Assembly (NCBI GenBank): GCA_018660265.1
Contig: JABJKS010000062.1
Coordinates: 1-43,899, forward strand
Direction: 5' to 3'
DNA from: Rhodospirillaceae bacterium
GTDB lineage: Bacteria > Pseudomonadota > Alphaproteobacteria > GCA-2731375
Length of the DNA: 43,899 nucleotides
The notes beneath the pieces are model-generated. The model made no database searches. It saw nothing but the letters and a program-made list of their open reading frames with translations, and was not told where the DNA came from. The position numbers and the translations under genes were made by a program. Within the stretch, counting starts at the first letter, position 1. Every line of letters starts with the position of its first letter. Positions 1 through 43,899 of the stretch are shown in pieces.

Positions 1-141
1 TATGTGGGCGAGAGTTATTTGGCGGTGGGCAATCTGGAGATGGCCAAAAAGCATCTGGCTGAATTGGATCGAATCTGCTTTTTCGGCTGCGAACAATACG
101 ATGATTTGAAAGCCGCCATCGCCGCCTACCGCCCCAAATAG
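1..141 (+). CDS. TPR-repeat protein, C-terminal end only
   Basis: An open frame runs in from the left edge and stops at TAG 139-141. The 46 visible residues begin YVGESYLAVGNLEMAKKHL and continue with LAELDRIC and GCEQYDDLKAAI. The first part has the spacing of a tetratricopeptide repeat helix pair (Gly at position 8 of helix A, Ala in helix B). The tail with a Cys-x3-Cys pair and DLK is typical of short periplasmic TPR proteins of alphaproteobacteria. The start and the signal peptide, if any, lie outside the window. It ends 66 bp before guaA on the same strand and could share its transcript. The role is unknown beyond a likely protein-protein contact module. Confidence 0.7.
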   Translation, partial: YVGESYLAVGNLEMAKKHLAELDRICFFGCEQYDDLKAAIAAYRPK

Positions 142-207
142 GGCACTTGGTGAAGATGGCTCGAAAGACCTTGCGCAGGTAGCAGGGGGCGTCGTAAATC
201 TGCGCCT

Positions 208-1776
208 ATGAATAATCCGAACCCATCACACGACGAAAGCATCCTGATCCTCGATTTTGGCTCTCAGGTCACCCAGCTGATTGCCCGCCGCCTGCGCGAA
301 AGCGGCGTTTTTTGCGAGATTGTGCCCTATTTCAAGGCTGAAGAGGCCCTGGCCGCCCGTCGCCCCAATGGGGTCATCCTATCGGGCGGGCCGTCATCAG
401 CAACGCAAAGCGATACCCCCCGGGCACCGCAAAGCCTGTTTGAGATGGGTATTCCCATCCTTGGCATTTGCTATGGCCAACAGGCCATGTGCGAGCAACT
501 GGGCGGGCGGGTAGAGGCGTCCGACGATCAGGAATTTGGCCGCGCCTTTGTTGAAGTCAGCGATGACTGCCCCCTGTTCGATGGCGTCTGGCAATCGGAA
601 CAGCGGCATCAGGTCTGGATGAGCCATGGTGACCGGGTGATCGACCTGCCACCAGGGTTTCGCGTTGTGGGGACATCGGAAAATTGCCCCTTTGCCATTG
701 TTGCCGATGATGCCCGGCGCTTTTACGGGGTGCAGTTTCATCCGGAGGTCATCCATACCCCGGACGGCACCGCATTGTTGCGCAACTTCAGCCACAATAT
801 TGCAGGCTGCAAAGGCAGTTGGTCCATGGCCGCCTTTCGTCATGAGGCCGAGGCCCGCGTTAAGGCCCAGGTGGGGGATGGCAAGGTCATTTGCGGCTTA
901 TCGGGTGGTGTTGATAGCTCCGTCGTCGCGATCCTGTTGCATGAGGCCATTGGCGATCAATTGACCTGTGTCTTTGTCGATCATGGTCTGTTGCGCCAGG
1001 GCGAGGCGGAGGAGGTCGTCGCGCTGTTCAAGGAGCATTACAACCTCTCCCTCGTACATCGGGATGCCTCCCAATTGTTTCTGACAAAGCTGGAAGGTGT
1101 CAGCGATCCGGAGCAAAAGCGCAAGATCATTGGTGCCACCTTCATTGATGTGTTCGAGGAAGAGGCCAACCGCATCGGCGGCGCGGACTTCCTGGCGCAA
1201 GGCACCTTGTATCCGGATGTGATCGAGAGCGTCTCGCCCTCCGGCGGGCCGTCAGCGACCATCAAATCCCACCATAATGTCGGCGGCCTGCCCGCGCGCA
1301 TGAACATGGAATTGGTGGAGCCCTTGCGGGAATTGTTCAAGGACGAGGTCCGGGATCTGGGCCGCACCCTTGGCTTGCCAGAAAGCCTGGTCGGCCGCCA
1401 TCCGTTCCCCGGCCCCGGCCTGGCGATCCGTTGCCCCGGCGAGATTAGTGGCGAAAAACTGGAAATTTTGCGCAAGGCCGATGCTGTTTATCTGGATGAA
1501 ATTCGCAAGGCCGGCCTATACGACGTGATTTGGCAGGCCTTTGCCGCCATCCTGCCTGTGCGCACCGTGGGCGTCATGGGTGATCAACGCACCTATGATT
1601 ATATCTGCGCCCTGCGCGCCGTGACCTCCACCGACGGCATGACGGCGGATTATTATCCCTTCGATCATGACTTCCTGGGCCGGGTCTCCACCCGCATCAT
1701 CAACGAAGTACGCGGCATCAACCGGGTGGTCTATGATGTCACCTCAAAACCCCCCGGTACGATTGAGTTGGAATAG
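208..1776 (+). CDS. guaA: GMP synthase (glutamine-hydrolysing)
   Basis: Converts XMP, glutamine and ATP to GMP in the cytoplasm, the last step of de novo guanine nucleotide synthesis. At 522 residues it has the normal family length. The N-terminal class I glutamine amidotransferase domain (about 11-200) shows the nucleophile Cys88 in GICYGQQ and the His178/Glu180 pair in QFHPE. The ATP pyrophosphatase domain has the PP-loop SGGVDSS at 232-238. The C-terminal dimerisation domain ends in the usual KPPGTIE type tail. The start ATG at 208 gives the expected N-terminus. The next gene begins 5 bp after the stop, so guaA probably heads or sits within a small operon with the two genes that follow. 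Confidence 0.98.
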
Positions 1777-1781
1777 TCACT

Positions 1782-2126
1782 ATGAGCAAAAAGCCCAGCC
1801 GGCTTGATTTGCTGCGGGAAACCGCGCCCAAATTGGTCGAACTGACGGAACAGGTCGCCTATGCCGATGTCTGGGAGCGACCGGAACTATCGAAACGGGA
1901 CCGCAGCCTGATCACCGTCGCCGGTCTGGTCGCTATGAACCGGGAACGTCAATTGCCGGGCCATCTGGATCGGGCCCTGGACAATGGCGTCACCCGGGAA
2001 GAACTCATCGAAGCCATCACCCACATGGCCTTTTATTCCGGCTGGCCCACGGCCCTGACGGCCGCGGCCATCGCCAAGGACGTTTTCGCCAAGCGTGATG
2101 GGACGGAGGATCAAAACAATGACTGA
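1782..2126 (+). CDS. Carboxymuconolactone decarboxylase family protein
   Basis: A 114-residue protein of the CMD/AhpD-like all-helical fold. The conserved core is visible as RDRSLITVAGLVA (about 40-52), then GHLDRALDNGVTREELIEA and a HMAFYSGWPTA segment, the usual H-x-G-x-T-x-E-E pattern of gamma-carboxymuconolactone decarboxylases. No CxxC motif is present, so it is not a peroxidase of the AhpD type. The family includes PcaC of the protocatechuate pathway, but members next to amidases and in other catabolic operons often have no known substrate. The gene lies 5 bp after guaA and overlaps the start of the amidase by 8 bp, which implies translational coupling to the amidase. A shared catabolic role with the amidase is inference. 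Confidence 0.85.
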   Translation: MSKKPSRLDLLRETAPKLVELTEQVAYADVWERPELSKRDRSLITVAGLVAMNRERQLPGHLDRALDNGVTREELIEAITHMAFYSGWPTALTAAAIAKDVFAKRDGTEDQNND

Positions 2127-3570
2127 GCTGCATTTCGAGACCGCCACTGAATTGGTCGCAAAAATAAAGAGCAAGCAAATCAGCGCGTTGGAATTGCTGG
2201 AGCATTTTCTTGGACGTGTGGAACAATATAACCCGGCCTTGAACGCCATCATCTGGATGGATACCGACGCCGCCCGCGCACGCGCCAAGGCGGCGGATGA
2301 GGCGCTGGCAAGAGGTGAGGATTGGGGACCCCTGCACGGCCTGCCCATGACAGTGAAGGAATCCTTCAATTTTGTTGGTAGCCCCACGACCTTTGGCGTG
2401 CCTGCGATGAAAGACAACATTGCCGATAGCAACGCCTTGTTGGTGGATCGTCTTTTGGCGGCGGGTGCCAATATATTTGGCAAAACCAATGTGCCGATCC
2501 ACCTGGCCGATTGGCAGTCTTACAACGAGATTTACGGCACCACCAACAACCCTTGGGATTTGGGCCGCACGCCGGGCGGATCATCGGGCGGGTCGGCGGC
2601 AGCGCTGGCGGCGGGCCTGACCGGGTTGGAGACGGGCAGCGATATCGGTGCCTCTATTCGTAACCCGGCCCATTACTGCGGTGTCTTCGGACACAAGCCC
2701 ACCTTCGGCATCGTCCCGACCGACGGCCAATCCCTGCCCGGTGTTTATAACAAATCCGATATTACGGTGGTCGGGCCCCTGGCACGATCGGCTGAGGATC
2801 TGGCCCTGTCGTTGAACATCACCGCCGGGCCAAATAAGTTCGGCACCGCCTGGCGTTTGGAATTGCCCAAACCCCGCAAGACCGACCTGAAGGACTTCCG
2901 GGTTGCCGTCATGTTGAGCGATCCCGCGGCCGAGGTGGAACAATCCTATCAGGACAACCTTTCAGACATTGCCGATGCCCTGGGCCGGCTGGGTGCCACG
3001 GTTAGTGATACCGCCCGCCCCGATATAGATACGGCCCGCGCCATGGAGCTTTATATCGTCATGCTGCGGGCTGCGACCTCCCGCCGTTCAGGACCGGAGG
3101 AAATCGCGCGGTTTGAGGGCGTCGCCGCCGATAGCAGCGTCGATCCCGACAGCTATTTTGCCCGCATGGCGCGCGGCGTGTTGCTGCCCCATCGGGAATG
3201 GCTGCAAATGGATAACGAACGGCATTTCATGCGCCACGCCTGGGCGGATTTTTTCCAGGACTGGGACATCCTTATATGCCCGGCGGCAACGTCCGCCGCC
3301 TGGCCCCATGACCAGGCAGGTGAACGGCACAATCGCGTCATCACCGTGAACGGCAAGGAACAATACGGCGTCGATCAGATGTTCTGGGCCGGTTATCCCA
3401 ATATGGTCTTCCTGCCATCAACCGTCAGTCCCGCGGGTCTAAGCCCCGAAGGCCTGCCCGTGGGCCTGCAAGCGGTCGCAGCCGAGGGCGAAGACCTGAC
3501 AGCGATTGAATTCTGCCGTCTTGTCGCCCGCGACATCGTCGGCTTTCAACCCCCGCCCGGTTACACATAG
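2119..3570 (+). CDS. Amidase (amidase signature family)
   Basis: A 483-residue hydrolase of the amidase signature family, expected to cleave a C-N amide bond in the cytoplasm. The Ser-cisSer-Lys triad can be placed: Lys in MTVKESFN, the cis-Ser in GGSSGGSAAALAAG and the nucleophile Ser in GSDIGASIRNPA. A GHKPTFG segment follows as in GatA-like enzymes. The ATG at 2119 is chosen over an in-frame ATG at 2095, because the sequence GGACGGAGGA at 2101-2110 is a good ribosome binding site for it. It overlaps the CMD gene by 8 bp. No gatC or gatB is nearby, so it is not the tRNA amidotransferase. The substrate is unknown. Its last 32 bp plus 6 bp downstream recur near 6407. Confidence 0.9.
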   Translation: MTELHFETATELVAKIKSKQISALELLEHFLGRVEQYNPALNAIIWMDTDAARARAKAADEALARGEDWGPLHGLPMTVKESFNFVGSPTTFGVPAMKDNIADSNALLVDRLLAAGANIFGKTNVPIHLADWQSYNEIYGTTNNPWDLGRTPGGSSGGSAAALAAGLTGLETGSDIGASIRNPAHYCGVFGHKPTFGIVPTDGQSLPGVYNKSDITVVGPLARSAEDLALSLNITAGPNKFGTAWRLELPKPRKTDLKDFRVAVMLSDPAAEVEQSYQDNLSDIADALGRLGATVSDTARPDIDTARAMELYIVMLRAATSRRSGPEEIARFEGVAADSSVDPDSYFARMARGVLLPHREWLQMDNERHFMRHAWADFFQDWDILICPAATSAAWPHDQAGERHNRVITVNGKEQYGVDQMFWAGYPNMVFLPSTVSPAGLSPEGLPVGLQAVAAEGEDLTAIEFCRLVARDIVGFQPPPGYT

Positions 3571-3575
3571 GGCGA
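3538..3575 (+). repeat. Left copy of 38-bp amidase-end direct repeat
   Basis: The last codons of the amidase plus the next five bases recur at 6407-6444. The two copies match at 33 of 38 positions. Both spell GFQPPPGYT followed by TAG; four of the five differences are silent third-position changes and the fifth changes Val to Ala at the first codon. The pair brackets the dehydratase/PPOX block. Confidence 0.85.
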
Positions 3576-3576
3576 T

Positions 3577-3601
3577 GTCTGGTTTTACCCTCAAAGCAGA
3601 C
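3577..3601 (+). terminator. Imperfect hairpin after the amidase
   Basis: GTCTGGTTT at 3577-3585 pairs with AAAGCAGAC at 3593-3601 with one mismatch and a 7-nt loop, directly after the amidase stop. There is no run of T after it, so an intrinsic terminator is doubtful; it may only be a palindromic intergenic repeat. Confidence 0.3.
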
Positions 3602-3758
3602 AATGAGAGTGGGTAACGTCAAGGTCCGCTTTTTACTCTGCGCGAAAATTGCAGCCGTACTGGCGCAACCCATTGTTCGTTTTCGACGTAACCCCAAAAA
3701 TGGATATTGTGGGTAGAAAGATATTTCTGATGGCGCTACGTCTTTCGAGGAGGTATCA

Positions 3759-3833
3759 ATGCGCAAAGGAAGCCTTACGTGTCCTCCTTCGATCAAGCGG
3801 ACGCTAAAAAACACAAGTCTGGTGGAGAGTTAG
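3759..3833 (+). CDS. Possible 24-codon leader peptide before the dehydratase
   Basis: ATG 3759 has the strongest ribosome binding site of the area (GAGGAGGT, about 3748-3754). It opens a 24-residue frame starting MRKGSLTCPPSIKRT that ends with TAG at 3831-3833. The stop lies 2 bp before GTG 3836, a good start for the dehydratase frame, so translation of this short frame could be coupled to the downstream gene. The peptide is basic and resembles nothing I recognise. The alternative is a frameshifted N-terminus of the dehydratase caused by a mutation or sequencing error. Confidence 0.35.
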   Translation: MRKGSLTCPPSIKRTLKNTSLVES

Positions 3834-3835
3834 TC

Positions 3836-5704
3836 GTGCGAAATTCTAAAATAGTCCTTTTTGACAATAACCCCGGCCGCACCGCGCAGACTGTTGGTAT
3901 TGCGCGAGAACTTGGTACGGAAGCTGATCTCATCCATGAACCGTCCGTCGGCGTGGTCGGTAACAAGGGTGATTCCCAATGCTATCTTGGTGTACAGCGG
4001 AAGGTCGAGGTAATCCATGAATGCCTGCGACAGAAAATAGGCCACGACAGCGATCAGATGAGCCTGCGGTTAGTGCAACCGGAGTATACGGTTGCGACCT
4101 CAGACGGCATGCGCAATGGCACCCGGGAAATGCGGTATTCCTTGATTGGCCGTGAAGTCACGCACGACACTTTGTGCGAGCACTTAAGCGCAAGCGGTCT
4201 GGAGGGTACCATCGCGGTCGTCGCATGCGACAAGCCGCCCGTCGGCACTCTATCTGCTCTTCTCGAACATGACCGCCCAAGCATCATCATGTCGGACGGT
4301 CCCATTCGTCCAGGCACAGATTCCGTTACCAAAGAGCGGATCGATATCATTACCGGTTTTCAGGCCGCGGGCAGCAACGATGAGGAAATGAAGAAGCGTG
4401 TCGCATTTGAGGCCTGCCCCGGATACGGCAGTTGCGGCGGCATGTTCACCTATAACACCATGCAAACCTTCATTGCGGTTGTCGGCATGGAACCGCTGCA
4501 TATGGTCTCCCCGCCATCGGACGATCCGAGACGGATGGAACAGTTCCCGAACGAACTCGTAACCTATCTGGAGGCGATGATGGAGGCGGATCTGACGCCC
4601 CGAAAAATCGTCAGCCGCGACTCCATTCGCAACGCGATGATTGTTGCCATGGCAGTTGGTGGGTCGACCAATGTCTTGCTGCATGGCCCGGAAATTGCCA
4701 GGGCCGCCGGGTTTGGCAATTTTGCGGAAGACATCATGTCGTTCGAGGAATTCAATCACCTGTCGCATAATGTGGTACCGGTTCTTGTTGATGTCCGGCC
4801 CTTCGGGGCCTATTCCATGGTTGATATCGACGAGCAGGGCGGCATCCAGGTTATCGTCAAGGAGTTGTTGGACGCCGGGCTTCTAAATGGTGATACGCTC
4901 ACCTGTACGGGTGAGACCCTCTCGCAGCAGGTCGCCCGGCTCAATCCCCCAGCCCCGGATGGCGAAGTCATATATTCCGTAGCAAACCCGTATAAGCCGA
5001 CCGGCGGCCTACGGGTGCTCGGCGGCAACCTCTCGCCGGATTATAGTGCGGTGCTAAAACTGGCCGGCGTCGAAGGCGGTCTGGAGGGTAATGTCTTTGT
5101 TGGCAAGGCGCGCATTTTCGATAGTGAGAGCGACCTGTTGCTTGCGCTGGAAAACCAACCGGATGTTATCGAGAACCACGACATGATCATCGTGCGATAC
5201 GAAGGACCCAGCGGCGCGCCGGGCATGCCGGAAATGCTCGATTCCACTTCCAGGATTACCACGCTGTGTCGCGAAAAAGACATTGTTGTCGGCCTCATGA
5301 CAGATGCCAGATTCTCAGGAGGCTCGGTCGGGCTCGTTATTGGCCATGTCGGACCGGAAGCCGCTTTGGGAGGTCCGATTGCCTTCGTGGAAAATGGCGA
5401 TGAAATTGTGGTCGATCTGAACACGAATGAGCTGAATTGCACCGCACTTTCCGACCATGGAACATTGGACGCAAGAAAGACTGCCTGGGACAAGGTCGTC
5501 GAGGCTAACGGCGGCACCCACCCCTCGATCGGGAATGCAGATACACGATTGCTGAACCGCATGCGGCGTTCTGCGGTCTCGGCGGTATACGGTGCGGGCA
5601 TGCATCCGGACCGGGTCCTTTGGGTTAAAAACCAGCGAGAACCGGTAAAGACATCTTTCGTGCCGTCGAACAAGTATCGCGCAGAATCCCGCAAGGCATT
5701 CTAG
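3836..5704 (+). CDS. IlvD/Edd family dehydratase
   Basis: A 622-residue dehydratase of the dihydroxy-acid / sugar-acid dehydratase family, which removes water from a 2,3-dihydroxy acid using an Fe-S cluster. The three likely cluster cysteines are Cys49 (GDSQCYLG), Cys131 (CDK) and Cys200 (PGYGSCGG). Other family marks are SDGM at 89-92, GGSTNVLLH, PSGAPGMPEML and TDARFSGG. The usual CDKTTPG is changed to CDKPPVGTL, so it is a divergent member and probably not the housekeeping ilvD; a sugar acid is a plausible substrate. Start GTG 3836 is preferred because GGAGAG lies 7-8 bp upstream; an in-frame GTG at 3779 has no clear site. AGA and AGG codons, scarce in guaA, occur several times, which hints at transfer. 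Confidence 0.85.
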   Translation: MRNSKIVLFDNNPGRTAQTVGIARELGTEADLIHEPSVGVVGNKGDSQCYLGVQRKVEVIHECLRQKIGHDSDQMSLRLVQPEYTVATSDGMRNGTREMRYSLIGREVTHDTLCEHLSASGLEGTIAVVACDKPPVGTLSALLEHDRPSIIMSDGPIRPGTDSVTKERIDIITGFQAAGSNDEEMKKRVAFEACPGYGSCGGMFTYNTMQTFIAVVGMEPLHMVSPPSDDPRRMEQFPNELVTYLEAMMEADLTPRKIVSRDSIRNAMIVAMAVGGSTNVLLHGPEIARAAGFGNFAEDIMSFEEFNHLSHNVVPVLVDVRPFGAYSMVDIDEQGGIQVIVKELLDAGLLNGDTLTCTGETLSQQVARLNPPAPDGEVIYSVANPYKPTGGLRVLGGNLSPDYSAVLKLAGVEGGLEGNVFVGKARIFDSESDLLLALENQPDVIENHDMIIVRYEGPSGAPGMPEMLDSTSRITTLCREKDIVVGLMTDARFSGGSVGLVIGHVGPEAALGGPIAFVENGDEIVVDLNTNELNCTALSDHGTLDARKTAWDKVVEANGGTHPSIGNADTRLLNRMRRSAVSAVYGAGMHPDRVLWVKNQREPVKTSFVPSNKYRAESRKAF

Positions 5705-5723
5705 GTATGGTGTAGGGCACGAC

Positions 5724-5745
5724 CCGCGCGCGCTTGAACGCGCGG
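5724..5745 (+). terminator. GC-rich hairpin after the dehydratase
   Basis: CCGCGCG at 5724-5730 pairs perfectly with CGCGCGG at 5739-5745 around an 8-nt loop, 19 bp after the dehydratase stop. Only a short TTCT follows, so it would be a weak intrinsic terminator at best. Confidence 0.4.
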
Positions 5746-5861
5746 TTCTGCCCCGCCCATTGCCACATCTCCGCAAATGGCACGCTGGACCGTTCCTATT
5801 ATCAGAATTGAATAATGGGGAAAGTGGTTCGTACTATAGGGAGCTTGATCTGAATGGATGA

Positions 5862-6320
5862 ATGGATATTCTGCCTTCGATCATGCTAACGGATGCACAG
5901 CGACAGTACTTGAATTCCCAGCGTGTTGGACATCTGGCAACAGCGGACGCCAGCGGCGTGCCGCACGTCACACCGGTGTGTTACGCACTGGCCGCTGACA
6001 ACCTGTTCATCACGATTGATGACAAGCCAAAGCGGCAGCAGGACAGGCCGTTGAAACGGCTGCGCAATATCGCGGAAAATCGCTCCGTCACATTTGTCGT
6101 TGACCGTTATGACGATAAGGACTGGTCCCGCCTTTGTTGGCTGATGCTGCGTGGTCAGGCCGACATCCTGCATCATGGTGCCGAGCATGCGGCGGCTCAA
6201 CGTCTGTTGCGCGGGCGCTATAAACAACTCAACGAAATGGCGATCGAGCGCCACCCGGTCATCGCAATTCGGATCGAGCGCGCGACGAGTTGGGGTCCCT
6301 TGGCGCTGCGCAACACATAA
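5862..6320 (+). CDS. PPOX-class flavin/F420-dependent oxidoreductase
   Basis: A 152-residue protein of the pyridoxamine 5'-phosphate oxidase-like split barrel fold, close to the TIGR03668-type 'PPOX class probable F420-dependent' family. Visible family features are an N-terminal helix (LTDAQRQYLNSQRVGHLAT), strand GVPHVTPVCYAL, the lysine-rich DDKPKRQQDRPLKRLRNI, then SVTFVVDRYDDKDWSRLCW and a C-terminal VIAIRIERATSWG. The expected cofactor is FMN, F420 or another deazaflavin; the sequence does not decide between them. ATG 5862 is the only in-frame ATG close to the family N-terminus, though its ribosome binding site is weak. It follows the dehydratase by 157 bp on the same strand inside the block bounded by the amidase-end repeats. 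Confidence 0.8.
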   Translation: MDILPSIMLTDAQRQYLNSQRVGHLATADASGVPHVTPVCYALAADNLFITIDDKPKRQQDRPLKRLRNIAENRSVTFVVDRYDDKDWSRLCWLMLRGQADILHHGAEHAAAQRLLRGRYKQLNEMAIERHPVIAIRIERATSWGPLALRNT

Positions 6321-6327
6321 AGTTACA

Positions 6328-6339
6328 TCGTTCGAACGA
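6328..6339. repeat. 12-bp perfect palindrome
   Basis: TCGTTCGAACGA is a perfect 12-bp palindrome just after the PPOX gene. It could be a protein binding site or chance; no nearby + strand gene start makes a role clear. Confidence 0.2.
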
Positions 6340-6406
6340 GCTGTAGTCGCAGTAACCGGTTCGATGGACGCTGCTGGCACATCGGTCGTGCCTTACCTGC
6401 GTCGTC

Positions 6407-6444
6407 GCCGGTTTCCAACCCCCGCCCGGCTATACATAGGGCGA
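6407..6444 (+). pseudogene. Right copy of amidase-end repeat (amidase remnant)
   Basis: This stretch reads AGFQPPPGYT-stop in frame, the same end as the amidase at 3541-3570, and the identity extends 5 bp past the stop. No amidase homology is visible upstream of about 6404. Differences are almost all silent, as between orthologues under selection rather than a recent copy. It is best read as the 3' scar of a second amidase allele left when the preceding block was acquired. Confidence 0.65.
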
Positions 6445-6510
6445 GCCATAGCACCGATATGGATTACCGAGCGTCGACCCGGTAATCTGTCTTGCCTCAA
6501 GCACGATGCC

Positions 6511-7296
6511 TTAGCGGAAGGTAAAACTGGCCTTGCGCTTTTCAAGGAATGCGCTGCGGCCTTCGATGTAGTCGGCCCCGACGAAACCTTCCGCCCGCAG
6601 ACGATGGGAGGTATCTGTTTCATCCGTCGCGCCTTCGCTGATTTCATCCACCATGGTTTTCACGGCGCGAATGGTGAATTGCGACAGACCGCATAGTTGC
6701 TGTGCGAAATCCTTGGTCTCCGCCTCAAGGGCGTCCGCATCGAACATACGCGTGGCCAGGCCATTGGATAGTGCTTCATCGGACTGGATCACCTTGGCGC
6801 CCATCAACATTTCCTTGGCCTTGGCGGGTCCGACCAGATCAGACAGGCGTTTCGTTTCGTGCAGGCTGTAGGCAATGCCCAGGCGTGCGGGCGGTATGCA
6901 GAAATGGGCCGTGGGGTCGATATAACGCAGGTCGCAATTCAGCGCGATGGCGCAGCCGCCGCCAAAACAGACGCCACGGATCATGGCGATGGTCGGCTTG
7001 TTCAGCGAGGAAATGGCATCATAGGCCTCTCGGATTTTATCATGATAGGCACCGGCACTTTCCGGCGTGGCATGGACAACGGGAAATTCCGAAATATCAG
7101 CACCAGCAGCAAAGGCGCGCGGCGCGCTGGAGCGCAGGATCACCACCTTAATATCGTCATCCGCCCCGGCCTGGCCGAACAATTCGATGATGCCGTCCCA
7201 GGATTGGCTGTTCAGGGCGTTTAATTTTGCCGGACGGTTTAAAATTATCTCGGCAATCTCGCCTGATTTTGTCAGATAAATCGGATCGTTGCTCAT
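6511..7296 (-). CDS. Enoyl-CoA hydratase/isomerase (crotonase) family protein
   Basis: A 261-residue crotonase-fold protein. The CoA oxyanion-hole segment AFAAGADISEF and the second one GVCFGGGCAIALNCDL are clear, and the end SAFLEKRKASF is the usual family tail. In classical enoyl-CoA hydratase two glutamates are catalytic; here the aligned positions appear to be Ala (GGGCAIAL and PPARLG). It may therefore catalyse another crotonase reaction such as an isomerisation, decarboxylation or thioester hydrolysis rather than simple hydration. The start at 7296 is chosen because GGAAAGG lies just upstream on the minus strand; a longer frame exists but extends into the intergenic region shared with soxB. 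Divergently oriented to the sox operon across about 100 bp. Confidence 0.88.
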   Translation of the reverse strand: MSNDPIYLTKSGEIAEIILNRPAKLNALNSQSWDGIIELFGQAGADDDIKVVILRSSAPRAFAAGADISEFPVVHATPESAGAYHDKIREAYDAISSLNKPTIAMIRGVCFGGGCAIALNCDLRYIDPTAHFCIPPARLGIAYSLHETKRLSDLVGPAKAKEMLMGAKVIQSDEALSNGLATRMFDADALEAETKDFAQQLCGLSQFTIRAVKTMVDEISEGATDETDTSHRLRAEGFVGADYIEGRSAFLEKRKASFTFR

Positions 7297-7397
7297 GCTG
7301 GACCTTTCCACTTTGTCGCCGCGCGTCCAAGCGCTATATGATATCGTAATTTCTAATTGGAACCGTAGGCGTAAAACCGCAGGCACCTGAAGCAGCT

Positions 7398-8648
7398 ATG
7401 GCAAACTATTCCATTCTGACCCTCGCGCGCAATGCATTGCAGCGCCACCGTGGTTGGCCCCAGGCCTGGCGCAGCCCCACGCTGCGCCCTTCCTATGATG
7501 CGGTGATCATCGGTGGCGGCGGGCATGGCCTGGCCACAGCCTACTATCTGGCCAAGTTGCACGGTATGCGCAATATCGCGGTGCTGGAAAAGGGCTGGAT
7601 CGGCGGCGGTAATACGGGGCGGAATACAACCATCGTCCGCTCCAACTACCTGAACCCGGAAAGCGCGGCGATCTATGACCATGCCCTGAATTTGTGGGAG
7701 GGGTTGAGCCAGGAGCTGAACTTTAACGTCATGTTCTCCCAACGGGGTGTTATCAATCTGGCCCATGATCCGGGTGAGGAGCGGGAACTGCGCCGTCGGA
7801 TCTATGCCAACCAACTGGCTGGCGTCGATGCGGAATGGGTCGGGCCGACACAACTATCGGAACTTTGCCCGATCCTGAACCTGGACCCCAATATCCGCTA
7901 TCCGGTCATGGGCGGGACATTGCAGCGGCGCGCCGGTGTGGCCCGCCATGACGCCGTCGCCTGGGGTTACGCCCGTGGTGCCGATCGTCACGGCGTCCAT
8001 ATCATCCAAAATTGCGAAGTTACCGGCCTGGATATTCGCGAGGGGCGCATCGAGGGAGTACAAACCAGCCAGGGGGCCATTCGCACGCCCAAGGTTGGCG
8101 TTGTGGCCGCCGGCCATTCATCCGTGCTGGCCGCCATGGCGGATATTCGCCTGCCCCTGGACAGCCACCCCCTACAGGCCCTGGTCTCCGAACCGGTGAA
8201 ACCGGTGATGCCAACGGTGATCATGTCCAACAAGGTACATGCCTATATGTCGCAATCCGACAAGGGGGAGTTGGTCATCGGCGCGGGCATAGATCCCTAC
8301 AATTCCTATACGCAGCGGGGCAGTCTGCCGGTGATTGAGGAAACCATCCGGGCCATTGTGGAGCTGTTTCCCATCACCTCCCGACTGAAGATGATGCGGC
8401 AATGGGCCGGCATTGTGGATATTTGTCCCGACGCCAGCCCGATCATCTCGGCGACCCCCGTCAAAGGCCTGTATTTCAATTGTGGCTGGGGCACGGGTGG
8501 CTTTAAGGCAACACCTGGTTCCGGCCATGTATTCGCCCATACCCTGGCCAAGGATGCCGCCCACCCCATCAACGCCCCCTTTGCGTTGGAGCGGTTTTAC
8601 AGCGGTGCCCTGGTGGCCGAACATGGCGCAGCCGCGGTGGCTCACTAG
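7398..8648 (+). CDS. soxB: Sarcosine oxidase subunit beta
   Basis: Catalytic FAD subunit of the heterotetrameric sarcosine oxidase, which oxidatively demethylates sarcosine to glycine and feeds the one-carbon unit to tetrahydrofolate. The 416-residue length is normal. The Rossmann FAD motif [17 protein letters not shown] is at 34-50, and [14 protein letters not shown] (71-84) is characteristic of SoxB. His184 in [16 protein letters not shown] matches the histidine that carries covalent FMN in studied enzymes. The C-terminal flavin loop [20 protein letters not shown] is conserved. It is the first gene of the soxBDAG operon; soxD begins on the next base after its stop. Confidence 0.97.
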
Positions 8649-8930
8649 ATGCTGTTGCTGGCATGTCCATGGTGCGGCCCCAGGTCGGAGGAGGAATTCT
8701 CCTGCGGCGGGGAAGGCCATATTGTCCGCCCCCTGGCATCCGCCGAGATGGATGATGCGGCCTGGGGCGATTACGTCTTTATGCGCACGAATACCAAGGG
8801 CGTGCATTATGAACGCTGGTGCCACGCCAATGGTTGCGGCCGCTGGTTCAATATTGCCCGGTCCACCACGACCAATGAAATTTTGGCGGTCTATCAGGTC
8901 GGCGATAACAAGCCGGAGCTACCTAAATGA
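8649..8930 (+). CDS. soxD: Sarcosine oxidase subunit delta
   Basis: Small 93-residue zinc-binding subunit of heterotetrameric sarcosine oxidase. The zinc ligands known from this family are all in place: Cys6 and Cys9 (ACPWCG), His59 and Cys63 (WCHANGCGRWFN). The segment RPLASAEMDDAAWGDYVFMR and TTTNEILAVY are family signatures. The start ATG directly follows the soxB stop codon and its own stop overlaps the soxA start (ATGA), so the three subunits are translationally linked. Confidence 0.96.
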   Translation: MLLLACPWCGPRSEEEFSCGGEGHIVRPLASAEMDDAAWGDYVFMRTNTKGVHYERWCHANGCGRWFNIARSTTTNEILAVYQVGDNKPELPK

Positions 8931-11900
8931 CGGCGGGGAAAAACCGCCTTGAAAGCGGCGGGCGGATAGACCGAGCACAACATCTGACATTTCAGTTCGA
9001 TGGCGAAACAATGTCCGGCCATCCTGGGGATACGCTGGCGTCTGCCCTGATTGCCAATGGGGTCCGGGTGGTTGGGCGCAGCTTTAAATATCACCGACCC
9101 CGGGGCCTGATGGCAGCGGGGGGTGAAGAACCCAACGGCCTTGTGCGTCTGCGAACGGGCGGGCGGGCAGAGCCGAATGTGCGGGCCACGGATATCCTGC
9201 TGTATGAGGGTTTGGTCGCAGAAAGTCAGAACCGCTGGCCCAGCCTGAACTTCGACCTTGGCTCCCTGAACGACCGTCTTTCACCGCTGTTTCCAGCCGG
9301 TTTCTATTACAAAACCTTCATGTGGCCGGCCAATATGTGGCCCGTCTATGAAGGCGTAATCCGGCGCATGGCGGGTCTGGGCCGGGCAGCGGAAACACCG
9401 GATCCTGATCGTTATGAGAAACAGTACGCCCATTGTGATGTCCTGGTCGTGGGTGCGGGGCCGGCGGGACTGGCAGCGGCCCAATGGGCTGCCCGCACAG
9501 GGGCGCGGGTTATTCTGGCCGATGAAGGCGCTGAATTCGGTGGCGCATTGCTGGGCAAGGCAGAAGAAATTGACGGCGGCCCGGCCCTTGCCTGGGTCGC
9601 CGCGATCAGGGGGGAATTGGCCGAGGCGGAGAATGTCAGATGTCTGCCGCGCACCACCGTCACCGGCTATTACGATCATAACGCCCTGACCATGTTGCAA
9701 CGGGTCTCCGACCATTTAGCGGAACCCGAACCGGGCCAGCCCCGGCAAAGGCTGTGGCAGGTCCGGGCGAAACAAGTTGTCCTGGCGACCGGTGCCCTGG
9801 AACGACCGTTGGTTTTGGCCAATAACGACCGCCCCGGCGTGATGCTGGCGGGTGCGGCGCAGACCTATATCAATCGTTATGGCGTGCGCCCCGGCCAAAA
9901 AGCGGTGTTGTTCATCAACAACGACAGCGCCTACCCCGTGGCCTTGGATCTGGCCCGGGCCGGCGTAAAAGTCGCGGCAGTGGTTGAATTGCGGGCCCAG
10001 GCCCCCCTGGGCTGGCTCTCCCGCCTGGATGAGGCGGGTATAGAGGTGATGGCAGACCGGGCCGTGGTCGCGGTTGAAGGTAAGAAAGCCGTAAGCGGTG
10101 TGCGCATCGGCAAGTTAAATGCAGCCCGCGATAGCCTGGTTGGCGGTATGGGCCGGCGCATCGACTGTGATCTGGTTTGCCTGTCCGGGGGTTGGACGCC
10201 CAGCCTGCATCTGCTCTCTCAATCCGGCGCGAAACTTTTATGGGATGCTGCGGCGGGATGTTTTCTGCCCGGCCCAATAGACCAGACTGCGGCCCAGGCT
10301 GTCCGTGTCGTGGGCACCGCCAATGGCGGCGGCAACCTGCAGGACTGCCTTGATCTGGGTGCTGAGGTGGGCAATAGCGCTGCCAATGCTGCCGGCCATC
10401 GCCGCCGGGGACGCGGACCCCGAAGTCCGAAGGCGGCAACAACGCCGGATGAGACGCCGATCCTGCCGATCTGGTCAATTCCACAGAATGGCACCAGCAA
10501 GGCCTTTGTTGATTTTCAATCTGACGTGACTGCCGCCGATCTGCATTTAGCGGCCCGGGAAGGCTACCGCTCCATCGAGCATGTGAAGCGTTATACCACC
10601 ACAGGCATGGGCACGGATCAGGGCCGCACATCCAACATCAATGCCTTGGGTATCGTTGCTGGTGCCTTGGATGTAGATATTCCCGAGGTCGGGCATACGA
10701 CGTTCCGTCCGCCATTTTCGCCGCTGACCTTTGGTGCCGTGGCCGGGCGGCGCATCGGCCCCCTGCTGGACCCCGTGCGCCGGACGCCCATGCATGCCTG
10801 GCATCAGGCCAATGGCGCTGTGTTCGAACCTGTGGGGCAATGGCTGCGCCCCTATTATTACCCGGCCACAGGTGAAAATATGGAACGGGCGGTAAACCGG
10901 GAAGTCCTCGCCGCCCGCACCTCCCTTGGCATCATGGACGCCACCACCTTGGGCAAGATTGATATCCAGGGGCCGGATGCGGCTGAATTCCTGAACCGGG
11001 TCTATATCAATGGTTGGAAAGGCTTGGCGGTGGGCGGTTGCCGGTACGGTCTGATGCTGGGTGAAGACGGCATGGTGTTCGACGACGGCGTCACAGCCCG
11101 ACTGGCCCCGGATCATTTTCATATGACCACGACCACGGGCGGTGCGGCCCATGTATTGGATTGGCTGGAAAGCTGGTCGCAAACCGAATGGCCTGAATTA
11201 TCCGTCTATTGCACATCATCGACAGAGCAATGGGCCGTCGCCTCTATCTGCGGTCCCAATGCCCGACGCTTGATGGCGGAATTATGCCCGGAGATGGATT
11301 TATCGGGGGAGGCTTTCCCCCATATGACCTGGCAATCTGGAACGGTGGCCGGCATTGCAGCAGGTATTGAAGCCCGCATATTCCGCATCGGTTTCACCGG
11401 GGAATTATCATACGAGATCAATGTTCCCGCTGGTTATGGCCCGGCCCTGTGGCAGGCCATCATGGGGTTAGGGGAAAAATACGCCATCACCCCCTTTGGC
11501 ACCGAGGCCATGCATGTGCTGCGGGCCGAGGTCGGCTTTATCATGATTGGGCAGGAGACGGATGGCACGGTGACGCCCCATGACCTGGGCCTTGGCCGCA
11601 TGGTTAGCAGCAAAAAGGATTTCCTGGGCAAACGCTCTCTCACGCGCGCCGATACCATGCGCGAAGACCGCCCGCAATTGGTCGGCCTGTTGACCGATGA
11701 TCCAATGATCCGGGTGCCGGAAGGGGCCCAATTCATTGCTGGTAGCGATGCAAGTCCGCCGCAAACCGGACTGGGGCACGTCACATCCAGCTATTACAGC
11801 CCCAACCTGGACCGCACCTTTGCGCTTGGTTTGCTACAGGGCGGCCATGGCCGACACGGTGAAAGCATTCATATCGCCTATGATGGCAAGGCTGTCCGTG

Positions 11901-11950
11901 CGGAAATTACCGTGCCACGCTTTTTAGACCCTGGGGAGGCTGCGAAATGA
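8927..11950 (+). CDS. soxA: Sarcosine oxidase subunit alpha
   Basis: Large 1007-residue subunit of heterotetrameric sarcosine oxidase. The N-terminal part (about 15-95) is the 2Fe-2S ferredoxin-like fold region that in this family has lost the cluster cysteines (FKYHRPRGLMAAGGEEPNGLV). A dinucleotide-binding domain follows with GAGPAG at 176-181. The last 400 residues are a GcvT-like tetrahydrofolate-binding domain (MDATTLGKIDIQGPDAAEFL and GFTGELSYEINVP). The folate domain collects the methyl group of sarcosine as methylene-tetrahydrofolate. It shares an ATGA overlap with soxD before it and with soxG after it. Confidence 0.97.
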   Translation: MTAGKNRLESGGRIDRAQHLTFQFDGETMSGHPGDTLASALIANGVRVVGRSFKYHRPRGLMAAGGEEPNGLVRLRTGGRAEPNVRATDILLYEGLVAESQNRWPSLNFDLGSLNDRLSPLFPAGFYYKTFMWPANMWPVYEGVIRRMAGLGRAAETPDPDRYEKQYAHCDVLVVGAGPAGLAAAQWAARTGARVILADEGAEFGGALLGKAEEIDGGPALAWVAAIRGELAEAENVRCLPRTTVTGYYDHNALTMLQRVSDHLAEPEPGQPRQRLWQVRAKQVVLATGALERPLVLANNDRPGVMLAGAAQTYINRYGVRPGQKAVLFINNDSAYPVALDLARAGVKVAAVVELRAQAPLGWLSRLDEAGIEVMADRAVVAVEGKKAVSGVRIGKLNAARDSLVGGMGRRIDCDLVCLSGGWTPSLHLLSQSGAKLLWDAAAGCFLPGPIDQTAAQAVRVVGTANGGGNLQDCLDLGAEVGNSAANAAGHRRRGRGPRSPKAATTPDETPILPIWSIPQNGTSKAFVDFQSDVTAADLHLAAREGYRSIEHVKRYTTTGMGTDQGRTSNINALGIVAGALDVDIPEVGHTTFRPPFSPLTFGAVAGRRIGPLLDPVRRTPMHAWHQANGAVFEPVGQWLRPYYYPATGENMERAVNREVLAARTSLGIMDATTLGKIDIQGPDAAEFLNRVYINGWKGLAVGGCRYGLMLGEDGMVFDDGVTARLAPDHFHMTTTTGGAAHVLDWLESWSQTEWPELSVYCTSSTEQWAVASICGPNARRLMAELCPEMDLSGEAFPHMTWQSGTVAGIAAGIEARIFRIGFTGELSYEINVPAGYGPALWQAIMGLGEKYAITPFGTEAMHVLRAEVGFIMIGQETDGTVTPHDLGLGRMVSSKKDFLGKRSLTRADTMREDRPQLVGLLTDDPMIRVPEGAQFIAGSDASPPQTGLGHVTSSYYSPNLDRTFALGLLQGGHGRHGESIHIAYDGKAVRAEITVPRFLDPGEAAK

Positions 11951-12573
11951 CGGAACCCACTCACCATCATCCGCATCATGCCCCCCATCATCCCTTGGCC
12001 CACTTGGCCCTATCAGCCGGACCGGATACAGAAACCGCAGGTGCCGGTGTCGTTTTACAAGCCTTACCGTTTTGCCCTTCCATGGTTCTACGGGGCGAAA
12101 GCAGCGATGCGAATTTCACAGAAGCCTTCCACGCCGCCCTTGGTTTTGACCTGCCCCTGAAGCCGAACCATGTGACGCGCTGGAATGCGCTGGCAGCTCT
12201 GTGGATGGGTCCCAACGAATGGTTGTTATTGGGCGCGGCGGACGGCAACGATTTGTCGGCCTCCCTGGCTGATCACCGTCATGCCATTATACCCAACGGT
12301 GACGGCCAGCAGATTATTGCTCTTTCGGGGGGCCGTGCCGCCGAAGTGCTGGCGAAATTATGCCCCCTGGACCTGGATGATGGCAACCTTGTACCCGGGC
12401 GCTGCGCCCGTTCTGTTCTGGCCGGCATTGGCGTGTTGGTCGTGCCGCAGCCAGACGGTGTTTATCAGATCCATGTCGCCCGCAGTTTTGCCGACTACGC
12501 CTGGCGGATTCTGGCGGATGCCAGTCAGGAATTTGGTCTGGCGGTCGCAGATGCAGATGGACGGAAGTTATAG
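11947..12573 (+). CDS. soxG: Sarcosine oxidase subunit gamma
   Basis: The 208-residue fourth subunit of sarcosine oxidase, a GcvT-like fold without known catalytic residues. Family marks include NHVTRWNALAALWMGPNEWLL and the C-terminal YQIHVARSFADYAWRIL. The N-terminus is unusual: 8 of the first 19 residues are histidine, in three short clusters, a possible metal-binding tail. Start codon overlaps the soxA stop (ATGA). The next gene starts 11 bp later. Confidence 0.93.
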   Translation: MTEPTHHHPHHAPHHPLAHLALSAGPDTETAGAGVVLQALPFCPSMVLRGESSDANFTEAFHAALGFDLPLKPNHVTRWNALAALWMGPNEWLLLGAADGNDLSASLADHRHAIIPNGDGQQIIALSGGRAAEVLAKLCPLDLDDGNLVPGRCARSVLAGIGVLVVPQPDGVYQIHVARSFADYAWRILADASQEFGLAVADADGRKL

Positions 12574-12584
12574 GCGACGGTGTC

Positions 12585-14690
12585 ATGGTAAACTTTAGGC
12601 CCAGAATAATATTGGTCGCAGTGAGTTCGCTGTTCTGGGCCGCAGTGATCGCGCTTCCCGGTCAGGGACACGCTGCCGCTATTCCCGGGCCCGGCGCGTC
12701 GCCGGTAAAGCAGAAGGTCTTTGAAATGCCTCGCTATGCGTTACAGCAACGCAAATTGACCAAGGCCGTCATCGGCTTGTTTCGAGCCCACCGCTTTTCT
12801 GAGGCGGAGACTTTTCTGCGCCAGACCGTGGCCCAGTTTCCCGACGCCCCTGTACATCACTACAATCTTGCTGCCGCGTTGGCCCGGCAAAACAAGCAAA
12901 CGGCAGCCCTTGAGAGCCTGAACAAGGCCATTGATCATGGCTTCACCAGCAAAGCGGCGTTAACGCAAGACCCGGACTTAGCCCCTATACGGGAACTGCC
13001 CGGCTTTCAGAAGCTATTGAGCAAACTGGCACAAATGTCTGCAACAGCAATTGCACCCGCCGAAATCAAGCCGCGCGTGGTGACCAAAGCAAAGGCCCTT
13101 GTGGATGCAGGCAACACCACTTGGGCCCCGGCCAGCCAGAGCCTTCTTTCCATGTTCGCTTTCAACGAGCTGCATCGACCACACAAGGCACATGGCGGTG
13201 ACGGCGACATTGCCTGGCAGTTGAACCGATGGAGCCGTAAGGGTGAGGCCGCAGGCAATTTTGGCGACTTGTATGACAATCGGGACAGCAGCCATTCGCA
13301 TCTGTCACGGAAACTATTCCCACAGCTGGCCCATATTGAATATAGCGCCGATGCGAAGGCGGCAGGCATCCATTATGGAGTTAATTCACAAATCCTGCAT
13401 AACGCCATAACCTTTGGCAATTCCTCAACCGCGATTACAAGCGGTCCGCTCTGGCGCAGCCAGTCACGCCTTATTTTGACAACGCCGGAACTGATTGCCC
13501 GTGCCTACCAACAATATGCCAACAACCACCTTTATATATTTCCTGAAGTCCGGGACCACGATCCGGAAAGGGGTGATCTGTTTCCGGCCAATACCCCTTA
13601 TATAATTACCTCGCAAGGAAAGTCCGGCTCTGACCGACCGTTTCTGCGCGCTGTTGCAGTGATCCTTGCTTCGCTGAAACCAGACGTGAAGAACTTCCTG
13701 CGCGCGCACCGCCTGATTAGTCCGACAGTTCAGATGATTTTTCGAACCGGCCAGAAATTTGTCCAGACAGACACAGATTATTTGGCTGCCACGGCCCATC
13801 CATCGGTCTTCGATGCGGTGAATATCAACCTTGAGAAAATGATGAACCTAGCCCACGCCCTGGATAAAGAGGACGTACCACCGCCAGCCCGGATCACGGT
13901 GACGGAGGAGACGAAGGCACAGCCCGGCATCGACTATTTCGGCCCGTCCAGCACTGATGAAATACTGTTCACTACCCCTAACGCCATCGCCCGTATGGTC
14001 AAATCCACGGTCTATGAGAGACGTATGGTGATCAGCGCCGCTAAGACGTTAGATCCCAACGGGCGTCCCTTGACCTTTACCTGGCGGCTCATGCGGGGTG
14101 ACAAAGATCGGGTCACCGTCAAGCCATTGGCCGAAGACGGCTCCGTGGTTGAACTGCGCATACCATGGCACCAGGGGCATTCGGGGGATCAGAGTCGCAA
14201 GGTGCCGGGCAGATCGGATCTTTCAACAAACCGGGTAGAGTTTGCCGTCTTTGCCAACAATGGCGTGCACTATGGGGCACCTGCCTTTGTCAGCCTGTAT
14301 TACCCTCCAAAGCAAGTACGGAAATATGATCAACAGGGCCGGATACAGGAGATCGATTACGCGCCGAGGGCTTTGAAAGATGTCTATGCCGACCCGGTCC
14401 TGTTTCCCCGACGCGGCTGGCGGGACCGCTATCTCTACACCAAAGATGGCCGGTTGATCGGTTGGGACCGGATCGTCAAAAAGGCCATCCGGCGCTTTAC
14501 CCGCCACGGGGTGCGGGCATTGGAAACCGATGCCAGTGGTCGTCCTGTAAAGGCGGAACGGATAGCCTATGGCGTTAAACTGGGGAAAGGCCAGATAAAA
14601 CAGATTATCGAGGTGCCGTTTGGGAAAGCCGTGATTTACGACTATATCAGCGCCACTGATCAACTTGGCATCCCGAAAAACGCGCCATAG
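12585..14690 (+). CDS. Exported TPR-containing protein of unknown function
   Basis: A 701-residue protein. Residues 1-31 form a signal peptide with a hydrophobic core and an AAA type cleavage region (GHAAA then IPGPG). Residues about 69-127 are TPR-like (FSEAETFLRQTVAQFPDAP, then HYNLAAALARQNKQ). The remaining 570 residues form a distinct region with GNFGDLYDNRD, ITFGNSSTAITSGPLWRSQ, FPEVRDHDPERGDLFPANT, VQMIFRT and a beta-rich segment FVSLYYPPKQVRKYDQQGR. I remember proteins with this pattern from planctomycetes and proteobacteria without assigned function. It follows soxG by 11 bp on the same strand, so it may be carried on the sox transcript. It ends 2 bp from a convergent gene. No catalytic family can be named. 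Confidence 0.8.
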   Translation: MVNFRPRIILVAVSSLFWAAVIALPGQGHAAAIPGPGASPVKQKVFEMPRYALQQRKLTKAVIGLFRAHRFSEAETFLRQTVAQFPDAPVHHYNLAAALARQNKQTAALESLNKAIDHGFTSKAALTQDPDLAPIRELPGFQKLLSKLAQMSATAIAPAEIKPRVVTKAKALVDAGNTTWAPASQSLLSMFAFNELHRPHKAHGGDGDIAWQLNRWSRKGEAAGNFGDLYDNRDSSHSHLSRKLFPQLAHIEYSADAKAAGIHYGVNSQILHNAITFGNSSTAITSGPLWRSQSRLILTTPELIARAYQQYANNHLYIFPEVRDHDPERGDLFPANTPYIITSQGKSGSDRPFLRAVAVILASLKPDVKNFLRAHRLISPTVQMIFRTGQKFVQTDTDYLAATAHPSVFDAVNINLEKMMNLAHALDKEDVPPPARITVTEETKAQPGIDYFGPSSTDEILFTTPNAIARMVKSTVYERRMVISAAKTLDPNGRPLTFTWRLMRGDKDRVTVKPLAEDGSVVELRIPWHQGHSGDQSRKVPGRSDLSTNRVEFAVFANNGVHYGAPAFVSLYYPPKQVRKYDQQGRIQEIDYAPRALKDVYADPVLFPRRGWRDRYLYTKDGRLIGWDRIVKKAIRRFTRHGVRALETDASGRPVKAERIAYGVKLGKGQIKQIIEVPFGKAVIYDYISATDQLGIPKNAP

Positions 14691-14692
14691 GC

Positions 14693-15448
14693 TCAACAGC
14701 TTCCGGGGTCACTGCCCTTCTCAATCTCTACAAGGCTTTTAAGTTCCGCTTCACTGATCGCTCCCTGCACAACAGTGCGTCCGACAACCAGAGAGGGGGT
14801 GCCGCGAAAGCCGAAGGCCTTTGCCAGGTCGGATGTGCGTTGCAACGCCGCCGTGGTTCGGGTGGAGTGCATATCCGCCTGCAACTGGGATACATCCAAA
14901 CCGAGATCCGTCGCCAAACCTTCAACATAGCCCATGGAGGGAAGGAACCGGGAGCCCATCAGGCTTGCATGAAAGGCCTGATACTGTCCTTGCCCGGCCG
15001 CTGCCAGGGCGGCCCGTGCCGCCAGGATAGAGCGTTCGCCAAGAACCGGCCATTCTTTGTAGACGATGCGTACGCGAGGATCATCCATGTGAATTTGGTG
15101 CAACATCTCCGTCAGGCGTTTGCAATAGGGGCAGCGATAGTCAAAGAATTCCACGATGGAGACGACGGCATTATCCGGGCCTAGTGCGGGGGCTGCGGGA
15201 TCGTGGAACAAATTGTCGCAGAGGTTTTTGCCGGCCAGCGTTGTACCAGGTTTCGCACCTGTATCGGCAAGACCCAAAAGAGGATCAAGGGACGACGATT
15301 TAGACGTCAGCACCAACTCCCTGAAACCTGCCGGTGATGGGCGGGACAGGAATTCCAACTCCGGTGCGCGGGCCCGCCACAGTAAAATGACGGCCAGCAA
15401 TGCAAACGCCGTCAGGGTCAGGTATAAATGCCTATGCGAAAGTCTCAT
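14693..15448 (-). CDS. Membrane-anchored DsbA-like thiol oxidoreductase
   Basis: A 251-residue thioredoxin-fold protein for periplasmic disulfide chemistry. A single N-terminal membrane segment (about 7-23) anchors it. The active site is CPYC at 106-109 in FFDYRCPYCKRL, and the cis-proline loop GFRGTPSLVVG lies near the C-terminus, as in DsbA/DsbG-like and BdbD-like proteins. It ends in a free Cys. The start at 15448 (MRLSHRHLYL) gives a proper membrane anchor; an upstream in-frame ATG at 15517 would add 23 residues ahead of the membrane segment and is less likely. The partner is unknown. The gene is convergent with the exported 701-residue protein and divergent from the next gene. Confidence 0.85.
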   Translation of the reverse strand: MRLSHRHLYLTLTAFALLAVILLWRARAPELEFLSRPSPAGFRELVLTSKSSSLDPLLGLADTGAKPGTTLAGKNLCDNLFHDPAAPALGPDNAVVSIVEFFDYRCPYCKRLTEMLHQIHMDDPRVRIVYKEWPVLGERSILAARAALAAAGQGQYQAFHASLMGSRFLPSMGYVEGLATDLGLDVSQLQADMHSTRTTAALQRTSDLAKAFGFRGTPSLVVGRTVVQGAISEAELKSLVEIEKGSDPGSC

Positions 15449-15551
15449 CGTTGGACCGACGTGTTTTTCAATTCCGTTGGGGCAGCATAGGGGAGCTTGT
15501 TTGCAGTTCCTAAACACTTACCTGTCAGTATAGACGGTGAGGTGGGATATC

Positions 15552-16019
15552 ATGAATTTATTTGACACATTGCTGAACCCGGACCGGGATGAATTCCCAA
15601 ACCGCACCGTCGTCTCCAACGCCGCGAACCTGTTGGATGTGGGTGAGTTTCAATTCCTGCAACTGGCATTCGTACACTGGCATGGCCGGGACATGCGACA
15701 GGATGAAATCGACGCAATCTTCAACAGCTTTATGGTTCACAGCGAGGTGCCCGGCTGGGCCCTGCTTTACGCCCGCGATATTTGCCAGTTGGATCGTGTT
15801 GGTGAACTTGATAGCGCCGATCCCGCCTATCACCGCTTTGATGTCGCGGGGACAGCAAAGGCCAGGGTCAATCCTCGGGCCGGTTTTATCGCAGCGATGG
15901 TTTTCCTGGTAGGCACTTTAGGCGGCGCCCTGGCCATTGCGGCACAAACGGCGGAGTGCGCGGGCGAATTCCCGCCCTGCCTCAGCAGTTCGGAAATTAC
16001 GGGGCCCATTGCGAAGTAG
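15552..16019 (+). CDS. Hypothetical single-span membrane protein
   Basis: A 155-residue protein I do not recognise. The N-terminal 100 residues are soluble (NLLDVGEFQFLQLAFVHWHG, MRQDEIDAIFNSFM, YARDICQLD). One membrane helix lies at about 111-131 (FIAAMVFLVGTLGGALAIAA), and the last 25 residues contain two cysteines (AECAGEFPPC). The ATG at 15552 is preferred to GTG 15537 because a GAGGTGGG ribosome binding site lies between them. The start region is shared with the divergent DsbA-like gene about 100 bp away. Confidence 0.65.
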   Translation: MNLFDTLLNPDRDEFPNRTVVSNAANLLDVGEFQFLQLAFVHWHGRDMRQDEIDAIFNSFMVHSEVPGWALLYARDICQLDRVGELDSADPAYHRFDVAGTAKARVNPRAGFIAAMVFLVGTLGGALAIAAQTAECAGEFPPCLSSSEITGPIAK

Positions 16020-16077
16020 TGGCAACGTGAATTTATAGCAGCTTGCCCGACTGACTTGGCTTCGCTACCCTAAAACC

Positions 16078-16281
16078 ATGTTTGAATTTGCCGGGGTCTG
16101 GGAAGGCCCTATCAACATCATTTTCCTGATCGTCACGGCAGGTGTTGCCGTGCATGCCATCCGCCACCGGGACAAGGACGGAAAAACCGATTCTGTGCGC
16201 CTGCTGTTCGGCTGCATCGCCGCCGTATTCTTCATGCTGGTGTTATTTCAGGACGTCCTGGGCGTGGTGAAGTTTTCCTAG
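16078..16281 (+). CDS. Small two-span membrane protein
   Basis: A 67-residue hydrophobic protein with two membrane segments (about 10-28 and 44-63) joined by a charged loop RHRDKDGKTDSVR. Function unknown. Its TAG stop lies inside the first three bases of a palindromic repeat element, so the repeat appears to have inserted at, or supplied, the end of the gene. Confidence 0.55.
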   Translation: MFEFAGVWEGPINIIFLIVTAGVAVHAIRHRDKDGKTDSVRLLFGCIAAVFFMLVLFQDVLGVVKFS

Positions 16282-16382
16282 AGCATGTTTATTCAAAACA
16301 TGCTCAGACTCTTGAAGAAAAGAGCAATTGAACCAATCACTTGGGTCGCGATAGCGACTCCAATTAATTTAAAACTGCTCTA
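16279..16382. repeat. Structured palindromic repeat, copy 1
   Basis: A 104-bp element bounded by TAGAGCA and TGCTCTA. Hairpin 1 is perfect: GAGCATGTTT (16281-16290) with AAACATGCTC (16296-16305). The second half is bounded by AGAGCAATT and AACTGCTCT (8 of 9 pair) and holds an inner stem GTCGC-GATA-GCGAC at 16345-16358, extended by TTGG/CCAA. The same two-hairpin plan recurs at 19487-19582. The hairpins may also end transcription of the flanking genes. Confidence 0.75.
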
Positions 16383-16393
16383 AACCGCAGACT

Positions 16394-17002
16394 TCAGGGC
16401 TTATATGTCCGGGATTTCATGTCCTGCTCCGGCATCCGCAGAACCTGTTGCTCAGCAGGCTTTTGCAATTCCGTATAAAGATACTTAGCGCGCTTTAAGA
16501 TCGTCGATGGGCTGGGATCATGCAGAATACGGTCAATAAACCCCGGGCCTTCAACCGCTTCCTGGTCGACCCGCAAGGCCTCTATATAATTTTCCAGGGC
16601 CAGTTCGTGACGACCGTTGCGATCATGTACGATGCCAAGATTGCCATAGGCGGCAGCTAAAGTGCCCCGCCCCGTAGGGTCGTCATCAGCGACATTTTCT
16701 TTCAGAAACATAATGAGCGATTGCAATTCGGCCACCGCTTCATCGTGACGGTCGGTGGCGATAAAGACCACAGCCCGGCCCATCAGGGCACCGCGATGGT
16801 GGGGGTTAATGGCCAGGGCTTCGTTAAAGTTCTTCAGTGCGTCGTCATAATCATGGGTGGAGAGATACATATCCCCCCGTTCCGTCTCATAGTCACCGGG
16901 CGGGCGATCCAGGAAAGAATCCATAAATATAGTCGTACCCCCAACCAGGGCCAGGGCGATCACCATGATGAAAATAAAGCGTTTGACGACAGCCGGGTTC
17001 AT
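16394..17002 (-). CDS. Membrane-anchored TPR protein
   Basis: A 202-residue protein with one N-terminal membrane helix (about 9-28, FIFIMVIALALVGGTTIF) and TPR units after it: GDMYLSTHDYDDALKNFNEA, NPHHRGALMGRAVVFIATDR and AAAYGNLGIVHDRNGRHELA. It probably displays the repeats in the periplasm as a scaffold. Its start overlaps the stop of the small membrane protein before it (16999-17002), so the pair is cotranslated. The partner is unknown. Confidence 0.75.
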   Translation of the reverse strand: MNPAVVKRFIFIMVIALALVGGTTIFMDSFLDRPPGDYETERGDMYLSTHDYDDALKNFNEALAINPHHRGALMGRAVVFIATDRHDEAVAELQSLIMFLKENVADDDPTGRGTLAAAYGNLGIVHDRNGRHELALENYIEALRVDQEAVEGPGFIDRILHDPSPSTILKRAKYLYTELQKPAEQQVLRMPEQDMKSRTYKP

Positions 17003-17241
17003 GAGCCGACGCCGAACAGGTAATTGGTGTAAAAAATTGAGAAAACAAAGCTGAGCAGGGCCGCCGTGACACCGGCGCGACGGAACAGGCGTTTCTGATC
17101 CTCCGCGTCCGCTGCCTCTCCCTTACGTTGGGCGCGACGGACGGACATCACCCAGATAATTTTGCGGATCGGAAAGAACAGCAACACGGCCAGGGCCATG
17201 CCCCAAAACAACCAGTACTGCGGCTGAAAAAGCGATTCCAT
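16999..17241 (-). CDS. Small two-span membrane protein
   Basis: An 80-residue protein with membrane segments at about 9-29 (YWLFWGMALAVLLFFPI) and 57-76 (VTAALLSFVFSIFYTNYLFG), joined by a basic cytoplasmic stretch RRAQRKGEAADAEDQKRLFRR. Overlaps the TPR gene by 4 bp. It lies 89 bp downstream of the symporter gene, with a terminator between. Function unknown. Confidence 0.6.
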   Translation of the reverse strand: MESLFQPQYWLFWGMALAVLLFFPIRKIIWVMSVRRAQRKGEAADAEDQKRLFRRAGVTAALLSFVFSIFYTNYLFGVGS

Positions 17242-17273
17242 ACCAATACTCTACTCAAAATCAGGCAAATAGG

Positions 17274-17302
17274 AAAAAGGGGGAAGGACGATGCCCTTCC
17301 CC
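17274..17302 (-). terminator. Intrinsic terminator of the symporter gene
   Basis: CCTTCCCC (17295-17302) pairs with GGGGAAGG (17280-17287) around a 7-nt loop. Read on the minus strand the stem is followed by a TTTTT run (complement of 17274-17278). It lies 29 bp after the symporter stop and separates it from the small membrane protein/TPR pair. Confidence 0.7.
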
Positions 17303-17330
17303 ACAATTTCCACACTTAGAATTTGGTAAC

Positions 17331-19289
17331 TTACGATCCCGCAGATTGCGGTTGCACGTCACCAATATCCTCGGTCAGGACTTCAATTTCCTTACTTGGT
17401 ACCGAAGACATTTCCATCTTGTAGGCCAGGAACCACATCATCCCAACGCCCAAGGCCCAGAATAAAATCTGCCAGGCCCAGATGGACGGAATGCCAAAGG
17501 TCCAACCTTCAACGCCGGCATTGGGTGCACCAAAAACGGTATTGCCAATAACCGCGCCCGGGCCCACGCCAAAGAATAACCACGCCAGGGTGATAATCCA
17601 GGCGACGGGTACCAGCTTCTTCTTGTCGGCAGGAAGCATGGCATGTTCCCGCAGGAAGTCGTGATAGATCATCCTGTGAGACCGGGAACCTTCATCCTGG
17701 GTCATGGCCGAGACAATGACACAAATGCTGAGGTTAAAGATCATGCCCCATCCGGCTGAATGCATGGTCCAGGGCCACCGGCCCCAAGCCAAATCAATCC
17801 CGAACGCAGACGCGATGTTCAGGCCAAAGTTCTCGGTAAAGATCACCGCGATCAAGCCTGCCGCCAGACCCAGGGTCGCACCCTGACGGGTGATCCAGGG
17901 GAACCAGCACACCGCAGCCAATGACGGCCACATCTGGAAGCCAAAGGCCACCGCCAAACCGCCCAACAACACCAAAGCGTCTGCCGAATATGTCGCCACC
18001 AACAAAGCCGAAATAACAATGAAGGCAACGCCCATACGGCCAAACAGCTTTTGCGTGGCATGGCTGGCATCCGGGTTCAGATAGCGCTTGTAGAGATCCC
18101 GGGTCAGCATACCGCCTGCCGTTGACATATAGGCCGCGCCGGTGGATTGCATGGCAGCCAAGGCACAAACCGCCAGCAGCCCTACGAACCAGGGTGCCGT
18201 ATCACCAACCAGGTTGATGTAATGAGGCACCAGGCCGCCTTGCTTGTTTGCCGTCAGGTCCGGCAACACAGTTGCGATACCACCTGCCGCCGCAACAGCT
18301 GGTGTGGCGCCCAGGAAATGGGCCCCCATACCTTGTGCTGCGGTAAAGACAAACAGGATCAGGCCAATACCAAAGGAAGAGGCCCAGACCTGCTGCGGTG
18401 CAAACGGACGTGGGTCCGTATTGGCGAACGACCACATGGAAAATGCCGGGGCCGATTGAATACCCATCAGGGCAAACATATAGGTCAGGCACATCATCCC
18501 GGTCCACAACCCGCCGACAGGTGTCTCCACCCCAAGGCCGGCGGTGAACTGGATCACGCCAGGAATAGCCAGATAGGCATTGTGTCCATCCGGCGTGGCA
18601 CCCCACTTACCGATTTCGGTCTTGCCCAATGCTGCCATGGCATCATTAAAGGCACCGAAACCGCCCAGGAAGCTGTAGGCGATAAAGCCGATGGAGACGA
18701 TACCAAAGGCCAGCAGGATACATTGCAATGTATCCACATAGGCCACAGCCCGAAGGCCGCCCGTCGCCACATAGACCAGAACCACCGCTGAAAGCACCCA
18801 CATGCCCACGTCTTTGGAGATCATGTCGTCCGTCAGGACGTTGAACAAAAAGCCAGAGGCCCCAAGTTGCACACCCAAATACGGAATGGAGAATAGCAGC
18901 GCCACCATAACCACCAGGATGCGGATCGCATCACCCTGGAAATAGTCTGATAGCATTTCGCCCGGCGTCACATAGCCGAACCGTTTACCCAACATCCATT
19001 GCCGTTTCAGGAACATCACACCGGTGAATGGAATGGTAATGGCGTAGAATGAGGCGTAGGCGTATTGAAATCCGTCGCGGTAGATCAGGCCGGGATGGCC
19101 CATAAAGGTCCAGCCGGAAAACGACGTCGCGGTCGCCGCCAGAACAAAGACCCAGATTGATAATCTACGACCGGCAATAAAATAGTCAGTCGCGGTTTTC
19201 GCTGACATCGCGCTTTTCACGCCCCAGAAGATGCAATAGCACCAATAGAGCGCCACAAACACGAACAGCCATACTACTTTGGCTTCCAT
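17331..19289 (-). CDS. Sodium:solute symporter family protein
   Basis: A 652-residue transporter of the SSS family, an inner-membrane protein with about 13-14 hydrophobic segments. Family features include the N-terminal ATDYFIAGRRLSIWVFVLAA, SFSGWTFMGHPGLIY, the GGLRAVAYVDTLQ segment after helix 5 and MQSTGAAYMSTAGGMLTRDLY. The last 100 residues add extra helices and a soluble acidic tail, making it longer than the common 500-residue members. The substrate is not shown by sequence; a small carboxylate, amino acid or betaine-like compound is plausible near sarcosine oxidase, but that is inference. A strong ribosome binding site (GGGGAGG) lies 7 bp before the ATG. Confidence 0.9.
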   Translation of the reverse strand: MEAKVVWLFVFVALYWCYCIFWGVKSAMSAKTATDYFIAGRRLSIWVFVLAATATSFSGWTFMGHPGLIYRDGFQYAYASFYAITIPFTGVMFLKRQWMLGKRFGYVTPGEMLSDYFQGDAIRILVVMVALLFSIPYLGVQLGASGFLFNVLTDDMISKDVGMWVLSAVVLVYVATGGLRAVAYVDTLQCILLAFGIVSIGFIAYSFLGGFGAFNDAMAALGKTEIGKWGATPDGHNAYLAIPGVIQFTAGLGVETPVGGLWTGMMCLTYMFALMGIQSAPAFSMWSFANTDPRPFAPQQVWASSFGIGLILFVFTAAQGMGAHFLGATPAVAAAGGIATVLPDLTANKQGGLVPHYINLVGDTAPWFVGLLAVCALAAMQSTGAAYMSTAGGMLTRDLYKRYLNPDASHATQKLFGRMGVAFIVISALLVATYSADALVLLGGLAVAFGFQMWPSLAAVCWFPWITRQGATLGLAAGLIAVIFTENFGLNIASAFGIDLAWGRWPWTMHSAGWGMIFNLSICVIVSAMTQDEGSRSHRMIYHDFLREHAMLPADKKKLVPVAWIITLAWLFFGVGPGAVIGNTVFGAPNAGVEGWTFGIPSIWAWQILFWALGVGMMWFLAYKMEMSSVPSKEIEVLTEDIGDVQPQSAGS

Positions 19290-19719
19290 GAGATACCTCC
19301 CCGATTAAAAGGGTCCCAGAGAGCTGTTCGTATGCAAAAGAAATGAGACCCAGCCCAGGGACCTGCAAATAAACACACACCCGCCGAGCTCTTGAGCTGC
19401 CCTCAAACTGACCGCTCACCATGAATTCGACGCAACGCTTTACACGTACACGGGTACAGGAGAATTGGACCTATCGATGTCTGCCCTAGAGCATTGCCAA
19501 TCAGGAAATGCTCTGACCTTTAATGCTTAGAGCAATTTTTTGTCATCCCTTAGATAGATCCAAGGGATACAGAATTGCTCTATGTCGTCCTACCAATTGT
19601 TATTTCTTATCCTGGGCAGGCTTCGCTTTTAAAACAGTCCATGAAAAATCAACTCAACAAACTGATTCGCATAGAGAATCTACCATTGGTCATAACGCAA
19701 AGCAATTGTAAGTCGTATT
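19290..19719. other. 430-bp intergenic region upstream of the symporter
   Basis: No credible gene. It must hold the symporter promoter (minus strand) near 19300-19400. The middle holds palindromic repeat copy 2 (19487-19582). The 19583-19719 stretch is AT-richer than its surroundings and has only short frames without ribosome binding sites. It also forms the 3' region of the luciferase-like gene. Confidence 0.6.
19487..19582. repeat. Structured palindromic repeat, copy 2
   Basis: A 96-bp element of the same plan as 16279-16382. Hairpin 1 pairs GAGCATT (19489-19495) with AATGCTC (19507-19513). Hairpin 2 is a long stem: TAGAGCAATT (19528-19537) with AATTGCTCTA (19573-19582), and within it ATCCCTT (19545-19551) with AAGGGAT (19562-19568). 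Sequence differs from copy 1 inside the stems while pairing is kept. Confidence 0.75.
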
Positions 19720-20838
19720 TTACGAATCACCTTTATGGGGCTCTCTCAGGCCGGCCTGCTCCATCAGGGGGAGGACGTCATCGATCCATTGTTGGCATTC
19801 ACCAAGATAGTCGACCCAGGAAATCAACAAACCGTCGACGCCCATATTGGAAAGCCGCTCAATCCCGGCCACAATCTGCTCCGCCGTGCCCACCAAGGGG
19901 TAGCCGCCGAAACCGGCTTTGAAATGGAACTTGAAGGCTTCCAGCACTTCATCGCTTAGGGTCGCCGATTGGCTGCCGAATATTTCGATCATGTTGTTGA
20001 CGGCAACATCATCGCCCTGTTCCACCACATAGCGGTGCAGATAATCCCGGGCCTCCGTCTCGGTCTCGCGGCAGACCACATAGACGTGTATCCAACATTG
20101 CGATGTGCGGCCCAGATCCACCGCCAGCTTCTTCAATTGCGCAATCTGGGCCCGGTCGCTTGCTTCATCCAGTTGCCGCAGCATGGCAAAATTCATATCC
20201 GCATGCTGGGCAGAGAACGCATGTCCGGTAACGGAACTGCCGGCATTCATGATGGGCGGGCGGGGGGATTGCAGGGGCTTGGGCTCGCTCCACAGTCCTT
20301 TGCCCTGAAAATACTTGCCGTCGAAATCGAATTCCGCCGTCTCCTGCCACAGACGTTTGACCAGGGTCAGCCATTCGGCGGCATAGTCATAGCGTTCCTC
20401 GTGCGGGGGCAGCTGCACACCGAACATATCGAATTCGTCCTGGAACCAACCCGCCACCAGGTTCAGGGCAAAACGTCCGCCTGCGACATGATCAACCGTG
20501 GCGGCCATCTTGGCCGCTGCCACGGGATGGGTCACGGGGGCATGCACGGTGGCAAAGATGGTGCTGTAAGAGGTGACGGCGGCGATGGCGGCCGCCCACG
20601 TCAGGGTCTCGTAAGTGCGGTGGTTGAAATTGCTTTGCCCGCCGTAGCCTTTCCATCGCCCCACGGGCAGCAAAGCCTCCATGCCCGCAGCGTCGGCCAT
20701 ACGGGCCAGGGCCATGTTGTCATCCCAGTTCATGGCCCAGGCCTCATCAACGTTGGTCACGGTGGAGCCGTGGGAACAGTTAAAGGCCATGACACCGAGT
20801 TTGACGCGGTTGGGACTATCAAGCAGGGGGTTGTTCAT
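19720..20838 (-). CDS. LLM-class flavin-dependent monooxygenase
   Basis: A 372-residue luciferase-like flavin monooxygenase of the SsuD/RutA/SfnG group, which uses reduced FMN and O2. Signatures are RMADAAGMEALLPVGRWKGY, the TYETLTWAAAIAAVTS segment, VDHVAGGRFALNLVAGWFQDE (flavin site), and PRPPIMNAGSSVTGHAFSAQ. Family members act on alkanesulfonates, dimethyl sulfone or the pyrimidine ring; the pattern here does not settle which. A separate flavin reductase is not seen nearby. It is divergent from a PhyH dioxygenase gene, with tandem 14-bp repeats in the shared upstream region. Confidence 0.88.
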   Translation of the reverse strand: MNNPLLDSPNRVKLGVMAFNCSHGSTVTNVDEAWAMNWDDNMALARMADAAGMEALLPVGRWKGYGGQSNFNHRTYETLTWAAAIAAVTSYSTIFATVHAPVTHPVAAAKMAATVDHVAGGRFALNLVAGWFQDEFDMFGVQLPPHEERYDYAAEWLTLVKRLWQETAEFDFDGKYFQGKGLWSEPKPLQSPRPPIMNAGSSVTGHAFSAQHADMNFAMLRQLDEASDRAQIAQLKKLAVDLGRTSQCWIHVYVVCRETETEARDYLHRYVVEQGDDVAVNNMIEIFGSQSATLSDEVLEAFKFHFKAGFGGYPLVGTAEQIVAGIERLSNMGVDGLLISWVDYLGECQQWIDDVLPLMEQAGLREPHKGDS

Positions 20839-20862
20839 GTCTGGGACTCTCTTTTGCGGTGG

Positions 20863-20890
20863 CTCTTGCAGTGGACCTCTTGCAGTAGAC
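20863..20890. promoter_or_regulatory. Tandem 14-bp repeats between divergent genes
   Basis: CTCTTGCAGTGGAC (20863-20876) is followed at once by CTCTTGCAGTAGAC (20877-20890), one mismatch. A weaker third unit CTCTTTTGCGGTGG precedes them at 20849. The repeats sit between the divergent monooxygenase and PhyH genes, where an operator would lie. No regulator gene is adjacent. Confidence 0.4.
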
Positions 20891-20941
20891 GGGCCAGCGT
20901 ATCACAATGAGGCCGCAGTAGGTAAAGGTGGGAGTTTCACA

Positions 20942-21802
20942 ATGGCGAAGCGTCTGACGGACGACCAGATTAAGCAATATCACAGCGATGGCTATGTCCA
21001 TCCCGTCGCCGTTTTGTCCGATGAAGAGGTGCGGGAGGCGCGCGCCGCGATCGAAGCGTTCGAGGCCAAATCCGGCAAACTGTTCGATTATCCTGAAAAA
21101 TCGAAGTCCTATCTGCTGTTCGATTGGGCCGACCGGCTGGTCCGCCATCCGGCTATTCTGGATGCGGTGGAGGATATAATCGGCCCCGACATCATGGTCT
21201 ATCACACCACCATGTGGATCAAGGAGCCAAAGACGCCGCAGTATATCCTGTGGCACCAGGACGGCACCTATTTTTACCTGGATCCTGCCCTCCATATCAC
21301 AGCTTGGGTGGCTTTATCGGAAGCTTCCGTCACATCAGGCTGTATGCACGTGCTGCCGGGCAGCCAGAAACTGGGCCAATTGGACCATCAGGATGATCCG
21401 GGAGAAAACAATCTGATCCTGCGCGGCCAGGCCATCCTTGGCCGCTTTGATGATGAAGTGGGCGTGCCGATGTCGCTTAAGCCGGGTGAGATTTCACTGC
21501 ACAACACAGATCTTGTCCATAGCTCCCGCCCAAACGAGGCAGATGACCGGCGCATGGGTTTTGGTATCAGCTATATCCCCGCCCGTGTGCGTGATGTCGG
21601 CTCGCCATCCGGCTCCGCCATGCTGGTACGGGGTAAAGACCATGGCCACTTCCGGCCCGAACAGCGTATCGGTGCAGAGTTAAGCCCGGAAGCCTACAAA
21701 AACCACGCAGACCTAATGACCCAGTTCCGCGCCCGCCAGGACGCGGGCGCAAAAATTGGGCGTGAAGTCAGCTACACCCAAATACCTAAGAACGCTTCTT
21801 AA
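20942..21802 (+). CDS. Phytanoyl-CoA dioxygenase (PhyH) family protein
   Basis: A 286-residue non-haem Fe(II)/2-oxoglutarate dioxygenase. The iron ligands are visible: His105 and Asp107 in LWHQDGTYFYLD and the distal His193 in NTDLVHSSRPN, followed by an Arg/Arg-Met-Gly segment for 2-oxoglutarate. SGCMHVLPGSQKLGQL is a PhyH family mark. The ATG at 20942 follows GGTGGGAG; the frame stays open 87 codons further left into the divergent gene, but that extension has no family similarity. Likely hydroxylates a small organic substrate. Next gene begins 17 bp later. Confidence 0.88.
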   Translation: MAKRLTDDQIKQYHSDGYVHPVAVLSDEEVREARAAIEAFEAKSGKLFDYPEKSKSYLLFDWADRLVRHPAILDAVEDIIGPDIMVYHTTMWIKEPKTPQYILWHQDGTYFYLDPALHITAWVALSEASVTSGCMHVLPGSQKLGQLDHQDDPGENNLILRGQAILGRFDDEVGVPMSLKPGEISLHNTDLVHSSRPNEADDRRMGFGISYIPARVRDVGSPSGSAMLVRGKDHGHFRPEQRIGAELSPEAYKNHADLMTQFRARQDAGAKIGREVSYTQIPKNAS

Positions 21803-21819
21803 ATATAGGAACCTGAAAT

Positions 21820-22956
21820 ATGCCCCCGCAACGACAACTGCAACTGCAATCCACTATCACATCCCAAGGCAAACTTGAAATTGCCCTGGCTGAGGTTGCC
21901 ATGCCCGAACCGAAAGATAATGAAGTCGTGGTGCGGATCGATGCGACCCCCATCAACCCATCGGACCTGGGCCTGTTGTTCGGGGCCGCGGATATGAGCA
22001 CGGCAAAGATCGGCGGTAGCGGCAACAGCCCCACATTGACGGCGGATGTCCCCGCCGGTTTGATGAAGTCCATGGCCGGACGCCTGGATCAGAACCTACC
22101 CGTGGGTAATGAAGGTGCCGGTGTTGTGGTTGCCGCCGGCGCGTCCGAGGCGGCACAAGCCCTGATGGGCCAGAACGTCGCCATAATTGGTGGTGCCATG
22201 TATGCCCAATACAGGGCTGTGCGGGCGGATCAATGCCTTGTCTATCCGGGCGATGTAACGGCGGCAGAGGGCGCCTCATGGTTCGTCAATCCCATGACCG
22301 CCCAGGGGATGCTTGAAACCATGCGGGAGGAGGGGCATACCGCCCTGATCCATACGGCGGCGGCCTCAAACCTGGGGCAGATGCTGCAAAAGATGTGTCT
22401 GGCCGACGGCATCGATCTGGTCAATATCGTTCGCAAGCCGGAACAAGCGGCCTTATTGAAAGGCCTTGGCGCTACATATGTCTGTGATACCTCGTCAGCA
22501 GATTTTATGAATGATCTGACGGAAGCACTTGTTGCGACCAACGCCACCATCGCCTTTGACGCCATCGGCGGCGGCAAACTGCCCGGGCAGATCCTGACGT
22601 GTATGGAGCTTGCGGCCAACCGCAATGCGGCGGAATACAGCCGCTATGGCTCCACTGTGCACAAACAGGTTTATATCTATGGCGGCCTGGATATCGGGCC
22701 AACGCAGATCAACCGCAATTTCGGCATGATGTGGAGCATCGGCGGTTGGCTGTTGACGAATTTCCTGCAAGCCGCCGGGCGCGAGGTAAACGCCCGCCTG
22801 CGCCAACGGGTCGCTGCGGAGATCAAAACCACCTTCGCCTCCCACTACACCAACGAAGTCTCCTTGGCGGGTGTGCTGTCCGAGGAAGCCATAGCCGTCT
22901 ACAACAAACGGGCGACGGGGGAAAAGTTTCTGATCAAGCCAAACGAAGGACTGTAG
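21820..22956 (+). CDS. MDR-family zinc-independent alcohol dehydrogenase/quinone reductase-like
   Basis: A 378-residue medium-chain reductase. The N-terminal GroES-like domain has INPSDLGLLFG and VGNEGAGVVV, where the zinc-binding GHE of classical alcohol dehydrogenases is GNE, so it belongs with the quinone reductase-like or enoyl reductase group. The nucleotide domain shows ALIHTAAASNLGQML (modified glycine motif), then IVRKPEQAALLKGLGATYV as in NADPH enzymes. It lies 17 bp after the PhyH gene and probably acts in the same pathway, reducing or oxidising the dioxygenase product; that link is inference. Confidence 0.85.
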   Translation: MPPQRQLQLQSTITSQGKLEIALAEVAMPEPKDNEVVVRIDATPINPSDLGLLFGAADMSTAKIGGSGNSPTLTADVPAGLMKSMAGRLDQNLPVGNEGAGVVVAAGASEAAQALMGQNVAIIGGAMYAQYRAVRADQCLVYPGDVTAAEGASWFVNPMTAQGMLETMREEGHTALIHTAAASNLGQMLQKMCLADGIDLVNIVRKPEQAALLKGLGATYVCDTSSADFMNDLTEALVATNATIAFDAIGGGKLPGQILTCMELAANRNAAEYSRYGSTVHKQVYIYGGLDIGPTQINRNFGMMWSIGGWLLTNFLQAAGREVNARLRQRVAAEIKTTFASHYTNEVSLAGVLSEEAIAVYNKRATGEKFLIKPNEGL

Positions 22957-22960
22957 CGGG

Positions 22961-23467
22961 TTAGGGAAGCTCGTACTTCATATGAATGACGAACTCCGTC
23001 AACGCGCCGTGGTCTTCCGCCTCCGGATAGGCGTCGGTGTCCGTGAAGCCGGCTGCGCGGTAGAGGGCGTGGGCTGAGGCCATGAATTGGGTGCTGTCCA
23101 GAAGCAATGCTGAAAAGCCTAAATCGCCCGCATCCTCGATCAAGCGCTTGATCAGGCCCTGGCCGATTTTCCGTCCCCGATAGGCCGGGCGGACGTACAT
23201 GCGCTTAATCTCACCCACATTCGCGCGGATTTCCCGCATGAAGGCGATGCCGGCGGGACCTTCATCCTCTTGCGCCAAAAAGACCCGGCCCCTGGACGAG
23301 AGGTAGGTTTCAATATCGCCCAGGGAATATTCCAGGGCCGCTTGGCCATCCAGTTCCATGCCATAATGGATCTTTGCCTCGGCCACCACCCAGGCCAGAT
23401 ATTCACCCAGCAAATCCCGGACCGCTGCCAGGTCCCCTGCATTAATGGCGCGGACGATGGTCGTCAT
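22961..23467 (-). CDS. GNAT family N-acetyltransferase
   Basis: A 168-residue acetyl-CoA-dependent acetyltransferase. The acetyl-CoA binding loop is MYVRPAYRGRKIGQGL (R-x-x-G-x-G pattern), followed by LLLDSTQFMASAHALYRAAGF, the usual beta5-alpha4 end. The start ATG at 23467 lies 8 bp after the stop of the dioxygenase gene upstream and matches the family N-terminus (TTIVRAINAGDLAAV); an in-frame longer start overlaps the other gene. The substrate is unknown. Convergent with the MDR gene. Confidence 0.85.
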   Translation of the reverse strand: MTTIVRAINAGDLAAVRDLLGEYLAWVVAEAKIHYGMELDGQAALEYSLGDIETYLSSRGRVFLAQEDEGPAGIAFMREIRANVGEIKRMYVRPAYRGRKIGQGLIKRLIEDAGDLGFSALLLDSTQFMASAHALYRAAGFTDTDAYPEAEDHGALTEFVIHMKYELP

Positions 23468-23475
23468 ATATGTCC

Positions 23476-24462
23476 CTATTCCGCTGCATCTTCCTGAAAA
23501 TGGGCATAGTTTTTCTTCGCGAACCACAGCATGTAATCGGTGTAGGTGGCGGGTTCATAGCGCGGTGGATTATCCGCATCCGTACAGCTAGGCAAACAGG
23601 TCTGCACATAGTCCGCATGGGCATCAAAGAAGAACGGAATGGCATAACGGTCCCGTCCCGCAATCGAGGCCACGGCCCGATGTGGCGTGGAAAGAAAACG
23701 GTGATTGCTCCACCGCCGCAGCATATCACCGCTGTTGACCAGGAACGTACCGGGCAAGGCGGGCGCATCAATCCAGGTACCGTCCGTGCGGCGGACTTGC
23801 AGGCCCTCCACCTTGTTCTGGGCCAGCAGGGTTAGGAACGAACTGTCTGTGTGCGGTGCCAGGCCGAACTGGTTATCCTCCGCCTCCGCCGGGGGATAGT
23901 GGGACAGGCGCAGGGTATATTGTGGCTCTTCAAAACCCTCGGCAAAGAAATCGTCCGCCAGATCCAGGGCCCGGGCATAAATAGGCAACATGCTTTTCGC
24001 CAGCCCTTCCATGGCGTTCATATAGGCGACCGTGGTCTCGCGGAAGCCGTCTAAACCCTCGGGCCACTGATTGGCACCACGAAACCGCTTGTTGTTGACG
24101 ATGTCGGGATGATCGTTGGGCAGATCACGTTTTAGGAAAAACGCCGCTACCAAATTGGTCTTACGCTCCCCCTCATAAACCTGACTGGCCCGCGAGATGG
24201 AGGCACCATGGCCCATATAGCCGATATTATGATTGTTCGCCTTGAGGGCCATTTTTTCCGCTTCATCCAACGCGTGAAACCGGCGGGACGCCTCAAATGT
24301 GGCATCAACCAAATCCCGGGGCACGCCATGGCCATCGATAAAAAAGAAGCCGACATTTTCCGCAGCGTATTGCAGCTCCTTCGTGATAGCCGCATGGGCA
24401 CCGGGCTTGCCGGCCAGAAAATCAGCCAGGTTTAATACAGGAATTTCAGTCTTTGCCATCAT
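23476..24462 (-). CDS. Isopenicillin N synthase-like Fe(II)/2OG oxygenase
   Basis: A 328-residue oxygenase of the IPNS/flavonol-synthase fold. N-terminal domain begins with EIPVLNLADFL and GFFFIDGHGVP. The Fe(II) site is His204-x-Asp206 (APHTDSSFLTLL) and His261 (STPHRAV); the 2-oxoglutarate RxS motif is Arg272-Tyr-Ala, with Ala in place of Ser. KTNLVAAFFLKRDLPNDHP is typical of bacterial members. Start at 24462 is set by GGCGGAGA just upstream; a second ATG follows immediately. Substrate unknown; cotranscribed with the acetyltransferase gene. Confidence 0.87.
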   Translation of the reverse strand: MMAKTEIPVLNLADFLAGKPGAHAAITKELQYAAENVGFFFIDGHGVPRDLVDATFEASRRFHALDEAEKMALKANNHNIGYMGHGASISRASQVYEGERKTNLVAAFFLKRDLPNDHPDIVNNKRFRGANQWPEGLDGFRETTVAYMNAMEGLAKSMLPIYARALDLADDFFAEGFEEPQYTLRLSHYPPAEAEDNQFGLAPHTDSSFLTLLAQNKVEGLQVRRTDGTWIDAPALPGTFLVNSGDMLRRWSNHRFLSTPHRAVASIAGRDRYAIPFFFDAHADYVQTCLPSCTDADNPPRYEPATYTDYMLWFAKKNYAHFQEDAAE

Positions 24463-24610
24463 GTCGTCTCCGCCAAAATCACTGGGCTTTACCAATTCTA
24501 CGTTGGCATTGTAGCCTGCTCGCTTGCATATCTTGGCGAACGGTAGCCTTATTGGCGGTTGGAACGCAAGTCAGGCGGGAATTATAGTTGTTGAAGAAGG
24601 AACATTTGAG

Positions 24611-25474
24611 ATGATGGAAATCAAACCTCTGGATGCCCCTTTTGGCTGTGCCGTGTATGGCCTGGATGTGGCCGCCGGCGTGGATGCCGCAACCTGCAAG
24701 GCATTGCACGAGGCGCTGTATCAACATCGGGTCATGGTCATAAAAGACCAAACCTGCGACGAGGCGGCCTATCTGACGTTTGGTCGGCAATGGGGCGCGC
24801 CGATCCCGCATGTCATCGACAGCTCTCGCATGGCAGGTTTTCCCGACATGATGGAAGTTGGCAATACCACCCTGCGGGGCAAGGACGATGATCTGAAACG
24901 CAATAGCGCCGCCTTCTGGCATACGGATCAGGCCTATGATGCGGACCCGGCCACGGCGACCATGTTGTTTGCCCGCATAATTCCCGATGTGGGCGGCGAG
25001 ACCCGGGTCATTGACATGAAGGCAGCTTATGATGGCCTGGATGAAGTTATGAAACAGCGTATCGATACGCTAAACGCTATGCATCTGTACGGTGCCACCT
25101 CCGGCAAGGACGGCGAGGCACCGACCGCAGCCCTGACTGATGCCCAGGCAAAAGAAGTCCCTCCAACGCTGCATCCCCTGGTGCGGACCCATACTGTGAC
25201 CGGGGAGCGGGCTTTATACGGTGTCGCGGGCACCGCCTTTGGTATCGAGGGCTGGGATGCGGCCGAGGGCGAGGCCCTGATTGCGGAACTGAAGGCCCAT
25301 TGCGTGCAGGACAAATATATCTATGAACACAAATATAAAGTTGGTGAAATCGCCATGTGGGATACCCAGATGACCCTGCATTCCGCCAAGCACATTGGGG
25401 CACCGAACGGTCCGGGAACGGAGCGTTTGTTATGGCGTATCAGCGTCCGTGGTAAACCGGCGGTTTTCCAGTAG
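24611..25474 (+). CDS. TauD/TfdA-family dioxygenase
   Basis: A 287-residue Fe(II)/2-oxoglutarate dioxygenase of the TauD/TfdA family. Iron ligands are His104 and Asp106 (AFWHTDQAYD) and His257 (DTQMTLHSAK); Arg272/Arg276 (ERLLWRISVRG) fit the co-substrate site. ALYQHRVMVIKDQ at 35-47 is a family mark. Enzymes of this family oxidise taurine, aryloxyacetates and other carboxylates or sulfonates. The ATG at 24611 has GAAGGA upstream; a longer frame from 24524 has no similarity. Divergent from the IPNS-like gene. Confidence 0.88.
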   Translation: MMEIKPLDAPFGCAVYGLDVAAGVDAATCKALHEALYQHRVMVIKDQTCDEAAYLTFGRQWGAPIPHVIDSSRMAGFPDMMEVGNTTLRGKDDDLKRNSAAFWHTDQAYDADPATATMLFARIIPDVGGETRVIDMKAAYDGLDEVMKQRIDTLNAMHLYGATSGKDGEAPTAALTDAQAKEVPPTLHPLVRTHTVTGERALYGVAGTAFGIEGWDAAEGEALIAELKAHCVQDKYIYEHKYKVGEIAMWDTQMTLHSAKHIGAPNGPGTERLLWRISVRGKPAVFQ

Positions 25475-25528
25475 CATCAAATATGTTCTAACTAGAAATA
25501 ACCTGAATAAATCAAATAGAGAGCTGTC

Positions 25529-26320
25529 ATGATCATTGAACAAATTTGGACCGGGAACGCCTATCGGAACTTCAACTATTTGATCGTCTGCCCCGATACG
25601 GGCGAGGCCATGGCGGTTGACCCCCTTGATCATGAAAAATGCCTTGGCATGGCCAAGAACAACGGCTGGAATATCACCCAGGTTCTGAACACCCACGAAC
25701 ATGGGGATCACACAGGCGGCAACGATGCTGTTATTGCTGCGACGGGTGCCAAGTTGCTGGCCCACAAGAACGCCAAAAATGCCATTCCCGGCATGGACCG
25801 TGGACTTGATGCGGGCGATGTCATCAAGATCGGCAGCTCGGTCGAGATTGAGGCCCTGGATACCCCCGGCCATACCATGAGCCACGTCTGCCTGTTGACC
25901 AGAACCGATCAGCCGGCCTTGATCTGCGGCGATACCATGTTCAATGCGGGCGCGGGCAACTGCCACAACGGCGGCCACCCGAATGAGTTATACGACACCT
26001 TCGCCAACCTGCTGGCCAATCTGCCCGACAACACCCTGATCTATCCCGGCCACGACTATATGTCCGGCAACCTGGGCTTCACCCTGGATCGGGAGCCTGA
26101 CAACGCCAAGGCCAAGGCACTGTTGGATGAAATCGGCAACCAGGATCCCAACCAGGCCCTGGTTTCCACCATGGCGTTGGAGAAAGAAATCAACACCTTC
26201 CTGCGCCTGCGCAGCCCCAGCGTCATCGCCCAGTTGCGGGAGAGTTTTTCGGATTTGTCCGACGATCCCACACCACGGGAAGTGTTCCTGAAATTGCGGG
26301 AATTACGCAACAGCTGGTAA
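25529..26320 (+). CDS. Metallo-beta-lactamase fold hydrolase, glyoxalase II-like
   Basis: A 263-residue MBL-fold hydrolase closest in pattern to hydroxyacylglutathione hydrolase, which splits S-lactoylglutathione. The dinuclear metal ligands are His56, His58, Asp60 and His61 (THEHGDHTGG), His115 (TPGHTMSHV), Asp135 (CGDTMF) and His175 (YPGHDY). The C-terminal helical part has LRLRSPSV, close to the FLRCDQP/R type glutathione-binding tail but with S-P, so the thioester substrate may differ. It stands alone 54 bp after the TauD-like gene. Confidence 0.85.
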   Translation: MIIEQIWTGNAYRNFNYLIVCPDTGEAMAVDPLDHEKCLGMAKNNGWNITQVLNTHEHGDHTGGNDAVIAATGAKLLAHKNAKNAIPGMDRGLDAGDVIKIGSSVEIEALDTPGHTMSHVCLLTRTDQPALICGDTMFNAGAGNCHNGGHPNELYDTFANLLANLPDNTLIYPGHDYMSGNLGFTLDREPDNAKAKALLDEIGNQDPNQALVSTMALEKEINTFLRLRSPSVIAQLRESFSDLSDDPTPREVFLKLRELRNSW

Positions 26321-26350
26321 TACCAACGCGCAGTGATATATGGTTAATTT

Positions 26351-26362
26351 TCTTAATTAAGA
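26351..26362. promoter_or_regulatory. 12-bp AT-rich perfect palindrome
   Basis: TCTTAATTAAGA is a perfect palindrome in the 190-bp AT-rich gap before the 49-residue ORF. It could be an operator for that small gene or for the Cys-rich gene further on. No regulator is adjacent. Confidence 0.2.
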
Positions 26363-26509
26363 CATGCGTTCGGTGCATATCTAGCCCCTGATTTTTGCAA
26401 TTGTCCAAAGGCTCTAACGGGCTTATCTCCCGCCTATACAAATTCACAATAATAGGCGTGGCGATGGGTTGGGATGATCCGTGCCGCCCTTTTTTGAAGG
26501 TTCGGAACA

Positions 26510-26659
26510 ATGAATTTCATGAAAAAGCTGGTCAGCATAGTCTCCCACCTCGGCGAAGTCGCCGACCACAAGACCTTCCCGCTCTACGCCACGGAACATC
26601 CCGTCGCCAAGGGCATCAGTCTGACCGCCCAGATGTTGGAAGCCAGGGTCGGTCGCTAA
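26510..26659 (+). CDS. 49-residue small protein
   Basis: ATG 26510 with a GAAGG ribosome binding site opens a 49-codon frame ending at TAA 26657. The sequence starts MNFMKKLVSIVSHLGEVADH and ends KGISLTAQMLEARVGR. It has an amphipathic basic N-terminal helix and no signal peptide. I do not recognise a family. Codon use is like that of the neighbouring genes, which supports it as a real gene. It lies 152 bp before the exported Cys-rich protein on the same strand. Confidence 0.5.
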   Translation: MNFMKKLVSIVSHLGEVADHKTFPLYATEHPVAKGISLTAQMLEARVGR

Positions 26660-26811
26660 TCGGCATTGCTATCAGCCGGGCTGTGTTCAAGGTCTCGTGA
26701 TCGCATGTGATTGGCATTCCCCCCTGGGGCAAGCCAAATTGCAGTTACGCGAACAGTAAAATACCAAAACCAAATCACGTGACCAAAACAACCAGCCTGG
26801 AGGCTCCTGTT

Positions 26812-27084
26812 ATGTCGAACCCAACCGCAAAAACCCGCACCGCGAAAGCTGTAAAAACGGTTCTTGGCTCCGTCGCCATTGCCGCTATGACCGCCACTGC
26901 TACATTGCCAAGCGCCCTGGCGTCCTGCTCGCCGGCGAAATCCTGCAATCCCTGCGCGGCGAAAAAAGGCTGTGGTGCGTGTAATCCATGCGCAGCCAAG
27001 AAAAAAGGCTGTGGTGCCTGCAATCCTTGCGCGGCGAAAAAGGCCTGCAGCCCCTGCAATCCTTGCGCTGCAAAGAAAAAATAA
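26812..27084 (+). CDS. Exported cysteine-rich CNPC-repeat protein
   Basis: A 90-residue preprotein. Residues 1-37 are a signal peptide with basic start, hydrophobic core and an ALA cleavage site. The mature 53 residues hold 12 cysteines. After SCSPAKS come four copies of CNPCAAKK, separated by GCGA, KGCGA and ACSP, so cysteines fall mostly in C-x2-C-x2-C triads spaced by 5-6 residues, with lysines between. There are no acidic or aromatic residues in the mature part. A metal-binding or thiol-buffer role in the periplasm is plausible; a modified peptide precursor is another option, but no maturation enzyme is adjacent. GGAGG lies 8 bp before the ATG. A strong terminator follows, so the gene is likely well expressed as a single unit. 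Confidence 0.8.
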   Translation: MSNPTAKTRTAKAVKTVLGSVAIAAMTATATLPSALASCSPAKSCNPCAAKKGCGACNPCAAKKKGCGACNPCAAKKACSPCNPCAAKKK

Positions 27085-27104
27085 CCAAAACAGCCTACAC
27101 AGAC

Positions 27105-27144
27105 AAAACCCCGTCGCGTTGCCTTCCCGGCGCGGCGGGGTTTT
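27105..27144 (+). terminator. Strong intrinsic terminator
   Basis: AAAACCCCGTCGCG (27105-27118) pairs with CGCGGCGGGGTTTT (27131-27144) through 14 positions with one G-T wobble, loop 12 nt, followed by TTTTATTTT. It lies 20 bp after the Cys-rich gene. Confidence 0.92.
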
Positions 27145-27212
27145 ATTTTGTGTCGCCATGAATTTTACGCCAAGGTAGCTGCCAAATAGTCAGCCTGTTT
27201 GGGAGCTACTGC

Positions 27213-28343
27213 ATGCTTGAGTGCCAGAGGCATATGTTCGATGTGCCGCGCGAAATCGCCTATTTCAATTGCGCCGCATTTACACCCTTTCTGTTGTCCG
27301 TGGCGGAGGCCGGTCGGGCGGCAGTTGAACGACGGGTGCATACCTGGAAAATCAATTCGACCGAACTGCCCGAGGGGGCCAATCAGGCGCGCGCAGTGTT
27401 CGGGCGGCTGATCAACGCCGAACAGGATGCCATCGCCGTGATACCGGCAACCTCTTACGGCATGGCGGTGGCAGCGGCCAACCTGGACCTGGGCGCGGAT
27501 CAGAATATCGTGGTGGTGGAAGATCAATTCCCCTCCAACTATTATATATGGGTTGAAAAAGCGGCGGCAGCGGGTGCCGTCATGAACGTGGTTCCACGCC
27601 CGGATAATGGTGATTGGACCCCCGGGGTGCTGGCTGCCATTGGCCCCGATACGGCGATTGTTACACTGCCCCCCTGTCATTGGATGGACGGCAGCCTGCT
27701 GGACCTGGAGAAAATTGGCGTCCGTTGTCGCGAGGTCGGGGCCGCATATGTCATCGACGGCACCCAGGCCATCGGTGCCCAGCCCATGGACATTGCGAAA
27801 ATTCAGCCGGATTTTCTGGCCTGTTCCGCCTACAAGTGGCTGCTGTCACCATACACATTGGCCTTTTTGTATGCCGCACCCCACCGCCGGGCCGGCCGAC
27901 CGCTGGAACTGCACAGCGGCAACCATGATCCCGGCCAGTTGCAAGGCACCTACAGCACAGCCCTGCGCCCGAACGCGGCCCGTTATGACATGGGGGAACG
28001 CACCAATCTGACATTATTGCCCATGGCCTGTGTGGCGATGGAACAATTGCTGGACTGGGGCATCGACGGGATTGAGGCCTACCTGGGCAGCCTGACGGAT
28101 CGGATCGCCGATGAAGCCGGTCGACGGGGCTATAGCCATCCCCCGCGCGAACACCGGGCCCGCCACTTCATTGGTCTAACCCCGCCCGGCGGCGTGCCGG
28201 AGGGTTTGGTCGATAAACTGGCCGCCGAAAATGTCTATGTCGCACCGCGGGGGCCCTGTATTCGTGTCAGCCCGCACATGCATAATGATTTTGAGGATAT
28301 TGAACGCTTGTTCGACGCCTTGGATCGGCACTTACCTGCGTAG
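27213..28343 (+). CDS. Class V aminotransferase-fold PLP enzyme
   Basis: A 376-residue PLP-dependent enzyme of the class V aminotransferase/cysteine desulfurase-like superfamily. The PLP lysine is Lys208 (CSAYKWLLSPYTLAFLY), with Asp182 (VIDGTQAIGA) for the pyridine nitrogen. AYFNCAAFTPFLLSV near the start and PCIRVSPHMHNDFEDIERL near the end are common in this group. There is no catalytic-Cys loop as in desulfurases, so an aminotransferase, lyase or epimerase role is more likely. ATG 27213 has GGGAG upstream; ATG 27234 is an alternative. A cupin gene follows after 9 bp. Confidence 0.85.
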   Translation: MLECQRHMFDVPREIAYFNCAAFTPFLLSVAEAGRAAVERRVHTWKINSTELPEGANQARAVFGRLINAEQDAIAVIPATSYGMAVAAANLDLGADQNIVVVEDQFPSNYYIWVEKAAAAGAVMNVVPRPDNGDWTPGVLAAIGPDTAIVTLPPCHWMDGSLLDLEKIGVRCREVGAAYVIDGTQAIGAQPMDIAKIQPDFLACSAYKWLLSPYTLAFLYAAPHRRAGRPLELHSGNHDPGQLQGTYSTALRPNAARYDMGERTNLTLLPMACVAMEQLLDWGIDGIEAYLGSLTDRIADEAGRRGYSHPPREHRARHFIGLTPPGGVPEGLVDKLAAENVYVAPRGPCIRVSPHMHNDFEDIERLFDALDRHLPA

Positions 28344-28352
28344 GAGCAAAAA

Positions 28353-28682
28353 ATGGAAATGACAGGCATCCCCTTTGGCACCACGGACTGGTCCGCGATC
28401 ACGCCAGAGGAACATACGGGTGAAACCGGTGCCGCTTTTTGGCGGACGCAGAATTTCGGCGGGATCCGGGTGCGCCTGGTTGAATATACACCAGGCTATT
28501 TGGCGGATCATTGGTGCGTGAAGGGTCATATCCTGTTCTGCCTTGAGGGCGAGCTGCACACAGCGTTGGAAGATGGCCGGGAATTCACTTTGACCCCGGG
28601 CATGAGCTATCAAGTGGCCGACAATGCGGAACCGCACCGATCCTCAACCCCCCAAGGCGCGAAATTGTTCGTCGTCGATTAG
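28353..28682 (+). CDS. DHCW-motif cupin protein
   Basis: A 109-residue single-domain cupin. The diagnostic segment is ADHWCVKGHILFCLEGEL (about 51-68) with conserved Asp52, His53, Cys55 and His59, as in the family annotated 'DHCW motif cupin fold protein'. A second cupin motif is PGMSYQVADNAEPHRSS. It probably binds a metal; no reaction is known. It lies 9 bp after the class V PLP gene and 25 bp before the DUF2161 gene, so the three may form an operon. Confidence 0.85.
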   Translation: MEMTGIPFGTTDWSAITPEEHTGETGAAFWRTQNFGGIRVRLVEYTPGYLADHWCVKGHILFCLEGELHTALEDGREFTLTPGMSYQVADNAEPHRSSTPQGAKLFVVD

Positions 28683-28707
28683 ACCCAGAACACTCAAATA
28701 GAAAGCA

Positions 28708-29412
28708 ATGGCCAAAGAATCCGATCTCTATGCGCCCGTGAAGGCTATGCTGGAAGGCAAGGGATACCAGGTTAAGGGGGAGGTGAACGGCTGCGATGTG
28801 GTCGCCGTAAAGGACGGTGCCCCGGCAGTAATCGTTGAACTAAAACTGGCGTTTTCTCTGGATTTGGTGTTGCAGGGCATTCAGCGGCAAAGTCTTGCCG
28901 ACGACGTCTATCTGGCCATCAACGCCCCCGATACACCGCAAAAGCGCAAGAATTGGCGCAGCCGGCAGCGGGGCTATGTCAAGCTGTGCCGTATGTTGGG
29001 CCTGGGTTTGATGCTTGTTCAAGGCTCTACGACGAAAATACTGCTCGACCCCACCCCTTATGTGCCGCGCAAGAACAAACGGCGGCAGACCCGTCTGATG
29101 AACGAGTTCATGGCCCGCGTCGGCGACCCCAATATGGGGGGCATCAACCGGACAAAGATCATCACCGCCTACCGCCAGGATGCCCTGCGTTGCGCCGTGG
29201 TACTGGCCGGTTGTGACAGCATGAAAGTCGCAGAAATTAAGGCCGCAGCCGGCGTACCCAAGGCGGCATCAATCCTGCAAAAAAATTACTACAACTGGTT
29301 TGCGCGTACCGCGCGGGGGATCTATTGCCTGACCCCCACAGGTCAACAGGGTTTGAAGACTTACGCCGAAGCCCTGCCAGCCCTAAACGAAAACCCCGCC
29401 GCGCAGGTCTGA
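28708..29412 (+). CDS. DUF2161 family, putative PD-(D/E)xK phosphodiesterase
   Basis: A 234-residue protein of the DUF2161 family. The nuclease-like core is visible: Asp30 (GEVNGCDVVAVKDG) and Glu44-Leu-Lys46 (VIVELKLAFSLDLV), the D...ExK arrangement of restriction-endonuclease-like folds, then GIQRQSLADDVYLAI. The C-terminal 70 residues (IKAAAGVPKAASILQKNYYN) look like a winged-helix DNA-binding region. No target is known, and no methylase or toxin partner is adjacent. The last codons form one arm of a terminator hairpin. Confidence 0.8.
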   Translation: MAKESDLYAPVKAMLEGKGYQVKGEVNGCDVVAVKDGAPAVIVELKLAFSLDLVLQGIQRQSLADDVYLAINAPDTPQKRKNWRSRQRGYVKLCRMLGLGLMLVQGSTTKILLDPTPYVPRKNKRRQTRLMNEFMARVGDPNMGGINRTKIITAYRQDALRCAVVLAGCDSMKVAEIKAAAGVPKAASILQKNYYNWFARTARGIYCLTPTGQQGLKTYAEALPALNENPAAQV

Positions 29413-29429
29413 CCGGCACGGCGGGGTTT
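29391..29429. terminator. Bidirectional terminator overlapping a gene end
   Basis: AAACCCCGCCG (29391-29401) pairs perfectly with CGGCGGGGTTT (29419-29429) around a 17-nt loop that contains the DUF2161 stop codon. On the minus strand the stem is followed by TTTTCGTTT, so it can also end the leftward aminotransferase transcript. Confidence 0.75.
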
Positions 29430-29486
29430 GTATCGAATTCATAATGACCGCAAATTACAGTCTTTACGGGTTACTGGCTTTACGGA

Positions 29487-30893
29487 TTACTGGGCGGCAG
29501 AGGCACCTTCCTGCTTGATCTGCCGGGCCGTTTCGTCCAGCGCATTGGTGAAGCGGTCAAACATTTCATCAATTTCATCGGACGTGATGATCAAGGGCGG
29601 GCAGAAGCCCAGAATATCGCCGGGCATGGCACGGGTGATCAGGCCATGTTCCTGGCACGCATTCTGGATCAGGGCGCCAATTTTGGCGGCGGGGTCATAG
29701 GAACGCTTGGTCGCCTTATCGGCGACAATTTCCACCGCACCAATCAGGCCAACACCGCGGGCATGGCCCACCAGTTCATGTTCGCCCAATTTGGCGATGC
29801 GCTTTTGGAAATGGGGCGATACCGCTTTCACATGGCCGATGATGTCCCTTTCCTGCATCAATTCCTGGGTCCGCAGGGCCACAGCGGCGCAGGCGGGATG
29901 GGCGGAATAGGTATAGCCGTGGCCGAACAGGCCCAGTTTTTCGGAATTTCCACGCAAGCCCTGGAAAATCTCCTCACTGATCATAACGGCGGAAATAGGC
30001 AGATAGGCGGATGACAAAGCCTTGGCGCAGGTCAGGATATCGGGCTTGATACCGAACGTCTGACTACCCCACATGTTACCCGTACGGCCGAAGCCGCAGA
30101 TCACTTCATCGGCGATCATCAGGACTTCGTATTTTTTCAAGACCGCCTGGATCTTCTCAAAATAGCCCTTTGGCGGGACGACGACGCCGCCGGCACCCAT
30201 CACAGGTTCGGCAATAAAGGCGGCAACGGTCTCGGGCCCCTCCTCCAGGATCATATCTTCGAGGGCCTGGGCGCAACGGCTGGCGAAATCTTCCTCTGAC
30301 TCGCCGTCTTCTGCACCGCGATAATAATCCGGCGTCATGGTGTGGCGGACAAAATCCAGGGGCAGATCGAAATCAGCCTGAGCATAGGGCAGACCCGTCA
30401 GGCTGCCCGAGGCGACGGTCACCCCGTGATAACCGCGCAGGCGCGAGATAAATTTCTTTTTCTTGGGCCGACCGCGGGCGTTATTGAAGTACCAGACCAT
30501 CTTAACAGCCGAGTCGTTAGCTTCAGAACCGGAATTGGCAAAAAATACCTTAGAAAATTCAACCGGGGCAATTTCCTTCAGCCGTTCCGCCAGATCAATG
30601 GCCGGATGCACCGATTTACCGGCAAAACTGTGATAATAGGGCAGCACGGTCATTTGTTCCGTCGCCGCCTTAACCAATTCTTCCTCGGCGAAACCGAAGG
30701 ACGCGCACCAAAGACCGGCCAGGCCTTCGATATATTCCTTACCGCTTTCATCGGTGACATAAACGCCACGCCCTTTGGTGACGATCTGCGGACCCGTTAT
30801 TTCATGGGTCGCCAGATTGGTGTAGGGGTGGAGTACATGGGCAATATCCCGGCTTTCCGGAGAGTTGCCGCGATCCGATGTGCGATCAGTCAT
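29487..30893 (-). CDS. Class III aminotransferase
   Basis: A 468-residue PLP-dependent omega-aminotransferase. The PLP lysine is Lys291 (CAKALSSAYLPISAV), with the aspartate motif IADEVICGFGRTG (Asp262) and the phosphate-binding NSGSEANDSAVK (120-131). LHPYTNLATHE near the start and GRGVYVTDESGKEYIEGLAGLW are typical of beta-alanine/taurine/putrescine:pyruvate transaminases. The amine donor cannot be assigned from sequence. The minus-strand start has GGAAAGG upstream. Divergent from the acyl-CoA dehydrogenase array over 168 bp. Confidence 0.9.
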   Translation of the reverse strand: MTDRTSDRGNSPESRDIAHVLHPYTNLATHEITGPQIVTKGRGVYVTDESGKEYIEGLAGLWCASFGFAEEELVKAATEQMTVLPYYHSFAGKSVHPAIDLAERLKEIAPVEFSKVFFANSGSEANDSAVKMVWYFNNARGRPKKKKFISRLRGYHGVTVASGSLTGLPYAQADFDLPLDFVRHTMTPDYYRGAEDGESEEDFASRCAQALEDMILEEGPETVAAFIAEPVMGAGGVVVPPKGYFEKIQAVLKKYEVLMIADEVICGFGRTGNMWGSQTFGIKPDILTCAKALSSAYLPISAVMISEEIFQGLRGNSEKLGLFGHGYTYSAHPACAAVALRTQELMQERDIIGHVKAVSPHFQKRIAKLGEHELVGHARGVGLIGAVEIVADKATKRSYDPAAKIGALIQNACQEHGLITRAMPGDILGFCPPLIITSDEIDEMFDRFTNALDETARQIKQEGASAAQ

Positions 30894-31061
30894 TCTATGG
30901 TTTCCTTTCCTGGCATCACTGCCTATTGGAGTTAACCCATTTCACGCTTTCTAGCTGCTGAAGTCAAAGCCTGGAATAGGAATTTTTTCTATCTTTTGTC
31001 TCCACCGTTCCGGCGATGCGTCCTAAACTAGGGCCGATTAGGTAATTAACCGGGTAGTAAC

Positions 31062-32246
31062 ATGCATCTTGAGGCAGTGGCGGCAGATAAAATATTCCGT
31101 GAAGAGGTCCGGAATTTTCTGGATAAGCATCTATCGAAAGAGCTGCGTCAGGCGGGCCAGCGCACCACGGGCATCTGCAGCCCCCATGCGCCCGGTATGG
31201 CCTGGCAAAAAATTCTCTACGCCAAAGGCTGGGTTGCGCCCAGTTGGCCGGTGGAACATGGCGGCCCGGGATGGAGCCCTATGCAACGCCATATTTTCGC
31301 CACGGAATGCAATTTGGCGGATGCACCCATTATGGCGCCCATGGGCCTGGACATGGTTGGTCCGGTTATCATGGGCCACGGCAATGCGGCGCAAAAGGCG
31401 TTTTATCTGCCGCGAATCCTGTCGGGCGAAGATAGCTGGTGCCAGGGCTATTCCGAGCCGGGGTCGGGCTCTGATCTAGCCTCGTTGCAATGCCAGGCGG
31501 TCAAGAATGGCGATAACTATATAATCAACGGCAGTAAAATCTGGACCACCCATGCCCAGCACGCCGATCGCATGTTCTGTCTGGTGCGCACCAAGAACGA
31601 CGGCAAGCCACAGGCAGGGATTACTTTTCTGCTGTTGGAAATGAACAGCCCCGGCGTCACTGTGGAGCCGATCATAACACTTGCCGGCAATCACGAGGTC
31701 AACCAGGTCTTCTTCGATGACGTTCAGGTACCCCAGTCGAATATTGTCGGGGCGGAGAATGACGGCTGGACCGTCGCCAAGCACCTGTTGGAGTTTGAGC
31801 GCGGCGGCCGGGCCTGGGGTGCCCGCTTGCACGGCGCCATGGCCATTCTGCGGCAGCTGGTCGAAGCCCGCAATTTGAACAGCGGCACTTTTAACCAACG
31901 CCTGGCCGGCCTGGCCGCAGAAATAACAGCCGTGGAATTTACGGAACAACGGGTAATTGCGGAAATGACCAAAACAGGTCGCATCGGCCCAGCGTCATCG
32001 CTGCTAAAAACCCGCGCCGGAACCGTATTGCAGGAAATCAGCGAATGCGCGGTCGAGGTGCTGGGCAACTATGCCGTCCCGCATCAGCCTGAGGCCAGCC
32101 AATGGGGCAGTAATATTGAACCTATTGGCCAGATTGACGAACTGGCTGTTGTCGGGCGATACCTTGACCTACGGGCGCGCTCTATCGCTGGCGGTTCCAA
32201 TGAAGTTCAGCGTAATATCATGGCAAAGCTGGTTTTAGGCATGTAA
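31062..32246 (+). CDS. Acyl-CoA dehydrogenase, first of three tandem paralogues
   Basis: A 394-residue FAD-dependent acyl-CoA dehydrogenase. The FAD/substrate segment is WCQGYSEPGSGSDLASLQ, followed by NGSKIWTTHAQHADRMFCLV. The C-terminal signature reads IAGGSNEVQRNIMAK, lacking the Tyr-Glu-Gly-Thr glutamate of MCAD. A candidate base is Glu246 in LLEFERGG, which aligns with the catalytic glutamate of isovaleryl-CoA and long-chain enzymes. It is more diverged from the two following copies than they are from each other (shorter tail, ICSPHAPG insert region). Probably acts on a branched or steroid-like acyl-CoA; the electron acceptor would be ETF. Confidence 0.9.
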   Translation: MHLEAVAADKIFREEVRNFLDKHLSKELRQAGQRTTGICSPHAPGMAWQKILYAKGWVAPSWPVEHGGPGWSPMQRHIFATECNLADAPIMAPMGLDMVGPVIMGHGNAAQKAFYLPRILSGEDSWCQGYSEPGSGSDLASLQCQAVKNGDNYIINGSKIWTTHAQHADRMFCLVRTKNDGKPQAGITFLLLEMNSPGVTVEPIITLAGNHEVNQVFFDDVQVPQSNIVGAENDGWTVAKHLLEFERGGRAWGARLHGAMAILRQLVEARNLNSGTFNQRLAGLAAEITAVEFTEQRVIAEMTKTGRIGPASSLLKTRAGTVLQEISECAVEVLGNYAVPHQPEASQWGSNIEPIGQIDELAVVGRYLDLRARSIAGGSNEVQRNIMAKLVLGM

Positions 32247-32307
32247 TAGCTGACAATCTTGGATATTGGAACGTCACAGGGCTGCAGGCGCGAAGGAGTA
32301 ATGAATT

Positions 32308-33510
32308 ATGGATATGGAAATGACGGCGGCGGATGCGGCCTTTCGTGATGAGGTGTGCAATTTTTTTGACGCCAAGCTAACCGAGGATATGCGTGAGGCC
32401 TCGAACCTGACATCGGGCGTTTTTGCGGAAATGGAAATTGGCCGCCGTTGGCATACCGCGCTTTATGAGCAGGGCTGGATCGCACCTGCCTGGCCGGAAG
32501 AACATGGCGGCACCGGTTGGACGCCCATGCAGCGCTATATCTATGATTCCGAGGCGGGGGCGGCAGGGGCACCGCGATTATTCTCCATGGGCCTGCGCAT
32601 GGTCGGCCCCGTCGTGATGAAATTCGGTACGGATGAGCAGAAAAATTTCTATCTGCCCCGCATCCGGGCCGGCGACGACGTATGGTGCCAGGGTTACTCC
32701 GAGCCAGGCTCGGGCTCTGATCTCGCAAGTCTTCAAACCCGCGCCGTTGTTGATGGTGATCACTATGTGGTGAACGGCACCAAGCTGTGGACCACGGGGG
32801 CACAATACGCCGATCGCATGTTCTGCCTGGTCCGTACCTCTACCGAAGGCAAGCCCCAAGAGGGCATCTCCTTCATTCTGATCGATATGGATACGCCGGG
32901 TATCAAGATCGAACCGATCATCACCCTGGCCGGTGATCACGAGGTCAACCAGGTCTTCCTTGATGACGTGCGCGTGCCTATCAAGAACCGTGTGGGCGAG
33001 GAGAACGACGGCTGGACCGTAGCGAAATATCTATTGGAATTTGAACGCGGCGGCGCGGCCTATGCCACGGTATTGGAAGCAGCGTTGGAAAAACTGCGCG
33101 CCGTTGCCGAAAATGAGTGCGCGAACAACGGTCGCCTGATCGATGACGATGCCTTTGCCGCGAAGCTGGCCAATTTGGAAGTGCGCCAGATGGCTGTACA
33201 GGCCACGGAACATCGCATTATGTCAGACATTGCACAGCGCGGTCGGCCCGGACCCGCGTCCTCTATCATGAAAGTATTGGGCTCGGAGAACAATCAGCTG
33301 ATCTCCGAGCTGGCGGTGGAAGCGAGCCAGTATTATGGCGCCGTCTATCAGCCTGAAGCCCGCGTGCCCGGCAACAATGTGGCACCCATCGGGCCGGCCA
33401 AGTCTGTCCCCGTAATGCCGAAATACCTGAACTTCCGTGCCGCGACGATTTATGCCGGGTCATCCGAGGTTCAACGCAACATCATGGCAAAGCTGGTTTT
33501 GGGCCTATAA
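32308..33510 (+). CDS. Acyl-CoA dehydrogenase, second of three tandem paralogues
   Basis: A 400-residue paralogue that aligns without gaps with the next gene through at least the first 250 residues (shared MREAS, VFAE, RRW/QRW, PMQRYIYDSEAG, GYSEPGSGSDLASLQTRA). Candidate catalytic Glu246 in YLLEFERGG; the C-terminal motif is IYAGSSEVQRNIMAK. AAGGAG lies 9 bp before the ATG at 32308. It lies 61 bp after the first copy and 24 bp before the third, so it is probably cotranscribed with them. Different paralogues may form a mixed complex or act on different chain types. Confidence 0.9.
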   Translation: MDMEMTAADAAFRDEVCNFFDAKLTEDMREASNLTSGVFAEMEIGRRWHTALYEQGWIAPAWPEEHGGTGWTPMQRYIYDSEAGAAGAPRLFSMGLRMVGPVVMKFGTDEQKNFYLPRIRAGDDVWCQGYSEPGSGSDLASLQTRAVVDGDHYVVNGTKLWTTGAQYADRMFCLVRTSTEGKPQEGISFILIDMDTPGIKIEPIITLAGDHEVNQVFLDDVRVPIKNRVGEENDGWTVAKYLLEFERGGAAYATVLEAALEKLRAVAENECANNGRLIDDDAFAAKLANLEVRQMAVQATEHRIMSDIAQRGRPGPASSIMKVLGSENNQLISELAVEASQYYGAVYQPEARVPGNNVAPIGPAKSVPVMPKYLNFRAATIYAGSSEVQRNIMAKLVLGL

Positions 33511-33534
33511 ATTTGAACCTGTAAGGAACCTCCC

Positions 33535-34737
33535 ATGGATCTGGAAATGAATGCGGACGATCGGGCCTTTCGTGATCAGGTCCGGCGTTTTCTGGATACG
33601 GAATTGACCGCTGATATGCGAGAGGCATCGCGTCTGAATTCAGGTGTTTTCGCAGAGCACGAGATCGCGCAGCGTTGGTACAAGACCCTGCACAAAAAAG
33701 GCTGGATCGCACCAACCTGGCCGGCGGAATATGGCGGCACCGGCTGGACACCCATGCAGCGTTATATCTACGATTCCGAGGCCGGGCAGATCGGCACCCC
33801 CAGCATCAATGTCATGGGCCTGGCCCTGGCGGGCCCGGTATTGATGCAATTTGGCACCGATGCGCAAAAGGAATATTATCTGCCCAGAATACTTTCCGGC
33901 GAAGATACCTGGTGTCAGGGCTATTCGGAACCCGGCTCCGGCTCTGATCTGGCATCGCTGCAAACCAGGGCGCTGGCGGACGGTGACGATTATGTGGTCA
34001 ACGGATCGAAAATCTGGACCACCGGTGCGCAACATGCCGACCGCATATTCTGTCTGGTGCGAACGGCGGACACAGAGAAACGCCAGGAAGGTATCTCCTT
34101 TGTTCTGATCGATATGGATACGCCCGGTATCACCGTGCAGCCGATCATTACCCTGGCTGGTGATCACGAAGTTAATCAAGTCTTCTTTGACGATGTGCGC
34201 GTGCCCCAGGCCAATCGGTTGGGCGACGAGAACGACGGCTGGACCGTCGCCAAATATCTGTTGGAATTTGAACGCGGCGGCAGCGCCTATGCCGCCACCG
34301 TTGCCTCATCATTAGCCAAATTGCGCGATATCGCGGCGGCGGAAGAAAAAAGTGGCGGGCATCTGATGGATGACCCTGGCTTTGCCCTGAAGGTTGCGGC
34401 GGCCGAGATCAAACAGCAGGCAGCGGAATATACAGAGCACCGTACGATTGCAGAAATTACCCAACAGGGACGCCCCGGGCCAGCCAGTTCCATCATGAAA
34501 GTCCTTGGTTCGGAATCCAATCAATGGATGACCGAACTGATGGTCGAGGCGGTACAATATTACGGCGCGCCCTATCAGCCTGAAGCGCGCGTACCCGGCA
34601 ATAATATCGATCCCGTGGGCCCCGACCACGCGGTGCCTGTGGTGCCCAAATTCCTGAATTTTCGCGCCTCGACCATCTATGGCGGTTCCAACGAAATTCA
34701 GCGCAACATTGTCGCCAAGCAGGTCCTCGGTCTTTGA
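33535..34737 (+). CDS. Acyl-CoA dehydrogenase, third of three tandem paralogues
   Basis: A 400-residue acyl-CoA dehydrogenase with WCQGYSEPGSGSDLASLQTR, GSKIWTTGAQHADRIFCLV, candidate catalytic Glu246 in YLLEFERGGS and the C-terminal IYGGSNEIQRNIVAKQVLGL. AAGGA lies upstream of ATG 33535. It closes the three-gene array; the ebo operon begins 92 bp later in the same direction. Confidence 0.9.
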   Translation: MDLEMNADDRAFRDQVRRFLDTELTADMREASRLNSGVFAEHEIAQRWYKTLHKKGWIAPTWPAEYGGTGWTPMQRYIYDSEAGQIGTPSINVMGLALAGPVLMQFGTDAQKEYYLPRILSGEDTWCQGYSEPGSGSDLASLQTRALADGDDYVVNGSKIWTTGAQHADRIFCLVRTADTEKRQEGISFVLIDMDTPGITVQPIITLAGDHEVNQVFFDDVRVPQANRLGDENDGWTVAKYLLEFERGGSAYAATVASSLAKLRDIAAAEEKSGGHLMDDPGFALKVAAAEIKQQAAEYTEHRTIAEITQQGRPGPASSIMKVLGSESNQWMTELMVEAVQYYGAPYQPEARVPGNNIDPVGPDHAVPVVPKFLNFRASTIYGGSNEIQRNIVAKQVLGL

Positions 34738-34741
34738 CGGT

Positions 34742-34769
34742 GGCCTTTGATTCCCGGCCTTTGATTGCT
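34742..34769. promoter_or_regulatory. Tandem 14-bp repeats upstream of eboD
   Basis: GGCCTTTGATT at 34742-34752 recurs at 34756-34766, a period of exactly 14 bp, just after the last acyl-CoA dehydrogenase stop and 61-88 bp before the eboD start. It may be an operator for the ebo operon or a local slippage duplication. Confidence 0.35.
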
Positions 34770-34829
34770 GTGGCCCGCTGCCCTCGATTCATGCCATAGT
34801 AGATAAAAATATGGGATAAATGGGGCGGC

Positions 34830-36068
34830 ATGAAACAAGACGTGAATTTTGATGAACAGGCGGTGCCGGGACGGCAGCAAACGTCGTCGCTGCGCGGCCC
34901 CGTCACCGAGACGATTGTTCAACAATTCTCTATGCCGGTGGAATATCCGGTGGTCTTTACCCATGGCCTGTTTGATCCCGGTAATTCGGCCCTGTGCGAC
35001 GTGGTCCGCCGCTATGAACCGGACAAACGGCATCGTTTGTTCGTGGTTCTGGATGACGGTGTGGCCCAGGCCATACCTGATTTGACCACCCGCCTGGCTG
35101 CCTATGCTGCGGCCCATGAAAGCCACCTGGAACTTCTCACTGTGGAGTTGGTGCAGGGCGGCGAAGCGGTCAAGAACCAGGCCGATCATGTTGATAATCT
35201 GCTGGAACGTATGCTGGCCCTGGCCGTTGACCGTCATTCATACGTCATGGCCATCGGCGGCGGGGCCGTGCTGGATCTGGTTGGCTATGCCGCCGCGATC
35301 TGTCATCGGGGCATCCGGTTGTTGCGGGTTCCCACGACGGTGCTGGCACAAAACGATTCAGGCGTTGGTGTAAAGAACGGCGTGAATGCCCTGGGGGTGA
35401 AAAATTTCGTCGGCACCTTTGCGCCGCCCTTTGCGGTTCTGAACGATTTTGCCTTCATCGAAAGTTTGCAGCACCGGGACAAAATCGCGGGCATGGCGGA
35501 GGCGGTAAAAGTCGCCCTGATCCGCGACGGGGCGTTTTTTACCTGGCTGGAAGCCAATGCAAAAGACCTGGCGCGGTTCGAACCGCAGGCCATGGCCTAT
35601 ATGATCCGCCGCTGTGCGGAGCTGCATTTGCGCCACATCGGCACCGGGGGCGATCCGTTCGAGCAGGGCAGCGCCCGGCCCCTGGATTACGGACATTGGT
35701 CGGCCCACAAACTCGAAGGGTTAAGCAACCACGACCTGCGCCATGGCGAGGCGGTGGCCATCGGCATGGCCATGGATGCCCACTATGCCGTGCTGATGGA
35801 TATGTTGAGCGAGATCGAGGGTCAGCGAATTTGCCGCCTGTTAGAGACCCTGGGTTTTCGGCTGTGGCACGACACACTGGAAATGACCGCGGAAAACGGC
35901 GAAGTCGCAGTCATGGATGGCCTGCGGGAATTTCAGGAACATCTGGGCGGTGAGCTGACCATCACCTTAATTGCCGCCATTGGCCAGGGCGTGGAAGTCC
36001 ACCACATTGATGCGGTGACGATGCTGGCCGCCCGGGACTGGTTGCGGGAAAGGTCTGCGACCCCATGA
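34830..36068 (+). CDS. eboD: EboD, 3-dehydroquinate synthase-like protein
   Basis: A 412-residue member of the dehydroquinate synthase superfamily assigned to EboD by motif and context. NAD site: VMAIGGGAVLDLVGYAAAIC (139-158). Metal ligands are Glu224 (GMAEAVKVALI), His289 (DYGHWSAHKLE) and His305 (RHGEAVAIGMAMD). RVPTTVLAQNDSGVGVKNG and FAPPFAVLNDFAFI match sugar-phosphate cyclases. It would cyclise or rearrange a phosphosugar-like substrate; the real substrate is unknown. The eboE start overlaps its stop (ATGA). First gene of eboDEC-cupredoxin. Confidence 0.9.
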   Translation: MKQDVNFDEQAVPGRQQTSSLRGPVTETIVQQFSMPVEYPVVFTHGLFDPGNSALCDVVRRYEPDKRHRLFVVLDDGVAQAIPDLTTRLAAYAAAHESHLELLTVELVQGGEAVKNQADHVDNLLERMLALAVDRHSYVMAIGGGAVLDLVGYAAAICHRGIRLLRVPTTVLAQNDSGVGVKNGVNALGVKNFVGTFAPPFAVLNDFAFIESLQHRDKIAGMAEAVKVALIRDGAFFTWLEANAKDLARFEPQAMAYMIRRCAELHLRHIGTGGDPFEQGSARPLDYGHWSAHKLEGLSNHDLRHGEAVAIGMAMDAHYAVLMDMLSEIEGQRICRLLETLGFRLWHDTLEMTAENGEVAVMDGLREFQEHLGGELTITLIAAIGQGVEVHHIDAVTMLAARDWLRERSATP

Positions 36069-37282
36069 AGCTTGCTCCGGCAAAAGGTGGAGCCCATCTC
36101 ACCTATTGCACCAATATCCATCCCGGAGAAACCTGGGAGGAAGTCTCGCACGCCCTAAAGGTGCATCTGCCGGCGGTCAAGGCGCAGCTTTGCCCGGACC
36201 AGGATTTTGGTGTTGGTTTGCGCCTGTCCGCAGCGACGGCCCGTGATTTACAAGACCCGGAAGCCTTCGCCGAATTGCAGGATATTCTGACCACTGCTGG
36301 CTTGTACGTATTCACCATCAACGGCTTCCCCTACGGCACCTTTCATGGTGCCCGGGTCAAGGAGGGTGTCTATCAGCCGGATTGGCGCACCGGTGATCGT
36401 CTGGCCTATTCCAACCATTTGGCGGATCTGCTGGTCCGCCTGTTACCGGACGACGGCAGCATCGATGGCAGCATCTCCTCCGTGCCCGGCGGCTTTAAGG
36501 CTGACGTGGAAGGGCCGGAAACCATCCGCGCCATGGTCGATAACATGCTGCGCCATGCGGCCTATCTGGTGCATTTGCGCCGGCTCACCGGGCGCAGCAT
36601 CGCCCTGGCGTTGGAGCCGGAACCCTGCTGCGTGCTGGAAACCACGGAAGAGGCGGTGAACGCCTTTAAGCGTCATTTGTTTAATGGTGCCGCCATTTCT
36701 CAAATGGCCATGTACACCGGTTCCTCCCGCGCCGATGCTGAGGCGGACCTGCACCGGCACCTGGGCATCTGTCTGGACCTGTGCCATGCGGCGGTTGAAT
36801 TCGAAAACCCCGATCAGGCAGTCGATACCCTGCAGGCCGCCGGTATCTCGATCCCGAAAGTGCAGATCAGCGCCGGCCTGCGCTTACCGCAAGTCAGCAA
36901 GGCGGACATCGCCCGCATCAAACTCTTCGATGATGAGGTCTATTTGCATCAGGTCGTGGCGAAAACCGCATATGGGATGGAACGGTATCCCGATTTAGGC
37001 GACGCCTTTGCCAGCTTCAAGGAAGCCGAAAAACCTGAATGGCGGGTGCATTTTCATGTCCCTATTTTCTTGGCGGAGTTGGACGGTTTCACCACAACCC
37101 GCCCGGCGGTGGAACAATTTCTGGCCCGCCAGGCAAAGAACTCGGTGACCGATCATCTGGAAGTCGAGACCTATACCTGGGACGTCCTGCCTGAAGAATT
37201 CCGCAGGGACGATGTGGTGACCAACATCGTCAAGGAAATGCGCTGGGCACAACAACAGCTTGGGAACGGCAGCACGCCATGA
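36065..37282 (+). CDS. eboE: EboE, TIM-barrel metabolite traffic protein
   Basis: A 405-residue sugar-phosphate isomerase/epimerase-like TIM barrel of the 'metabolite traffic protein EboE' family. The start HLTYCTNIHPGETW is diagnostic. Barrel metal residues are likely Glu in LALEPEPCC, Asp/His in ICLDLCHAAVEFE, His in RVHFHVPIF and Glu in LEVETYTWDVLP. A conserved SSVPGGFK lies midway. ATGA overlaps with eboD and with eboC show strict coupling. Its reaction is unknown; it is the most characteristic member of ebo clusters. Confidence 0.92.
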   Translation: MKLAPAKGGAHLTYCTNIHPGETWEEVSHALKVHLPAVKAQLCPDQDFGVGLRLSAATARDLQDPEAFAELQDILTTAGLYVFTINGFPYGTFHGARVKEGVYQPDWRTGDRLAYSNHLADLLVRLLPDDGSIDGSISSVPGGFKADVEGPETIRAMVDNMLRHAAYLVHLRRLTGRSIALALEPEPCCVLETTEEAVNAFKRHLFNGAAISQMAMYTGSSRADAEADLHRHLGICLDLCHAAVEFENPDQAVDTLQAAGISIPKVQISAGLRLPQVSKADIARIKLFDDEVYLHQVVAKTAYGMERYPDLGDAFASFKEAEKPEWRVHFHVPIFLAELDGFTTTRPAVEQFLARQAKNSVTDHLEVETYTWDVLPEEFRRDDVVTNIVKEMRWAQQQLGNGSTP

Positions 37283-38148
37283 ATTGGCAAACCCTGTTGC
37301 GCCTGGGCCGGGTCTCGAACCTACCCACGGTTTGGTCCAACAGCCTGGCCGGTTTGGTTCTGGCCGGCAGCGGGGTGATGTTGGATGTGGGCCTCGCCCT
37401 CATGGTCATCATGTCGTTGTTCTATGTTGGCGGCATGTATCTCAACGATGCCTTCGATCAGCACATTGATGCGGTTGAACGGCCCGAACGGCCCATACCT
37501 TCGGGCCAGATCAGCGCCACAGCCGTCTACACATCCGGCTTTATCATGCTGGCCCTGGGCATCGCGGCATTGTTCTGGTGGGGACAAAGCATGGATCGGG
37601 GGATAGCGCCGGGACTGTGCGGCATCGCCCTGGCCGGGGCCATTGTCTATTATGACTGGCGCCATAAGACCGATCCCGTGGGTCCGGCCTGGATGGGTTT
37701 ATGCCGGGTGCTGGTCTATCTGGCCGCCGCCTTCCTGGTAACCGCCCAGCCACCCGTTATCCTGTACTTGGGTGCCGTGGCATTGTTTTGCTATCTGATC
37801 GGCCTGACATACATTGCCAAGCAGGAAAACCTGGGCCGGGTGGCCAACTTGTGGCCCCTGTTGTTTCTGGCGGTACCAGCCGCCGCCGCCGTCTGGATCG
37901 GTGCAACTGACGGCATCTTCGCCCTGGCCTTGGCGATCGTGTTCGTGGTCTGGATGATCAATGCCCTACGCTATCTGTGGCGACGTCAACCGGGCGATAT
38001 TCCCCGCGCCGTGGTCAGCCTGATCGCGGGCATGTCTTTGTTGGATGCGGTCCTGATCGCCCATATGGGCGCACCGCAAATGGCCGCGGCAGCCGCCGTC
38101 TGTTTCGTTCTGACCCTGGCCTTTCAACGCTTCATTCCAGGCACTTAA
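37279..38148 (+). CDS. eboC: EboC, UbiA-type prenyltransferase
   Basis: A 289-residue inner-membrane protein of the UbiA prenyltransferase family with about eight or nine hydrophobic segments. The first aspartate-rich motif is Asn56-Asp-x2-Asp60-x3-Asp64 (GMYLNDAFDQHIDAVERPER), which binds prenyl diphosphate through Mg. The second is in YYDWRHKTDPVGP. LRLGRVSNLPTVWSNSLAG is the usual UbiA N-terminus. It would prenylate the ebo product; the acceptor is unknown. Idi of the opposite operon would supply the isoprenoid. It overlaps eboE by 4 bp. Confidence 0.92.
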   Translation: MNWQTLLRLGRVSNLPTVWSNSLAGLVLAGSGVMLDVGLALMVIMSLFYVGGMYLNDAFDQHIDAVERPERPIPSGQISATAVYTSGFIMLALGIAALFWWGQSMDRGIAPGLCGIALAGAIVYYDWRHKTDPVGPAWMGLCRVLVYLAAAFLVTAQPPVILYLGAVALFCYLIGLTYIAKQENLGRVANLWPLLFLAVPAAAAVWIGATDGIFALALAIVFVVWMINALRYLWRRQPGDIPRAVVSLIAGMSLLDAVLIAHMGAPQMAAAAAVCFVLTLAFQRFIPGT

Positions 38149-38150
38149 TC

Positions 38151-38528
38151 ATGCAAAGCCTACGTTATCTTATGTCTGTTCTGATGCTATTGGGCCTGAT
38201 CGCTTTACCGCAGGCTTTCGCCGGTCAATCCACAGCCAATGTCATTGAGTTGGTGATAAAGGAACGGGCGGTTCAAGGCAAAAAGGTCGTGCGGGTGACC
38301 GAGGGCGTGACCGTTACCCTGCATTGGACCACGGACGAAAAGGTCGAACTGCATCTACATGGCTATGATATCGAGAAGACCGTCAAACCTGGAACGACCC
38401 TGACCATGACGTTCAAGGCTCGCGCGACGGGCCGCTTTCCGGTCACAGCACATGGATTTGGTGAACATGGCCATGGTGGCAGCCATGCCGAAAAGGCGTT
38501 GGTTTACCTTGAAGTGCTGCCAGATTAG
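38151..38528 (+). CDS. Periplasmic cupredoxin-like protein in the ebo operon
   Basis: A 125-residue preprotein with a signal peptide (1-24, LGLIALPQAFA then GQS) and a short beta-rich domain. Cupredoxin-like marks are VTEGVTVTLHWTTDEKVELH, LHLHGYDIEKTVKPGTTL and FPVTAHGFGEHGHGGSHAEK, which is rich in histidine and could bind copper. The classical Cys ligand of blue copper proteins is absent, so an electron-transfer role is not certain; a copper-carrier role is possible. ATG 38151 comes 2 bp after the eboC stop, so it is part of the ebo transcript. Convergent with eboF over 1 bp. Confidence 0.8.
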   Translation: MQSLRYLMSVLMLLGLIALPQAFAGQSTANVIELVIKERAVQGKKVVRVTEGVTVTLHWTTDEKVELHLHGYDIEKTVKPGTTLTMTFKARATGRFPVTAHGFGEHGHGGSHAEKALVYLEVLPD

Positions 38529-38529
38529 T

Positions 38530-39906
38530 TCAGTTGAAAATATGATCCAGCACGATCTGTTTCACCGCCGTGGCGGGAACTTCGGCATCGGGCAGTAATT
38601 CCGCTTCTGAACTGATGATCAAGGGGCCGTCTTCCGGCTTGTCCGTGATCCTGCCGTGAGAGCCTTTGACCAGGGTCGCATCCAGGGGGATCACGTCCAT
38701 TAAGGTACGGAAACCCAGGGCCTTCTTAATCAGACGCCGGCCAATAGCGAGGGCGGGGATTTTGATGGCCGGATCCATAAACAGCTCCACCGGGTCATAG
38801 CCAGGCTTGCGGTGGATCTCCACCGTGCGGGCAAAATCAGGCGCCTTGTCATCGTCGAGGAAGTAATAGTAGGTAAACCAACGGTCCGCTTTAGAGATCG
38901 CCACCAGGTCACCGGCCCGGGGATGGCCCAGGCCGTAATCAATCTTGCCTGCCTCGTCCAACACCACCTCAACACCATCCAAACCTTCGATCAGGGCCTT
39001 CACCTCCGCCAGGCGTTCGGGGTTGCGCACGTGGATATGGGCGATCTGGTGATCGGCGATGGCGAAAGCTTCCGATGCCCCTGGGTCCAATATCTCGCGG
39101 CCACGCTCCTCCACCCGCACCTGGATCAAGCCCGCCTGGCGCAGGGCGCGATTAATATGCACAGGCCCCGTGACATTGGTGATGCCGTATTCCGACAGCA
39201 CCACAATGCGGGTGCCGTCCTTGTCCGCCTGGTCGATCAACTGGCCACACAAGGCATCGACAGCACGCACTTCGGGCTCCACCTCCGGTGCGTCGGGGCC
39301 GTATTTCTGCAGGCTGTAATCCAGGTGGGGCAGATAGACCATGGTCAAGGTTGGGTCCCGGGTCTCGCGCATATGCAGGGCCGAACGGGTAATCCAATCT
39401 GATGCAATCAAATCCGCCGCCGGGCCCCAAAATCGAAACAGAGGAAACTGCCCCAATTTGCCATTCAGTTCGCCGCGCAGATCCTCGGGCGCGGCATGAA
39501 TATCCGGCAGTTTTCGCCCATCGGCAGGGTACATGGGCCGGGGCGTGACGGCCCAATCCACATCCGCATACATGTTGTACCACCAGAACAGTTTGGCGCA
39601 GGTGAATTCCGGGTCCCGGGCCTTGGCCGCATCCCAGATCTTCTCCCCCGCCACCAGCTTGTTGGATTGCCGCCAGAACCAGATCTCTGACAGATCCCGA
39701 AAATACCAGCCATTGCCGACAATGCCTGTCTGCGCCGGGGCCAGGCCCGTAACAAAAGTAGATTGTGCCGCGCACGTCACCGCAGGGGTAACCGTGCGCA
39801 GGGGCTGCATAGCGCCGCGTTTGGCCAGTTTCGAAAGGTTTGGGGTATTCGGCCCCATCAGGGACGGCGTCAGACCGACGACGAGAACAACAATTGTACG
39901 CTGCAC
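38530..39906 (-). CDS. eboF: EboF, alkaline phosphatase superfamily protein
   Basis: A 458-residue protein of the nucleotide pyrophosphatase/phosphodiesterase side of the alkaline phosphatase superfamily, recognised as EboF. The probable nucleophile is Thr in TPAVTCAAQSTFVTGLAP. GIVGNGWYFRD, FWWYNMYADVDWAVTPRPMY, LPHLDYSLQKYGPD and ADHQIAHIHV are characteristic. Metal residues look altered: the N-terminal Asp position reads VVGLT, and the SDHG motif is SEYG. Start GTG 39906 has GGCGGAG upstream; the frame continues further left inside eboB but without similarity. eboB ends 4 bp before. Confidence 0.9.
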   Translation of the reverse strand: MQRTIVVLVVGLTPSLMGPNTPNLSKLAKRGAMQPLRTVTPAVTCAAQSTFVTGLAPAQTGIVGNGWYFRDLSEIWFWRQSNKLVAGEKIWDAAKARDPEFTCAKLFWWYNMYADVDWAVTPRPMYPADGRKLPDIHAAPEDLRGELNGKLGQFPLFRFWGPAADLIASDWITRSALHMRETRDPTLTMVYLPHLDYSLQKYGPDAPEVEPEVRAVDALCGQLIDQADKDGTRIVVLSEYGITNVTGPVHINRALRQAGLIQVRVEERGREILDPGASEAFAIADHQIAHIHVRNPERLAEVKALIEGLDGVEVVLDEAGKIDYGLGHPRAGDLVAISKADRWFTYYYFLDDDKAPDFARTVEIHRKPGYDPVELFMDPAIKIPALAIGRRLIKKALGFRTLMDVIPLDATLVKGSHGRITDKPEDGPLIISSEAELLPDAEVPATAVKQIVLDHIFN

Positions 39907-39910
39907 GAAG

Positions 39911-40801
39911 TTACTCCGCCGGCTCAACAACGGCTTCTTGGCCACGCAGGACGGAATTGCCTTCCCACAGCTCCGACTGATCAACCCGGGGCCGCCCCCC
40001 ATCCGCGCCCAGGTCCAAACGACCGCTTTGTCCGAAAAATGCGATGGGATTGTGCCAGACCACGGTTTCGATATCGCTTTCCGCGATGCCTGCTTCGCGC
40101 ATAGCGGCCACAGTCTTCGGCACCTTCAGGGGGTCGGAAACGCCCCAGTCGGCAGCGGAGTTGATGGTGATCCGTTCCGTACCATATTGCTGTACCAATG
40201 TGGCCATGCGGCCTTCATCCATCTTTGTATTGGGATAGATGGAGTGGCCGGCCCAGCAGCCGCTATCCAAGGTCGCGGCCAGGGTTTCCTCGTTATTGTG
40301 ATCGATCAGCACCCGGCCCGGATCAATGCCCGAGGCTTTGACCAGATCAATGGTCCGCTCCGTCCCGGCCTTTTTGTCCCGGTGCGGGGTGTGGATCAAG
40401 ACCGGCAGCTCATAGTCGATGGCCAGTTGCATCTGCGCCTCGAAATGTTTGGTCTCGACCGCTGTCTGATCATCAAATCCGATCTCGCCAACACCGACGC
40501 AGCTTTCCTTTTCCAGATAGATCGGCAACAGCTCCATCACCCCATCGGCGACGTCCGGGTTATTCGCCTCCTTCGGGTTCAGACCGATGGTGCAGAAATG
40601 GTGGATACCGAACTGTTTCGAACGGAACCGCTCCCACCCCACAAGGGAGAGGAAATAATCCTCGAACGCGCCAACGTGGGTTCGCGGCTGGCCGACCCAG
40701 AACGCAGGTTCGATAATCGCGACAATACCTGCATCCGCCATGGCCTGATAATCATCGGTGGTGCGGGAGGTCATGTGAATATGGTGGTCGAACATTTTCA
40801 T
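39911..40801 (-). CDS. eboB: EboB, TatD-family metal hydrolase
   Basis: A 296-residue TIM-barrel hydrolase of the TatD/amidohydrolase type. Metal ligands are His7-x-His9 (DHHIHM), Glu in GVGEIGFDD, His in VLIHTPHRDKK, His in LIDHNNEET and Asp in NSAADWGVSD. EPAFWVGQPRTHVGAFEDYF and FGIHHFCTIGLNPKEANN mark the EboB group. It would hydrolyse a small compound in the cytoplasm. It lies 48 bp after eboA and 4 bp before eboF. Confidence 0.92.
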   Translation of the reverse strand: MKMFDHHIHMTSRTTDDYQAMADAGIVAIIEPAFWVGQPRTHVGAFEDYFLSLVGWERFRSKQFGIHHFCTIGLNPKEANNPDVADGVMELLPIYLEKESCVGVGEIGFDDQTAVETKHFEAQMQLAIDYELPVLIHTPHRDKKAGTERTIDLVKASGIDPGRVLIDHNNEETLAATLDSGCWAGHSIYPNTKMDEGRMATLVQQYGTERITINSAADWGVSDPLKVPKTVAAMREAGIAESDIETVVWHNPIAFFGQSGRLDLGADGGRPRVDQSELWEGNSVLRGQEAVVEPAE

Positions 40802-40849
40802 GGCTTGTTCCTAACGTTTTTCACTTGGATGCGCCCCAAAAGCGGCACC

Positions 40850-41524
40850 TCAAGCCGCATCCAGGTTCACGATCAAATCCACATCATCGGGTACTGCACG
40901 ACCAGCCGCGCGGCGTTCAGAAGCGAACGCGACGACCATGCGCTTTAATTCAGGTGTTGCACGGTTGCCCAAATCGGTGATCCGGCCCACCAGTACGGCC
41001 AGAAATATCGCCTTTAAAACCATCGGGTTAAAGGCAGCTTCCGGGAACATCGCGGCTGGATAGGCGTTCTCGCACGCGATGGCCTCAAACACGTCCAGCA
41101 CATTGGTGCGGCAGGCATCAATGGCCAGTTCCAGAAACTGTTCCGGCCGGGGTAGGAACGACAGGCTTTGCAATACCGCCGCCTGCTCGCGAAAATCACC
41201 CCGCAAATAGACCTGACGTACAAATGCAGCCTGTTCTTCACCCGGTAAAAGCGACAAAGCGCGCAGCAACAACGCTGTGCGCGCAACGTTGTCCAACTGC
41301 CAGTCGGCACCGACAATGACGCCGGCATCGCTTAACATTCGGACATCGCCCGCCTGCAATGGCAAATCACGCAGACGCCGGGCACACCCGGCAAAGGCGG
41401 CGCGAAATTGCACGCTGGAGGGCGCGGCATCCCTACCCCCTGCTCCGGGCCAGACACGCTCAAGCCATTTTTTTGCCGGCCCATCGACCCGAGCCCATAA
41501 TATTTCAGCAAAACATTCGGTCAT
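40850..41524 (-). CDS. eboA: EboA domain protein
   Basis: A 224-residue alpha-helical protein with the EboA signature: ENAYPAAMFPEAAFNPMVLK at 152-171, then RITDLGNRATPELKRM and ASERRAAGRAVPDD at the end. No catalytic residues are known; the helix-rich form suggests a scaffold role in the ebo complex. It starts 9 bp after the idi stop. Confidence 0.92.
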   Translation of the reverse strand: MTECFAEILWARVDGPAKKWLERVWPGAGGRDAAPSSVQFRAAFAGCARRLRDLPLQAGDVRMLSDAGVIVGADWQLDNVARTALLLRALSLLPGEEQAAFVRQVYLRGDFREQAAVLQSLSFLPRPEQFLELAIDACRTNVLDVFEAIACENAYPAAMFPEAAFNPMVLKAIFLAVLVGRITDLGNRATPELKRMVVAFASERRAAGRAVPDDVDLIVNLDAA

Positions 41525-41533
41525 GGCGGGACC

Positions 41534-42118
41534 CTAAACCTCCGGCTTCCAGGCGATGATTTCATCACCAAATTTCTCCAGATAATCCCGGAACCAGGCA
41601 CTGTAACGATCCGGGTTGGCGGCGACCATTGCTTGCAAGCCATCGCCATCGGCCCAAACGTAATTCGAGGCCTCACCGGGGTTCGGGATCACGCGACCAT
41701 CGAACCGGCCAAAGAAGACATGCACATATTCATTCTCGATCAGGCCGCCACCCACATCGGCGCAATAACTATGTCGGCGGCCCGGTACCAAGGCGCAGGT
41801 AAAACCCATCTCTTCATCCAGGCGCCTGGCCGCAGCCGTCATCACGTCATCGCCCTCGCCCGGATGGCCACAGCAGGCATTGGCCCACCGCCCCGGCGAA
41901 TGATATTTCCCCGCCGCCCGTTTTTGCAGCAGGATCTGCCCGGCGGCATTTTTGATGATGACCGAAAACGCCCGATGCAACAGGCCCTGGCGATGGGCCT
42001 CCAGCTTCTCGCAGAGGCCGACCTGGCGGTCATGCTCATCCACCAGGACGATAATCGGCACGGGAAGGCCATTTTCGTCCAGGGGCGGGTCGGCGCTGGA
42101 ATTCATGACAATTGCCAT
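41534..42118 (-). CDS. idi: Isopentenyl-diphosphate delta-isomerase, type I
   Basis: A 194-residue Nudix-fold enzyme that interconverts IPP and DMAPP in the cytoplasm. The catalytic Cys83 is in NACCGHPGEGD; the Nudix glutamates are in RRLDEEMGF and the second one in ENEYVHVFFG (Glu128/130). The N-terminal VPIIVLVDEHDRQVGLCEKL and LHRAFSVIIKN are typical. Start 42118 is used; ATG 42106 is an alternative. It lies 2 bp after the cytochrome c stop, so it is in the ebo minus operon. Bacteria with the MEP pathway do not strictly need it, which suggests a special demand for DMAPP, probably from EboC. Confidence 0.92.
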   Translation of the reverse strand: MAIVMNSSADPPLDENGLPVPIIVLVDEHDRQVGLCEKLEAHRQGLLHRAFSVIIKNAAGQILLQKRAAGKYHSPGRWANACCGHPGEGDDVMTAAARRLDEEMGFTCALVPGRRHSYCADVGGGLIENEYVHVFFGRFDGRVIPNPGEASNYVWADGDGLQAMVAANPDRYSAWFRDYLEKFGDEIIAWKPEV

Positions 42119-42120
42119 GC

Positions 42121-42486
42121 CTAATGCTTAAAATCCTTGCTCATAATATAGGCCGTCAGGCTTTTACGTTGTTTCAAATTATAACGCTTTTTCCAGGACG
42201 GCATACCGCGAAAGCCTTTGGTAATACGTTTATAAACAAATTCCGGCTTGTACTTTTTTGCTTTCAGTTTCGGCGCCTTGCCGGGATAAGCCCTTGGACC
42301 ATGGCAACGGGCGCATTGTTTTCGGAACATTTTCTTCCCGGCGGCAATATTCGCCGGGTCAGACAAGAATTCCGCTTCCAAAACAACGTCAGCAGCATCA
42401 GCAGCAATGGCCGGGCCGACGGACAAGACATATGTCGAAACAGCCATGAAAACCGCAAGCACCACGGATTTATCGAAACGTGACAA
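42121..42486 (-). CDS. Small c-type cytochrome in the ebo operon
   Basis: A 121-residue exported monohaem cytochrome c. The signal peptide ends around AIAAD (28-30). The haem motif is Cys58-Ala-Arg-Cys61-His62 (KKMFRKQCARCHGPRAYPG), and Met95 (GFRGMPSW) is the likely axial ligand. The start codon appears to be TTG at 42486 with GGGA upstream; it gives a proper basic signal peptide n-region (SRFDK), while ATG in codon 14 would truncate it. It heads the operon cytochrome-idi-eboA-eboB-eboF and is separated from the PQQ dehydrogenase by a terminator. Confidence 0.85.
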   Translation of the reverse strand: MSRFDKSVVLAVFMAVSTYVLSVGPAIAADAADVVLEAEFLSDPANIAAGKKMFRKQCARCHGPRAYPGKAPKLKAKKYKPEFVYKRITKGFRGMPSWKKRYNLKQRKSLTAYIMSKDFKH

Positions 42487-42497
42487 AATTGAATTCC

Positions 42498-42553
42498 CGA
42501 TACAAAAGAAAACCAGCCCTTTCCCTGGATACTATCGTGGGGGAAAGGGCTGG
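42498..42553 (-). terminator. Intrinsic terminator between PQQ dehydrogenase and cytochrome c
   Basis: CCAGCCCTTTCCC (42513-42525) and GGGAAAGGGCTGG (42541-42553) pair over 13 bp with no mismatch. On the minus strand the stem is followed by TTTTCTTTTG, so it ends the dehydrogenase transcript just before the cytochrome c start. The cytochrome must have its own promoter in or near this stem, or be made by readthrough. Confidence 0.92.
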
Positions 42554-42590
42554 GGTTTATCGATATATTCCTAGGCGACGATTAAGTCGA

Positions 42591-43883
42591 TCAGGGAACA
42601 ATCTTATAGATCTTGTCCAGACCACCCGCCGGGCCACCTGGCACAGGGCCCGTCAGATCAGTCGCCATAACATAGATTTCGCCTTTGCTATCTTGACCGA
42701 ATGACAGAACATAAGAGTTCCAGCCAGGCATGTTGGTGACGTTGATTTTTTCCATTGACCATTTCATGCCCGTCATCTTGGCGACGAACAGCTGGCCGTC
42801 CTTAAAGACGAAGTTCTTGGACCAATCACCAAAGAAGTACATGCCATCCCATGCCTTATGGGCACCGCGATAAACATAGCCACCGGTGATGGAAATACCT
42901 TTACAGCCATCGGGATTGCCCGAACAGTTGTTGTATTCGAGAACCGGGTCAATCATGCCCTTGTCTTCGCAGGATGCCGGTTCATCGTTCGGTGCCTGAT
43001 AGTCGAAGCAATGGGTGCCTTCCTTTACGCGCCAGCCATAATTGCCGCCCTTTTTGATGACATCGACTTCTTCATAGCTGTTCTGGCCAACGTCGGCGCA
43101 GATCAAGGCATGATCGCCGCCCATATCAAAGGAACAACGCCATGGATTGCGGAAGCCATAGGCCCAGATTTCATCCAAGGCATCGTCATTGCCCACATAG
43201 GGATTGTCCTTGGGAATGGCATAACCTTCGGCACTATTGACGTCGAGACGCAGGATCTTGCCGTTCTTCGAGGTGAGGTCCTGACCATTGCCAGTAGTGG
43301 CATTATGGCCCAGACCATAGTCATTGGCATAACCGCCGTCGCCCATGGAGGCATACAGCATGCCATCGGGGCCAAAGCCGATCCAATGGCCGTTATGGTT
43401 GAACTGTGGCCAGTCGATGGTGGAGATAACCCGGCTATAGCCCGGATCCGCCTTGTTCGCGTCGGATTTGGATACCCGGCGCTCGGCAATTACATTCTTG
43501 TGGCTGTAGAACAAAAGGTTGCCCAAATTCGCCGTACCATGGATCGGTATCGAATATGAAACATAGAACAGTCCATTGTTCTTGTAATCGGGATGAAATG
43601 CCAAGCCTAACAATCCGCGCTCGTCGAATTCGGGCACAAGCGGGTGGACCAGTTCCTTGATATCAAGGAAGGTCGACATCTCTCCATCCGGCTGCATGAC
43701 TTTGATGGTGCCGATCTGCTCAATGACAAAGCGGCGATCATCACCAGGCGGCGAGACCAGCAGCAACGGGTGCTGCAGGCCCGAAGCGACCTCTTCCAAT
43801 TTGACGTCCATTGCCGTCGCGGGGACCGCGAAGGTTGCCGTCATGGCGACCGTTACGGCGGCCAATGCCAGTTTCTTAAACAT
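42591..43883 (-). CDS. PQQ-dependent sugar dehydrogenase family protein
   Basis: A 430-residue exported beta-propeller of the soluble glucose/sorbosone dehydrogenase family, expected to oxidise a sugar or alcohol in the periplasm with PQQ. The signal peptide is 1-24 (AVPATAMD). Family marks are the start of blade 1 (VASGLQHPLLLVSPPGDDR), ERGLLGLAFHPDYKNNG, FNHNGHWIGFGPDGMLYASM and DEIWAYGFRNPWRCSFD. Several cysteines (CSFD, ALICADV, HCFDYQ, CEDKG, NNCSGNPDGC) suggest disulfides. A ribosome binding site GGGAGAGGG precedes ATG 43883. No PQQ synthesis genes are in the window; a nearby cytochrome c could accept electrons. Confidence 0.88.
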   Translation of the reverse strand: MFKKLALAAVTVAMTATFAVPATAMDVKLEEVASGLQHPLLLVSPPGDDRRFVIEQIGTIKVMQPDGEMSTFLDIKELVHPLVPEFDERGLLGLAFHPDYKNNGLFYVSYSIPIHGTANLGNLLFYSHKNVIAERRVSKSDANKADPGYSRVISTIDWPQFNHNGHWIGFGPDGMLYASMGDGGYANDYGLGHNATTGNGQDLTSKNGKILRLDVNSAEGYAIPKDNPYVGNDDALDEIWAYGFRNPWRCSFDMGGDHALICADVGQNSYEEVDVIKKGGNYGWRVKEGTHCFDYQAPNDEPASCEDKGMIDPVLEYNNCSGNPDGCKGISITGGYVYRGAHKAWDGMYFFGDWSKNFVFKDGQLFVAKMTGMKWSMEKINVTNMPGWNSYVLSFGQDSKGEIYVMATDLTGPVPGGPAGGLDKIYKIVP

Positions 43884-43899
43884 AATGCCCTCTCCCTAA

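Follow-up and report, generated by a model that had tools for sequence, protein, structure and literature searches.

A predicted exported cysteine-repeat peptide of Alphaproteobacteria and its association with the DUF6969 family

The peptide gene and its conservation

The window (the whole stretch of DNA analysed, 43,899 nucleotides from a Rhodospirillaceae genome) carries a short gene for a cysteine-rich peptide with a predicted export signal, flanked by its own translation and termination signals:

26812..27084, + strand: CNPC-repeat exported peptide gene, 90 amino acids (open reading frame; dN/dS against six orthologs)
26799..26803, + strand: ribosome binding site GGAGG, 8 nt 5' of the ATG (sequence; motif also in six orthologs)
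26812..26925, + strand: Sec-type signal region, residues 1-38 (hydrophobic stretch and conservation; predicted cleavage site)
26926..27081, + strand: mature Cys-repeat region, 52 residues with 12 Cys (translation)
26944-26964, 26980-27000, 27019-27039 and 27055-27075, + strand: four CNPCAAK units (residue positions)
27105..27144, + strand: intrinsic terminator with a 17-pair stem (sequence)

The translated protein opens with a hydrophobic signal whose last residues are ...LPSALA, followed by SCSPAKSCNPCAAKKGCGACNPCAAKKKGCGACNPCAAKKACSPCNPCAAKKK, and all 12 cysteines lie C-terminal to the predicted cleavage after ALA. Its cysteine-rich part consists of CNPCAAKK units; the four CNPCAAK copies differ by synonymous codons only, and eight of the twelve cysteines are directly followed by Ala, Gly or Ser. 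A Pfam scan of the protein detected no P460 domain, the protein has no haem motif, and a simple scan found no sigma-70-type promoter 5' of the gene. An earlier sequence-only reading had proposed an exported, cysteine-rich product of about 53 mature residues with 12 cysteines, preceded by a ribosome binding site and followed by a terminator, and these proposals are borne out: 52 residues are counted here with all 12 cysteines present, export is supported by hydrophobicity and the gene is also under selection. The same reading placed the gene at 26812-27144, of which the start stands but the end does not, since the reading frame stops at 27084 and 27144 is the end of the terminator.

Comparison with six orthologs, on contigs corresponding by coordinates to same-genus genomes, gave dN/dS values of 0.030, 0.036, 0.076, 0.074, 0.042 and 0.061; judged by these ratios, strong purifying selection acts on the gene, Cys positions included. 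GGAGG and a downstream G+C-rich hairpin-like sequence (hairpins identified by eye) are present in each of the six. Frameshifts in close relatives had been put forward as evidence that would count against the gene: an unbroken stand-alone ortholog occurs in seven of the ten same-genus genomes examined, while the match in one (G004) holds two internal stops, another (G006) is truncated at a contig end and a third (G009) has no match. The substitution ratios and the orthologs together indicate that the gene is real and selected, yet not universal in the genus. Conservation extends into the signal, residues 16-38 being 83-96% identical to five orthologs and the mature part 79-96%. Signal peptides usually drift; in the SUMF1-like protein considered below, the first 26 residues are 12-31% identical among related genomes (values lowered by uncertain gene starts) and the remainder 73-78%. 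That the signal region of the peptide is conserved nonetheless suggests that it may be read by something besides Sec, and in this respect it may resemble a leader.

Other genes in the window were labelled by inspection. Upstream of the peptide gene, a 49-codon open reading frame at 26510-26659 (+) has no Pfam match and recurs in seven loci, apparently from four related genomes, where 48-49 residues align at 60-86% identity. A class III aminotransferase-like gene and three acyl-CoA dehydrogenase-like genes occupy 29487-34737 (labels by eye), and most of the closest loci likewise have the aminotransferase and at least one dehydrogenase 3' of the peptide. The run at 34830-41524, which we take to resemble an Ebo cluster, comprises dehydroquinate synthase-like, EboE-like, UbiA-like, phosphodiesterase-like, TatD-like and EboA-like genes, and is presumably followed by an IPP isomerase-like gene.

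Paralogs, relatives and recurrent neighbours

The genome of the window (121 contigs, 97% complete) contains two more CNPC-repeat genes, one on contig C101, called at 377 residues, and one on contig C104, called at 373. The C-terminus of the C104 paralog is a Cytochrome_P460 domain (E=8e-7, over the cut-off), whereas the C101 paralog has no Pfam match as a whole protein. Scanned alone, the C-terminal haem regions of all 31 aligned proteins, both paralogs included, match PF16694 at E<=0.01 (31 of the 47 listed were taken, and rows were chosen beforehand for CxxCH). The paralogs therefore end like cytochrome P460/c'-beta proteins, in PF16694 with CxxCH and an invariant Lys; they differ from cytochrome P460 in the long CNPC repeats that precede the domain, and the window gene has no haem domain. 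By hand count on a weak profile match (E=0.17), the invariant Lys either coincides with Lys70 of Nitrosomonas europaea P460 or lies beside it, Lys70 being the cross-linked residue according to the part of a P460 review drawn on here (PMC11928373). A single P460 sequence compared with the PDB gave nothing credible; the profile matched, weakly. Neither 'cysteine-rich' nor 'fusion' appears as a term in the main text of that review (PMC11928373), and the matches listed in open-licence literature for P460 with cysteine-rich or formylglycine looked unrelated.

On the strand opposite to the C104 paralog lie a SUMF1/FGE-like gene and a DUF6969 (PF22308) gene of about 240 codons, the DUF6969 match being at C104:125334-125933, and the neighbour of the C101 paralog encodes a plastocyanin-type protein (PF00127). 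The sequence-only reading had noted that no known enzyme partner is adjacent to the peptide gene. This is correct at the window locus, where the DUF6969, SUMF1/FGE-like and cytochrome-fusion genes of the same genome are found on another contig; it misleads as to the family, where relatives adjoin genes for DUF6969, SUMF1/FGE-like proteins and cytochrome fusions.

In named species genomes, 201 stretches with CNPC relatives were found, the best 80 of which yielded 76 loci with 60 distinct accession prefixes. By title, nearly all are metagenome-assembled and assigned to Alphaproteobacteria, Rhodospirillales/Rhodospirillaceae, Hyphomicrobiales or Proteobacteria, with three from Gammaproteobacteria. 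Neighbours were counted on homemade gene calls, which include some wrong starts and some loci that end at contig ends (the SUMF1-like row from L008, for example, begins a few codons 5' of a Met). On this basis, 35 of the 76 loci contain a DUF6969 gene and 28 a SUMF1-like gene, with at least one of the two in 42 and both in 21. In 18 loci a gene for a short peptide adjoins a haem-fused gene on the same strand, and only short peptides, unaccompanied by a haem fusion, were called in 23, some of them cut. The fused domain varies: in Hyphomicrobium locus L078 the C-terminal domain attached to the repeats matches both SoxA/TsdA cytochrome c and CCP_MauG; its counterpart in a gammaproteobacterial locus matches CCP_MauG. 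Locus L095, from Denitrobaculum tricleocarpae R148, holds both peptide types together with DUF6969 on a single stretch, and no SUMF1-like gene was called in it. Other recurrent neighbours, each named from one representative, are YeeE/YedE Sulf_transp genes (11 loci), weak cupredoxin-like genes (8) and DUF302 genes (6). A hydrophobicity test predicts an N-terminal signal in 37 of 39 short CNPC proteins.

Neighbours also recur in a second arrangement, in which no DUF6969 was called. It is seen in four loci (L059, L080, L089 and L099), where the short CNPC gene comes after two genes, one for a membrane protein like TVP38 and the other for a pyridine nucleotide-disulfide oxidoreductase; in the last three a sensor-kinase-like gene follows 3' of the short CNPC gene (TVP38 and kinase labels by eye).

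Across 289 alphaproteobacterial genomes, CNPC matches occur in 29, DUF6969 in 62 and SUMF1-like proteins (E<=1e-40) in 20. DUF6969 is encoded in 28 of the 29 CNPC genomes and in 34 of the 260 others (odds ratio 186, p=1.3e-20, with kinship ignored). The single exception, G137, is an assembly that ends at a contig end within its SUMF1-like gene; DUF6969 comes after the SUMF1-like gene in several other genomes, and in G137 it may thus simply be missing from the assembly. The nearest CNPC-DUF6969 spacing in the 28 genomes is less than 3 kb in 16 and less than 10 kb in 18, the two lying far apart or on other contigs in 10. DUF6969 is likewise carried by 18 of the 20 SUMF1-like genomes, the two others being the cut G137 and G054, whose SUMF1-like match lacks the GGSW...CxxC signature and may therefore represent another SUMF1 subfamily. 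In a phylum-wide sample of 398 genomes, 20 contain DUF6969, and the 14 control genomes have none; 171 plasmid records match DUF6969, and no plasmid match was obtained for the window peptide. By these counts DUF6969 is the most constant genetic partner of the CNPC family, which SUMF1/FGE-like proteins and haem fusions accompany less often.

DUF6969 and its cysteine-repeat partners

None of 30 aligned DUF6969 proteins (the query's own row and 29 of 34 listed) has an N-terminal signal by the hydrophobicity test, and DUF6969 should therefore act in the cytoplasm. Its invariant residues include E49, H52, D57, D60, H70, H72, E78, H81 and H83, a His/Asp/Glu pattern that may be of the kind expected of a metal site. 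An AlphaFold2 model (mean pLDDT 89, pTM 0.90) gave nothing credible against the PDB with Foldseek (best E 0.49, which is no proof of a new fold), and a second aligner (VIA) gave a best Z of 5.4 over 76 residues at an rmsd of 4.7; the sequence produced one chance-level PDB match (E 0.46). Since the fold matched nothing, an enzyme activity of DUF6969 is a guess. NCBIfam contained nothing for DUF6969 or for three further CNPC proteins, no open-licence paper naming DUF6969 was found (subscription papers may do so) and a PADLOC defence-system search returned no match for four proteins, the window peptide included.

The SUMF1-like partner belongs to PF03781 and carries a predicted N-terminal signal in 23 of 28 proteins (hydrophobicity test). 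Its model (pLDDT 82) matches PvdO (Z 21.8; rmsd 2.9 over 219 residues), ToxD (21.7; 2.9 over 230), EgtB (21.0; 2.8 over 214) and human FGE (20.4; 3.3 over 223) about equally, so its chemistry is not readable from the fold. Within this superfamily it has a consensus of its own, GGSWDD(K/S/R)GCG(V/I)CR, with C264 and C267 invariant in 28 of 28 rows (the query's own row and 27 of 28 cluster members), and it falls below the cut-off of every NCBIfam equivalog matched. In genome G018 (contig C8, 141792-147421), an MNIO gene lies about 4 kb from DUF6969, the sole such closeness noticed.

The association was also approached from the DUF6969 side, using 50 loci chosen by DUF6969 alone: 34 alphaproteobacterial genomes with no CNPC match and 16 places from the phylum sample, one of which (L197) is apparently identical to Hyphomicrobium locus L078. 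Controls were 20 stretches drawn from some of these contigs at a distance of about 100 kb, providing 60 control places at three per stretch. A first test for exported Cys-repeat open reading frames within 5 kb was positive in 22 of the 50 loci; of the 39 with full flanks 19 were positive, against 1 of 20 controls (p=0.001), the lone control positive looking like an antisense reading of another repeat gene. A second test, stricter about the signal and more lenient about the number of cysteines, was positive within 1.5 kb in 19 of 50 loci (18 of 42 with full flanks) and at none of the 60 control places (p=8e-9), and within 5 kb in 21 of 50 (18 of 38 with full flanks) and none of 20 controls; it was written after the peptide of Sinorhizobium meliloti had been seen and is thus not independent. 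Together the tests identified 25 of the 50 loci (12 of 34 alphaproteobacterial, 13 of 16 phylum places), and neither recognised a Cys-repeat frame in the other 25, some of which end at contig ends. Because both tests ask for repeated cysteines, their recurrence in DUF6969 partners is partly by construction. At least three PC(A/G/S/K) units are present in 19 of the 25 positive loci; the other six have CGA, CGG or CAA-type units instead of PC(A/G), and no one motif is therefore common to all. CxxC occurs in 18 of the 25 and is lacking altogether in 7, and 314 of the 428 cysteines in these frames are followed by Ala, Gly or Ser.

Individual loci illustrate the range of these peptides. On pSymB of S. 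meliloti 1021 (L224 4625-4999), an exported proline-rich frame with four isolated PCA/PCS cysteines overlaps the downstream DUF6969 frame by 8 nt and an upstream YeeE/YedE-like frame (label by eye) by ATGA; such overlaps are typical of coupled operons. The peptides of L188 and L189 are of an NPCGP type with four isolated cysteines. On Burkholderia glumae plasmid bglu_2p (L225 4589-9121), a gene for an exported 89-residue KCAPKCAP-repeat protein lies directly 5' of DUF6969, in a run that also encodes a methylthioadenosine phosphorylase, two glycosyltransferases annotated for arsenosugar biosynthesis and an FAD oxidoreductase; a sigma-70-family factor, thioredoxin and CcdA are encoded in the surroundings. 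No open-licence paper was found that pairs arsenosugar with ribosomally synthesized peptides. In two Azospirillum plasmid loci (of 13 Azospirillum records), DUF6969 lies 3' of an Mla-type ABC operon, and within 6 kb there was no sign of a repeat peptide.

Comparison with known systems and candidate roles

By its parts list the system is bufferin-like, yet it is non-homologous. Bufferins (Buf1/DUF2282, Buf2) and oxazolins resemble the window family in having a Sec-signal, Cys-rich precursor, a cytoplasmic partner and both stand-alone and operonic copies; the partner is MNIO there and DUF6969 here. The portion of an MNIO survey used here (PMC12452194) describes Sec signal peptides on bufferin precursors, and preliminary support for the idea that the bufferin signal peptide contributes to recognition. 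It also describes Buf1|Cytochrom_C|FGE-sulfatase chimaeras, in which another peptide family is paired with similar partners. Membership of the bufferin/MNIO peptides was rejected: MNIO (PF05114) has no match in the 97% complete genome of the window, it is not tied to CNPC (11 of 29 CNPC genomes and 110 of 289 overall, odds ratio 0.99), and the window protein has no DUF2282 (Buf1) match at E<=10 in a Pfam scan.

Other known families fit less well. FGE recognises a CxPxR motif, of which the C-x-P-C of the peptide is reminiscent; the window protein contains no CxPxR, its CNPCA having no Arg at +4, and thus lacks this mark of an FGE substrate. Metallothioneins are alike in being short and Cys-dense with CxxC spacing, and differ in that the window peptide is predicted to be exported; no Pfam metallothionein match was listed for it at E<=10. 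A CxxC zinc finger was also rejected, zf-CXXC scoring 19.9 bits against a cut-off of 26.5, which is treated as a composition match. NCBIfam contained nothing for the window peptide. No open-licence paper was found for the repeat strings CNPCAAK, CNPCNPC and NPCAAKK (subscription papers may contain them), and only an unrelated one for PF22308, KPCAAK, NPCAAN and CGACNPC. The window protein is exported by prediction, has repeated cysteines and shares its genome with DUF6969; it belongs to a widespread, apparently undescribed gene system with DUF6969.

The reading that we tentatively prefer, at a probability close to but short of even, is that the window gene encodes the Sec-exported precursor of a Cys-repeat peptide, that DUF6969 matures the peptide or loads its cysteines, and that the product holds thiophilic metal in the periplasm, in bufferin-like fashion without being a bufferin. 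The precursor would belong to a family in which PC(A/G) units are the commonest. DUF6969, encoded on another contig and acting in trans, would bind the conserved signal region as a leader and modify, load or protect the repeat cysteines in the cytoplasm ahead of Sec export. The mature peptide would then hold a thiophilic metal in the periplasm, probably copper, and the FGE-like and haem-fused partners would use or handle that metal there. This scheme is built on conservation, co-occurrence, adjacency and predicted localisation, from which we infer the modification, the metal and the action in trans. FGE is a cuproenzyme. For this reason, and because of the chimaeras reported in the portion of the survey cited (PMC12452194), copper would by analogy be the most likely metal. 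The absence of DUF6969 from the window locus speaks against this scheme, as do the 25 of 50 DUF6969 loci in which neither test recognised a Cys-repeat frame, the two Azospirillum loci and the want of a motif common to all partners. Among the roles that the sequence-only reading had offered (a metal trap, a thiol buffer or a modified peptide), the last gains most, through the cytoplasmic partner, the near-invariant signal and the distant relatives with isolated cysteines, the metal trap would fit the company of FGE-like proteins and cytochromes, and a thiol buffer is conceivable.

A somewhat unlikely alternative is that the peptide is an unmodified, metallothionein-like chelator of the periplasm, whose CxxC thiols would bind Cu(I), Zn, Cd or Hg while DUF6969 regulates or senses. 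The density of 12 cysteines in 52 residues with CxxC spacing agrees with such a role, as do the 18 of 25 DUF6969-side frames with CxxC, the plastocyanin-type neighbour (PF00127) of one paralog and, about 3.5 kb away within Hyphomicrobium locus L078, genes that we take to be MerR-, MerP- and MerT-like. A plain chelator, however, needs neither a cytoplasmic partner nor a conserved signal region; CxxC is missing from 7 of the 25 frames, and the four isolated cysteines of the S. meliloti, L188 and L189 peptides would be poor for a thiolate cluster. It is unlikely that the cysteines instead serve P460-like or SoxA/TsdA-like haem domains as carriers of electrons or sulfane sulfur, although repeats are indeed fused to P460 domains (all 31 aligned regions match PF16694) and, in L078, to a SoxA/TsdA-type domain. 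The YeeE/YedE family is named for sulfur transport; genes of this type in 11 of 76 loci (one representative matching Sulf_transp), and the S. meliloti frame that overlaps the PCA-peptide frame, itself overlapping DUF6969, speak for a sulfur role, as do the CcdA and thioredoxin genes about 3-4 kb upstream of DUF6969 in B. glumae. Such a carrier sits poorly with the 23 of 76 loci where only short peptides were called and no haem fusion, and with the short window peptide, which has no haem motif, and it leaves the N-P-C-A context unexplained.

It is very unlikely that DUF6969 serves low-complexity exported proteins as a targeting factor, chaperone or protease, with the repeats structural or surface elements. 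The signal region matches the repeats in conservation, and the repeats differ widely among loci, as this would predict; yet purifying selection that includes the cysteines exceeds the needs of a spacer, and many DUF6969 loci show no repeat protein at all. In the preferred reading, maturation by DUF6969 followed by metal holding, the peptide may represent a new type of metal-binding peptide that is matured by an enzyme. A bolder version, that DUF6969 founds a new, structurally unprecedented class of peptide-maturation enzymes acting on repeat cysteines across Pseudomonadota, with the window protein one of a set of new modified periplasmic metallopeptides, is possible but on balance doubtful.

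These results give DUF6969, a conserved family with an unrecognised fold, a context in exported peptides with repeated cysteines, of which pSymB of S. meliloti 1021, a laboratory strain amenable to genetics, carries a minimal version with overlapping peptide and DUF6969 frames. An exported Cys-rich peptide with a dedicated partner is already known; if DUF6969 is a maturase, it would be the class that is new, and if it modifies cysteines, it would represent a new peptide-maturation chemistry missed by MNIO-centred mining.
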